DNA from: Lanius collurio
Taxonomy: Eukaryota; Chordata; Aves; Passeriformes; Laniidae
Assembly: GCA_020086605.1 (NCBI GenBank)
Contig: JACBWW010000003.1
Location: forward strand, 51,528,251-51,592,250
Direction: 5' to 3'
DNA length: 64,000 bases
Shown: piece after piece, positions 1-64,000 of the stretch
Position numbering within the stretch: position 1 is the stretch's first letter
Layout of the letters: each line of letters starts with the position of its first letter
Made by a program: the position numbers and the translations under genes
Notes under the pieces: model-generated
What the model saw: the letters and a program-made list of their open reading frames with translations, nothing else
The model's database searches: none
Told to the model about the DNA's origin: nothing

Positions 1-1848
1 ATATAATTCCTACTGTAAGCTTCACGTAAGAATTATGATAAGAAGCGCTATTATTTCAGTCAAAATAGAATTTCAGTTACCATAAACTTTTCCGTGACAA
101 CTCAAGGAAGGAAACTTCTTTCATTATTTTTTAAAACAACTTTCAGGAAAGGAAAAGAGAAATGCTTTGTGAAGGATATTGAGTTGCTGAGTGAGATTTT
201 GCTTGAGGACTCATGAAAATTAGTTAAAAGCAATTAGTTGAGAAGATCCTTTCCAGGGCTCTCAAGAGAGAACTAAAGAAAAATTACATAAATTATTTTT
301 AAAAATAATTAATATTGGGCTGCACAATTCCAGAATAAAAGCTAATTTTTATTAGTTTATCTAGGTATTCTTTTCCCATTTTATGTGATATATTATTGTC
401 TAACCTCTTAAAATAAGTTAATTTTTTGTATAAGTTTTGTTCCATTTTCACGTACCTTTTTATTGTATGATTCAGGCATTAATTACATAAGCATGAAAGA
501 ATCTCTTTTACCATTGTCTTGGTTTAAGAAATTTAAAGAGGTGGACACTCTAAAACGAGTTTCCTCACTTTCATTACAACCAATCCCTTTCCACCAATAA
601 GCAACTTTTAGGAGAAGATGTAAGGCAAAAAAACCCAGTTTACTAGCAAGTGAAATAGCAATGGGCATAAAATAACAGTGAGTAATCACTAGATACAAAA
701 TAACTAAATCTTAGGAATTCCTTGGGAAGGGTCACCCACACTTGTGGGGCACCACTCCCTTCCAAGATGGCCCCACTGCTGACTGTGTGTACAGAGACAG
801 AGGGAAAATGGCATCAGACCCTTTCCAACATGGAGCGTGCCACAGGCAACAGCGTGCTCTGGGAAACAAAGGGACAAGATGGAGGAACACCCTTCCCGGG
901 ATGTAGGAGCTTACAGAGCAGTTCTACTGCCAGATGAAGACTTGCCAGCGTGCACGGGGTCGGTGCTACTGCTGCCACCTCCTCCTGCTGCCCACCAGAC
1001 TCTGATGGCGCTGGTGCTGATGTCCCCTGCTCTGTGGGAGTGTTGGAAGGGGAAAGAACTGCTCTGTCAGAGCTGACACAGGGTTGAAACAGCCACCGGG
1101 GACTGGCTTACACTTCACTGCTGATAGGGTTTGTGAATTTCACTCCAAAAACACTAACTGTGAAATGCAGTTTTTTTCTGAGTTGCTCCAGTTGTGAGCC
1201 CAGAAACCTGTGGGAGGAAACCTGCAGAAGTGCCTCTGCCTTCAGCAAACACTGCCAGGCAAAAGAGGGAGTCAGCTCAGGTGCCCCAGCCTTTTAAGGG
1301 CACTGACACCTCCTAACTGCGTCACAATTCTGATTCTGATTGAACTGCTGGGCTTTAAAGAGAGAGTAAAAATTGCTTTGGCACACATAGATATGGAATG
1401 CAAAAACATTTTGGGTTACCCAGGACAATCATAAATTTTAATTGTTCTGAAACAAATTTATGGTGTTTATTTCTCTTACTGTATTACAAAATGTATAAAG
1501 CTATGCCTTAAAGGACATCCTAGATTCCTTATAATGAAGTATATTAATGAAGACTATTTTTGTAGGAAATGTCTCCCTAATCCAAATTTATTCAAGATCT
1601 AAACCTAACGGAACTACTATTTTCCCATAGCCAAAGAAATTTCTCCTACATGGAAAAAATTGTCAATAATACAGAAAGGAAAGGCAAAAATAGCTGCAAA
1701 TGTAATTTCAAATTCTGTCTTAAAACAGACATCATCAGACCACTTTCCTGGTGGTTTTATCCAGCAGACAATCTTTTAAGATCTGCCATAGAACCTGGTT
1801 GTACCATGTTATGGCTTCTTCTTGGACCTTATGCCTGAATTCTCTTCT
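1..1848. other. No gene recognised; intergenic or intronic sequence
   Basis: Mostly AT-rich sequence without a convincing exon. About 720-1340 is clearly richer in G and C and has short open frames on the + strand (for example 722-937 and 837-1076), but they overlap in different frames, show no recognisable motif and have no supporting splice structure. That block could be an old LTR or retroposon; I could not assign it. Confidence 0.6.
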
Positions 1849-1853
1849 CTTGC

Positions 1854-2949
1854 TGTATTGGGTTATCATGGTATGGCTTCTGTGAGAAGATGCTGAAAGC
1901 TTCCTGTATGACCAGCAGAGCCAGTGCTAGCCAACTCCACGACAGATGTGCTGCTGGCCAAGGCTGAGCCTATTATAAGTGGTGGAAATGGTGGTAATGC
2001 ACCTGTGATAACATATTTAACAAGAAAAATTTTGTGCAGATGTAATTGTGGCCAGAGAAGAGTGGAGTGAGAACATGTGAGAGGAGCAGATATGCAGACA
2101 CCAAGGTCAGTGAGGAAGGAGGGGAAGGAGGTGCTCCAGGCACTGGAGCTGAGATTCCCTTTCAGCTACTGGTGAAGACCATGGTGAGACAGCTGTGCCC
2201 CTGCAGCCCATGGAGGTCCATGTGGAGCACAGATCCATCTGCAAACCCTGGAGGAAACCCATGCCAGAGCAGGGCTATGAACCCATACCTGAGAGGGGGC
2301 TATGAATCTGTGGGAGGCCTGTGCTGGAGCAGGCTCCTGGAAGGGATCTGCAGAATCCTGGAGAGAGGAGCCTGTGCTGGAGCAGGTTTTCTGGTAGGAC
2401 ATGTCACCCCATGGGGGACCCACAGTGGAGTAGGCTGTGCCTGAAGTACTGCACCCTGCAGAAGAGTGACCCATATTGGAGCAGTTCATGAAGAACAGTT
2501 GCCTGTGGGATGGACTCACACTGGAGAAATTCATGGAAAACTGTCTCCTATGGGAGGGACTCCCTACTGGAATAGGGTGAAGACTCTTTTTCCTGAGCAA
2601 CAGCAGGAAAAATTTGTGATTAACTGATCATATCCCCTATTCTCTATTTCTCTGCTTCACTGCTGGGGATGAGGTAGAGCTGGGAAGCAGGGACAGGTGG
2701 TGGAAAGGTGTTTTTAAGATTTATTTTACTTCTCATTATCCCATTCTGATTTTGTTAGTAATAAATTCAATTAATATCCCAAAGCTGACTCTGCTTTGCC
2801 CATGATTTCGTATTTGGTGAGTGGTCTCTCCTAGCCCTTGTAACTCACGAGCTTTTACTTATATTTTCTTTTCCGTGTCCATTTGCAGAGTGGAGTGATA
2901 GAGCAGCTTTGGTGGATGCCTGGCATCCAGCCAGGGTCAACCCACTACA
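1854..2949 (+). mobile_element. Solo LTR of an avian ERVL-type retrovirus (family A)
   Basis: About 1.1 kb that starts TGTATTGGG and ends CCACTACA, the TG...CA ends of an LTR. It is flanked by a perfect 5-bp duplication, CTTGC, at 1849-1853 and 2950-2954; 5 bp is the usual size for ERVL-type integration. An AATAAA signal lies at 2760-2765 and a TATA-like CATATTTAAC near 2012. The open frames inside (2046-2444 +, 2166-2600 -) are fortuitous in a stop-poor, GC-richer LTR. No internal retroviral sequence follows, so it is a solo LTR left by LTR-LTR recombination. It resembles a known passerine LTR family (TguLTR5-like from memory). Two further pieces lie at 13207-13803 and 53545-53713. Confidence 0.87.
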
Positions 2950-2954
2950 CTTGC

Positions 2955-4084
2955 CCATATACATGTAGTTAAGAATTACAGCAATATAGCCAAAATTATA
3001 AATTCTCCTGTTGGATTTAAATATTTCCTTGAATTGTTAACTATACTTTTATACTAACTTGCAAATTATTTCCTGTTTGATATTACTTTCACCATTCCTT
3101 TTTCATCTCTGCTTTCATTTTACTAGTCTTGTTTGCACCTTGATTCAGGCAGGCACCTCTTCTAATCAGATCCTAACATTTTGTATTCATGACTTCCATC
3201 ACTTTTTCTTAAATGGTTATAATTTTCTTTTTCTGTCTCATTGCACATTTTTCCCTCTCTTTGATGTCCAGACTGTTCCATATATAATTTGTTGCTAGAT
3301 ACTTGCATTTGGACTCAGCCTCTTCTGAGGACATGAGTCACAAAACATCATAAAGACCTATTGGAATCCTTACAGAGTAAATCAGCCATTTCTCATTGTA
3401 TTGAATGGCAAAAATTTTTCTTATTATTTATAGCCTTTATTTTTGTTATAAAACAGAGTGAAACCACTTTTAGTAACAGAAAAATAAAGTATTTATACTG
3501 TAGTTCTTTTTTAAGAAGCAATAAATTACTTTATAATAATATATTTTTGAGGGAATGAGGAAATTTTTAGGAGTCTATTGTTGTCTTTAGAGCTATCAGA
3601 TTATTCAGTATACAAATGAATAGTAAAAAATGCCAAAGTAGTCTGGACTCTACCCAGGAAAAATGTTGCACAGTAAACAAATAAACAGTCTGATTTCAGT
3701 CAGGTATAATGGTATGTCAGGTATAATGGTATATGGTCTCTTACTTCTATCTGAATTGAACCCTACTCTACTTCAAAGCTGAGATGGTTGGGGCCTGGGT
3801 TAAGCCTCCCAAGGGCTTAAATACACAAATTATTTCCTGCTTGATTTGTTCACCGGATTGTCTTTTTACTGGGCATGATATGAAATCACTTCTCTTCAGG
3901 GTCACTTGATAGAGAGGTGTTACCATCAGACTGTAATTTGGAATATGTATTCTCTGAAAACTTGCAACATGTAAAAAGCTTGTGTTTCTTTCTTATGAGT
4001 TGGTGGAGACATTGCTGTTATCTTACTAATAACATCCATTGGGATCAATGATGTCCATCTTGCCATTTTATTACAAAAAGCTGT
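2955..4084. other. No gene recognised
   Basis: AT-rich sequence with no recognised element. The short open frames at 3059-3298 and 3361-3558 are hydrophobic by base composition only. A short direct repeat (CAGGTATAATGGTAT) occurs twice near 3699-3732. Confidence 0.6.
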
Positions 4085-6158
4085 ATCTCCTCTGCAGGGC
4101 CCTTTTCTTTATTTTACGGCAAAACTGTCTTTCAGATGGATTTGGACTATTTTCTTCCCCTTCTCAAAAACTTCCTCTGCTGTATTTCTCCACACAGTAA
4201 CATCATAAGTATGTTTAAGGTGTTCCAGAGCTTCACCCTGCTCCAGTCTGAATCAGTACATGGCAGATGGTCAGGCTGTGTTTCCACCCCAGGGGCAGTC
4301 GATGCCAGGTGTACTGACCTCCCCTCCAGGTGAAAGCAAACTGTGGCCTGAACAGCCACAAAAGGAAATGAGAAAAACTCTTTAGCAATATCAGCTGTGG
4401 CACCACTTGGCTGCCTTTGACTCCAGTTTGTACTGAAGTTCCAGCATGTCTGGAACTGCAGCACTCAGAGGCAGTGTGACTTCATTGAGGCCATGATAAT
4501 CTGCTGTCAGCCTCCATTCCCCATTAGAATTTCATGTCATATAGGGTTGCTGAAGGATGTGAGCAGGTCCTGCTGATCACATCTTGGCTTTCCAGTCAAT
4601 GAATTAATTTATGGGTGGGAATTATGGAGTTTATGTTGGTGTGATACTGCCTCTGGTGCACCATCATGGTAGTGATTGGCACCTGCTGCTCTTCAAGCTT
4701 CAGCAACAACACCTCAACCCCACAACAGAAGAGCTGTCTAAGAGACCAGGCAAGGTAGACAACTGTTTGATTTCCTCTGTCACTGTGGCAGCTATAGCAA
4801 AAGCTCACCAGTACCCTTTTGGGTCCTTGAAATATCCTCTTCTGAGACAGTCTACACCAAGGATGCACAGATCCTCTGGGCCAGTCATGAAATCTTTTTT
4901 GTATGTCCTGCAGCTCACTCAAGGTTAGGGATTGAGTGGTGGTTGACTCTTCTGTCTCTTCTTCCCGTTACTGTGATGGCCCTTGTAATGGCCTTGGTAA
5001 TGGCACTGAAATAGCCCTTGTGATGGCCGTACTTCTTCATCCTCTTTTCCCTCTCTGACCTTCTTGTCCTCATTGACTGCTTTTGCTAAAGCTTTTTTAC
5101 AGTATGACTTCTGCATGCATTTATTCTGCTTCTGTTACAGGGGAAACTGACTCTGGCACATGCTGGTTCTCTGGTTCAGTGGCAGATTTGTCACTGGGGT
5201 TTAAAGCAGCCGCATTGTCTGTCACAGTGGTTAGAAGAGCTGCAGCATTTGTTGTCTTGTAACCAGATCCAGAGACCTTCTCCCCCTGAGGGTACTGAAC
5301 AGGTGCTGAACATCACTTGATAGGCCTGGGCCAGGCCCCAGCATGTTGCAGTAATTTGAGTCCTCTATGGGATGCCAGGTTGACAGCACACCTTTTTCAA
5401 ATATTTTACTAGTATTTTTGATTCTGCACTTGTTCAGGGGTAAAATGCAAACACATTCGAGGTGCCCACTGCCCTAGGTACTTGCCCATACCATCCCACA
5501 CACCCTGCCACTCAGAACTATCCACCCTTTGTGCAGATCTCTGGGTGATATTCTTACTTAACTGTCTGACCTTAAACAAGACCTGAAACATATGCAGCAA
5601 CATGCTGGTTCCTAGCAAAAAGATCAACTTGGTTTCAAGAGAATTCATAGTATATTCAAAATCTTTAAATTTTCAAACACTATGGTACTCAGCCTGGAGG
5701 AGAAGGAGGGAAAAAAGGAAGGAAGATGTAGAAATGTATCTCCCCCACAGGTTGCCTTTCTGAGGAGAAAAGGCCACAAGTATGATTATTAACCATTCCC
5801 AGTAGATCACTGCAAGTAAATGAGTCCCAAAGTACAGAGGTGTTTGCAGTACTGGGTACATTTACTGACCAGCAACACTAGCATATCATAAGCCAATACT
5901 ACAAAATACCCCTCAATGATAATCTTAGCCCAGGCCCCAAGGACAATAAACCTTACCACAGGGAACACAGATACTACTGCTATTACAGTACAAATCCCTG
6001 GGATAAAACACAACTGTGAGAACAAACAAATCAACATTATAACCAGCAACTATTGAACCAATACAATGAACACTTATAACAACTTTCATTTAATACACTT
6101 TGATCAGATCTGTCATCTCAACCGGTTGTGCCTCACACTGGGCACCAAAAAGGACTCT
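4085..6158 (-). mobile_element. ERVL-type internal remnant with decayed reverse transcriptase
   Basis: Read on the minus strand, this follows the LTR at 6159-6730. Between about 4150 and 4530 the translation, spread over more than one frame, resembles the ERVL reverse transcriptase block (a stretch ending NEVTLPLSAAVPDMLELQY in one frame, then DIAKEFFSFPF at motif A). It is broken by stops and frameshifts. The place of the YIDD catalytic motif reads YDV in the nearest frame, so the enzyme is dead. Only about 1.6 kb separates the primer site from this block, far less than a full gag and 5' pol, so there is a large internal deletion. The sequence stops being recognisable below about 4085; integrase and the 3' LTR are missing. 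Confidence 0.72.
6130..6147 (-). promoter_or_regulatory. Primer-binding-site-like sequence, tRNA-Lys type, decayed
   Basis: On the minus strand the 18 bases are TGGTGCCCAGTGTGAGGC, about 11 bases past the LTR end. By eye this differs at four positions from the tRNA-Lys-1,2 type primer site, mostly by transitions as expected from CpG decay. Its place just after the LTR supports the reading, but four mismatches leave the tRNA assignment tentative. Confidence 0.5.
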
Positions 6159-6730
6159 TGCAGTTGAAACCCAGCTGGCAACTAAGTACCATGCAGCTGC
6201 TTGCCCACTCCCTCCCCCTGTCCCCAGTGAAATGCAGAGGAGAATTAAAACTTGTACGTTGGGGTAAGAATATTTTAATGATTGAAACAAAGTAAAATAT
6301 AATGATAAAAATATTAAATAATAATAATGAAAAAAAAACCAAACAAACCTCAAGGGAAAATAAGTGAGACACAATAAAAGTGCTTACCACCCACTGACCA
6401 CTACTAGACCCTGTCCCACACCCTAATCATGCCCCCTTCCAGATAACTTGCCCAGTTTATATGCTGGGCATGATATTCTATGGTAAGGAATATCCCTTGG
6501 GTCAATTTTGGGCATCTATCCCAGCCATGGTCCTTCACAGCTTTTTTTTTTCATACCTTTTCACTGGCAGAGCATAAGGCATTAAAAAATCCTTGATTTA
6601 GGATTAACACAATTTAGCAACAACAAAAATATCAGTGTTTTATCAACATTATTCTCATACTGAATCCAAAGCACAGCACTGTATTAGCTACTGAGAAGGA
6701 ATTAAGTCTATCTCAGCCAAAGTCAGGACA
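6159..6730 (-). mobile_element. 5' LTR of ERVL-type remnant (family B)
   Basis: On the minus strand it begins TGTCCTGACTTTGGCTG and continues with the block TTGGATTC..GTATGAGAATAATGTTGATAA typical of a very common avian ERVL LTR. A TATA-like motif (AGCATATAAACT on the minus strand) lies near 6454-6466, and an (AAT)-rich stretch near 6300-6330 is characteristic of the family. It is the same family as the copies at 42300-42883 and 59280-59848, all on the minus strand. The internal sequence at lower coordinates makes this the 5' LTR of a truncated provirus. Confidence 0.8.
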
Positions 6731-9700
6731 CAAATCTATTCTTGTTGTTAACAGAATTTCACCATATAACTTTAAATATTTATATTTTTACGTGAGTATT
6801 CATCCATTTCCATGTATTTATTAAAGTACTTTATACCGGTGGTCCTAGAAGAGGGTTTGTGATAGCACATTTAATAATTGAAGACAAAAAATCATAGCTC
6901 AGTCAGAAAGCTAATAAAGCAATTACTAGCCATTGGCAAGGTAAAAAGTAATGTAGCTTGATGCTGTAAGGACAGCTTTTGAAAATGAAACACACTCTCC
7001 ATGTTTGATACTAAAACTGCTGTATAAAGGAATAAATTGTAATGTAATATAATTAAGGCAAAGCTGAGGTCAAGTATCCTTTAAACTGAGATTAAACATA
7101 TTATTCATGACAGTGTAGGCATCATTAGACATGTATAATGTCTATGAAGAGGAAGATATGTGAGAGGACATCAGTAATTGAGCTTGACACCAGTAAGCCA
7201 ATTCAGACTTCTTTTGTAATATGTAAGAGATATAAATCTTCAGGAATAATATTTTATGATGGAACTGGAAACATAAACCTGTGCAACAGCAAGTCATGGG
7301 CACAAATCTCTATACTTACACAATAATTCATTTGTTATTGTTTTGAAATTGATAAATGACACATACAAGATGAACAGAAAGGTGGGAGGTAAATTTGTAA
7401 GGTAAAGAAATAAATGTAAGAAAGAAAAGGATGGGAGGAAAGAAAATAAAGATGAATGTCTTTCCCCGGTACCATAAAACCCAAGTCAACAATTTCAGGA
7501 TGAAATATGAGAGAAGGAAGCATAATGAGAAGAAAGGTGAAAAAAAATTATGAAATTCAGTAGTTAACTGATGTGAATTATGCAGTCTGATTCCGTTAAA
7601 GTGTTATCACCAGATGCTATGAAAATTTAATATCTTCTGTAAAATGGTAAATATACTTTTGAGAATAAATGACGCCTAACAGTTTTGTCCAAGGGAAACT
7701 AGACTCAACCTTTTTTTACTACAATACTGTCACTTTGCTTATAGGGACATCTTGTCATGGAAGTTCTGTTAATTTGTGACAGGGGGCTTGCAAAGGGCAA
7801 AGGGGCATATGCATGTCCGTTAATATATTTTAAAAAAATAGTAAAGGAGGATGATGGAACCACAGGTGTTGATTAGATTTTAAAGGACAGAAACACCACC
7901 AAAGTCTTTCTTTGATGCTCTGCATGCATGTAATTACTTTTTCTTCTCACTTTCTTTTCTTTACCTGTTCTCTTAATTAATATTTATTGATTGTTTTGTT
8001 TTTTGGGGGGTTTTCCTCCCTTCACTCCCCAGATTACTATTCGTTTGTCAACAGTTAACAATTGCAATATATATATATCCACCTCTATATCTATATTTAC
8101 ATCTATATTATATATATGTCCATATATCTACATATCTGTATCTATATATCTATATATATATAATGTAGTGCTCCACTTACTTGTCAGATTACAGACAAAT
8201 ATTTGACAGCATTTACAGACTGTATGAGGCTATGGACATGTTTTTTTACAAAATACTTTTAGTGAAGTCTTTTTTTTCCACAGTAATGGAAATAATTTCT
8301 AGTATGTAAACTATTTGTTATCATTAATCTACTATATAGAAGTCTATCATCCTGGATGTTGAATTGGATATTAATCAAACACATTTTTGAGAGATGAAAG
8401 GAATAGCACAATGTCTTATCCAATTCCAAAAAGAGAATCACTACAGATTAAGAAAAAACAAACAAACACAGAGATCAAAGAGAATAAAGTCTGTTAAAAG
8501 GTCATTTAAATCCATTAATTTAACCTAGCTGGTAAGTATAAAGGTAATGAACCATAAATCAGAGCATTTTATGCGTAAACAAAAAAAATAAAAGTACCAT
8601 CTGCCTTGTTGCAGGATTTGCACAAGTCAGATTAGATTGTACTTTTTACCAAATATCAATTCATGTTCTTCTAGATGCAAAGTACTTTGTTCTTATTTCT
8701 GAACAGTCATACTTGTGTTACACAGTAGCATAGAACACTTAAGAAAATCCATGTTAAATTAGAAGAATATGGTGATATGGTTATGTCTTTTGAACTCAGT
8801 CAATAAATATACAAATACACATACTTAATCATACATACATAATAAATATACATCAGATTTCTGTGTTATTTGTAGGCTCTCAGCAGTAGCTTCAATTCAG
8901 GAGTAAACTGCCCTCCATTATGTATTAGCTAAAAAGACAGACATTTATATGGAGTAGAGGACATCTCTAGGTTCCCTCATATAACTTGTTTATAGGTCTG
9001 TATCATTATTTGGATGCATGGGATATACAGGAGAGGCATTAATCATTGGACTGAGAGGAAAGAAGTAACAGTGGGATTTAGCTAGTGCCAGAAGATAGAT
9101 TAGCTCTCTTCTGTAGACTCTAGTTTTGATATCTGACTGCTGAACACAATTCTTACCCTGTATCTCTAAAATGCTTATCGCTACTGTGTAATGTTTATCA
9201 GCCTACTCAGTCTCTGCAAAAATTTTAAGTACAATAATATTTAGCTAGGAAAGTTAAATTATAATGAATCATGGAGGGACACGAACAATGCAGATATTAA
9301 TAATGCTATATTCTGAGAAAGAACAGAGATATTGTTTCTAATTAATTTATTCCAGCCACATCATTCGCTCTTTTACAGTTGCAATTCTTCCTGAACTTTC
9401 ACTGAAGATGATTTCTTTTGGCTATTCATCATTTCTTCCAGATAAATTAAAATGCAAGTAATTTTATGTACAAGATGTAACTTTTCTGAGCTTCTTATTT
9501 ATTTTTAAGTATTGTATATAAGATCTAAACAGTTATATTTGAATATTTTTTATATAGTTTTCAATATTCCTCTTTCATTTCTCAATTAAGAAAAAGCAGG
9601 TGGGCCATACCTTCAAAAATGCCATTATATAACTTCTTCTTGTATTAAAAACAAAAAGCTGTTAAAAATATATATAGTGAAGAGGACTTGCAACTAGGAG

Positions 9701-11030
9701 CTAGGGCATCATTCTTCTGCAGGATCTCTAGCTGTGTTCTGACAATTTTTGCCAAGTCCTTTCCAAGATCTTCTGCAGGAATAAGCATGACTGGTATATT
9801 TTTATATCTGTCTTGTGTTGGTAGCTTGTTCTCTTAAATACTTGAAAAAAAAAAATTTGAGAATCTGCTTCTCAAAGAGAGCAAGCATAAGGATTTAATT
9901 AAACCCAGTAGATTCGTAAACTACCTACCAGAAACGAATATCCTAAAGATAGCATGTTCAAGTATTTTGAGGCACAGATAATCTTGCCTTTGACAACTGG
10001 AACAGTTTGCTGATGGAGTCAAATAAAAAGCAGTAGCTACATATCAGTGAATATGAGCAATGTACTTTCAATGTTGCACTAATCAAGTCCTCAAATTTGT
10101 GAACCAAAATTAATGTTCTACCAGCAATGTTCAAATAATAGTTCATATGATGTTTAAAATGAGAAATATTCATGTTAATTGATTGATTTTTCCCTCTATT
10201 GTTCAATATTTTTATGTAGTTAGCCCCTGCACTTTGACTTCATCTGTATCTTCCAAAACAGGGTACAAATTGTTGGTACGTTTTACAGAAGAAAAAAAAA
10301 GAATCATCCTGAATTCTTTATTATTATGTTTTAAATTGTTCAGTGTGAAAGATTTTTCTAAAAGTACTATCTTCAAAACTTATAAATATATATCTTGTTC
10401 AGCAGAAACAGATAAAACTGCTGAGAACAACAAATAAGTGTAGACAGACTGCTCCCCCCACACTACCTGACTTTCCAAGACTGAAATGTAACTTCAAGAT
10501 TGTCTTGAACTTCTAGTGTATGTTACACTGCTGCTTCCAACTCCACAAAATTTGAGAAATTTTTTAGCAAGAAGTCCATCAGAGCCAATGCACACCTCTA
10601 AACATTTATAATTGTATGTCAAGACATGAAGATTGATCAATATTCATAAATATGATGAAAGGCGCTACTTGTGTTGCTCACTTAAAGGATCAAAACCAGC
10701 ACAAAGTTATTTTTGCTGCCTTGACTGAGTAAAGAATTACTGCCACTAAGAACACTTCTTTTGGAGGTCAGAAGCTTGGAAATCCTAAACTGACTATCTG
10801 CAATTTAGAGAATTTATAAGGAATTTAACTTAATTTTTTTTTTTGTTTGCTAGACTTAATAATTTTTTCAAATAATTTTAATTTTAATTCATAAAGAGTG
10901 AATTAGAATAACAAAATTCTTAGAAACAGTGTCGAATTAGAAAATCTGATACTTTTATATATTTTTATATATATTCTATATAATCTGCTATCAAATCTAT
11001 AAGTATAAATAAAAATACAAACCCCATAAT
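6731..11030. other. No gene recognised
   Basis: About 4.3 kb of AT-rich sequence with only short random open frames. The one clear structure is the (TA)/(TATC)-like simple repeat at 8066-8163. No splice-supported exon, RNA gene or transposon was recognised. Confidence 0.6.
8066..8163. repeat. AT-rich simple repeat (TA / TATC mixture)
   Basis: Runs of ATATAT alternate with TATCTA and TCTATA units for about 100 bases, giving a degenerate microsatellite that is likely to vary in length. Confidence 0.85.
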
Positions 11031-11089
11031 AAATAATCTAAATAATCTAATTAATCTAAATAATTATCTGCATAATCTAAATAATCTGC
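11031..11089. repeat. 9-bp minisatellite, left part (AATAATCTA-like units)
   Basis: Units close to AATAATCTA repeat up to the LTR at 11090. The array continues on the other side of that LTR from 12008, so it is one tandem array split by the insertion. Confidence 0.8.
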
Positions 11090-12007
11090 TGTTGGGGTTT
11101 GGGGAGTTCCCTTTTTTTTCTCTTGAGGAATTTTCTCCCATATATGCTAACGAGACAACAAATGGCTGGGTACTTGGGAGAAACAAAAGAACTGGCCACA
11201 GAGAAGAGGAGCCCATCTGGGGCTACTGTCCTCACCTGGGTGTGTGCTGGGCACTCGGGACTTGGTGCGGGGACGGGGAGACCACTCTCGTCAGCACTGC
11301 GGGTTTCCTGCTGGTCTTCCTCTCTGCTGGAGAAACCCCGGGATCCCAAACCTGTCCTTCCCTGCCCCTCTGGGAACTGAGCTGCAGACCCTGCTGCCTC
11401 AGCCTTCGCTGCTCTGCAGCCCTGCCCGTCCTGCCTGCCGAGACCTCCGGGGATCCCTACCACAGCTCCGCAGCTCGATACATCTCGCCTGCCACCCGGA
11501 ATTTGTGCTCCTACTGCTGCTCCAGCCCGCCTGGCCAGGAGAGCTCAGACAGACCCCAGGATCAGCTGCCCAGGGAGGTGTGTGAAGCCTTTCTTCCATC
11601 CCTGCCCGGATCCCAGGCCGCCATCACTGCGTGCTCCCCGAGCTCGCTCCGGAGCGCCCCCTGCAGCCGCGGGGGAACCATCGCACCTGCCCTGCTCACC
11701 GGGAGCCGCCAGCGCCCCTGCCGGCTGTGACTGGAACTGCACCAAAGGGGAAAGGGCCTGACAGCCGAGAGAGGCTGCACTGGGTTTGTGGTTCTGTTTG
11801 CTGTCACCACTGTAGTTATTGCTGTTTGTTTGCCTGTTTATATATCTGTATTTTAGTAAAGAACTGTTATTCCTATTCTTTATATCTTTGCCTGAAAGCC
11901 CCTTAATTTCAAAATCATAATAATTCAGAGAGAAGGGGGTTGCATCCTTCACTTCAAGGGAGGCTCTTGTATTCCTTAACAGACATCTGTCTTTTCAAAC
12001 CAAGACA
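11090..12007 (+). mobile_element. Solo LTR of an avian ERV (family C)
   Basis: It begins TGTTGGGGTTTGGGG and ends AAACCAAGACA. A perfect 5-bp duplication TCTGC lies at 11085-11089 and 12008-12012, giving exact ends and an ERVL-like target size. The 3' part has a TATA-like TTTATATATC near 11838, an AGTAAA signal near 11856, and the block TTTGCCTGAAAGCCCCTTAATTTC, which I recall from passerine LTRs. The middle (11200-11740) is very GC-rich, so long open frames appear on both strands (for example 11092-11730 + and 11077-11463 -); they overlap in several frames and are artefacts. No internal retroviral sequence is present. Confidence 0.87.
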
Positions 12008-12187
12008 TCTGCATAATCTAAATAATAATCTAAATAGTCTACATAATCTAAACAATATAAATAATATAAATGATATAAATGATATAAATGATATAAATGA
12101 TATAAATGATATAAATGATANATGATATAAATGATATAAATGATATAAATGATATAAATGATATAAATAATATAAATAATATAAATA
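12008..12187. repeat. 9-bp minisatellite, right part (ATATAAATG units)
   Basis: After a few AATAATCTA-like units the array becomes nearly perfect ATATAAATG, about 14-15 copies from 12052 to 12187, with a single N at 12121. The uniform units point to recent expansion; the copy number may be collapsed in the assembly. Confidence 0.9.
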
Positions 12188-13046
12188 TGGAGTTCTCTTA
12201 TTAATGCATCCAGTTTGGTGTATTTATTAGTAAGTTCTCTACTAGCAGTACTCTTCTAGAAAATACTGTTCTAGATTGTCTAGTATTACTTTTCCAATAA
12301 TACACAAAATTTCCAAGTTAATATGACATAAAAAAAATAAAGTTCCAAATTGACAGCCTCTTGGATGATAGGACTAAGATTGCCCTATTAGAGCAGAATA
12401 AGTAAGGCCAATTGACTTCTTGAAATTCAACTTGTAGACTACTTCTATAAACATTGTCCTTGGGAATCAAGCTTATCATCCATAAATTCTATCAGTTTAA
12501 AACAGAGTGTGAGCATGAAGACATTCTGTGCTCTGTGTGTAACACAAAGAGTTGATGTGTATCCCAGACTATGGATATTTTTCTCTTATGTTCTGGTTCT
12601 TTTTGTCCTTTCTCTCTCATTTTTCTCCTGGAAAAAAAAATCTATTTTTTGTCTTTTGTTTAATTGGGCTTTTAAGGTACACACCTTCTGTTCATTGTGG
12701 ACAACTCTAAACAAATCATTTTTAATACAAAACAGAAAAGACCAACCTTCCTATGCTAATCTAACATTTTTTTCTCTTATGGCAATGATTTACCTCTTCA
12801 TTTCTGATAGGTAAATCTTCTGTATTTTACATAGAAGTGGAGGACAATGGAAGACAGTAATAAGCCTTGAACCAGATCTCTGCAAAACTGTGATGTGGAA
12901 TTGTTATCAACTGGACTGAGCTTTAGACTAAAATGCAAAATATTATTTGCATTTATGTTTATGTTGCTGCTGTCTGTATAAAGAAGACTTCAACATATAA
13001 AGGAAAAGTATAAGCAAGCGAGAGAGAGACTTCTTACCAAGGCCTC
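12188..13046. other. No gene recognised
   Basis: AT-rich. The open frame 12509-12814 (+) encodes a hydrophobic 101-residue stretch without a recognised motif and is most simply explained by T-rich composition. Confidence 0.6.
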
Positions 13047-13206
13047 TATAACAGGGTAAGGGACAGTAGGTTTAAACAGAAAGGGTAGATTTAAATTGGA
13101 CATAAGAAGACATTTTTTATGGTGAAGCTGGTGAGACACTGGACCAGACTGCCCAGGGAAATTGTGGATTCCCCATCTGAGGTCAGGCTGGATAGGGCTC
13201 CAACAG
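13047..13206 (+). mobile_element. CR1 LINE fragment, near 3' end
   Basis: The sequence follows the CR1 end of ORF2 and start of the 3' UTR: a GATTTAAATTGGACATAAGAAG block, then GGTGAGACACTGGACCAGACTGCCCAGG, then a decayed TGGATTCCCC. It breaks off in GGCTGGATAGGGCT, before the usual 3' terminal repeats, exactly where the LTR piece at 13207 begins. Confidence 0.8.
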
Positions 13207-13803
13207 GGGGCTGAGGTCATCAGTCATTTTCTCTGCTGCTCCTTCCTCCTCAAAGGGAGTACTCCTCACACTCTTCACCTGCTCCAGTGTGGTGTCCCTC
13301 TCATGGGAACCAGTTCTTCACAAAATGCTCCAGCATAATCCCCTTCCACAGGGTGCAGTGCTTCAGAAACAGGGTCACAATTCCTCCTAGCAAACCTGCT
13401 CCAGCTCCATGATTCTGCAGATCCTTGCCAGAGGCCTGCCCAGAGTGGGCTTCCCACAGGGTCACAGCATCCTTTGGGAACCTGTCCAGTGTGGGATCCT
13501 CTAGGGGCTGCAGGTGAAATTCTGTTCTAGCACCTGATGCGCCTCCTTCCTCTCCTGCATCACTGACCTTGGTGTGTGTAGAGCTGTTTCTCTTACAGAT
13601 TCTCACTCTTGTGATTCCACAGCTTTTTCCTTTCCTTCTTAAATACATTATTCCTGAGGTGCTAACACTGTTACTGGATAGGTTCAGCCTTGGCCAGCAG
13701 AGCTGGCATTGACCCCATCAGACCTGGGGGAAGCTTCCAGCAGCTTTCACAAAGCCACCCCTGTAGGCCCACTGAAAAAACTCTGCCATGCAAACCCAAT
13801 GCA
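13207..13803 (-). mobile_element. Truncated LTR of family A (5' part)
   Basis: On the minus strand it starts TGCATTGGGTTTGCATGG at 13803 and follows the LTR at 1854-2949 through the AACAGTGTTAGCACC..GTATTTAAGAAGG promoter block and the CACCAAGGTCAGTGATGC stretch. The open frames 13301-13648 and 13275-13457 (-) belong to it. The 3' third with the polyadenylation region is missing; the element ends at a CR1 fragment. The junction can be placed only within about 20 bases. Confidence 0.78.
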
Positions 13804-16800
13804 ATGGTGCTTGTATCAGTGGCCATATTCAACTAGGGTTATTTTATTGTCAAAATCCATGTAAAGATGGACTGGTAAAAAGGGCAATAAATGATTGGCA
13901 TATGCTCTTAGTTTCAGTTATAGTTTAGTTTCTGTCATAATTCAGTGAAGTTTTGCTGAATGTCACTGGATGTCAGAAATGACAAGACTGTTAAAACCAA
14001 AGCCAAATCCCAAGATGCAAACTGTGACATCAGGGTTCATAGCATTGGCCACCAAGGGGTCTGTTTGATCTTCTGGAACATAAACTTTGGCTTCAATTTT
14101 CATTGAAGTAGGTGTTGTTTTTATCATTTTTAAACTCTTAAAAAAAGGAAAAGGTAAAGAAATTCTTCAGCAAAACCTGTCACTGAGAATAGAACAGCAG
14201 CATGAGCATCCAGATAAAGGATTTATTTGTCATGTTATAATACATACTGTGCACCTAACATAAATACTCTCCATGGTTAAACATTTCTATGTATGAAGCC
14301 TCATCCCCCCAAATAAGTATGTTATGATGCAGTTTCAAAAAATGTAATTAAGTGATAACTTATTCTTTCTCTTAAATAAAGCAATTAATTTCTTCTGCTG
14401 AAGTTTATTCAGTACCGAGGGCACTAAAAGTGGGTAGTCCTCCTATCTAAATAACTTTGCTTTTGTATATGAAATCAAATTGTTTGTAAGTGTTTAATAG
14501 AAAATTCCAAAATGTTAGTGTGACAATCCTTTGAAAATTTTTGGCTAAATAGAATTTTTTACTTATTTATTTTTCCGTTGCAATACCTTAAATTTGCTGC
14601 ATTTTTAAAAATTTGTATTAATTAATCATTCTGAATCTTTACATAAATTTCTCTATTTATTTACACTGCTAAGTTTTGTTATATTCTATAATTACAGGCA
14701 AATTATGTCAATAATAAAAGAAAAAAAAAGATAAACCATGTTAGTAGATCTAATTAGTTCTTGCTTATCATTACACTATTTACAAGAAATGTATAACATT
14801 CACAATATCTGAAGTATAACAAGAATTCTTACATTATTTCTAAAGAAATAATACAAGGAATTTACTAGAGAATGGATCTCTGACATACATTTTTAATACA
14901 TTTTCATCATTATCTTTCCAGCACATAAAACAATTTCTTTCTCCATGGAAATAATCAACAAAGTGAGATCATACTGAAAATCCAAAAATTTTAAAATTTT
15001 ATTTCTTTAAATGTTATTATTTTAAAGGGACACCTTGTGAATGCAGGCAAAAATACACAATGATTTGATCAATAGGGTAATACTAAAGGTCACTGACAAA
15101 TATATTTAGTGTTTTTTTACCTTATCTGTAAAAGGTGGTCATGTAACCACTGTTCTAATTTTAGATGCTGCTTTTGTAAAAGTCATGAATTTCTATGGAT
15201 AAAAGTGAGACAGAGTTTGTAGGACAAGGTAATAACTTCTATATAAATAAAATAGCTTGAAGGGGGGGAAGAGAGAAGAAAAATAAAGATTGAACAAACA
15301 AATCTTTCCACTTCTCTAAAGTCAAGACGAAACTTAAAGCCAAAAATATTTTTAATTTAAATTAATTATGTTAATTGATTAGATAATGTAAAGATAAAGA
15401 TGGCTGGCAATTGCAACATAAAGCGGAATGTTAGGAAAGGTAGAAAGGGATACATTTTCTGTATCTTTACAAGGCTCTAGACAATTTTTCAGAGCAAAAA
15501 ATAATAGCTTTATGTCAACTGACTGTCAGTTGAAATACAAGTTATATTTTGAAAATATACCGAGGCAGGCTTTCCTGAGAACTTCTAAGCAATTAAGCTA
15601 GATGGTTTATCAGAAATAGTGCCAAATAACAAGTGTTTTTCTATTGACTTCACAGAGGTATGAATCTGACCAGTCTCTGGTTAAAAGAAGCAGAGGAATT
15701 CCTGTTCCTAGCATGAGCGGGTACCAGTAGAGAAGAGCTCTGTCCTTACTAGAGCTATTTAAGCAAATTTTCAGAAATTATTTAATAAAACGACTTCCCC
15801 AAATCATTTTAAATTATTTTAAGAATGCAATATAAGCCGACAGAAAGGCTGAGGGGCATTTTTTAGCATGCTATTCCAATAACTTCTTGCTATCAGTTCA
15901 CTGATCCCTTTCTGCTGCCTTTTTTCCATAATGACCTTCATGATGTCGATAATTATACACAGCAGAAACCTTAGTTACAGATAACGACAGTGAGTCTTGC
16001 TGATTTTTTCTGCTTTCAGTTTACTTTGTTTAATGTGAAAATACTATTTCTCATCACTTTTTACTTTTTTTTTAATTCTGTCACTACTCCTGTGCTGTCT
16101 GACCTGCAGACAGGTCTCCGGCATAGCTTTTCCTAACGTGCTCTTCCTCACCTCTTAAATTTCTCACCTAAGATGATTTTTAGTATGACAAACTTATCCA
16201 ACTCAGTGTCCAGCCCTACTGTAAAAACTTAAATGCTCCTTCTGCCAGGTGTAGTAGTATGCCTGCTAGGCCCTGCCAAGGCCCTCCATGCTTTGGTCTG
16301 CACTGTCTGCCCACAGTCCCTTATGTGGGAGTCCACAGTCTCTCCAGGGGAATAGAACCTTTTCTACAGAAAAGATTTGTAATTTGATTAAATAAAGGAC
16401 CCTCATATGGACTCAGAGCCTCTCCTGCCTGAGGAATATGCTTGTATTGTTGCACTGCAGAGAAAATACTTGTGAATGCACAGCACAGCTTTTGCACGTG
16501 CATGGCTCAATTACGAGAGATTCCTTATCTCTGTACTGAACATATATGACTTCTTTTGGGCTGTAACAAAGGGCTCAATATCAGAGAGAGAGTTGTAAGG
16601 CAATCTTAATTAATTATCTTAAATAAGATTAGATTTTCAGTTAATAAAGATATCATCTAAATATTCCAGGATTTCAGAAACCTAGCAAAAAGATGGAAAT
16701 AGATATTTCCAATATAAGAAGGTAAAATATTTTCCAAAGAGTTTTTTTTTTAATGCTTTTCATGTGTGCACAAATATGAGACTTTCACAATTATTGATTT

Positions 16801-19800
16801 AATGTTTTTATATCTCATGCAAAAATGTGATGTTTCTAGCAAGTCTGTGCCCTCTAGTACCATACTTTGGTTTCTAGCTCAGTACAGACTCAAAAGTGTT
16901 AGTAACACTTGTGTGTCACCAACTCCCTTTGTCTATAGGAGTAACAGAACCAATAGTGTTTTTCATCCCTACAGTGTCATTGGAAAATAATAGTTTTCAG
17001 AGGATTTTGTAGGAGTCTTCAAACAATCCTGCTCGTTCATCTATACCCATAAGCAAAATTCAATTCTTAGTAACATTACTAATATTTTGTATCAAGTTGT
17101 ACCACAAAATCTGTAGCATGGCATGCTTTTTCAATAAAAACAGACACATCAGGGGAAAAAAATCCACCCTATTTTCATTTATCAACCTCTGCATTATTAC
17201 TTAAGAGAAATAGTAAAAGCAAACATTGAATCTGTAGCTGCTTAAAACAGAAGATAGCTGACTACAGCACCACAAAAACTGCCTTCAAAAGTCTAAAACT
17301 AGAGGAATTCAGACTACATAAAGAATTTTTAAGAGTGGAATGCCAGGGAGAAGTGAGGGACTGAAGGGATGGGAATCTGAGAGCCAAGGCTGGCTCTGTG
17401 CAGGCCATTTCCCTGATGATGGTGGGGGAAAATCCTGCAAGGACTGAACACAGGGGCAGAGCTGAGTACAGGTGACAGGGTCCGTCAGTATGGCTAGCAG
17501 TGAACCAGGTTCAGGATCTCACCTGGGAGAAGAAGAAGAAATCAGAGACAGATGAAGGCAAGCCAAATCATAGTTCTGGGGGTATATGCAGGGGATCAGG
17601 ACAGGGCTGCAGACTGGTGCTTCTACAGCATTGTTTGGGGAGATGCAACGGCCCTAGAGCTGAGAGGAGATGGTGTCCTAGGTCTGAGTGCAATGGTGTG
17701 TGAGAGCCCCAAGTGAAGCTCTTAATGCCTTTGAGGCTGTGACAAGACACTCTAATTTCTCTATTGCTTCAAGATCTTTTCAGTGATATTGGTATTGTAA
17801 CTCAGCCAGATGTGTCACGTATTGTTTTTTCAAACACGATGCCCTTGCTGACACAGCTTTCTAGGCACTTACAATTCTGCTTCACTGGAATTAATATATA
17901 TAATTAGAGCAACATTTATAAAATTAAATATACTGCAAATTGATATCTCTGGGCCACTTTAAGATGAGACTGAAACTAATATTTAATGCAATAGTACACA
18001 ATTGATCCAGTTTAGAAATGGTGGTGTCTTTTAATTCTTGTCTTATTGATCATGCACCAGATAAATTCAAAAACTTTTGCTGAGATGCAAAGATGAAACC
18101 TTTGCACTGGAGAAACAATTTCCTCAGCCAAGTGACGTTCCCTAAAGATAACAACATAAACTTTTTATGTTTTCTATGACTTTGAAAAAAATAAAAATAA
18201 AACCAATGCAGAAAACCCTTCTGATAATATGAAAAGGTGTTAGAGCTACTGCAGTCGTCCTGGGTATGGAGGGAAAGAGCGGTGGCGTTTCTAGCACTGT
18301 CTAATTCCATATGACCCAAGTCGCAGTGGGGCTGTGGTTTCAGCAGGAAGTACTGGGGGGCTGGAAGAGGAAGGGTGTCCATCTCTTTGTCGGGCTGTTT
18401 TTGTGGGAGGTATGTGCCAGGCCAGGATCAGGACTGTGTGGCTGCTCAGCACTGGGATAAATCTGCCCACTGCAGCCCGCACCGACACCCACAGCCCCTG
18501 GCTGCTGAACGGGAGCTGGGCCGGGGCTGAGCCCTGCTGGGCAGCGTGGAGTGAGCAGCTTGTCTGCAATACTCCTCATTTGAAGCAGCTGCCCAGGTTT
18601 TATTTTGTCCCTGGTTGCCATCGTTTCCAGACTGGGGAGAGGAAGGTGAGTGGGAAGAGCCTGTCTGTCACGCTGCCTTTGTTCTCCTGGGCGCCATGTG
18701 ATGGGCAGTGTGGGGACAGATGGCATTTTGCCTTTGTCTACAAAACCATGCCAGGCTCTTCCTCTCTTGTCCCCATCTCTTTCAGAAGTGTTTTTGTTTG
18801 TTGGGTGGTGAATACCCACTTGTGGGTAGAGCATTGCCCTCTTCTATTGGTATTGTCATGTTTATTGTGAGTTTCTCGGGAAAATGTGATTCCCACTCGG
18901 GGTCTGTCCTCTTCTGTTGAAAAGGGGCAAGGGAAAAGGTCCAACTTGAGTGAGGTCAGTTTTTCTGTTGGGTTTTAAACCAGACTAGCAGTCATATTTA
19001 GTGTTGCCTTAGGGTTTCTTTTTTATAAAAACCGTTTGTTGCTGCCTGCCTGAACATTTTGTCACCTTATTATGATGTATTAATCTTTTAATACATTTTT
19101 ACAAATGCTTGTTGTATAAGACACTCTATTAATGTCTAGAATTTATAGTGTTCCTTCATGTTGACCTTTTTTATTTTCTTTTTTAATTGACCTTAAGATA
19201 ATTAAAAGGAATGAGGATGAGTAAGATATTCTTAGTCAATGCTTTTACTGGCACTTTCTAATGCAAGCTCCAAATAGCTGTATTTTATTTTAAGTACAAT
19301 TTAATAAAATCCAGATCAGACTTTGTTTAAGTTTTATATGAGATTGAATTCTGTAATTCTCTACTGTAATTCTCTACTTTCAAATACTCATTGGGAGAGG
19401 AGAGAAGGTGTTTGGGTTTTTTCAGGTATCCAGATACATATTTAAGCTATTCTGTGTAATTTATGACCAACATATATGGTTAATGCCTTAATTTACAGTC
19501 AAAAAGTTATATTAAAATATCTGGATTTGAAAACTGGGCCTTGAAATTCCTTTGTACTTCATATATGACATTCATTCTATTTGATGTTACACTAAGACCT
19601 CACAAGGATTAATGATCACATTAGTGCATGCCTGTGTGTGGGTTTACAGTTCTCCACCTAGGTCTCAGTGTATTTCCTTCCCATTAAATCCCTTTATTAT
19701 TTCTTTGTAACCTCCTCCTACTCATTTTCTTCTTGTTGTTGTCACTGTATCAGGAACAGTTCAGGAACTTCTTCCAAATGCTAACTGATCAGAATTCATA

Positions 19801-22800
19801 TTTAAACACAGGTCTTTTAAAGATGCCTGTCTCTGCTTTATCTGACAAGGTCTGTTTAGCGTTCAAATATCATTTCTGATTTTGATATGTCTTGATCTTT
19901 GATACTGTCTGCATTTTCTTGAAATGTTATGCTCAGCTATATCCATACAGTCTTTTTTACATATTTGATTGTGACTATGCTTCCAAAATTAATCTATTAC
20001 TGTCAAGGCAATCGCTACATAAGGAATACTAATATAGGCATTCCTAAAATGCATACATTTGCCTATGACTGAGTGATTCAGAGTGTTTGCTGTTTAGATA
20101 ATTAAAGCAGCTGAAGGATGGAGAGAGGTGCAGAGAAAGGTGATTCAGCGTTGTAACAGTCTGATTAGTGAGACTGCACCAATTAATCATCAGAAATGTT
20201 ACCTATAAGTATAATTTCCTATTCATCTGAAATGCTTTCCCCTGCAATAAATGCCTTTTCCACCAGGTTGTGGCAAAAATAGAATGGGAAAGACAAAAAA
20301 AAACTTGGTTGGATTTTGCTTGGGACAGTTATAAATACCTGAGGATATGATAGTCAGAGGCAATAAGTACAATAGAATAGCAAAGAAGTAGCAACACAGG
20401 GATATATAATAATATTTATGAGACTTTTCTAGAAATGTATTCAGGACATGCTGGTCCTGAATGCAGAACTAAGCATCCATTTTAGTCAGTGAAGTATCAA
20501 AAACTAAACCAATTACATACTAAACCACACCGAAAGTAAATGAGGAGTAGTTGTCGACCTGAGGAGCTACTCTGTCTTTTGCTTATTTCTTCATTATTCC
20601 TTGCCTAGAAGAAGGAACAGGAAGGCTTATATGTTTAGAAGATAAATGTAAGGAGTAAAAACAATAGGCTTGATATATATTGAGAAAGGGAGACACTTTA
20701 ACAAAGAAATGAAGTTGAAGTCCAGTCTCCAAAATTTTTGCAGTATTTTATAGGCTGTATATAGGCAGTAGAACTTCTCTAGCCTGTAATATCAGTGAAA
20801 GAAACAATACCTAATGTGCTTTTTTTATTGAATTCAATATATTTAAAGTAGGTTCAGACAATATCAAAACCCTCTTGGGAATTTAAATTTGTCTCTAGGC
20901 TCTGTCGAAAGGTAACAGCTGAACTGAAACACATAAATGTTTAGTGACTCTATTAATTAGATAAAAAGGCTCATGTGAAAATAAAAGTAGCCAAGGTGCT
21001 TGCAACTCTTGCTGATCTGGAATGACAAGGCTGACCAAACTGCAGATCCCCCTAGCTAAAATATTAATGTAAGTTTGGAATTCTTTTCCTGGGATGTGAC
21101 TGCCTACATTCCATGGTCTTGTTTCAGAGACCTTAATCAGATGCTCAGAACTTTAGCTGACAGACAAGAGACACAATATGATGTTATATTTAATATCAAA
21201 TAAGTCTAATTATTTCAAATCTCTCCTTTTTCCTGGTTTGTGTGGCAGGCTGCAAGAATTTTCAGCTTGTCATAACTTGTACTGTGTAAGATGCTGAACT
21301 GCATGACATTTTCTATTAATTTCCAACACAATACCTCCTCCTTGTATGCAGTCCCTTATTATACAAATTCAAAGGTTGTTTGTCAATTATTTAAAGGACA
21401 TCTGTTTAAATTAAGAATATGCTTAGAAGAAACAGTACTGTCTTCCAGTTTAACAGAGCTCCTGTCTAAAGAGTTCATCTTGCTAATGTCATAGGTTGCC
21501 TTCAGTTGCCTCCCTGATCTCCTGGCTTCCTGCAGGGTCAGAAATGTGTCATTTCTCTGTACTTCATTGTCAGAGAAAAAAAAAAGAGAGAGGAAGAGAT
21601 ACTGATACACATGAGCATTTTAAACCTTGCATGGAACTTTATAACAATTCTATGCTTTCTTTGCAATTAGAGTCTATGTAGCAATCTAATGAAGAATGAG
21701 AAAGAAAAATCAATATTTCTACTATTTTATTTGCCTTCTGGCCATTTCCTAACTGTTTTCATCAGCTACCTCAACTTTATGGATTTGACTTAAAATTTAC
21801 ATAACCCATCAAGGAAGACTAGCAGGATATAATACTCAGAGAGTTGTATAAATAAGTGAACTGATAATGAGGGTTGGACAAGAGGTTGATTTGACTTAGG
21901 CCTCTTCTAGTTCTGGCAGGGATATGTTTGCTGTCCGTGTGATCAGCAGAAGTGGCTGAAGTTTAGTTCTCTGTACAAACCATGGGACAAATGTGCATGT
22001 AGAAATGCCAGTGAGCATTTCTGGAAAACAGTGGATTTACTGTGATGCCAGGCAGTGACTGCTCAGTTTGAAGACTAAACAATTTTTTGTGTTCTCTGAT
22101 TTAGTGTCAAGACCTTATAAGAACTCTGGTTGTTACCATATGATATATGCATAAAATAAACTCAACTGGATTTCCAAGTTTTACTGCAGTTATCATCAGA
22201 ATTTTTGATACATGAGGCTTTACTGGGGATGGCTGGAACCTTCTGATCATTGACTAAGAAAATCTTATTGCAAGGAAGCTCTGTACTGAGCAAAGTGGTG
22301 AATGTAGCAAGGGATATTCAAAGAACTTAAATTTAGGAAAAGTACTTATCTAGTTGGGCAAGAACTTACGGTATTTTTTAGTTTGCTCTTCTGGGATATC
22401 ATTCTTTTTTCTGCATTCTTCAGGTTGCAATCTATACTTTTTTCCCACTGGAAAATGGCCAGTCAAAAATGTTTTGGCTGCCAAAGTATTTGACATTTAT
22501 GTCAGGATAGATATTAGTAGTGACAGGTTAGACTAAAATGTGAGTGTAGTCATTAAACCCTCATGTTAGGGCAAAACCAAGAAAGATGATTGAGTTAGTA
22601 CTGTAAGGTAGGACTAAGGACTTTCTGCATGACATCTCTACAGTCACAGCAATGACAATCATTTGTTTGGGATTTCTTTGGAACAAAGAGTGCTTCATTC
22701 TGCATATAAGTTTAAATCATACACACTCATTGTCATAAATGAAGACTGATTTGATTTATTTCAGGAATACTACAGCATAAAACAACCTTAAAGTAAATAT

Positions 22801-22999
22801 GAGAATATTTTGAGGACAACTTAATTCACAAAAAAAAAAGAAGAGAAAAGCTTGCTTCTTTTTTTATGTCTCTTTTTTTAATTTCTTTTAAACTCTTGTA
22901 AACCTTGAAATAAAAGGTTGATTTAATAGTTCTTGCAAAAAAAGTGGATGAATACCACAGTCATCAGAAGTATTAATTTAAAGGTTGATTTAAAAAAGG
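13804..22999. other. Long stretch with no gene or repeat recognised
   Basis: About 9 kb, mostly AT-rich and apparently unique. Two sub-regions differ. At 17330-17750 there is a purine-rich, GC-richer block. At 18240-18960 there is a GC-richer block with overlapping open frames on both strands (longest 18334-18870 + and 18340-18834 -) but no recognisable domain or splice structure. Either could be an old retroposon, an LTR or a non-coding exon; the sequence alone does not decide. Confidence 0.55.
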
Positions 23000-23880
23000 G
23001 AAAGGTTTGCACCCAGGCTCGCCAGTAATGAGTGATGGGATGGTGTGCCAGAAGTTGAGGAAATGAGCCCTAATGCAATATCTCAGTCTGCTTCATGAGG
23101 TGTCAGCTCCAATGTAGTACACCTGAAATGTTTCTACACTATTGCACGTAGCATGAGGAGCAAATGAGAGGATCTTCAGGCTCTGGCCCAGTTCCAGAGA
23201 CTTGACATTACTGGCATAAGTGAAACCTGATGGGATGAATCCTGTGTCCTTGTTGGATGGTTACAGGCTCTTCAGGAGGGTCAGGAAGGGCAGAAGGAGC
23301 TGGGGATTGTCATTGTGTGCAATAGAAGGGTTTGAATATATGGAGCTGACAGTTGTCAGTGGCCCAGTTCAGAGTCTCTGGGTGAGAATCAATGGCCCAA
23401 CAAGTAATGCAGATGTCATTGTAGGAGTCTGCTGTAGATCTCCCAACCAGGACAATGATGCTCATGAATTTGTTCTTTGAGGAACTGAGAGACACTTCCA
23501 GGTCAACTGCCCTTGTCCTTATGGAGGACTTCAACTTGCTAGAAGTTAACTGGGAACATCACACAGCTTGTACAACCTGGGCCAGAAGATTGCTAAAAAA
23601 CCTGGATGACAGCTTTATGGAAGAGGACCTAAGGGAGTCAACTTGGAAACATGCCCTCCTTGATCTGCTGCTGGTCAACAGAGTGGATCTCAGGAGCAAG
23701 TAGAGATTGGCAGCTGTCTTGGCCATCTTGACCATGAAGCCTGACAGAGTTCAAGAAGAGTTTGGACAGTGCTCTCGAGCACATGGTGTAACTCTTGGGG
23801 AGGGTCCTGTGAAAGGTTAAGATTTGGACTCGATAATCCTTGTGGGTCCTTTCCAACTCGTCATATTCTGTGATTCTGTA
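23000..23880 (+). mobile_element. CR1 LINE with internal deletion (endonuclease part joined to 3' end)
   Basis: Translation of 23220-23480 resembles the middle of the CR1 ORF2 endonuclease (ELTVVSGPVQSLWVRINGP, VIVGVCCRSPNQD). After a frameshift near 23460-23490, 23455-23703 carries the ALVLMEDFNL block, where the usual GDFN motif has lost its glycine but keeps D and N, and LLDLLLVNR. Soon after, near 23738, the sequence jumps to the CR1 3' end: GAGTTCAAGAAGAGTTTGGACA and the terminal CATATTCTGTGATTCTGTA. The reverse transcriptase region is absent. Confidence 0.88.
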
Positions 23881-24351
23881 ATTAGGCAATTATCATTTGA
23901 AACTTCAAAAATTGTTTCTACACAGTAAATGTGCAGTATTAACAGTTTGGGAAAAGACAATTTAAGTGTTAATGCTGTAAGTGGTTGGCACTGTGCAACA
24001 TCGCCTTGCACCTAACATAATGTCCGATTTCAGGTGACTGATATGAAGGTTCATAGCTCATGCCTATTCCAGTAAGTAAAAGGGGACAGGTCCTGTTGCT
24101 TGATAGAGAATAAATGATCCAGTATAATTCATCTCCATACAGTTGTATTGTCTTCCACAGTAAAAAGAAGGTATCTTCCTTCATGATGCCTTTGGCCTGT
24201 TCTCCTCCTGAGCCACGCTCAGGCGTTGTCTGGGAGGTTGAGGTTTGGTGTGGGATGGACCATGCAAGTGGGAGCCATAACAGTTAAACCATAGCAGCAG
24301 CTGTTCAGCAGTCTGTGCGCTAGTACAGTACCTCACTCAGCTTAATTCATT
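23881..24351. other. No gene recognised
   Basis: About 470 bases between a CR1 3' end and a minus-strand SINE, with no recognised element. Short minus-strand open frames (23817-24011, 23969-24184) show no motif. Confidence 0.55.
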
Positions 24352-24487
24352 AAAATTAGGCAATATTCTGAGTTGGAAGGGACCCACAAGGATATCAAGT
24401 CCAACTCTTAAGAGAATGGCCTTCACAGGGATTGAACCCACAGTCTTGGCTTTATTAGTATCATGCTCTAACCAACTGAATTAATTA
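24352..24487 (-). mobile_element. tRNA-Ile-derived SINE with CR1-like tail (TguSINE1 type)
   Basis: On the minus strand the 5' half reads like a tRNA-Ile(AAT) gene: an A-box-like TTCAGTTGGTTAGAGC, the anticodon region ACTAATAA, and a B box GGGTTCAATCC (24426-24442 on +). It then passes into a CR1-type 3' end: AGTTGGACTTGATATCCTTG, TGGGTCCCTTCCAACTCAGAATATT. A tRNA-Ile head on a CR1 tail is the structure I know for zebra finch TguSINE1; the tail lets it be copied by the CR1 enzyme. It is too decayed to be a functional tRNA gene. Confidence 0.85.
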
Positions 24488-26189
24488 CTATGAATGCCAG
24501 TTCTAAGGTCCCTTTGAATAAAGGAAGAAATTAGTGATGAAATATATTTGGCACAGTCCTTATTATGTACACAAAACATTACAAAATTCAGTTCTTCTGA
24601 ACATGTAACATAAAGGAAGCCAAGCTCTTCTTCCTAGATTGCAACCCAAATTTATTTCCCCTCAGAATACTGTGCATTTTTTCCATCTTGTTTTTCTTCT
24701 CTTGCTGCCTGTAGCATTGCTCCCACATTCAGGCATATCCATAGCCATTATTTTTAATATTACATTTTAATGAAACCACTTTTTATTCCATGTACTTAGT
24801 TTTTGACCACCTTCATACTCTTCACCTTTTATGTGATGACAGCCATTGTTTCAGCTACCCTTTTATACAAAGAAGCCTAATCACATCTTACATATATCTC
24901 CAGCATAGGACAGATTGCATATTCTCCAGTTTCAAAGAGCATTGTGATTTCTTATAGCTCAGAGATATTCCTGCTGCTAGAAACCAAATTCTTTGTCATA
25001 ATACATAGTTGAATGTAGACGTCTCCTATGGTTGATGTCTTTGAAAATTGCATTTCCTGCTGAGACAAGTCACTCTTTTTACTATAAATGTCTTTTGTGT
25101 GATGAAGTTTGCTTAAAAGCATCCAAGCATTTCCCAGAAGCAAGTGTTTAAAGGCAGAATGCAATAAAAAAAAGAGAATTTCAGCTGGCAAATTTCACTA
25201 CTGGAAAAAAATGTCTGAGCTGTGGGACCACACATTCTAGAATATTAAAAAGACTTAATCAAGGCAAACCAGCTGTAAATTAAGGTTGTAACTCTGCAGA
25301 AACATAGGGAGACAGAAAAACAAATGAAAGCACTATACAAATCATGAACAAAACACTGACTTTTGTTTAAAATCTGAGATCAGACTAGGTGTATATAAAG
25401 TAAGATTATACAGGACCATTCACTAAAGGACTTTTTCTAAATCTGTAAGTTTTATCTTTAATAAAAAGAAGAAAATCAGTGTCATTATTGCTTCTAGGAT
25501 AGTAAAGAATTTTACCAACTAGCTAATCTACTTCAGATAATTCCTATTGCAACGGCTGTATCAGGAACAAAGGATTATCACTAAGAAGAATTTCTTAACA
25601 TCTCGCAAAATGCAAACAGTCCTATTGAGAGTAAGCATTAACAAAATCACTGTGATGAAGCCCAGTGATCCAATGTCCAGGAGAGAAGGACATTGTGCTC
25701 TAATAAACTTTGATCCATAATATTCCAGAGAGAAACATGGGAAAAGTGTTTGCAGGATATTTGACTGTATAATAGTTCTTTTAAGAAAATTTAGGTTGTC
25801 TGGGAAGATTATATGGTCACTTGTAGCTGCCACAAGAACACATTTCTCCCTTTGTGGATCCTACCCTACGTCAGAAGGTGCACAACTTAAAAACTGAGGC
25901 TATTCTAACACTTGTGACCCAGCCCAAAATCTTCAACTAAAATTCAGGAAAATAACACATCCACTCTTCTGAGAGAGTAGCTTAAAACTCTTTCCAAGGC
26001 CAAAATTTAAAACATTATTAGTCAAGCCTCTAATGTTATGAAAAGTCTTAATGAATACATGAATGAATGAATTGATAACAGATTTTTTTCATGACTTCCA
26101 GGTTTGAATCTTTGAGCTTCTTTGTGAGTATTCGTTTAAGACTTTTTCTGAATATAAGAGAACTACACAGTTATCTCAAAAATAGAGCC
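24488..26189. other. No gene recognised
   Basis: AT-rich sequence with short random open frames on the minus strand (24952-25191, 25561-25833). No repeat or RNA gene recognised. Confidence 0.6.
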
Positions 26190-26654
26190 GTTTCATTGGA
26201 AGTTACCACAATTGTTTTCTAGTCCTTCTGCCTGACCACTTTAGTACTGACCAAAAGTTAAAGCATGTTATTATGGACATTGTACAAATGCCTTTTGAAC
26301 AGTAACAGCTACTGATGACCTCCTTGTGATGCCTTTTCTAGTATTTGATGATCATCTTAGTAAAGAAATGTTTCCTCACATCAAGTCTGTACCTTCTCTG
26401 ATGCAGCTTTGAACCATTTCCTTACACCTGCCTCTGGATATCAGGGAAAAGAGGTCAGCCTGTCCCTCTCCATTTTTCCTCCTCAGGACGCCATAGCAAA
26501 TGATGAGGTCATCCTTCAACTTCCTTTTCTTTAAGCTAGAAAAGCCCAAAGTCCTCAGCTGCTGCTGACAGGATGTGCCTACCAGCCACTTCACCAACCT
26601 GGTTGCCCTTCTCTGGACTTCTTCAAGGAACTTAACATCCTCTTTAAACATCAT
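26190..26654 (-). mobile_element. CR1 LINE fragment, ORF2 end and 3' UTR
   Basis: The minus-strand open frame 26376-26654 matches the end of CR1 ORF2: VQRRATRLVKWLVGT, RTLGFSSLKKRKLKDDLI, then a shortened ISRGRCKE block. It continues into 3' UTR-like sequence (AAAGGCATTTGTACAATG, AAGTGGTCAGGCAG) and fades near 26190. CR1 is the main avian non-LTR retrotransposon; this is a 5'-truncated dead copy. Confidence 0.85.
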
Positions 26655-29229
26655 TCAAACAATGGAAATGTAAGTTATTAAAAGATGACATTGTTGCCTA
26701 AAGATTTGTAGACCCAAATGAAACACCCCCGCACAGTAGATCCAGTACAAAAGCATATGAGTATCAGTCTTATTCACTATAATCTGCAGAAGTTGGTAGA
26801 TGCATTGGAGACTAAAAATATTTTTAGACAAAAATATGGAAACTTTCTTTCATAGGACATCTCTCTTCATTAATATTCTGATTTGTCTAGACCACCAATA
26901 TACTTACAATTCTACCAACAGCTGTGGAAAGTGAAGCCTAAAACCTCAACAGTCAAGAGAAATAAGAAATTAGTAGATTTCCACTATGTTGTTTCCTTGT
27001 ATAAATTTATTTCATTCCTATGAACTCTATCAGTTAAAAATGTGTTGGTAGTGTTGTCTGACTTGTTCCTATGTGCAGTGTCAGATAATAAGCTCAAAGG
27101 TTGGATATTTACCCACAGAATAAGAATTGCACTTTGATTAAAGGGGTTGACTGCAATTTATCACCCACAATGTCTCATCTGTATTCTGACTGGAATTTAC
27201 TCTTAGGAGACTCTGTAGCTGGTCTTGTATGGTGACTCTTTTCCAACCGTATTGTAACAAAATTGAGGTTTTCATTGATGTATGGTATTGGCATATATGG
27301 ATGACAGATTTATTTTTTTTTATTATTTGAATTTAAAAGAGTAGAAATTATAAAATTAAGATATATTGGTTAGGAACAAAGAATTGCCACAAAATGTTAT
27401 TTGACAGGGTATTCTCTATTCCTTCAGCCTTTTCCAGACATGGCTGGCAGCATCTCTTCCCTAGAACAAGAACATTCCCATAATGAAGCAGCAGCAGCTG
27501 GTGGAACTTGGAGAGGTTTGTTATAATTTGGCATTTTCCTCCAAGAGGCATCCAGGTGCCTTTTTTCCAAGTTCTTGCCCTCCCATTCCTCATTTGGACA
27601 GACATTATGGAATAAGTATTAAATGGATGTGAGTTTAAAAATAAAATAAAAATTGTGGTTTGTATCTTTACAGTTTAAAAATGAACTTCAACATGCAAAA
27701 CCTAATCCATTTGTTTTAAAAGAGTAATGATGTTTATTCAAACTTACTTTATGTAGATATTGTTATTAAACATTATTATACCTCAAAATAAACCCAGGGT
27801 TTTAAAATAGTAGTTGATTTCATCCAGCACTTTCTAGTTACCATTCTTCGTTGGAACAGAATTGTTTAAATTTTTGACATTTTCACTCACTAAGGTTAGG
27901 AAATGTATGATAGCTATCAGAAAGTAAGATTAGAAATACAGAGAGATGTATTAACAATTCACTTTTAATGGACAGTCACTGCCTGTTGTATCAATAATGA
28001 AATGTAACTTAAATTAATGTTTCAAATGTTCAAATAATGTTTCAACATTTAGGGATACAAAGAAAGGTGTATAAAACCCACATTTTTGTAGGGCAATCTA
28101 GTCGCACTCCATGTGTATATGGTAAAAACAAACTGTCACTTTAAAAACACATGAAAAGCTTCTTTTTTAACCTTGGAAAGTTTAATTGAAGTTTTGCATC
28201 AATTAAATTTTGTCAATGTATTTGATTATCTCTACGTAGCATCTTTAGTTGAATGGCAGTCTTATACAGCATCATCTCAAGTGTAGAACTAGGGACAGTA
28301 TTTGGATCAGAAATCAAACTCTCTGTAAATTAGAATTCATGAATTAGCTCTTAATGTTGCTACCTAGATAAAAGATGATACCTCATTATAATTTTGGCCC
28401 AACAAGAGGATTTCATAAGACAATGAATTTTTAAATTTTATCTTTTTCTGACTAAAAATAGAACCTATACTTGAAGGGATTGGACTTCCATTCTGGGAAA
28501 GTGATTTATTTCTTGCTTAGGGTGAATAGTATTGTTTTCAAATATATAACCATCTATTAGACAGCAGTTGAAAAGGCATTCAGGAAAACAGTAAATGAAA
28601 CGTGTGTTTTACTTTTCCTGTAAGACACAGCTTCAGCTCCATGTTCTAGTCATGTTGCTATTTTCCTTCGTGAATGTTTCATCATTCTAGGAGGTGATGG
28701 TATTTTTTGTTTTCCAATAATAAATATGAATATTTTTGGTTTTTTATATATATTGAATTAGTTGATTAAATGGCCCCTAATCTGTCTTTCTCCCTTTTTT
28801 TCTTCATATTTTATGAAATAACTTGAAGTCCTCACAGAACAACCTACAAGGATGGAAAGGTTGTCAGACGTGAAGCTGATGAGAGAGAAGCAAGAGGCAT
28901 TACTGGGATAGGGCCAGGGCATAGCATGGCTGATGATGATTTCCTGTCCAGGGGTGTACGGACACATAAACCAGATACAGTTTGAGGACCATCATCTTAG
29001 AATGATGTATGAAATACCAGAACTATCTAACCAGTTTAGGCTTGCCATAACAATGTGGAGCCCAGGATATTTAGCTTCCATTGCTCAAACTGTCTCATTT
29101 AACAGTGTCACGATCCAGTTTAAATCCAGAAAAGCAAAGAAAGCAAAGTGTCTGTGCATAAACTAGAAAGAACTTAAACGGTTCTAAATATTCCCAGAAA
29201 TGAGATTAAAACCAAACAAGATTAAATAT
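26655..29229. other. No gene recognised
   Basis: AT-rich sequence. The open frames 27348-27605 (-) and 28933-29166 (+) have no recognised motif. No repeat family was identified. Confidence 0.6.
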
Positions 29230-30002
29230 TGTTGCAAAAAAAATGGATGTATTTTATTTAATAGTAGAGAGGCAAAGAAATAGAAAAAAGAAGTGTGCAT
29301 GGGGGTTGGGGGACAGGGAGAGGTGACAGGGGTTAGGTGGGAGCATATCAGCCATCCAAGGGTCCCAATGACATCTCATTGCTCCCCTCCATCTGGTCTG
29401 CTGGTGGTGAGGGTCCCCTGTCGCTGCCGTGGCCACGCCACTCCACACCACGGCATGCTGCCACACGCCGCCACTCGCCACAGAGTACGGAATCCCGTGG
29501 GTTGGTATCCACCTTGGGCCAGTTGGGAACACCCTCGTGTGTCCCCATGCAGGGGCTGGCCTGACACTGTCCCTTGCAACACCGAGGGTCTGTTGCATCA
29601 TCCCTGGTGCTCTGGTGCAGGCTCTGGGGACCCCTTTGGGGGCCCTGTGATGGGCCCTGTCCCCCCTTCTGCTGTGGATGAGCTTCTCCCTCATGGTGAG
29701 GGCCCCTCAGCTGGGCTCCTCTGCACAGTGGAGGATGGGCAGTCACTGCAGCTCTGACGAGAGGCTTTTCCAAGATACCCAAACCTATCCTCCCTCTGCC
29801 CTTTGGTGCAGGGTCTGTGGGAGTCTGGCAGCTGATAGCCTTGGGGCTGTGGTCTCCACCCTGGAGGTGTTAAACCTGTGCTCTGTGACTGTCCCCAGCC
29901 CTAAGTTGTTACTTTATCTTATCTCCATCAGCTGGTAGTGTAAGGCCTCAGTCAGGGCCCCATTCAGGCTGTGGTAGTCTTCTCTGCAGCTTTTGTGATA
30001 CA
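29230..30002 (-). other. Unclassified GC-rich block, possibly an LTR on the minus strand
   Basis: About 770 bases stand out sharply from AT-rich flanks. Both strands carry long overlapping open frames (29293-29757 +, 29254-29694 -, 29348-29782 -), as expected in stop-poor GC-rich DNA, with no recognisable domain. On the minus strand the block ends with AATAAA near 29256-29261 followed by about 25 bases to CAACA, and a TG occurs at the other limit near 30002, as an LTR would show. I found no target duplication. There is no poly(A) tail, which argues against a processed retrocopy. The call is tentative. Confidence 0.4.
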
Positions 30003-32269
30003 GTTTTAAAAGTCCTTTAAGAAAATGTTTAAGTCAAAAACTATCATATTTTAGTCTCTGTCAAACAGTAACTCAATTATCTGAATACTATGCTAATTAG
30101 TAAATTTATTTTAGTAAATTTAGTAAATTAGTAAATTTATTCTTGGTATTTTTACCACTTCTTCACTGTTTCTTTTTTGAGATATTTGTAGAGTTGCTGA
30201 TCAAATTTATGGATCTTTCACTTTTTTTGAAAAATATCTGCCACTACAAATACAACGTCTGCAGAATGGAAGAGCAAGGATTACATAAAGAGGATCCAGA
30301 CATCCAAGAGTCAAAGTTAAAACTAAGAAACAATAAAGTATTACCTCTCTGAAGCATGAAGTTTTAATGTAAATGAAATAGGAACTTAGCAACTATTCTT
30401 ATTCTCACACAAATTTATTAAGTTTATTTGATTAAGCTTATTTAAAATTTTTAAAAAATCATAACTGTCATAAGGACATTCTGAATATATTAGAAAAACA
30501 TTAATGATGTTAATTAAATCTCTCTTATATTGTCTGTTAACACACGTGAACTTTGGAAATTTAATTCATCTTTTTTACTCCTTCCAATTATACCCTACTG
30601 AATGTCCTTGCTTAAATTGAATCTTTAAAGTGAAGTTGTATTTTCTTAAACACACATATATACCTATCTTTTTTTGTGATATTTTCAGTAACATTGGTTC
30701 TATTTCAGAAACAAATATACTGTTATTTGAAATCAATCCTTGATTTTTTGATATAATAATAGTCATAATAATATATATATATTTATTTTTACTGATTTTT
30801 TTCTTGTGACATTTTCATTACTCTCACTTGTTTCTAATATGGCGCATGTGAACAGGAAAATTTTACAGTTTTAAAGGATGTTCCACCTGGTCTTTTTCTC
30901 ATTGATTATCTTATTGCTTAACCTTTTCTTTAAAAATTAGTTCTAAGCCCTTGACACAAACCACTTTTCTTAACATTTTCATTTTTCTGTTACATCATTT
31001 CCATGGTCTGTGCATTCTTGCATTTTTGTACTTGAATCCTTTTAGAAACGAAATCTTTCTGCAACAGAGCTGAAATTTCTTGCTCTTAAGTACATTCAAA
31101 TCCAGGAAATATGGATGAAATTATGCAAATAGTGGGTTTCAAGTTTAAGTGGATTAATTTTAAAAATAGTATATCCCATTTTTGAGACTGATTTTCTTTA
31201 CATTTTTTCCAAAGTATTTATATCAAGTAATGCTTTAGAAAATCCCTTTTTCAATTGTTTTTGCCTCTTGGATTTACTATAAATGTACATGTGCTTTGAA
31301 GAAATCACTTCCTGTAAGCCTTGTTTCTGAATCCTATATTCCTTCATAAAGAAAACATGGAACACAAAATTTGTTTATGCGTAATTCATGTTAATCTTTT
31401 CAAAGCAACTGCAGAATATAGGTTCTAATCTAATACTGAGTTTGAGATTTTTATTCTCACAATAGATTCACCTTCCTTACACCTTAGAAGACAGGAAGCA
31501 AGACATAAAACATATGATGGCACAGTTGAGTTGTAAAGATTGCTTGGATATTGGAATTGGTAATTTCTCCTAAAGTCTCTTTATGATTCTCTTCCACAAG
31601 ATTTTCTCTCAGCTCAGAGGAACATAGCACAGAGAACATCAAGAGGCTCTAGGTTACAATGAAAACACCTACATCTAATTCTGAGAAGAAACTAAACCTC
31701 AAGTGTCTTAGAAATATGCATTCACTTTTGACACACATTTGGAGTGATTTATCATGCTCTCTGAAGAACTGGTCTGAACCAAATCTATTGGTTTAGATGT
31801 GGGCTGGATAATGCAGTGCTCCAAACTGAAATTACTTTTTAACAATGTTGAGAGTTGAGTCTTCACTAATGGTCACCCTTGACCTTAGATACCTAACAAT
31901 AATGTATCTGTTGAGGTACATCTATAAATTTCATTTCTCCTCTTGACAAGGTGAAGATCATCATAGAAGTCATGCCTACCTTTTCCCTCACTCTTCAGGG
32001 CAGGAATGGGGTGGGAAAGAGGGATTTCATGCTGCCAAATCCCACAGAGCATGACAGAAACTTCGTGGTGTGCTTGTCAACATTTTTCTGGAAAAATTAA
32101 TAACTTAAAAGGGAAAAAGGTGTTTGGAACTATAAGATTGCAGAATACACTGAAAAGAAAACTAAAAGCCTCTTTGATCAATACATGTCATACAAAACAG
32201 TAACCAAAACAATAAGGACAAGATAGCCACATCCTAAAATTGTATAACAAAGAAGAACACTTAAGCATG
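30003..32269. other. No gene recognised
   Basis: AT-rich sequence with a short GTAAATTTA direct repeat cluster near 30099-30140 and a small (AT)n run near 30770-30785. No exon or transposon recognised. Confidence 0.6.
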
Positions 32270-32600
32270 TTCTGGTGACTTTCCTCAAGGGCTGATATTA
32301 CACCATTGCTGTTTAACATCTTTGTCAGTGACATGGACAGTGGGATCCAGTGCACCTTCAGCAAGTTTGCCAACAATACCAAACTGTGGGATGTGGTCAA
32401 CACGATGGAGGGAAAGGATGTCATTCAGAGGGACCTGGACAGGCTTGAGAGATGGGCCTGTGCAAATCTCATGATGTTTAACAAGGCCAAGTGGAAGATC
32501 CTGCAGCTGAGATGGGATAATCCAAAATACGAATACAGAGAGACATGGAGAATGGATTGAGAGCAGCCCTGAGTAGAAGGATATGGGTGTCCTTACAGTG
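32270..32600 (+). mobile_element. CR1 LINE fragment, reverse transcriptase thumb side
   Basis: Translation of 32306-32560 gives LLFNIFVSDMDSGIQCTFSK, then FANNTKLWDVVNTMEGKDV and RDLDRLERWACANLMMFNKA, all CR1 ORF2 blocks. The catalytic FADD motif is changed to FANN, so both key aspartates are lost. The copy is short and truncated at both ends. Confidence 0.88.
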
Positions 32601-35600
32601 AAGTAAAAATGTCCTCACCCTTTTGAAGCATATACCTGTCTTCTATATCTTATACAAATATTTCACATAATGCATTAAATAACTAAATAATTAAATAATG
32701 CATTAAATTAAAGCACTGTTTTTGACAGTTTATAACTGAAGGAGAGAAGAGAGATTGTGACAATGTAAAAGGAAATTAGATATCATAAAACTTACTTGTT
32801 TCTAGAGCAAAAGAAGAAAAGGAATCAAAACCATGATCAAATTGGAATAGTAACTCAATGGTACTTTATAATTGCTTTCTATCACTTCCATTAGCAGTGA
32901 AGCTCCAAAACACTGATCAAAGCTGATGACTAACACATGCAGCTCAGGCTGCAGCACATTGTTACAAGTTCTCACCCTTGTAATAATTGTAGTGCGAGCC
33001 AGAATAACGATGAATACTTTTTCTTAAATGTTTTTCCAATCCAGGCAGAGAGGATTAAAATGTCTGGCAGGAATGAGCTGTATTAGAACATCAGTGTCAA
33101 TAGATATATCATGGCCAGTTGCCTGAAATAGAGAAAAATGCTCAGAACATTTTACATTACTACACAATGTAAAAGCATAATTCAATGTCAAACTCCCGCT
33201 CCACAAAGAAGTAGTGTAAACCCTCAACTGACAAATTGCAAACTGAAGCTATTCTAAATTAAACACATTAGCTGATGATATAATATGCTTATGACTTTGT
33301 CTACTGTGATTTAATATGATTTGACATCAGTAAATTTGTGTTGCTATTAAAATGAAGTAGGTTAAGAATTTAAATTTTCTTTTTAAAGATGAGGATCCAT
33401 TGGAACCAAAACTGCCACAAGAATGTGTGCTACAATTAACGAATTATTCATGTGGAAACAAATAAGACAAATATGACTAACAAATAGAGATGATGGGTTT
33501 TCATATTGGTTGATATTTTTGCATTTGTAAATATAAGTTTTTGACTAAAATCATTAACAAGCTAAATATGGGATTTAAAGTAAAAACTCAGCTAAAATTT
33601 TTGGACAATGAGAATTAATTCTTTGAATAGTAATAGATTTTAAATTTTTAAGCTATTTATTCACATAACTAATGAAAAAACAACTGGTTATGGCTACTTA
33701 AACTCCACAATGATTTCTAATGAATTTATAGATCAGATTAAGTTCATTTAAATCTGTGATTTTTTTTCTTCCTTCAGATTCAATTATAAACTGCTAATTA
33801 TAATGCAATATGTTACTATGGGATTCTCATTATAGTTCTGGGGAATGTCATTATTTTAATTTGTAAACATAATATGGATATGTGACTTGCAAGAATTTCA
33901 AACTCTGAGTCAGTAAATCATAGAGTACACCACAGAGACTATTTTCTAAATCATCTAGAATACAACATCTAGTATAATACCTAATTTTTTGTTTTTGTAA
34001 AGAATTTGGGGGGAGAGGGAGGGGGAAATTACATAACCCATCAACATTATCTTTTAGCATAAACATGGTATTTGCTTTCCAGAATTCAGAAAAAACTGAA
34101 AGGTTTTAAGGAAGTGAATTTAAAGTAGTTTAACTAGAACTTAACAATTTTAATGAAGAAAATAGGGCTCACATTGAACCCTACAGAAATAGCTAATCAG
34201 AAAAAACACCCTCTGCCTAATACTTCCCGATATTCTACACATATCTTACTAGTTCTATTTGCATGTACAAATATTAATCATGAGGGAAAATTTGATGGAT
34301 ACTCTTTTAATAAGTAGTTCACAGGAATTTAATTACTTGATTTTAAATATATTTTAATTTCTTTACAGTGTGATTTTCCTGCAATATTTTTTTAGTAAAG
34401 TGTACAGAGAGAATTCTAGTATTATTTTTTTCTAAATTAAAGAATGATAAATATACTCTCATTTTCTTCAATTAATAGTTTTTCTAAAAAGTGGAATTTA
34501 TTTTACCTACTTTGGATATATTAGGAATGCTCAATGTAGTATTCTTTTCTCAGTGCTAAGGGGATAAAATGATAAAATTATGATATGTATTTGCTTCTGA
34601 TGCACTGGGTCAAAGAGAAAACTCATTTTTGCACAGAAAATGCATTGATTATTTTACTCTCAGTACACATCTACATCAGGTCAGATAACAAACAACCCAT
34701 TATAAAATGAGTTAGTTAAATTTATACTGCATAGTTATTTCTGCCTTAAAAATCCAAATTCACAGCATTGCTTACATGGTAAAATTAAAAGGCAAGAAAT
34801 CACTTACCGTGGCTTCTGGACTCATATTTAGAGATAGTTCTGTGCATAAGATTGATGTATATTGCCAAAATCACACCGAGATACTTTGTTGTTATAGACT
34901 CCTCTGTATCATGTCCAATGAATCAAAACTTTAGGGACTACAGGTCTGATATTTTTCATTATTTAATTTAGTGCCTTTTCCTTCCTCCCCCCCTCCCCCC
35001 TTTCTTTCATTTATTTCCTTTTTTCTTTTTTATCTTTCTGTTTCTATACTTCTTTCAGGGTCATGGGAGGATTAATCATCCACTTGCTGCTTTTTCTACC
35101 CCAAAATTTGTGTTTGGTCAGTTCCTGAGGAGTTTGCATTTCTGTACAGGATTTTGGTGAAGTAGTACGTCAATATTCTGTGATCCAGTTGCCCCATACC
35201 TGAAAATGCAGACACTGGGCATGTTTTGGCCAAATCTAGCTTTTCCAGATATAAAACAGCTGAATTATGCTGAATATACGTGGCCGCTTTGTTCTGTAAC
35301 CACATTCACTGTGTCTAAACTTGAAGATCTAAGCAAGCTCTCAAGAGCCTAGTCTCAGACTAGGGTTCTGACTTTTATATTCTCTCTTTCCTCCTCTTCT
35401 AGCTATGCAGCCAAGCATATAAGGTAGATAAATCTGAAGTTTACTTTGAGGTGATTTTAATAGGAACAAATACTTTTTTATGTGACAGAGTGACAAAATC
35501 TGAATACAAAATATTTTATCTGAAAATCATGTGTGATGTAAGGCAAATCCACCCATACACAGGATATATGTAGAGACAGAAAAAAAGATTCAATGTGCCC

Positions 35601-36422
35601 AAAACTGTATTGTTATATTCATGATACACATTCTTTTTAGATTTCATTCCTTTGCTTGTGCTCCTATATAAATAAAGCTAATGTTTCACTTGGGTCTTCA
35701 AGCTGAATCACACTGACAAAAAGCAGAAGGTTGCTGTCCTTTCTTTGCCATCCACAATTATCTGTCTCAAAATATTACTGCCATTCACAGTAGTTAAGGG
35801 CAATTTCAAGTGCAATTGTATCTGAAAATGCAACAAAGAAAGATAATTTGTTGTTGCTGCTCCTAAAGGGAACTGACTTGAATTGCTGTCTGGAATGCTG
35901 TATCAACAGAAGTCTTTTGCTTTAATTGGTAGCTCATAGAGTCTTAATAAAATTGCCTGAGTTTGCAAGAGCTGTAGCTTACATGACCAAAGGAATATGA
36001 AAAAGTATGTGAATCTATTTTAATTATAGACATGGTACTTGCTACCTGAAGATAGGTTTTTTGTTTTGAAGTGATTAATGGAGTTAGAAGCTTGCATCCT
36101 GTGTGTCAATATACTGAGCAGGACACAAACTACCTACAAGATTTTCTTAATTCTAGTTATTCTTCCTAGTAGAAGTGAAATTCACCTACTGAAATAGAAA
36201 TAAACCCCATAAAAATTTGAAAATTTACAGTGTCATAACTGTATTGAGTAAAACTAGACACATATATGCAAATTGCCCATCTTTCTGCAGAATGAATGGA
36301 TTTGATCTAATATATTGATTACAAAGTGATTTAATGGTAATTTGGTTTCTCAAAATACATGGATAAATAAAGAGTAACAGTACTTCTAGCTGCAGATTGA
36401 TGAAGTTGTTTGCTATTTGAAA
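32601..36422. other. No gene recognised
   Basis: About 3.8 kb of AT-rich sequence. A pyrimidine tract lies at 34975-35040. Open frames such as 33024-33227 (-) and 35096-35305 (-) show no motif. Confidence 0.6.
34975..35040. repeat. Pyrimidine-rich tract
   Basis: C and T make up nearly all of about 65 bases, including runs of seven and six C. It is low-complexity and slippage-prone. Confidence 0.8.
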
Positions 36423-36735
36423 ATCATGGTCACAGAACCACAGAACCTGCTCAGGTAAGGCTCCCTGGAGTGCATTACTCAGGATTTTGTCCAGAGGACT
36501 TTTGATGTCTCCAGGAAAGGAGACTCCACAACCTCTCAGGGACACCTCTTCCAGTGCCTCACCACTCTCACAGCAAAGAATTTCTTCCTAACATCTAATC
36601 TAAACTTACTCTCTTTCAGTTTGAAGCCATCCCTCCTTGTCCAATCTCTATATGCCATTGTCAAAAGTCCCTCTCCCTCTTCTTGCAGACTTCCTTTAGC
36701 TACTTGAAGTCTGGTATATCATCTATTGCCTTTCA
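36423..36735 (-). mobile_element. CR1 LINE fragment, 3' part
   Basis: On the + strand it reads as the reverse complement of a CR1 end: CACAGAACCACAGAACCTG at the terminal repeat side, then CTCCACAACCTCTCAGGGA, CCAGTGCCTCACCACTCTCA, AGAATTTCTTCCTAACATCT and TTTGAAGCCATCCCTCCTTG. It is 5'-truncated near 36735. Confidence 0.87.
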
Positions 36736-36929
36736 AATTAAAGTTATTCGATCAAAGAATTTTTAAAGTATCAACCTTGCAAAATCCTAGCATATCAATA
36801 ACATGAAAAGTAATCTAGCTGACATTTCTGATTACAGAGAATGAAAAGCAGTTCAGTGGAACAAACTCAGTCAGTGAGGCAGGTGGTAGCAGCAGCAGGA
36901 AGTTCTGTGGCTGAGTGTTGGAATGAATT

Positions 36930-37085
36930 AGGAAGAGTGTGGCCAGAAGGTTGAGGGAGGTTACACTCCTCCTCTGCTCTGCCCTGGTGTGACTGCATCT
37001 GAAGTACTGTTTCCATTTCTGAGTTGTCCAGCTCAAGAAAGAAAAGGAATTGTTGGTAGAGGGTCCAGAGCATCTTTTAGTATGT
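36930..37085 (+). mobile_element. CR1 LINE fragment, ORF2 C-terminal part
   Basis: The + strand matches a CR1 ORF2 block: GTGTGGCCAGAAGGTTGAGGGAGG, CTCTGCTCTGCCCTGGTGTGACTGCATCTGAAGTACTG, and CAAGAAAGAAAAGGAATTGTTGG. The fragment is short and decayed and lies only about 200 bases from a CR1 piece on the opposite strand, so they are separate insertions. Confidence 0.78.
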
Positions 37086-39139
37086 CTGTAACTGGGTTCC
37101 AAAGCAGTCAATGTTTTTAGCCAGAGCTTCTGTCACCTCCTCTTTAGCTCCTAAAACAACAAAGAATTCTAAATTTTTAAAGCCTATGTTTTAGAAAATC
37201 AGTGGGGATAAACTATTTTGTAAATGTCTCTCCCCTTCCTTCTTCACAAAATACGTGCCTCAGGTCTCACTGTCAGACCAACATCTTCTGGTGAATTCCT
37301 AGACTGGAACATCATTCCCAAGCACAGGGATATCTGTCTCTGACTGTCTCTGGGGTGAAAAAGAGTTATCAGAATCAATGCCTTGTCAAACATATATGTG
37401 TCAGTCAGCAGAACTGAGAGCATAGCTAGTCTCAGTGCTCCTCTGGAATACCAATTTAAGACATCTTTGATTGAAAAAAATTCTGATTTTTTGAAGGCAA
37501 AAACTTCTTACTGGATTGTCTGTTGAGATGGTGCAGTTATTGCTTTGGTTTCAGAATTTTTTTCAAACAGCTATATCAGTTTGCATTTTTCTAACATGAA
37601 TTTCTTTTATCTGCCCAGGTTTTTAATGTGACACACTGTTTTTACTTTTGCAGTTGACATTTTAGCATTTTTATGAAATTTCTGTAGTTTTAAATGAGTG
37701 CTTTTTACAAAATCTCTTTATTTCATATATGTGTAATACTCTTCACTGAGAATATTTTTCAGATTGTTATTACTTCTGTCTGGAGGAAGGTTGTCTAACC
37801 ATTAAACAGACAGCAGTCTTAGTTACCTTGTGACCAGCCCCCTATAGAGTCAGGTGGACTTTCCAGTAGTAGAGTAAATTAATAATAGGTACACCTCAAT
37901 TTTTATATTTCCAATTTATTTCACACAATATGTAAGTTAAAATTTCCACCATCTGTGTTCAACCAAGTTACTTATCTGTATTTTTAATGGAAAACAATTT
38001 TATTTTCACTTATGTTGAGCATAAGGCTTTCAAAAATACATATGGAAAGGATCACATGTAGACATGGATCACTGTTGACAATAATAAATTTTCTCTCATC
38101 TGTCAGAATGATACTGCTGTCCTGTAACTGGATTGTAAAGTTGGGATTTGTTGGCTTTTTTTTTTTTTACTTTTACAAAATGTTTTGCTGATAGCAAAGA
38201 TACTTCTGCTTTCCTAGAAGTTTTATTATTAACCAAAAGGAATTGTGTTTTCTTAACACTTCTGAGAAACATTCTATTAATTTATCTGGTCAAGGATGAT
38301 TAGAATGCAGACACTTTTGATGCTGTGAAACTAGGATATGATGATGATGAAACCATATTTTTCTAAATGAACAATGTAAGTGTTATGCATATCTCTAATA
38401 TATTAATGTTATGACTCATCTAAGAACTGGTGACTCAAGGTTTTAAGAGGGACTGAATGATTTCACTGATTTAGATTTTTGTGTTTGATTTGGCTCTTCT
38501 GATATGACTAAAACAAGCACTGCTTCCTTTCCTGCTCCACTGCATTGACCATTCTCCTCACATGAACTGTCACAGTTAAGATAAAATAATTAAAGTGATG
38601 ATCCACAGTTCATCTGCAGTGATTTGGATAACATAACTGTTGAAACAGCACAGTTTTATTTTTTTTTTGTTCCTTTCTCTGAAGCTTCATTAGTAAATTT
38701 TATTGTCTAGATAGAGAAGAGAAAGAACTGTTAAGTGGTGACATTTCCCACTGTATCGCTTTATACCTTTACTTTCCCAAATTTACCCAATTTCCCTCTC
38801 CCTAATTATAAAAAAAGTGTTTAATAAATGCCTAAAAGATCACTTTTAGCTATTAATATCAACACTTGATAATGTTAAACACCTGCACTTCTATTTTGAT
38901 AACTTTGATCAAAGTTGCCGGGTCACAGTTTAATACTTTTGATGAAAGTATTTGTTAGCTGACACATTTTTTAGGACAGTCATTTTCTCACTATTATATT
39001 GTACTCTGACAGATTCTCTCCCACACCTCCAAACTGCAAAACAAATAGGCAGAATTTTTGTAACAGACTCAATAGTGTCAAAACACTTCATATTGGAAAA
39101 AGAGAAGCATACAAAAATAACAACTGCTTTTTAAAAGTG
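37086..39139. other. No gene recognised
   Basis: AT-rich sequence with a T-run near 38157-38170. No exon, RNA gene or repeat family recognised. Confidence 0.6.
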
Positions 39140-39562
39140 AGATTTTGGGGAACTACAGTCTCACCGCTGTGCCTGGCAAAGTCACGGAGCAGATCCTCTT
39201 GGAAATTATGCTGAGGCACATGGAAAATCTGGAGGTTATTGTGGACAGCCAAAATGGCTTCACTCGGGGCAAACTGTGCGGGACAAATTTGGACCCTTCT
39301 ATGGCGGGGTTATAATGTTGGTGGATAAAGGAAGAGCAACTGATGTCATCTTCCTGGACTTGTGTAAAGCATTTCACACTATCCTGCATGACATCCTTGT
39401 CTGTAAACTGGACAGGCATGTATTTAACAGATGGACCACTCAGTGGACAAGGATTTGCATTCATAGAATTGTGGTCAATGGCTCAAAGTCCAAGTGCAGA
39501 GCAGTGATGAGTGGTGTTCATCAGGAATCAGTATCGGGACTGGTGCCGGACATCTTTTAACA
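39140..39562 (+). mobile_element. CR1 LINE fragment, reverse transcriptase fingers/palm
   Basis: The sequence encodes, over two frames, the CR1 ORF2 blocks corresponding to NYRPVSLTSVPGKVMEQILL (here [23 protein letters not shown]), then DKGRATDVIFLDLCKAFHTI (motif A; the usual AFD is AFH) and the VVNGSKSK block. It breaks at SGLVPDIF near 39560, where consensus would go on to the FADD region. It is a dead internal fragment. Confidence 0.87.
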
Positions 39563-40958
39563 TCTATGACTATGACTCAATAATATTTTCATTGTCAGTT
39601 AGACTACTGTATAATATAGTCTAAATGATACTACCAAAGTAAAACTTATTCTTCTTATCAAGATTTTTTGACTTTACCAAACAAAAATATTTTGTCAAGA
39701 CAAAATGTAGTATATCATATGGTTTTTTTTCAAAAAGATACTGACATTTTACATTTTTGTTCCAGTATGTGATGCAGAAAAGGTGGAATTCCATCCAGCT
39801 CCAAAAAGATTTTGGCTAAATATGTATGTTTATCAGAATGCCTTCTTGAGTAATATTTCAATAAGCTCTTTGACCTGTGCTAATGAGTTTTTTAACACAA
39901 AACTCATATATTATTTGCTCAACTAACATTCTCTCTTACTTAACTTTTTAATTTCAGTGGCTATGGAGAGAAGTTGCTACTTATACTTTACACAAACTCT
40001 TCTCTGTAGCTGTTTCTTTAGGAAAAAAATTACACAGTCATCACTATCACTGCACTCTCTGAGCAATAGCTCTGTTTTTTTCTTATAGTTGCTCTTCCTC
40101 ACAACAAGAAGTTGATAATATCCCACATAAGTAACCTCCACAAAAGAAAAAAAAACCTAAGTTCTTCTCCCTGGATTTTCAGTTACTTCTCAGCTTCTTT
40201 TTATTGTCCTACTATGCTAATAATAATTCAGGACTAATTTCCAATGATTTTTCAAAACTCACTCTCAACTCAGGAAAGCTGATTTTTCAGTTTACAGATG
40301 ATTTTACAGGGTTCTGTGATCTCTCAGGAGTAATTCAGAGAAATTAGCCTCTGTCCTATGTGGTTAATTGCTTCATCAACCTTGCAAATTTATGTAAAGA
40401 AAACAAACAAACAAAAAAAGGCTTAAAAAAGAACATAAAAATAAATAGCAAAGAAAGAAACTAAACAAGTAATTTTTCATCTTCTAGCCAGTATGTCCTC
40501 CTGTCATTGACAAATGATATTTTTGTTATTGTTGAAGGGGAACACTTTACAAAAAAAGTCTGAGGAAATTTTGCTACTTATAATTATTTATAGAGCAATG
40601 GAATTTTGATCTGAAGTTTTAATTAGTAATGCTACAAGTATAAATAAACAATTTTTAATTTAAACTTGCACATTATAAAGCTTTCAGTGCTTTTTCTTTA
40701 CTGCTTTGTAGTCTGAATTGCTGTTTCACAGCAATGTGAGATAATTTCAAAGTGACAGCAGGGATTTCCTCTTTAATAGGTCATCTAGTCAAAATAAACA
40801 TCCCTATGTAAGGAGCTAGATATGGAAGACTCTTGGATTGTACTAGAACTATGGAAAATGTTGTCTGAGTGTGCCTGCCAGCATCAAGTAAAGCACACTT
40901 CAAAGTTCACTGTTCTTTATATTAAAGTGTCCAGCACATAATTGGATAAAGACAATGT
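39563..40958. other. No gene recognised
   Basis: AT-rich, unique-looking sequence without an identified element. Confidence 0.6.
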
Positions 40959-41077
40959 TTATGGGTGAGCAACAGGCTCATGGGTTGGGCACAAAGGGTT
41001 ACAGTGAATGTGGTGACATCACACAGGTGGCATGTCACTGGTCAAGTTCCACAGGGCTTCATCTTAGGGTTTCAAGA
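40959..41077 (+). mobile_element. Short CR1 LINE fragment, reverse transcriptase
   Basis: The + strand translates as MSNRLMGWAQRVTVNVVTS followed by VTGQVPQGFILGF, the CR1 block that normally reads RVVVNG..SGVPQGSVLGP. The match stops abruptly near 41077. What follows, to about 41600, was not recognised. Confidence 0.78.
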
Positions 41078-41599
41078 TGACCATTTTCTGGATCCTGCCG
41101 AAAACATAAGGGGAAAAGTAGCTGCACCACCTGACCAGGGCCTAAGCTACTAAGACAGGAAAGACAGAAGCTATGGAAGTTGTGATAGTACAGAGTTGAA
41201 TATAAGCAAAAGAAGCCGAAAAAATAGTGGAACAGATGCTGCTGGCTCACCAAGGGTATGGTATCTAAGGCCATAGTTAAATCAAGTATATAAAATCAGT
41301 AAAATTGGAGTAAATGGCAAAAAAGTTTAATGGAGGAGATTTCTCCATGAGGAGGAAATAGTAGGAAAACCCTTACTATAAGGTGAAGTAAAGCCTGTAA
41401 GTGCGGCTGTTTGGAGGTCCCTGGTGAGCAACCTTGATCTGACCAGCAAAGCCTGGACCAGAATAATGTTCTAATGAAAACACAGGTGTTTGATTTGATC
41501 TTGCAGTCAGGAGATGTGGAGTTTTCTCCATAATACTGGTGAGGGAGCATCACACTGCACACTCATGTAAATAAAGGAGAATATTTACGCCAGCGGAAA
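41078..41599. other. Unassigned, possibly ERV-derived
   Basis: GC content is intermediate and the sequence joins a CR1 piece to the ERVL-like block at 41600-42299. It may be more of that ERVL interior, but I saw no motif to support it. Confidence 0.4.
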
Positions 41600-42299
41600 C
41601 ACTCACCTTGATAGCTATTTACTAAAACAAAGGCCAACCTCCCTCTTTGTTTTTGAGATAAAGTTATCATCTTGGAGTTATTCTCTAAGCTTCATGGGCA
41701 CATCACCTTTGCCCATCTCCACTGGGCCTTCTTCCTTTGTAGAGGTCACATTAAGTTCCAAAGGGTTTAGCCCATCACAGCCTGTGTCATCAACACAGGG
41801 CTGCCTGTCAAGTATCCCTGGACAGCACCAATGATGATGGTATGATTTACAGAAATTGTTATAATTTTTTCTGGTTCTTGACTCTTTTTTTTACCACTCT
41901 TGCACCCTCATAACCTGCCCTGATTTATATTTTTGTCCTTCAGTCCCCTCACCACTATATCCATACCCTGTTTAGTATTTTTGCTATCACCACACGGGTG
42001 ACAGTGCTGCACAGCATTACTGTCACAGTTATCCTTGAGCAAACACACTCCCAATGGGACTCAGTGCTCCCTGAAGGGATCAGTGAGGTTCAGCCCTTTC
42101 CTCTTTCTGTCCTTAAGCACTTGTGAGCTGCATCTCTGCTTTGTGGCACTGTCTTTAACACCTGGCTGCTTCTCAGACTGCTATTTGTCATGTCTGGCCA
42201 TTTCTCCAGTAGTTTATCACATTCTCCTCACTTAACTTCAGCCCTAAGTCAGGTCAGCAGTCCAGTCATGTGCTTGCAACCCTGACAAATGCTTCAAGG
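41600..42299 (-). mobile_element. Probable ERVL internal fragment (gag region)
   Basis: Read on the minus strand it follows the LTR at 42300-42883. A stretch near 41640-41770 resembles an avian ERVL gag block (codons corresponding to LNVTSTKEEGPVEMGKGD, then a stop shortly after). There is no continuous reading frame. Position downstream of an LTR of the right family and orientation supports the call, though the protein match rests on memory. Confidence 0.5.
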
Positions 42300-42883
42300 T
42301 TGTCTCTGGACAGCAGCTAAGCACCCACATTGCCACTCACTTGCTTCTCCCCACAACTGGACTGAGGACTAAACCCAAAAAAAGTCATGGGTTGAGATAA
42401 AGACAGTTCGGTAAGCAAAAGAAAGAGAGACATATTCCCCCTCCCACCCCACACCCCCCCCAAAAAACCCTCACAACAAAACACTCAAACCTGCTAACAA
42501 AACAAAACCAAAGCACAGATGTGATGCAAAGGCCATTAGCAGACTGATGTACAGTCAGTCTCTGAAAAGCAAACTACATTGAATCCTGCTTCCTTTTTTT
42601 TATTTTTTTTTAATTGCTGAGCATGACATCACATGGTCTAGAATATCACTTTGGCAGTTTAGGGTGAGATGTCCCTTCTGTGTCCCTTTCCAGCTTCTTG
42701 CCCACTCCTGGCCTATTCCCTTGTTATAGAGACAGAGTGAGAAACAGAGAAAACCTTGACATTATAATGCCCAGCAACAGTGAAAAAATAGATGTGTTAC
42801 CAACACTATTTTAGTCACAAATCCAAAACACTGCACCATACAGGCTGCTACAGAGAAAATTAGCTCCACCCCAGACACCAGAC
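42300..42883 (-). mobile_element. Degraded LTR of family B
   Basis: The + strand shows the reverse complement of the family B LTR: GGGTTGAGATAAAGACAG near 42391, ATTGCTGAGCATGACATCACATGG near 42614, CAGCTTCTTGCCC near 42691, then TTACCAACACTATTTTAGTCAC and AAATCCAAAACACTGCACCATA. It is the same family as 6159-6730 and 59280-59848 but more decayed. The (AAT)-rich centre is replaced by a C-rich low-complexity run. Ends are approximate and no target duplication was found. Confidence 0.72.
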
Positions 42884-43952
42884 TGTTGTTTAAAGAGTGT
42901 TGTTTAAACATAACGCAAGCTACAAAGGGCATTGAAAACACAGGATAAATAATAAAATTTGTTTCCTTTTTCAGGCCTTTCTGAAATTGCTTGTAAATAA
43001 ACTGGACTTAGAAGGTTATGCCTTTAGGAACAGAATGTATTGAATGTACATGAATGTTCAGCAATGTTTTGAGGGTTTTATAAAAACTAACCTGTTCAAA
43101 GGCTGTTGTCTGGTTGTCAGCATAAACTATGATTTATGTGTTTTTCCCTACAACTATTGAAGTGGGACTGAAATACTCTGATTCATATCAGAGAATTTAG
43201 AAAATATTATTAATATTTGTAATTCCTTATTTTAAAAGAATTCTGTTTTAAACCTGATGGGTTTGCGTATATTAATGATAGTACACGAACAGCAAATGGA
43301 CAAAAATAAAACTTCTAAATGTTCTTTAATTACTGCTATTATGTTATTTTGTAGCACCTGAAAAGTTTTTAAGCTGACAACTCTGACATTACAGCTGCAA
43401 AGAAAAAGAGAATTGAATCCTTCTGAAGTCTGCTGCCACAGCTGCTTGTCTATGAAACTTCTGTGCAATATACCCTGGTGCACAGACCTATGTTTAGTAC
43501 AGCTCAAAGGAACACCTTTCAGAAACAGTAGTTAGTTCTCCTGTTTGTAGAAAAGACTTCTAAGAGTTCCTTTCCTCTGTAACTCACAACCATTCTTCAG
43601 TCACAGCTTAAACCTCTTACTATATTACAGTAATGATAGATATCTGAATGCACACAACTGAATTAGGCATCTTACAGCACACACTTCACTATATAAAAAA
43701 TATACTATATATAAAAAATGACATATTTCCAAGCAGTGATATTTTAGAAAGAGGATATTTTGTCACAGTTTAATCACTTGTCACTAAAACCTGGACTGAA
43801 AATTGACGGTATTATTTCACTGAAACATTTCTAAGGCCTAGAGCACAGCCCTGTTCTTATATGCTCTCCTTAGAACAGTTTAATGATTTTAAACACTTTT
43901 TGTAAAAAGGGAAGATTGGGTTTAAAAGTTATGCTTTCTAAAACTTAGTGTG
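42884..43952. other. No gene recognised
   Basis: AT-rich sequence running up to the assembly gap. The open frame 43232-43507 (-) has no recognised motif. Confidence 0.6.
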
Positions 43953-44321
43953 NNNNNNNNNNNNNNNNNNNNNNNNNNNNNNNNNNNNNNNNNNNNNNNN
44001 NNNNNNNNNNNNNNNNNNNNNNNNNNNNNNNNNNNNNNNNNNNNNNNNNNNNNNNNNNNNNNNNNNNNNNNNNNNNNNNNNNNNNNNNNNNNNNNNNNNN
44101 NNNNNNNNNNNNNNNNNNNNNNNNNNNNNNNNNNNNNNNNNNNNNNNNNNNNNNNNNNNNNNNNNNNNNNNNNNNNNNNNNNNNNNNNNNNNNNNNNNNN
44201 NNNNNNNNNNNNNNNNNNNNNNNNNNNNNNNNNNNNNNNNNNNNNNNNNNNNNNNNNNNNNNNNNNNNNNNNNNNNNNNNNNNNNNNNNNNNNNNNNNNN
44301 NNNNNNNNNNNNNNNNNNNNN
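43953..44321. other. Assembly gap (run of N)
   Basis: 369 consecutive N. Open frames reported across it are meaningless. Confidence 0.99.
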
Positions 44322-44373
44322 TGCTCTTTTGGCATCACAGGGGATATGTTTGCTTATGGTTGCCAAAAGAGCA
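44322..44373. repeat. Perfect inverted repeat next to the gap
   Basis: TGCTCTTTTGGCA at 44322-44334 is the exact reverse complement of TGCCAAAAGAGCA at 44361-44373, with a 26-base loop. The left arm starts at the first base after the gap, so the arms could be longer. Confidence 0.9.
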
Positions 44374-47300
44374 TCTTTGGGAATCATATGATCTCTTTGA
44401 ATTCACACGGATAGACTCAGCACAGTAAGAAGACTCTAGTTTTCTTCTGTTTTCCCTAGGTAGAACAAGAAGAAATATGTACCCAAGCATATTTCAGTAT
44501 TACCATGTATGGCTCAAAAAGAGCAAGTAATGACAAAATGCTTGAATAAGTATTAATTCAACCAGAACAATTCACTCAATTCTAAAAGATATCCTTTAAA
44601 GTACTGATTAATACAAAAGCCCAGAAGAGATATAATTTTAAGAAGAAAAGTACTATATATTCACGTAGGCAAAGGATTTTTTTCTCCTTCTTTAGTGTGC
44701 TTATGGCTTCAATTAATTCTAAGAACTCAAATCAAGTACCTAGCATTTGGACTTCTCCTACGTTACAACAGCTATTGAACTTTTTTTTCTAATGTATGAC
44801 AGAGCAATGCTTTTAGTATGCAGTTACAGTAAATTGAGACATGCATTTAGCATTTTAAGCCTCTAGGAAGTCTTTCTTTCTACACGGCAGCTCACCAATT
44901 GAATATTAATATAACGCTTGGCAATTCAGAAACACATGGTGAATTTCCTTTGTCTTTAAATGTCTGTTTAACAACTATTTAATATTCAGGCAAAGAGTTT
45001 GAATTCCATACTTACACTTACCCTTAGAGTATGAATGACTTATTAGCAAGGTGTAGTGGCATTTGATACCTTTACATCCATTTTTAAAGAATGTTGCATG
45101 CTACCGTTATGAGATTTTCCACTATTTATAATCAGGCTTGTACTTCAAAATGGCAAAATAGCCTGTAGCTCATACATTGATATGATGCTCCTATTGAAAC
45201 CTAAAACATATTACAGAAAAATAAAATATTTTCAGTTCTTGCTTTGCACTGGAATTACTGATGGGTTTTCAGTATTTCTACATGCAGTTTTTGCATTTAC
45301 CTTTCCTTGAATCAAAACTCTTATCTCATAAATATGCTAAATTCAGAGGTATGTTCTATCAACAAGTAAACAGGTTTTGATAGCTGAGCCAGACTCACAA
45401 GTCTGTGTTTTTGTATTCTTCTCTTTTCCCGTTCTTACCTTTTCTTCTCTGTTACCCAGTCCTGTCCTTTCTTTTTTTCTCTCCCTTAAAATTAAAAATG
45501 AAATTAAGGGATGATATTTTCACTGGTCCAAATTAGAGCAGTCAGACTGTTATTTGGAACTATGTTTTTTTAAAAATTTCTTCTCCTTTATTTAAATAGT
45601 TACTGACAATAATTTTTATTAGATTTGCCTTTCAACCAAAGGCAATGAATTTACAGCTTTATGAATGTGGTGAATATAGGCCATGATCACCATCCCTGAT
45701 AGAGTATCTTCACATCAGAAGGAATTCTTCTGAAATTGCACATTTTCTTTTTTCTTCTTGTTCTACTTGGCTTTTACTACATTTTTTTTTCTTACATCAT
45801 GTGTCTAGCATGTAACTGAATCACATACTCATCTTTATTAAATGAAATAATAAGTACGAGAAACATCATAGCAGTTCATTTGCTATTGATTAATTCTGTT
45901 GTATAAATCATCCTCTGCTTTACATTTCTGGTCCATAAAGGTGAAAACCAGAAGTAATTAAATACTTTTCATGCTGTGTTTGTATGCCCTGTTGTACAGT
46001 TACTTTCCATTGCCAGATGCCTACAGGCAGTTTGGTGATGATGTTTTGGAGAGGAGTAACTCATCAAATTTGCTGTGCTTGTTCTGTTTCAGAGCAAGCT
46101 TACCACAAACCATCATTAAATGGCTAGTCAATCAGACAATGCTACATTTAGGTATAGATGTGGAAGAATAAAGACAAATAATGGTTCAAGCAATATTTTA
46201 ACACTGAACATGACTCGTTTGTGCCACTTACAGTTAATTTTAAAATACATGCCTGGTGTTGGTAGAATTATTGGATAAGTATGGTAAGAGACTTCATTAC
46301 ATTAATTATTTGTAATACCCACTGTTATTTTTTTTTCATGTAAACTGCATTTCATTGTATGTCTTTTGGCAATATTTGAGTTTGCTCTTTGGTGCAAAAC
46401 AGTGAAGCAAAAAGATTTATTTTTTAAAAGGGAAAATTTCTACTGTTTTATGTATCATGTTTTATATTTATTACAAATATTCAAAATTTGAGGATACTTT
46501 TAAAAGGAAAGAGTTCATATGCACACATTTTCTTTTATGAAGACCTTTGTTTTATACATTTAAAAGATATTAGAAACCTGCCTTTCATTTTAAAACTTTT
46601 TGATGAATGCTCTTCCTTGAGACATGTAGTCCATCTCTTTTCTGAAATGTGTAAATATAATCGTTTTGATAACCTTTTTAATAAGCTTCTCCTGAAGTTT
46701 CTATTTAGATGAATGACATTTAGAGTACTGAATAAGGAAAAGAGAAAAAGAAGTAAGATAGAACTGAATGTAGGCTTACAAATTTACTTACATGTTATGA
46801 CAAAATAAATGCTTTGAATGTAATTTTAGAATTCTAGAAAACTCCCTCATGACAAAAATTGAACTGAAATCTACTTTCATTTTAGCCTATTTCAGTTCAA
46901 AGTGAAATTCCAAGGGGTAAAATGTTCTTTCTCTCAGGTTCCTGTGCAAAGACAAGCCTATTTTTCTCTCAGAAATAACCATGACATAAGAAACCTTAAA
47001 AAATTCAAAAAGTAGCAGACAGGAGCTACCTGGTACCCTGTAAGTGAACTGGGTAATTTATCATTTCTAATACTGACAACCAACTCATTAAAAATAGACA
47101 GTCTAAGGAAACTTTCCACATCTGCTTCTTTAAGTAGCTAAAAAGTATTATAGAGAAACCAATGCTTGTGTGAGAATATACTGGAACAGTCCTGTTCTGA
47201 TGTCCATATTTGGCAAAATTTTTAATACCATTATAGATGCAGAAAACTGCAACATCAAGTATTTGGTTGTGGAAACATAATTTCTAACACAAATATAAGA

Positions 47301-47589
47301 AATCAATCCATTTATTTTATTGAACAGAAATTTATTCAGTAGCCTGAGCAGCTACTATAATGTAGCAAGGAAATACCTTATTGTAAATTGTCAGTTTAAT
47401 CTAGCAAAAGAGTCCAAGGTTAAATTGGAAAAAATGACAAATAGAAATACAGACATTTTTTTAACCCTGGTAATAGTCAACATCTGGAATGCTTAGGGTA
47501 GTGAGAAGAGTGAATGAGTCTGCATGGAATGGGAAACCTGTTCCAATGCACTGTGTATCCATGCCTCCCTTTAGCATATGGGATCAATG
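44374..47589. other. No gene recognised
   Basis: About 3.2 kb of AT-rich sequence. Open frames 45971-46171 (+) and 46488-46712 (+) have no known motif. Confidence 0.6.
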
Positions 47590-47979
47590 GGCTGAGGTCA
47601 AGAGTAAAAGGTTCCACAGGACAAATTGCTGGGTCCTGCACCTGGGTCACAACAACCCCATGAAGAGCTACAGGGTGGGGGAAAGTAGCTGGAAAGCTGC
47701 TCAACAGGGAAGGACCTGAGGGTATTAGTTGATAGCAGCTGAACATGAGCCAGCAGTGCGCCCAGATGGCCAAGAAAGCCAGTGGTGTCCTGGGCCTGTA
47801 TCAGAAACAGTGTGGCCAGCAGAACCAGAGAAGTGGTTGTCCCCCCCTACTTGGCACTCATGAAGCCACACCTTGAGTACTGTGTCCACTTTTGGGACTC
47901 TCACTGCAAAAATGACATTGAGGTGCTGGAGCTTGCCCAGAGAAGGGCAATGAAGGTGGTGAATTGTCTAGAGAGTAAG
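47590..47979 (+). mobile_element. CR1 LINE, first part of an interrupted copy
   Basis: The + strand carries the CR1 ORF2 block with CTGGGTCACAACAACCCCATG, GGAAAGCTGCTCAACAGGGAAGGACCTGAGGG, GCCAAGAAAGCCAGTGGTGTCCTGGG and CTTGAGTACTGTGTCCACTTTTGGG; 47782-47960 translates with PHLEYCVHFWDSH and VLELAQRRAMKVVN. It stops at GAGAGTAAG, and the next CR1 bases resume at 48842 after an inserted element, so this and the pieces at 48842-49088 and 51982-52148 belong to one copy. Confidence 0.88.
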
Positions 47980-48841
47980 GGGGAAGGACAAGACCTAAGC
48001 ATGTTTTGCTTCAAACATTCTGTCTGTTACAACAGTAAAAATGTGATCAGAGGAGAGTATCCCAGGGAAGTGGAGCAGCGCTTTTTTGAACCAGCTTCTT
48101 GCTCTACCTTGAGACTTGTGCTCAGTTGTGTCTCCCAGTCCCACTTGCTGGAGGAGGTCTAAAAGGGCTGATTGTGCATATGTGAGCAAAAAGCACAAAA
48201 TAATCTAGTTTTACACAAGAAGTGTGCACCAGTTTAACTATAAAAGGAAGCAGATTAGGACACCTCACTCTTTTTTTTCCTCTCTTTCTCTTTCACTCCA
48301 CCTCTGGACCATGCTCACAGCAGGATAAATGTGGGATCTAAGGACTGGTGATACTCTTTGTTCTCTCTCTCCCTTTTATGTCCCTATTCCTCTCCTCCAT
48401 TGCTTTGACTGTTCAAAACACAGCTGTGGTTTTTCACCCCCTATTCTGTATTGAACTTTATTCTGGGAGTGGGGAGCTTGTAGAAGTGTGTTGTGGCTTG
48501 TTAGCCAACACCTTTGAGTATTGGTATGTTGTGATTTCTTAGCCTGCACCTTTGGTGGTATGTTGCATCTTGTCATCTTTGAGAAGTGGTGTTGTGGGAG
48601 TTGACAACATATAGAAATGCACTGTATAAAATCTAAGGGCTTGTTTGCCTCCACTTTTTACAAAGTGTGTTGAGAATTTAAGAGCTTGTTAGCCAACACC
48701 TTTGAGGCTACACAGTGGGGTAGTTGCCAGAGTAAAAGCGACTGTACAATAAAAGCACAAGAGTTCCCTGACACATGGTCCAGTGTCTTTGTTCAGCCTG
48801 ATGAGAATTTACAACAAACATCATGCCCATATATCATAACA
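47980..48841 (+). mobile_element. Unclassified LTR-like element inserted in CR1
   Basis: An 862-bp insertion with flanking direct repeats GTAAG at 47975-47979 and 48842-48846; counting one more base to the left on each side gives AGTAAG. A TATA-like ACTATAAAAGG lies near 48237 and AATAAA near 48749, with the end ATAACA about 90 bases later, as in an LTR on the + strand. The expected TG at the start reads GG. Inside, the phrase TTGTTAGCCAACACCTTTGAG occurs twice (about 48498 and 48686), with weaker versions between, so part of it arose by tandem duplication. There is no retroviral protein similarity. The family is unknown to me. Confidence 0.6.
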
Positions 48842-49088
48842 GTAAGTCCGATGAGGAGCATCTAAGGGAGTTGAGTTTGTTTAGTCTGGAGAAAAGGAAG
48901 CTCAGGGGTCACCTTATTGGTCTCTGTAGTTCCTTGACAGGAGGCTGTAACAAAGTGGGATTTGGTCTCTTCTACCAAATAGCAAGAGATAAGACAAGAG
49001 GAAGCAGCCTCAAGTTATGCCAGAGGATGTTTAAACTGGATATTAGGAAGAATTTCTTCATGAAAAGTGTTTTCAAGCATCGAAACAG
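48842..49088 (+). mobile_element. CR1 LINE, middle part of the interrupted copy
   Basis: The + strand continues CR1 ORF2: GATGAGGAGCATCTAAGGGAG, then LRELSLFSLEKRKLRGHLIG on translation, GFGLFYQIARDKTRGSSLKL and LDIRKNFFMKSVFKHRN. It breaks in the codons of KHRNS at 49088, where the provirus is inserted, and resumes at 51982. Confidence 0.9.
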
Positions 49089-49826
49089 TGTTGTAATGAG
49101 GGAAATCCTTAAAACATGTATAAGACATCAATGGACTTGGAAGGAAAGATGAAGCCATATTTTTGTAGATGTTCAGGGATGATTTTATTCCTCCAGCTGT
49201 ATGGCTGGAGTTTCCAGGCAGCTCCAGTCACGGGACCCTCCTGTTGCAGTGGACCCCCCTGCGCCCCCGCCCCAGCTGGGTCCCTGCCATGTGACTGAGT
49301 CGGGTTTGTCCAATGTTCCAGCAGCCCGGGCTCTGATCTGGTTGGTTGTTTATCCCAGCTCCACCCTGGTATCCCCTTTACCCCTCTCTGTGATAAAACC
49401 AGCAGGACACAAAGCCCCGCCCTCTTACCTCGCCAGCTCTGCCCAGGTCAGGTGCTCTGTCCCCCCCAGGACAGAGGGAATAAATGACTTAACATCATAA
49501 GAGGTTTGAGCTGTATTTCTCTTCTCAACTTCTGCTTCTGGTGAGTAGCTCTCACTAACATTGGCTTAAGTGGAGCTGCACAGTTGAGGGATATTTAGGC
49601 TGTTTGTGAATGGTTTAAGATATTCCAAGACATAAAGAGGCAAGCTCGCCACAAATTAAGCAGTGGACAAGCTAATCCACCACCAGGCTCTCCTTCTTCC
49701 TGGGCCCCGGGCACCAACCAATCAGGAACAGGTATGGGGCACACGTGACATGGGAGCAGGGACAGGGACAGACCCGTACCCTGCAGGGTCCCTCCCCCCA
49801 GGATTTCAGGGTAAGGCACCTCCACA
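49089..49826 (-). mobile_element. 3' LTR of the provirus, split by a nested insertion
   Basis: Both ends align with the 5' LTR: 49089-49241 matches 51691-51840, and 49693-49826 matches the rest up to the shared end GCACCTCCACA. The polyadenylation signal (AATAAA on the minus strand) is at 49184-49189. Extra sequence from 49242 to about 49692 is absent from the 5' LTR. Confidence 0.87.
49242..49692 (+). mobile_element. Insertion of about 450 bp within the 3' LTR, LTR-like
   Basis: Absent from the sister LTR. On the + strand it starts TGTTGCAGTGG, is C-rich, has a TATA-like GTGATAAAACC near 49390 and AATAAA at 49479-49484, then a TCTCACTAACA phrase near 49550, as in an LTR with a short U5. A further 130 bases follow before the host LTR resumes. 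CTCC occurs at both borders (49238-49241, 49690-49693), but the right end is not CA, so the exact limits and class are uncertain. Confidence 0.55.
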
Positions 49827-50046
49827 ATTCACACTTTCTTATTAAATAAAGAACATTGGAAACAGTTGGATAAAGGACAAAACAATTCCAAAGGAAAGGA
49901 AGCCACTATCTTGAGTCCCCAAATGTCCAAACAGATTCTCTTTGGAGCATCAGAAGAGAGACAAGACTTGAGCAGGTTTCAGATGGAAATTGAGTCAGGA
50001 GGGTTTTGTTTCCTTTCTGTACCTGTTGGAATCTTAGAAAATAGTT

Positions 50047-50067
50047 AATTTCTTCCCTCCCTCCTTT
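50047..50067 (-). promoter_or_regulatory. Polypurine tract
   Basis: On the minus strand, directly after the stop codon of the cold-shock frame, is AAAAGGAGGGAGGGAAGAAA. This is the composition of a retroviral plus-strand primer, but it lies about 220 bases before the 3' LTR instead of touching it, so it may not be the functional one. Confidence 0.45.
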
Positions 50068-50238
50068 TCATCCCCCCATTGGCATTGCAAAAGAATTCAT
50101 GGCAAATGAAAAAGGCTGGTTTTGTGAGGGGAACCAGAAAGGGAAATTTGGGCTGGACATATATGGGGGATAAAGGGACATGGGATAAATGTGGAAGGTG
50201 GGATTGGAGAAAGGATAGGGATTATGGGGATATTGTCC

Positions 50239-50499
50239 AGCATATCTACTGCCTTTGACAGGGACACCCCCAGGGCCTGTAACACATGAGGCCTGTGGGC
50301 CCTTCCTTCCTTGCACAATTTTAAATTCTATTCTCTCTCCTTCTTCTAAGCTTGGAACATCACTTTTGGGGTTATTTTTCACAATAGCAGATTTATGGAC
50401 AAAAATACTTTCTCCAGTATTGCTTTTCAATAAGAAACCATAATTTTTCTTTACATTATACCATTTTACAGTTCCAGAAACCCCAGCTGCGATAACCTT
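50239..50499 (-). other. Cold-shock domain of Y-box type within the captured gene
   Basis: An uninterrupted domain of about 87 residues that aligns along its whole length with Y-box protein cold-shock domains. The RNP1-like block reads GTVKWYNVKKNYGF and the RNP2-like block reads IFVHK; the ending VTGPGGVPVKGSRYA is a hallmark of Y-box proteins as opposed to LIN28. The four nucleic-acid-contacting residues known in YBX1 are all kept: Trp (50461-50463), Phe (50434-50436), Phe (50401-50403) and His (50395-50397). Other positions differ a great deal from YBX1-3. After the domain comes a tail of about 56 residues rich in Pro, Phe, Tyr, Ser and Met, unlike the alternating basic/acidic islands of host Y-box proteins. 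Y-box proteins bind RNA and single-stranded DNA and package mRNA; a viral role is unknown. Confidence 0.88.
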
Positions 50500-51156
50500 T
50501 TCATTTTTCCGAGTTCCTTTGTTCTTGCTTTCACTTTCAGCTTTGCTTGCTCTCGCATTGGAGCTGCCGCAGCCGGGACCACTGGGGCTGGGGCCTCCAG
50601 CATGTTCTTGTCGTGGGGTCTGGACTCCTCAGGATCACGTGTGGGGCCACGCGGGTCTGGTCTGGCCATGCTGCTGCACACCGCCACTGCCGGCTGCTCC
50701 ACCTTCGGCCACCTTTGCACCACCGCTTGGCGCTGTTCTCGCTTCCCCTCTGGAGCTCCCGTGACTGTTCCACGCTTTCCAGGCGTGTGCGCGGCTGTGA
50801 GGCGTTTGTGTGTTCGCGGCTTCGTATCGCTGGCACTGCCGCCGCTGCTGTCGGCTGTGTGGCCGTTGGCTAGCATGGTTCCCTTCTTGCCCCCACACCC
50901 CTCTGGCTCTGCTCGGTGTGGCTCACCACGGTCGCCATAGCGACTGCCACAATCACCGCTGCCTTTCTCGGCGCCGAGCTCGGACCATTGCTCACCACGT
51001 GGTGCGCCCAGTGCATTGCCAGTCGCGCCTCGGCCGCCGCCTCCCTCGCCGCTGCCTCAGGGCCAACACGGCTGGGCCCGCGCTGCCGCGCTGCTCCTGG
51101 CTGCACTCCCACCACCTCCGGTCTCCCTGCCGGCTCTGCTCCCACTGTGCCTGGCC

Positions 51157-51582
51157 TCACCACCGCCTGCAATGCACTCGGCGCCTGCGGCCAGGGCCGC
51201 ACGGTCTCCAGGGTGGCGGAGGAGCCCCTGCAACGCGCGGGCTGCTCGACCACGTGTTCGCTGCTGAAACCGCAGCGGGACACAGCTGATATTGCTTAAC
51301 TGTCTCTGAAATCAGGTAATATTCACAGAAATAATCCTGCATTGGCACGTTTTTTGATTCGGAAATTAACTGTGTCCAAACATTCTTCCAAAAGTCCTTG
51401 GTAAGAATCAAATCCCAAGAAACATAGAAGTTTTTAAACAGCCATGCCAAAAAGTGTCTTAGTTCTTTCTGAGCTTGAATTAAGCTAAAATCTACATATT
51501 GCTGTTCAAGAACCTTTTTAAGTTTAAGGTAAATGTCTCTTTGTGGTTTGGACAGCCATGAGTCCTTCCATGAGTCCTCCAT
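51157..51582 (-). pseudogene. Truncated gag start, matrix-like
   Basis: A frame of 141 codons beginning at ATG 51582 in good context (ACGATGG), about 90 bases after the primer site. The first 95 residues or so are helical and aromatic in pattern, with LRHFLAWLFKNF and KDFWKNVWTQL, like the small helical matrix domain at the start of ERVK/betaretrovirus Gag. Similarity is to the pattern, not a strong sequence match. Near 51290 the base composition shifts to very GC-rich and the frame runs on for about 40 Pro/Arg-rich codons before a TGA. Capsid and nucleocapsid are absent. Confidence 0.65.
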
Positions 51583-51670
51583 CGTTCAGAGATGGGACAA
51601 CAAAACAAAAGTAAGAAGAGATATCGAGAGTTACTCATGAATCACTGAATTATCTTCTTCAGGGATCGTT

Positions 51671-51688
51671 TGCCTGCATTCTCCACCA
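51671..51688 (-). promoter_or_regulatory. Primer binding site for tRNA-Ala
   Basis: On the minus strand TGGTGGAGAATGCAGGCA, two bases after the 5' LTR, is complementary to the 3' end of tRNA-Ala(AGC) (…GCATTCTCCA plus CCA) with one mismatch; the likeness continues for several bases beyond (…CGATCCC). It marks where reverse transcription would start. Confidence 0.82.
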
Positions 51689-51690
51689 TT

Positions 51691-51981
51691 TGTTGTAGTG
51701 AGGAGAATCCTTACAGCATGTATAAGAGAGCGATGGACTTGGAAGGAAAGATGAAGCCATATTTTGTAGATGTTCAGGGATGATTTATTCCTCCAGCCGC
51801 ATGGCTGGAGTTCCCAGGCAGCCCCAGTCATGGGACCCTCTCTCTACCCGGGACCCGGCCACCCCAAACCAACCACTCAGGAACAGGTATGGGGCATACG
51901 TGACATGGGAGCAGGGACAGAGGCAGACTCGTACCCTGCAGGGTCCCTCCCCCCGGGACTTCAGGGGAAGGCACCTCCACA
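51691..51981 (-). mobile_element. 5' LTR of the provirus
   Basis: 291 bp, starting TGTGGAGGTGCC and ending CTACAACA on the minus strand. AATAAA (51784-51789 on +) with a GGAATAAATCATCCC context marks the polyadenylation region. It is intact relative to the interrupted 3' LTR and borders the primer site on one side and the target duplication on the other. Confidence 0.9.
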
Positions 51982-52148
51982 GAACAGGCTGCCCAGGGAG
52001 GTGGAGTAGTCACCATCCCCAGAGGTCTTCAAAAAATGACTGGATATAGCACTTAGCACCATGGTCAATTGACAAGGTGGTGATCAGTCAAAGGTAGGAC
52101 TCAATCTTTGAGGTCTTCTCCAACTTAAACAATTCTGTGACTCTGTAT
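51982..52148 (+). mobile_element. CR1 LINE, 3' end of the interrupted copy
   Basis: Resumes CR1 precisely where 49088 left off: GAACAGGCTGCCCAGGGAGGTGGAGTAGTCACC, then ATAGCACTTAGCACCATGG, GGTGGTGATCAGTCAAAGG and the terminal CAATTCTGTGACTCTGTA. It gives the orientation and completeness of the host CR1 at its 3' side. Confidence 0.92.
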
Positions 52149-53544
52149 TATGCAAAATGAGATTTGACAGAGTTAACTTTTAAGCTAATGAGCTTAATTC
52201 CTTGATTTACAATTATGTCTCATGCTTTTAGATTCCTAGACCATAGCTGGTTCTCAATAAATTGCCTATACTATTGTTATGCTGGAAAACAAAAATGAAG
52301 GCTCAAGGGATACTGCACTCCCTGAATATGAACTTCTATAGGATGTTCTTCGGTAGGGAGGTGTCATTAAGACTTCAGCTACTTTGGGCAGTGGTAGTTT
52401 CAGATCAGATTGCTTTTTATTTATTTTTCCCTTCTTTCTTTTTTACGCATAATGTAGAATTGTATTTCACATATGAACCTTGATACATCTCACTGTACTT
52501 TTTTTTCCACCTGAAATTGCATTTCTGCAATCTCTGTGAGACGACTGAGAAGCCAAAACTAATCAGAATTTATCTCCCCTTATTAAAATCTCTCAGACAG
52601 AATATAATAGTGGCACCACATAACCTTTGAGATCCTACATGTTGGTGGGCAGTAGGCAGAGTGGTTCCATTTCCTAGCATGCTTTTATAAGTTTAGAAGG
52701 ATGTTACTTGAGAGTGTGTCTCCACAGAAGTTAAAATACAAGGTCACAGATACTGGCTTTTAAAAAAATAAAGAAGAGCTACCAAAAGTATTACTGAATA
52801 TTGTATATAATATTAGTGTCTCATCCTTCCTTCTTCAGGTTGTAATTGAGATAAAGTTTACTTTCTGCTTATTAAGCTTAGACACATTTTCTATGCATGC
52901 TGTAAAATTCTTTGACCTCCAGTTTTCACCTGAATCTATCAGAAGAATATAAGCTCCTGGCATCATATGATAACATAAATTAACAAAAGTGTTCATTAAT
53001 AAAGAGTATTAGCCTCTCTAATGGAAAATATTTAGGTATTTAATATTTCCACTTCAGTTTTGATTGGAAATACTATGTGAAAACCAGAAGCTTCTCAGAA
53101 TTCACTATAAGCTACAAAAATATTTAAAGAAACATCTAGTTATTTTTCCAATGCAGTCAGAACTAATCTGTTTGTCAGCAATTCCACTCTAACACATTAT
53201 CTTTCCAGAGACCTAGAACACAATGGTAAAAAGATGCCTGAGAATTTGATGTGTGTCTTTTTAAAGGAAAACACTAATGTGCTCACAGTATGTAAAGAAA
53301 ACTTTTCTTTAATACCTACCTACTCTTTAGGAGTTCACACCATTTTAACGGCTTCAGCTGAAATGGGAAAAGAACTGTGCAGAAGGAATCTCACTTTTGT
53401 AGGAATGTACTTAGAAGGTAGAGTTTGAATGGTACTCACACTTTCTTTACTAGTTACCATGAAATATTATTGCCCTATAGTGCCTATGTACAAACCTAAC
53501 TGATATTCAGTTATTAAACCTTACATAAATTACTGGGGTTTAAA
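52149..53544. other. No gene recognised
   Basis: AT-rich. Open frames 52262-52483 (+) and 53234-53428 (+) show no known motif. Confidence 0.6.
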
Positions 53545-53713
53545 TTATCACAGAGGTCACTGATGCCACTGATGGCTCAGCTGTGCCTGACATGGGTCTA
53601 CCTGAGATGACTGAAACCAGCTGTGCCCATCATAGGACAGCCACTAGCCTCTCCTCACAGGGGCCACCCTTGCAGTCCCCCCTGCCAGCCCCTGGGCAAC
53701 AGCACCCAACACA
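53545..53713 (-). mobile_element. Degraded 5' fragment of a family A LTR
   Basis: On the minus strand it starts TGTGTTGGGTGCTGTTGCCC and follows the beginning of the family A LTR through CTGTGAGGAGAGGCTAG and GACCTCTGTGATAATTTAA. The rest of the LTR is missing. The match is partial. Confidence 0.55.
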
Positions 53714-56005
53714 CCATGCTTAGAACAGAAGAAATCAGGTAAATATATGATATATTACAATATTGCAGAAGGACAAAACTCCTCTTACGAACATGTAGTG
53801 TTAGTACAGTCTTCATCTGTAAAACCTGTGTTATATTTTCATTATTTCAGTAAAAATCAGATGGCAAAAGGGACATGCGCTGAAATATCACTTTATAGCC
53901 TTTAAAGGACTTAATATCTTCTTCTGGACGTTGCCAGGGTCATGATTTATACTGAAGGTCTTCAGTGCTGCATATGACAATTGTGTTGGATTCAAGTAAT
54001 TTGGACAGGACAAAATATCATAAGGGACGTAAAAACCATGAGATAGAGTCAAAGACATAATAAAGTTTCTTCACACAGTGGAGAAAACGTGTGTTAAACA
54101 TATATCATTTTAACCTATCAAACACAGAGCAAAGCCTTCCATGCAGCTCGGCGTTGCAGGACTCAGTAAGTGCTGTGGCTGCAGTTTGCTGGGCACTACA
54201 GCAAGCACATGCTGAAGGTTGTTTCCTGCAGCATCAGCAACAGAAGGAGTTGCTCTGCTCCCCCTTGCAGCTGTGGGCAGGCTGGCAGCAGTGTGGTAAC
54301 AGGGATGTGGTAGTTAACATGAGGAACTGAGCAATTTCAAGTGCAGAAAGTTTCATTTGGAGCACTCATGGATGATTAACTTCAGGTTTCTCCCTCCAAG
54401 AAGAAGACTGCAGAAAATATTCCAAGGCAATACACTCCCATAAAAAAGAGATGGGAAAGACTACTTTCAACATCTACAGCAGCCCTAAGTTTGAAAAAGA
54501 CTACTGTCTAGTCTGGCACCTAAGGAAAATCTGAAATTCACAGCTGAGATGTGGCTAAAAGAATCCATGATTTGGATCATATTCTGCACAATAATAAGAA
54601 TACTCTAATAAGTATTTTATTAAGATACAGTGAGTATTTTATTGAGATACAAATGCTAAAGTTAATAATGGCACAGATTCAAGAAGAACATGGTTTCTTT
54701 TACTGAAAAATGAGCTGATCTGATAAAGACTTGAAAGAAAAACTAAAATCATCTGTAAAACCAGAAAACCTATATGAAAGGGAAAGAGTGAGTAATGTGC
54801 AGCAAAAAATGGACAGGCTGGATGGCCCTTCCTGTCTTTAACATCTCTGCTTTCAGTACTCTTTGGTAGTGTTTTTGCTTCACTTTGCACCATTGCTGTA
54901 AACATAAAATCTGCTCTTCATGCACTGTGTACTACTTATAAAGCATAGATATGCTACCCTCAGTACATAAATATAAGTAAGTCCACAGGTTTTTCCAAAG
55001 AATTAGAATTTTGATCTCTATCCCCTAGCATACACTGAGCTTTATGTTTATATGATGCACAAAAGAATTTAAAGACAGTCTGAACAAGGGACTATCTGCA
55101 TTAAGGCAAGTGTTTGGAAAATTGGAATAGTAACTGGAAATCCTCCAACTGGTTTAATCCATGTCATATTTTTATAGGTTGCTCAATAAGGAGCATATAA
55201 AAAGCTACAAATTTACAGGAAGTTGGTGTTACATCTAATTGGTTACTGGATCAGTTTATTTCAAGAAATGTTTCTTGTGTATTTTTACCTTTTAAAATGA
55301 CTCTTTGTTAATGAAACAGATATAATTCCATCAATCTTGAAATAATTCCCACAGCACATCGTTATGATTAGTTTCACTTTCACACTAGTGCTGCCAATTT
55401 TTAAAAACAGTCTTTTCATTAATAATACTGCCTAGTATGAGCTGCCAAAAACTATTTAATGTGTGATATGAAAAATCTGGCATTAGGTAGGTGCATAGTG
55501 AGAGCCAGTAGTGTAAGAATTTCATATTTCCTCCAATAGATTTGTCTGAAATGAACTCTGTGTGTTCTCACAGTGTGTTCTCTGTTAAAATAAAATTGCT
55601 GTGTTTCATTATTTAATTTGCACATTTTTGAAGTTAGAATGATACAATCAGTATTCCCTTAATCCTATTTTTATGCCTGATATTCACATACAAAAAGTGA
55701 TTTGCTTGATTTCAGTGCCAACATATGAAAATATTTTTTTATTCCTGTTGAGACTTAGGCAGTATACCTTTTCAGATTAAGGAGATTCATATTGTCATTT
55801 TCCTAGCATATATGTGCTGCTCCACACCAGCTTACCTTTTTTTTGCAGCTAGAGACCTTTCCTCTTGACTCTCTTCAGCAGTATGACTTATTTGGTTACT
55901 CTGGCTCTCTCTTCTCTAAAATGAGATGGTAAGCTTTTCATTTCATGGGCCATGTGTTTTTATCTATTCCATAAAGCTTACATGGCATTTATGGGATCAA
56001 TGTAA

Positions 56006-56038
<33 letters not shown>

Positions 56039-59000
56039 CATTTTATACTTTAGTGTTTGAACTGTGAAATACTTCCTTCAGTCAAGGCAGATGTCCATGT
56101 ACAGGTGTGTCAGGGCAATGGGGTTGGGTGTCCTCAGCACCTGGGCGTGGAGGGGCTGGGTCTGGCAGCCAGGACTGTCCCACTGTCCCAGGCAGAGAAA
56201 GGTGGGCTGGGGGGCACTCAGAGCATCTCCAGCCCTACACCCCCAAGTTCCAGAGTGAACTCACATCTCATATTTAAAACCCAAATTGTATTTGGATGCA
56301 AGCTTAATTCTAAAAAACAGGTGGAACAAGACATTGAAATAATTGAAGTTTAGGTTTTAAATTTGAATTTTTTAATTTGCATGTTCATGTCCTTTCCAGT
56401 GAGATAACTACCCTTTTCTTTTTGCCTTAATATAAACCAGAATTTTATTCTATCATCATACATACACCTGTGTGTTTGTGCCTTAAGGAATTTTGCCTTT
56501 AATTTAATGCTCAATTTCATCTGCAATATTAAATATTCATCATTTTCTTAGGTAATATATGGACATAAGAAGTCAGGTGTCAAAGTCTGGGATAGTTTGT
56601 CCTCAGAAGAATTCCAGAACTCTCTCCCAAAGGCTGAAAATAGACAGAAAAGGAGAATGCTTTTATTGAGTATATATCAATACTATCAATATCAGTAATC
56701 TCATGATTTTTTCTGTAATCATATGTCAGTAGCTGACTGAGTTTTCAAGCTTGAAGGATAGTTTAGACTTGTTTTATAAATACATTCACTTTTGGCAAAA
56801 AGACAAAATGTAACAGCTTCTACCACCTAAAGCAAGCACGTCATACTTGTTGGTTTGAGACTATCCATTAAGTCAAACTATTTTATCTTGAGCCTTACTC
56901 ATTGAATTTTGCCAGTTAGTGCTAACAATACTCGAGAAAGCATGAAATTATTTATAAGGTCTCACAAATAATTTCTTTTTCTTTTTGCTACAATATTGCA
57001 TCTCCAGATTCTCTGATGTTCATTGCAAATATGTAATATATATTCCTCCTTGAAAATGTATGAGAAATATATCCCACTTGTTCCATTTTAAATCACAGAA
57101 GATAAAGAGAAAACAAGGATGAGGTTTTACTGTCTGCAAAGAGACATAACAGATGTTTCAGCTGTAGTTATGTAATGTACACTGCCTGTCCTTGAGCAGC
57201 CTGGCCCCAAGACCCTAAAGGATAATAGGTTCTAGTGATGCCTCCCAAGCTCACGAAGATTTGAATGTCTCAAATGTCACCGGTTACTTCCATTTAGGAA
57301 AATAAATCCCACTCTAAATTTTAAATTTGTCACGATTTTGGATATTTGCAATGTAGACACCAACAGATGAGAAAGTCACTAGGCTACATTTATAGTCAAA
57401 GGAAGAATCCTTACATAAGATTTTATATGGCCATTTTAGGACAAGATTTATTTTTCAGTGAGTGCCTATTCTTCCACCTTGGCTATAAAATGGTGCTATG
57501 ATAATTGCTAAACTGAGAAGGTGATGCTGTAGATTTCCACAGTGGATCAGAGAAATTCTTTCAAATTGCCATTGCACTGGATCTCTGCATGTCTTAGCCA
57601 CATAATAATTCACCCTTGATACTTTTTTCCCAGTTCTTAATAGTTGAACGCTGCTCGTCTTTCACTGTATTGGTAAATCAACAGCTACATACTCTCTAAA
57701 TCTGTCATTCAGTTGAACCTGTTATATGGAGTTTTGCAACAGAGTTAATACTGAGGTGACTTGAAGTATACAATTCAATAAGGTAGTTCATATGGAGACG
57801 TATTTATGTTGAAGAAACATACCTTGGGTGCCAAATAACAATGAACTATTTTGAGCCTTTAAGGAAAATATGTATGGTGATGCCTTATATAAGACATTCT
57901 ATAATATATATGACTAATCTCTTTCTCTATTAATAGCTCCTAACTAGAACTGAAATTAAAAGCCTTTTGGCTTGAGCCTGAATGTTTATGTCAGATGAAA
58001 ACTTATCTCATTTAGATAGAGGTGACAGAGCTCAGTGTCAGAGGGAAAAATACAAAACCATTCTTTGTAATTTTGCAATATTTTTGTAGTCTGCACTGTG
58101 ACAACAGTAAAATCTCATCCTAATCATGCCTAGCTGGTATGGATCTGGTATGAGACCAGTATATCTGGCAACATCAATTATAGATGACTGAATTGTATGG
58201 GGTAATGGCTTTATATAACTGTAGTTAATTTGAACTCATATTTCTACTTAAAGGATATGTTGTGATGTATTTTGTCACAATAAAGACATTAATTAAATGT
58301 TCAAGCAAATGTGAAATTTTAATATTCACCAACTCTTTGAATATTTACCAAATAATTAAAATTCACCAGCTCACTAGAAGATTAATTGAAAAAATAAAAG
58401 AATCTATGTGCCATATATTTCTGTCCTTAATTATGAGTAATTATTCCTAAAATAACCACTTCTAAGAGTTTAAATATTAAAAGTTACTTCTAGTTCTAAA
58501 AAAAATTATATTTTTTTTTCCTTTTTAAAAATGTCTTAAAGTGATACCTTTTTATATCAAAGGACTGGACCTGTGGTGTATTCATAAATAAAATTACTGA
58601 TTGTAGTCAGGAAAATAAATTTTAATTTTATTACTTACTGTTAGCATAGCCCTGTCAATAAAGTAGAAAAAAAAAGTTAATTGGAATCTGCTGCGTTTTG
58701 TTCATCATGTGCATCACCACCCCTACTTACTGAGAGCAATAACATCTCAGAAGTGTTCTCTAAAGCACCAACTACACAAAAGGTAACACTGTCATGGATA
58801 TTAATGCAGAACATGAATTGAGACATCATTGCTAATAAATAAGTAGAAAAGAAACCAACCTGAATCTTTAGGAGACCAAACTTGCATGTTTTCCTTTAAA
58901 AAGTAGCACAGTGTTTTTGTGAACCATATTTTTCCGTAAATCACTGGGAAAATGGAAGCTTTAATATCCAACATTGTTCAAGGAAACCTGCTTGATTAGA

Positions 59001-59274
59001 CTGAAATCACATACTGTGTTCTCCCTTCAGACTGGGATGGAGTTTTATTTTGCAACCTCCAAATATCATTAGGTGTGAAAATTACTGTTATTGTTACCCC
59101 AAAGTTGTGTGTATTTGCCTTGCCCCTGCACCTAGAGCTGAGCCAGACAATGGCACTCACACTGGAAGAGAAATTCTCAGAGATTCATGGAGTTACTTCT
59201 ACAGAATTCTACACAGGCAGGAATGGAATTTGTGATTCAAAGTGCCCAGTCTCCAGCTTCCCAAAGGTAGGTTT
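53714..59274. other. No gene recognised
   Basis: About 5.5 kb, mostly AT-rich. Two GC-richer patches, 54120-54330 and 56080-56260, have short + strand frames (54091-54330, 56057-56353) without a motif. An (AAT)n repeat lies at 56006-56037. Confidence 0.6.
56006..56037. repeat. (AAT)n microsatellite
   Basis: About ten uninterrupted AAT units. It may be the remains of a family B LTR, which carries such a repeat, but no other LTR sequence was seen around it. Confidence 0.9.
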
Positions 59275-59279
59275 CTAGG

Positions 59280-59848
59280 TGTGTGGTGTAACCTCTCAGG
59301 CAGCTTAATACCTCACAGCCAGGCCCTCCCTCTCTCCTGCAGAAGGCTGGGGGAGAGAATTGTGAAAAAAGTGTCAGATTTCTGGGTCAAGATAATGACA
59401 TTTTTACTGGACAGAAAGGAAGGGAAATGTTAATAATAATAATAATAGTAATAATAATAATAATAATAATAATGATAGCAGTAGAAGAATATATAAAAGA
59501 AGTGATTCCCAAATGCAAGTGCTCACCACTGACTGATGCACAGCCACCTTCTGAGCAGCAGTCCCTGCCCATGTTTTCCCAGAGCTTATAAAATGAGCAA
59601 TGATGACATAAGGTACAGAATATCCCTTTGGCCAGCTGTGGTCACCTGTCCTGGTTGTGTCCCCTCCAAGATGCTTGTGCTCTCCCAGCCTCCTCAACAG
59701 TTGGAAAGACCATGACATTGTGAGCACAGCTTAACAACAACTGAAATATTAGTGTGTTATCAACATTATTCTCACCCTAAATCCAAAACTCAGGACTGTA
59801 TCAGCTACCAGGAAGAAACTTAACTCTATCCCAGATGAAACCAGGACA
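59280..59848 (-). mobile_element. Solo LTR of family B
   Basis: On the minus strand it starts TGTCCTGGTTTCATCTGG and ends ACACCACACA. A perfect 5-bp duplication CTAGG lies at 59275-59279 and 59849-59853. A TATA-like TTTTATAAGC (minus) lies near 59586, and the internal (AAT)n at 59431-59473 is a family trait. The related copies are at 6159-6730 and 42300-42883; here no internal retroviral sequence is attached. Minus-strand open frames 59387-59572 and 59404-59727 run through the LTR and its repeat and are not genes. Confidence 0.88.
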
Positions 59849-59853
59849 CTAGG

Positions 59854-60434
59854 CTAAATTACCTGCTCAGCAGTAGCCCTTATACAGAGACAGAATTCTA
59901 TAAACACATTCATCCCATAAAACTTTCACTAATTACAGAATGATCTGCTCTTTCTAGACACCTGTCTATTCTTGATAACTATCAAGCAGACCTAGATTAT
60001 CATCATATTTGACTAAAATGATACCGAATTCCTCCAAATATCACAGACTATCCAATAAATAATATCTAACTCCTATATAGACAATAAGGTATTTCTGAGT
60101 AACTTCATATGAAGTGCTTCTACACATCTCTATTTCTTTTTAAGAGAATGATTGTTCTGTTGCAGGCATTATTCCATTAAAACAGTTGTTGAATAACAAA
60201 GGGAATAGGATCAATAGCAATAAATGAGGACTCTAAATTACTTATTTCCAGGGATTTGCCTTTTAAAATATTTTCTTTGCATCTTGTACTTTGATTATGT
60301 TCGGCTGTGTGCTAAAAACTCATCTGTAAATTCACAGAGGAGCAGGGAAACCCAAATAGCACCCTGACAGACTATTACTAGGCCCAAAACAGGAACCATA
60401 AGCCCATAAGATGATAAGGCTTATCATCTTAAAT
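59854..60434. other. No gene recognised
   Basis: AT-rich sequence between the solo LTR and the GC-richer block. Nothing identified. Confidence 0.6.
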
Positions 60435-61290
60435 TCATAGTACCACAAGGGCACTATGGTAGACAGTCAAGGACTCAGAGAAAGGAACATTCTGTTTTAG
60501 TGCCTCCCAGGGCAGTCTCAGGACAGTCTCAGCCCCAGTGACTGGGTATGAAAGCCACCACGATGAGTCAATACCAGACATGTTATTAGGATGCAGGGGA
60601 AGAGCGCCTTTGAAAAGTGTTATTATGAGAATGTTTAGGGAGGGGCCAAAGGCAGGGGAAAGGATATAGTCAGATGATTTGGGGGGGGAACAAGTATGGG
60701 AACAGAGAGGACAAGGGGGTAAAAAGAGCCAGAGCCATCTGCACAGTCTGTCCCATCTTCTAATTGAATTATTTTCAAACTCCTTCCTGGCTGATGGACT
60801 TTCTATTCTGTGTGCATGTGTGTGTATGGGGGCATGAGTGTGACAGCTGGAGTCAGGCCATGTGTCAGAAGGTCTCTGTGCTTGCAGTGCCAGCAGGCAG
60901 AGAGATTGAGTGACTGTAAACAGCAGCGATTGTAGGTGGCACAATGTGTCATAGGGGCCCGTGTGGCTATGGTGTCAGGAACTGGAGCAAGGGGGGCCTG
61001 GGTGCCAGCAGCTGTGTTGGGAGGAGTCCAGATTGTACATATCTCTATGTATTCTCACTAGTGGACCTCTACCTGCTCAGTGAGAGAGGCAAGAAGTATG
61101 AGGTCAGTGATGTGGGTGTTTGTGTAAAGGCTCTGCGTGTTGGTTCATTATCTGTGTGGCCCTGTGTGTAGGTATTTATGTGGTGTGTGCATGTGCTCTG
61201 TGTGCATAGGCCTTCGGGAATACACCTTCAGCCTCACCACTTAGTAAACCAGAAGTGGTGCAGATGAGGCAACCAACACCTCTCTTGGGC
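60435..61290. other. Unclassified GC-richer block, possibly LTR or retroposon
   Basis: About 850 bases with GC-richer, GT-rich composition (TGTGTGCATGTGTGTGTATGG near 60810 and again near 61180). The longest frame, 60435-60944 on the minus strand (169 residues), has no known domain. A TATA-like GGTAAAAAGAGCC lies near 60718, but I found no convincing LTR ends or target duplication. Confidence 0.4.
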
Positions 61291-61814
61291 TGTTGTATCT
61301 AAGGGCCATTGTTTTTTCCTAAGAACTTACTTTTGAGATGTTATTAAAAGGTAAGAATTAATGTCCAGTTAATGAGATACTGTATAATTAATTTAGGTTT
61401 AGACAGCAGGAGATGGCTATGAACTTAGGAAAGCCAATGCTTATCCATGAACCAGTAAGTTCATGGACCTGCACAGAACAGGGTATGCTTTAGTAAATAT
61501 TTCATGACATAAACTGGTGAATGCTTTGATTGAGGAACATCTTCAGAAGCAACATAACAACATAGGTGGCATTAACATTCAGAAAACTGTGACTTAACTC
61601 CTTATTTGGAAGAAACAAAGTAGACTAAAGCATTAACATGTTTTTATAGACAATTAGTTTGATTCAAATAAGTTAGGATGAACTTCATTGCTGAATTTTT
61701 TATTTCATGTCATGAATCAATGAACTTTTAAAACTAGTGTAAATTGAAAGAACAAAAGGTGAGGACTACATTTTTCCCTTTGCTACTATTTTTCACAGAA
61801 TCCTAGACACACAG
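61291..61814. other. No gene recognised
   Basis: AT-rich sequence leading into the CR1 pair. Nothing identified. Confidence 0.6.
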
Positions 61815-62190
61815 CATGGAATCAGAGAATAGTTTGAGTTGGAAAGGATCTAAAGATTGTCTAGTTCTAACCTCTCTGATGTGGACAGAGACACCTTTCA
61901 CTAGACCAGGTTGCTCAGGGCTCCATCCAATCTGGCCTTAAACACTTCCAGGGATGTGGCATCCACAGTTTCTCTTGGCAACCTGTCCAGCTCCTCACCA
62001 CCCTCACAGTAAAGAATTTCTTCCTATTATCTTATCTAAACCTACTCTTTTTCAGTTTGAAGATATTGCCCCCTTGTCCTGTCCCTACATACTCTTGTAA
62101 AAAGCTCTCCACCTTTTTTGTAGGCTCCCTTCATGTACTGGAAGGCCACAATTAGTGATCCCTAAGCTTTTTCTTTTCCAGGATGAATGA
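61815..62190 (-). mobile_element. CR1 LINE fragment, 3' part (first of two)
   Basis: Reverse complement of a CR1 end on the + strand: AATAGTTTGAGTTGGAAAGGATC, TTTCACTAGACCAGGTTGCTCAGGGCTCC, CAACCTGTCCAGCTCCTCACCACCCTCACAG, GAATTTCTTCCTATTATC, then CTTCATGTACTGGAAGG and TTTTCTTTTCCAGGATGAA. It extends further 5' than its neighbour. Confidence 0.9.
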
Positions 62191-62400
62191 ACCCGGGAAT
62201 GGTTTGTGTTGGAAAGGACCTCAAAGATCATGCCATGGGAACTTATAGCTCCAATCCTCCTGCTATGGCCAAGGACACCTTTCACTAGATCAGCATTTTC
62301 AAAGCCCCCTTCAGCTGGCCTTTGAAGACTTACAGGGATGGGACAACCACAGCTTTTCTCAGCTATCTGTATCAGTGCCGCACCACCCTCACAGCATTAC
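62191..62400 (-). mobile_element. CR1 LINE fragment, 3' part (second of two)
   Basis: A second CR1 3' end in the same orientation starts directly after the first: GGAATGGTTTGTGTTGGAAAGG, CAAAGATCATGCCATGG, TTTCACTAGATCAGCATTTTCAAAGCCCC, CCGCACCACCCTCACAGCATTAC. It is shorter and more decayed, and ends near 62400. Confidence 0.85.
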
Positions 62401-64000
62401 CTTTGGTAGCTCTGGTCATGTTCTGACCTTTGGTGCTCAAGAAAATTGAAGAGTGAAGCATTGGCTGTGTGAGAAATTCTTAGTCCTTTGCTTCTGCCTC
62501 TGACACTAAATAGACATGATGGGCAATATATTACCTTGGAAAGAGATTTCATTATTCTGTACAGTGTGGTAGGAACATAACTATGTTTCAAAATTACCTT
62601 GAATGCCCAAGCTGAATTCCAGCTACAGTGAAAGATTCAAGTATCTAGTGACTTATAACTCAGGTGGACTTGCATGAAGAGGTGTCTCATTTCTCAAGAC
62701 ACTCAATTTTATGCAGTCAACTTCTACACTAATGTTTAATTCTTTATCTTAACCTTCTATGTTCATTGTGATTTGGTAATTACCTCAAGATAATAAAGAA
62801 GAAAAACATTATCTTTCATAAATTTTAACTGGCCACCAGCAACTATCACGTCTTTTTCAAAACTGTATTCTCTGACAAATACTTTCCAAACAATATTGAT
62901 CTGTCACCTATTTCATTGGTCCCTAAAGTTATAATTCATATCCTTTACATTATTTTGGAAGAGGAAAATAAGGATCAACAAAATTCAGACACTATAGTAA
63001 TAAAAACCTTATTAAAACAGGGTTTTGTCCCAAAATTCCTTGGAATTTTACTATTTCAATATATTTCCACATCTTTCTAAACTCTGACATCTCAAAATGT
63101 TAAATTGGTTAAAAATTGATAAGCAGTCAGTCCATCTACTTCAGAATGAATAATAGATTTGCATCAGGCGTTTTCTATCAACATTTTGGCACTTGAATAA
63201 TATCATGAGTCTTTGCAATTTTACAGTAGAAGATGACTCACAACAAATATCTTACTTTGTTCCAATTAGTATGACAGAACATTGTTTGTATCATCTAGAG
63301 GAAAACAAACAACACTCCCACAGTGAATAAGAGTGAAAAGGTTTTAATATATTTAATAAATATTTGAAAATGACAAACACAATCATTGTTAATCTCTCCA
63401 TTGGCATGTGGTTTTGGACAGCTTAAGCAATTCTAACTATCTAAAGAAGACCTCATTTGCCAGGTGAGCTTGTTAAGCCTTCACAATTGCAAACCAGTCT
63501 ACCATGCTTCTGAGAGATTAACTGCTCACTTGATGTTAATTTACTCACTGGTTTTACTTTACATTTGGGACTGAATAATCGAAAAAGTTCACTTTTTAGG
63601 AAAGTTTCAGAGAGTGAATGTAAAAATAATGAAGTAGAAGACATTTTACTGTTTTGGGGGTTTGCATTTTCTTTTATTTACTTTTATTGACTCAGAAATT
63701 GTAAAACATAACCATTAACCAGTGCAGATCTGCATCAAGGGCTGACCATATGCTGCAGTTGCTCAGTAAGCTCACAGTGATAATGTGTAATAATCACAAT
63801 TATGAAGTTAGAAAAGTGAAGGAATATAAAATCCTGAATCACTTACTGCTGTTAGAATTTCACACACACAAAACTAAAACCACATATATTTTTTTAATTG
63901 TAGCAAGTTTAAAACATGGCAAAATCATAAAATCCATTCAGTTCTATGAGATCAAGTTGAATAGTTCGTATTACATTGTTTTCAAGATTACAGGGAGGGG
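62401..64000. other. No gene recognised
   Basis: AT-rich sequence to the end of the window. Minus-strand frames 62397-62591 and 63453-63644 show no known motif. Confidence 0.6.

What the first reader, a model, noticed from the sequence alone, without database searches (positions are those of the whole stretch)
49089..51981. Provirus that appears to have captured a host Y-box gene
Seen: paired LTRs, a primer binding site, a gag-like start and then a complete intronless cold-shock domain of Y-box type on the same strand, with no pol or env. Known: acutely transforming retroviruses take up host genes as gag fusions and depend on helper viruses. Inferred: an ancient avian ERVK-like virus did this with a Y-box gene. 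I know of no described endogenous retrovirus carrying a Y-box gene, but I could not search.
Basis: partly seen in the sequence, partly recalled or inferred. Interest (0 to 1): 0.9.

Follow-up and report, generated by a model that had tools for sequence, protein, structure and literature searches.

The report
Bird retrovirus fused to Y-box gene
This is a decayed copy of a small, defective bird retrovirus that had joined part of a host RNA-binding gene (a Y-box gene) to its own coat gene; crows carry relatives with the same fused gene, probably including the inserted element linked to grey plumage in hooded crows.

Summary
On the minus strand, 49089-51981 is a provirus with paired LTRs (21 differences in 264 cleanly aligned sites), an imperfect 6-bp target duplication, a matrix-like gag start, a CpG-rich linker, an intronless Y-box cold-shock domain (CSD) and an aromatic/proline tail. 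No pol or env was seen. Gag start and CSD share a frame; the linker carries 6 in-frame stops. Three Corvus moneduloides proteins (369-440 aa; one cluster has 24 members) carry both parts in one open frame. CSDs of the window and five crow proteins form one clade (97/97), nearest YBX2 by identity: one capture, not a separate retrocopy. New link: a published PCR primer inside the 2.25-kb ERVK insertion upstream of NDP in hooded crows encodes HPWFPS, exact to the crow tail, and a fusion-type element should measure 2264 bp. That plumage-associated insertion is probably a member. Proposed mechanism (inferred): the fusion couples Y-box RNA binding to betaretrovirus-like assembly, as MMTV does by recruiting cellular YB-1; a helper supplies pol. 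No helper was found, the primer tRNA is unassigned, the window's host species is unknown, and the CSD could be a passenger.

The parts
51691..51981 (-). 5' LTR, 291 bp, TG...CA, with AATAAA at LTR position 193
49089..49826 (-). 3' LTR, interrupted by a nested piece
49243..49688 (.). Nested insertion of about 446 nt in the 3' LTR; boundaries read by eye; probably a solo LTR of another family (inference)
49083..49088 (.). Left copy of target-site duplication (AAACAG)
51982..51987 (.). Right copy of target-site duplication (GAACAG)
51583..51690 (-). Leader, 108 nt; a primer binding site should lie at its start (about 51671-51688) but no tRNA was assigned
51283..51582 (-). Gag-like, matrix-like start, 100 codons from ATG; the frame stays open to 51160
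50629..51282 (-). Linker between the two conserved parts, CpG-rich, broken here by 6 in-frame stops (all in 50629-51159)
50068..50628 (-). Open frame of 186 codons and stop with the Y-box CSD
50275..50478 (-). CSD core (Pfam PF00313, residues 51-118 of the frame)
50071..50238 (-). Aromatic/proline tail, shared with crow copies, not with host YBX proteins
49827..50067 (-). 3' untranslated region up to the 3' LTR

Best explanation
SHOWN: 49089-51981 is an inserted provirus (paired LTRs, imperfect 6-bp duplication) whose recognisable coding parts are a matrix-like start and a Y-box CSD with a distinctive tail, in one frame, with a linker that is now broken. Crow relatives carry the same parts as one open frame. 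STRONGLY INFERRED: a betaretrovirus-like (ERVK-type) bird virus captured a spliced Y-box transcript, probably YBX2, once, by fusion to its gag, with loss of capsid, nucleocapsid, pol and env. The small element (about 2.3-2.4 kb) then spread as a lineage with at least two subfamilies, and the hooded-crow NDP insertion is probably a recent member. INFERRED, not shown: the fusion protein is an assembly adaptor. Its matrix-like part would join it to a helper's Gag, its CSD would bind the element's RNA, and a helper ERVK would supply capsid, reverse transcriptase and integrase. MMTV, a betaretrovirus, recruits cellular YB-1 in trans for assembly; this lineage would carry its own Y-box part.
For: Anatomy. 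Fusion frames in crow. One clade of CSDs. Nearest host YBX2 by identity (P0124: 57 of 78 human YBX2; 143.9 vs 138.7 bits). Matrix fold lead. CpG-rich linker, as expected from a captured first exon. The W, F, F and H positions of the CSD that I recall as RNA contacts of YB-1 are kept in 7 of 7 ERV-type rows printed. The matrix-like part is kept best in 3 of 3 pairs of crow fusions, and the CSD is kept better than the linker in 2 of 3. NDP primer, controls and lengths. MMTV Gag and YB-1: passages.
Against: The matrix-like start has no sequence match to any Gag; the models are poor (pLDDT 48.5 and 56.2) and the fold E-values not significant (3.5, 3.2). No helper was found. In one of three pairs (P0122/P0124) the CSD changes as fast as the linker (55/88 vs 80/126). 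No DNA of the crow copies was available, so no dN/dS and no direct view of their LTRs. The tail is compositionally biased: reversed crow proteins also hit it by tblastn, best E 8.6e-7. The donor is unresolved in the tree. No function was tested.
Confidence: 0.7

Rival explanations
1. Passenger capture: the Y-box part was picked up by accident and does nothing for the element, which spreads only through its LTRs and leader with a helper.
For: Acutely transforming viruses carry host genes of no use to their own replication machinery (general knowledge). In P0122/P0124 the CSD (55/88) is no better kept than the linker (80/126). The window's copy is broken.
Against: Open fusion frames persist in two crow subfamilies; the CSD is better kept than the linker in 2 of 3 pairs (74/88 vs 112/175 and 54/88 vs 66/125); the four recalled RNA-contact positions are kept in 7 of 7 rows.
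Confidence: 0.25
2. Domesticated gene: the crow fusion proteins serve the host now, and the window holds a dead relative of that gene's source.
For: Several open frames in the crow protein set, one cluster with 24 members.
Against: Multi-copy, several subfamilies, and a probable young insertion that still segregates among crows look like a mobile element. Not mutually exclusive with the main reading for single copies.
Confidence: 0.07
3. Separate processed retrocopy of a Y-box gene that landed inside an unrelated provirus.
For: The CSD is intronless.
Against: Crow proteins join the same gag-like start, CSD and tail in one frame; in the window the two parts are also in one frame. The repeat finder at 20 nt and over showed no direct repeat bounding the CSD, which would not show a short one.
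Confidence: 0.01
4. The start is not Gag but another captured or new sequence, so this is an LTR element with a chimeric host gene and no viral protein.
For: No sequence match to any Gag; it lacks the glycine after the start methionine that many matrix proteins have (recalled).
Confidence: 0.1

Closest known systems
corCorLTRK1b, ERVK subfamily of crows, with the 2.25-kb insertion 20 kb upstream of NDP (PMC7341801)
   Same: LTR 296 bp against 291; whole length 2.25 kb against 2264 expected for a P0122-type element; an internal primer encodes the tail of the crow fusion proteins exactly.
   Different: The insertion is young (under 534,000 years by that paper); the window copy has LTRs 8% apart. 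The paper's main text does not mention Y-box, YBX, cold shock or gag. Its sequence was not seen.
Acutely transforming (transducing) retroviruses, such as those with v-src (PMC13297096, passages) or gag-onc fusions (recalled)
   Same: A host gene within a provirus, in frame with gag, with loss of viral genes.
   Different: A germ-line, multi-copy lineage, an RNA-binding gene rather than a growth gene; no transforming role known or tested.
Crocodilian ERVs with captured KIT-ligand and nectin3 (PMC4299795, passages)
   Same: Endogenous lineages that kept a captured spliced host gene.
   Different: There the KIT-ligand lineage lost no ERV domain and nectin3 replaced env; here the host domain is fused behind a gag start and the rest is gone.
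MMTV, which recruits cellular YB-1 (PMC4486188 and PMC6797609, passages; both cite Bann 2014)
   Same: Betaretroviral Gag and a Y-box protein brought together with viral RNA.
   Different: In MMTV two proteins meet in trans; here they are one polypeptide. That it does the same job is inference.
Vertebrate YBX2
   Same: Y-box CSD, VKGSRYA end (window, P0124), highest identity for P0124.
   Different: 58-73% identical over the 78-residue core against the best-matching host rows; tail unrelated to the YBX C-terminus.

Membership tests
LTR retroelement / provirus | Paired LTRs with TG...CA ends | tested here: met
LTR retroelement / provirus | Target-site duplication | tested here: met
   6 bp, 5 of 6 identical
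LTR retroelement / provirus | Primer binding site for a tRNA | tested here: inconclusive
   TGG 2 bases behind the LTR; no tRNA assigned, no tRNA set to compare with
ERVK / betaretrovirus-like | 6-bp target duplication (recalled as typical) | tested here: met
   one mismatch
ERVK / betaretrovirus-like | Betaretroviral matrix fold at the Gag start | tested here: inconclusive
   MMTV matrix first hit but E 3.5, model pLDDT 56
ERVK / betaretrovirus-like | Place in a reverse transcriptase tree | not testable with these tools
   no pol in the element and no helper found
Transducing retrovirus with gag fusion | Host-derived coding sequence in one frame with gag | tested here: met
   open in 3 crow proteins; same frame but broken linker in the window
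Transducing retrovirus with gag fusion | Dependence on a helper virus | not testable with these tools
   inferred from the absence of pol and env in the frames scanned
Transducing retrovirus with gag fusion | Transforming activity | not tested
   none
Crow family corCorLTRK1b | LTR and element length | tested here: met
   291 vs 296 bp; 2264 expected vs 2.25 kb
Crow family corCorLTRK1b | LTR sequence similarity | not testable with these tools
   consensus is in a supplement that could not be opened; only two internal primers were available
Y-box (YBX) proteins | Y-box CSD | tested here: met
Y-box (YBX) proteins | Alternating basic/acidic C-terminal domain (recalled) | tested here: not met
   replaced by an aromatic/proline tail; so it is a Y-box-derived fusion, not a YBX protein

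The most novel reading that the evidence does not exclude
A betaretrovirus-like songbird lineage turned a host assembly cofactor into part of its own Gag: a matrix-Y-box fusion that packages the element's RNA in place of nucleocapsid and of the recruited cellular YB-1. This minimal element stayed mobile from before the split between the window copy and the crow copies until recent times, and one of its insertions is the candidate plumage mutation at NDP that separates hooded from carrion crows.
Probability: 0.4. Interest if true: 0.92.

Novelty: new variant of a known kind. Interest (0 to 1): 0.82.

Why it matters
Host-gene capture by retroviruses is best known from sporadic tumour viruses; here a capture became a multi-copy germ-line element. 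The captured domain belongs to a protein family that a betaretrovirus is known to recruit for assembly, so the fusion is a natural experiment on how Y-box proteins help retroviruses. If the NDP link holds, the candidate mutation for a well-studied case of incipient speciation carries a captured host gene, which makes the origin, expression and mode of action of that insertion directly testable.

Tried and rejected
Separate retrocopy: rejected (crow fusion frames). Ordinary gag: rejected for the CSD. DNA copies in public collections: four scans of viral contigs and one of bacterial and archaeal genome contigs gave no confirmed relative; bird genomes are not in those collections. The whole-genome tool did not answer in 3 of 3 tries. 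Rfam: no match at 44000-56000. Two structure predictions of the matrix-like piece had low confidence. I believe the provirus sits in a CR1 repeat, but that is recalled: the joined flanks found no copy spanning the junction elsewhere in the window (three short partial matches). The second internal NDP primer was first taken as support (note); by residues it scores 4 of 6, no better than two of the four flank primers (4, 4, 3, 3), and its best place in the window element, the leader, ties with another place at 13 of 20, so I count it only as not contradicting. The first NDP primer's DNA match in the window (14 of 20 at the homologous place) is best in the element but is equalled once elsewhere in the window; the weight lies on the exact protein match.

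Literature: 0 papers hold endogenous retrovirus + Y-box + bird + captured; 0 hold Y-box + endogenous retrovirus + songbird; 3 hold cold shock domain + endogenous retrovirus + birds, unrelated by title and abstract start. Listings seen only in part: 25 of 131, 20 of 67, 20 of 93, 20 of 39; no Y-box ERV in the titles and abstract starts shown. One paper holds 'corCorLTRK1b', PMC7341801, which is also the one found. So 'not in print' is claimed for these searches of an open-access library only.

Full report
WHAT IS THERE. The element reads on the minus strand. Its 5' LTR is 51691-51981 (291 bp), its 3' LTR 49089-49826; both begin TG and end CA. In the two cleanly alignable blocks the LTRs differ at 21 of 264 sites. 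The middle of the LTR was left out of that count because the 3' copy holds a nested piece of about 446 nt there (about 49243-49688, boundaries by eye) and the neighbouring alignment is unsure; over the forced alignment of 291 columns there are 36 differences. With the rate used in PMC7341801 (0.0158 per site per My) 8% is about 2.5 My; with slower bird rates that I recall (2-3 per 10^9 per year) it is 13-20 My. The age is open. The flanks show AAACAG and GAACAG, 5 of 6 identical. Without the nested piece the element is 2447 bp.

GENE CONTENT. After a 108-nt leader a frame opens at ATG 51582 and stays open to 51160. It has no Pfam or PDB sequence relative. Then comes a GC-rich stretch (50500-51282: GC 0.67, CpG observed/expected 0.79, against 0.375 and 0.15 for the whole window; the five highest-scoring 783-nt stretches of the window overlap it). 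Then comes the frame 50068-50628, with a Y-box CSD (Pfam E 6.7e-20; PDB YB-1 and YBX2 about 1e-29) and an aromatic/proline tail. The gag-like ATG and the CSD frame are 954 nt apart, hence in one frame, with 6 in-frame stops between the open pieces. Of the four element frames given to Pfam only this one passed a family's cut-off.

RELATIVES. The CSD frame against 5.8 billion proteins gave 140 hits, 120 listed. The first three, P0001-P0003, are Corvus moneduloides proteins matching over 98, 97 and 73% of the query, tail included; the other 117 listed cover 40-58%, that is, the CSD (species). The tail is compositionally biased, and reversed crow proteins also hit it by tblastn (best E 8.6e-7), so scores alone overstate its kinship; but words such as NPTF, YPMS and WFPSQN stand in the same order. 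The gag-like piece alone gave one hit, P0121, from an unnamed 531-bp contig, 68% identical. The gag-like start with X padding gave 3 hits among 23 candidates, each from Corvus moneduloides: P0122 (440 aa, 24 member sequences), P0123 (376 aa) and P0124 (369 aa), 73-78% identical, and 3 of 3 carry the CSD. What the 24 members are (loci or species) the tool does not say. No CSD-less Gag with this start was found, in a length range that should have admitted Gags of about 202-644 aa.

ONE CAPTURE, PROBABLY OF YBX2. In a tree of 23 CSDs the six ERV-type rows used (window, P0001, P0003, P0122, P0123, P0124; P0002 was not put in) form one clade, 97/97; P0124 branches first, and the window joins the other crow rows, 96/86. 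So at least two subfamilies are older than the split between the window copy and most crow copies. The window's branch is long (0.72), which the tool flags. The host placement is open in the tree. By identity P0124 is nearest YBX2 (57 of 78 human, 56 of 78 goose and others), and YBX2 leads YB-1 among PDB chains, 143.9 against 138.7 bits; the other crow rows do not separate YBX2 from YBX1/3. The YBX1 and YBX2 human rows came from PDB output, the human YBX3 row is recalled, and no avian YBX1 or YBX3 was included. An intronless CSD behind a CpG-rich stretch fits capture of a spliced transcript with its first exon; that is inference.

THE HOODED-CROW LINK. PMC7341801 (abstract, passages and section 24 seen) describes a 2.25-kb ERVK insertion, subfamily corCorLTRK1b, with 296-bp LTRs, 20 kb upstream of NDP, associated with lower NDP expression and with hooded plumage. 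Its primer P_L_R_2 encodes, in one of six frames, HPWFPS, which stands in the tails of P0001, P0002, P0003 and P0122; P0123 ends before that point and P0124 differs there. The homologous place in the window reads PFWFPS and is the primer's best DNA match inside the element, 14 of 20, a score equalled once elsewhere in the window. Shuffled primers hit any 6-residue word of three crow proteins in 45 of 300,000 draws; 20-mers of the window outside the element hit words of six crow proteins in 18 of 60,659. By the window's spacing the primer product would leave 47 bp of flank out of the 659 published, which is possible; and two 296-bp LTRs, the leader, P0122's frame and the 3' region add up to 2264 bp against 2.25 kb (leader and 3' lengths taken from the window). 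The other internal primer is no better than the flank primers by residues (4 of 6; flank primers 3, 4, 4, 3). I put the link at about 0.9. The paper's main text has no mention of Y-box, YBX, cold shock or gag; its supplements could not be opened.

HOW IT MAY WORK. Shown: fusion frames, a multi-copy family, and the W, F, F and H positions (RNA contacts of YB-1 as I recall; the paper was not held) kept in 7 of 7 rows. Inferred: LTR-driven transcript, fusion protein, capsid and pol from a helper. MMTV Gag meets YB-1 and viral RNA in cytoplasmic foci, and YB-1 knockdown cuts particle output (passages of PMC4486188, and PMC6797609, both citing Bann 2014). A matrix-Y-box fusion would do by joining what MMTV does by recruitment. 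Constraint by domain: matrix-like part 88/99, 77/85 and 76/87; linker 112/175, 80/126 and 66/125; CSD 74/88, 55/88 and 54/88 for the pairs P0122/P0123, P0122/P0124 and P0123/P0124. The matrix-like part is kept best in 3 of 3, the CSD better than the linker in 2 of 3 and level with it in 1 of 3. That leaves room for the passenger view.

VERDICT. A real and unusual provirus; the capture is well supported, the mechanism is a reasoned guess. The kind is known (host-gene capture by a retrovirus), the variant new as far as the searches named in Tried and rejected show: a Y-box part joined to a gag start in a minimal, multi-copy germ-line element, with a probable tie to a well-studied crow mutation.

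Noticed in passing
49243-49688: Nested piece of about 446 nt inside the 3' LTR, beginning TG, with AATAAA on the + strand; probably a solo LTR of another family in opposite orientation.
   Followed up: partly
P0003 residues 265-307 against 51661-51789: The crow protein model P0003 runs on into sequence matching the window's LTR end and leader (tblastn E 3.7e-4), as if copies stood in tandem or the gene model spanned two copies.
   Followed up: partly
P0124 (Corvus moneduloides, 369 aa): A second crow subfamily with a CSD much closer to YBX2 and a different aromatic tail.
   Followed up: partly
50500-51282: The linker lies in the CpG-richest stretch of the whole window, perhaps a captured CpG island or first exon.
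   Followed up: partly
51661-51690: The start of the leader seems kept between window and P0003 (TNGG...TIP in translation), yet I could match it to no tRNA.
   Followed up: no
43953-44321: A run of N (assembly gap or masked stretch).
   Followed up: no
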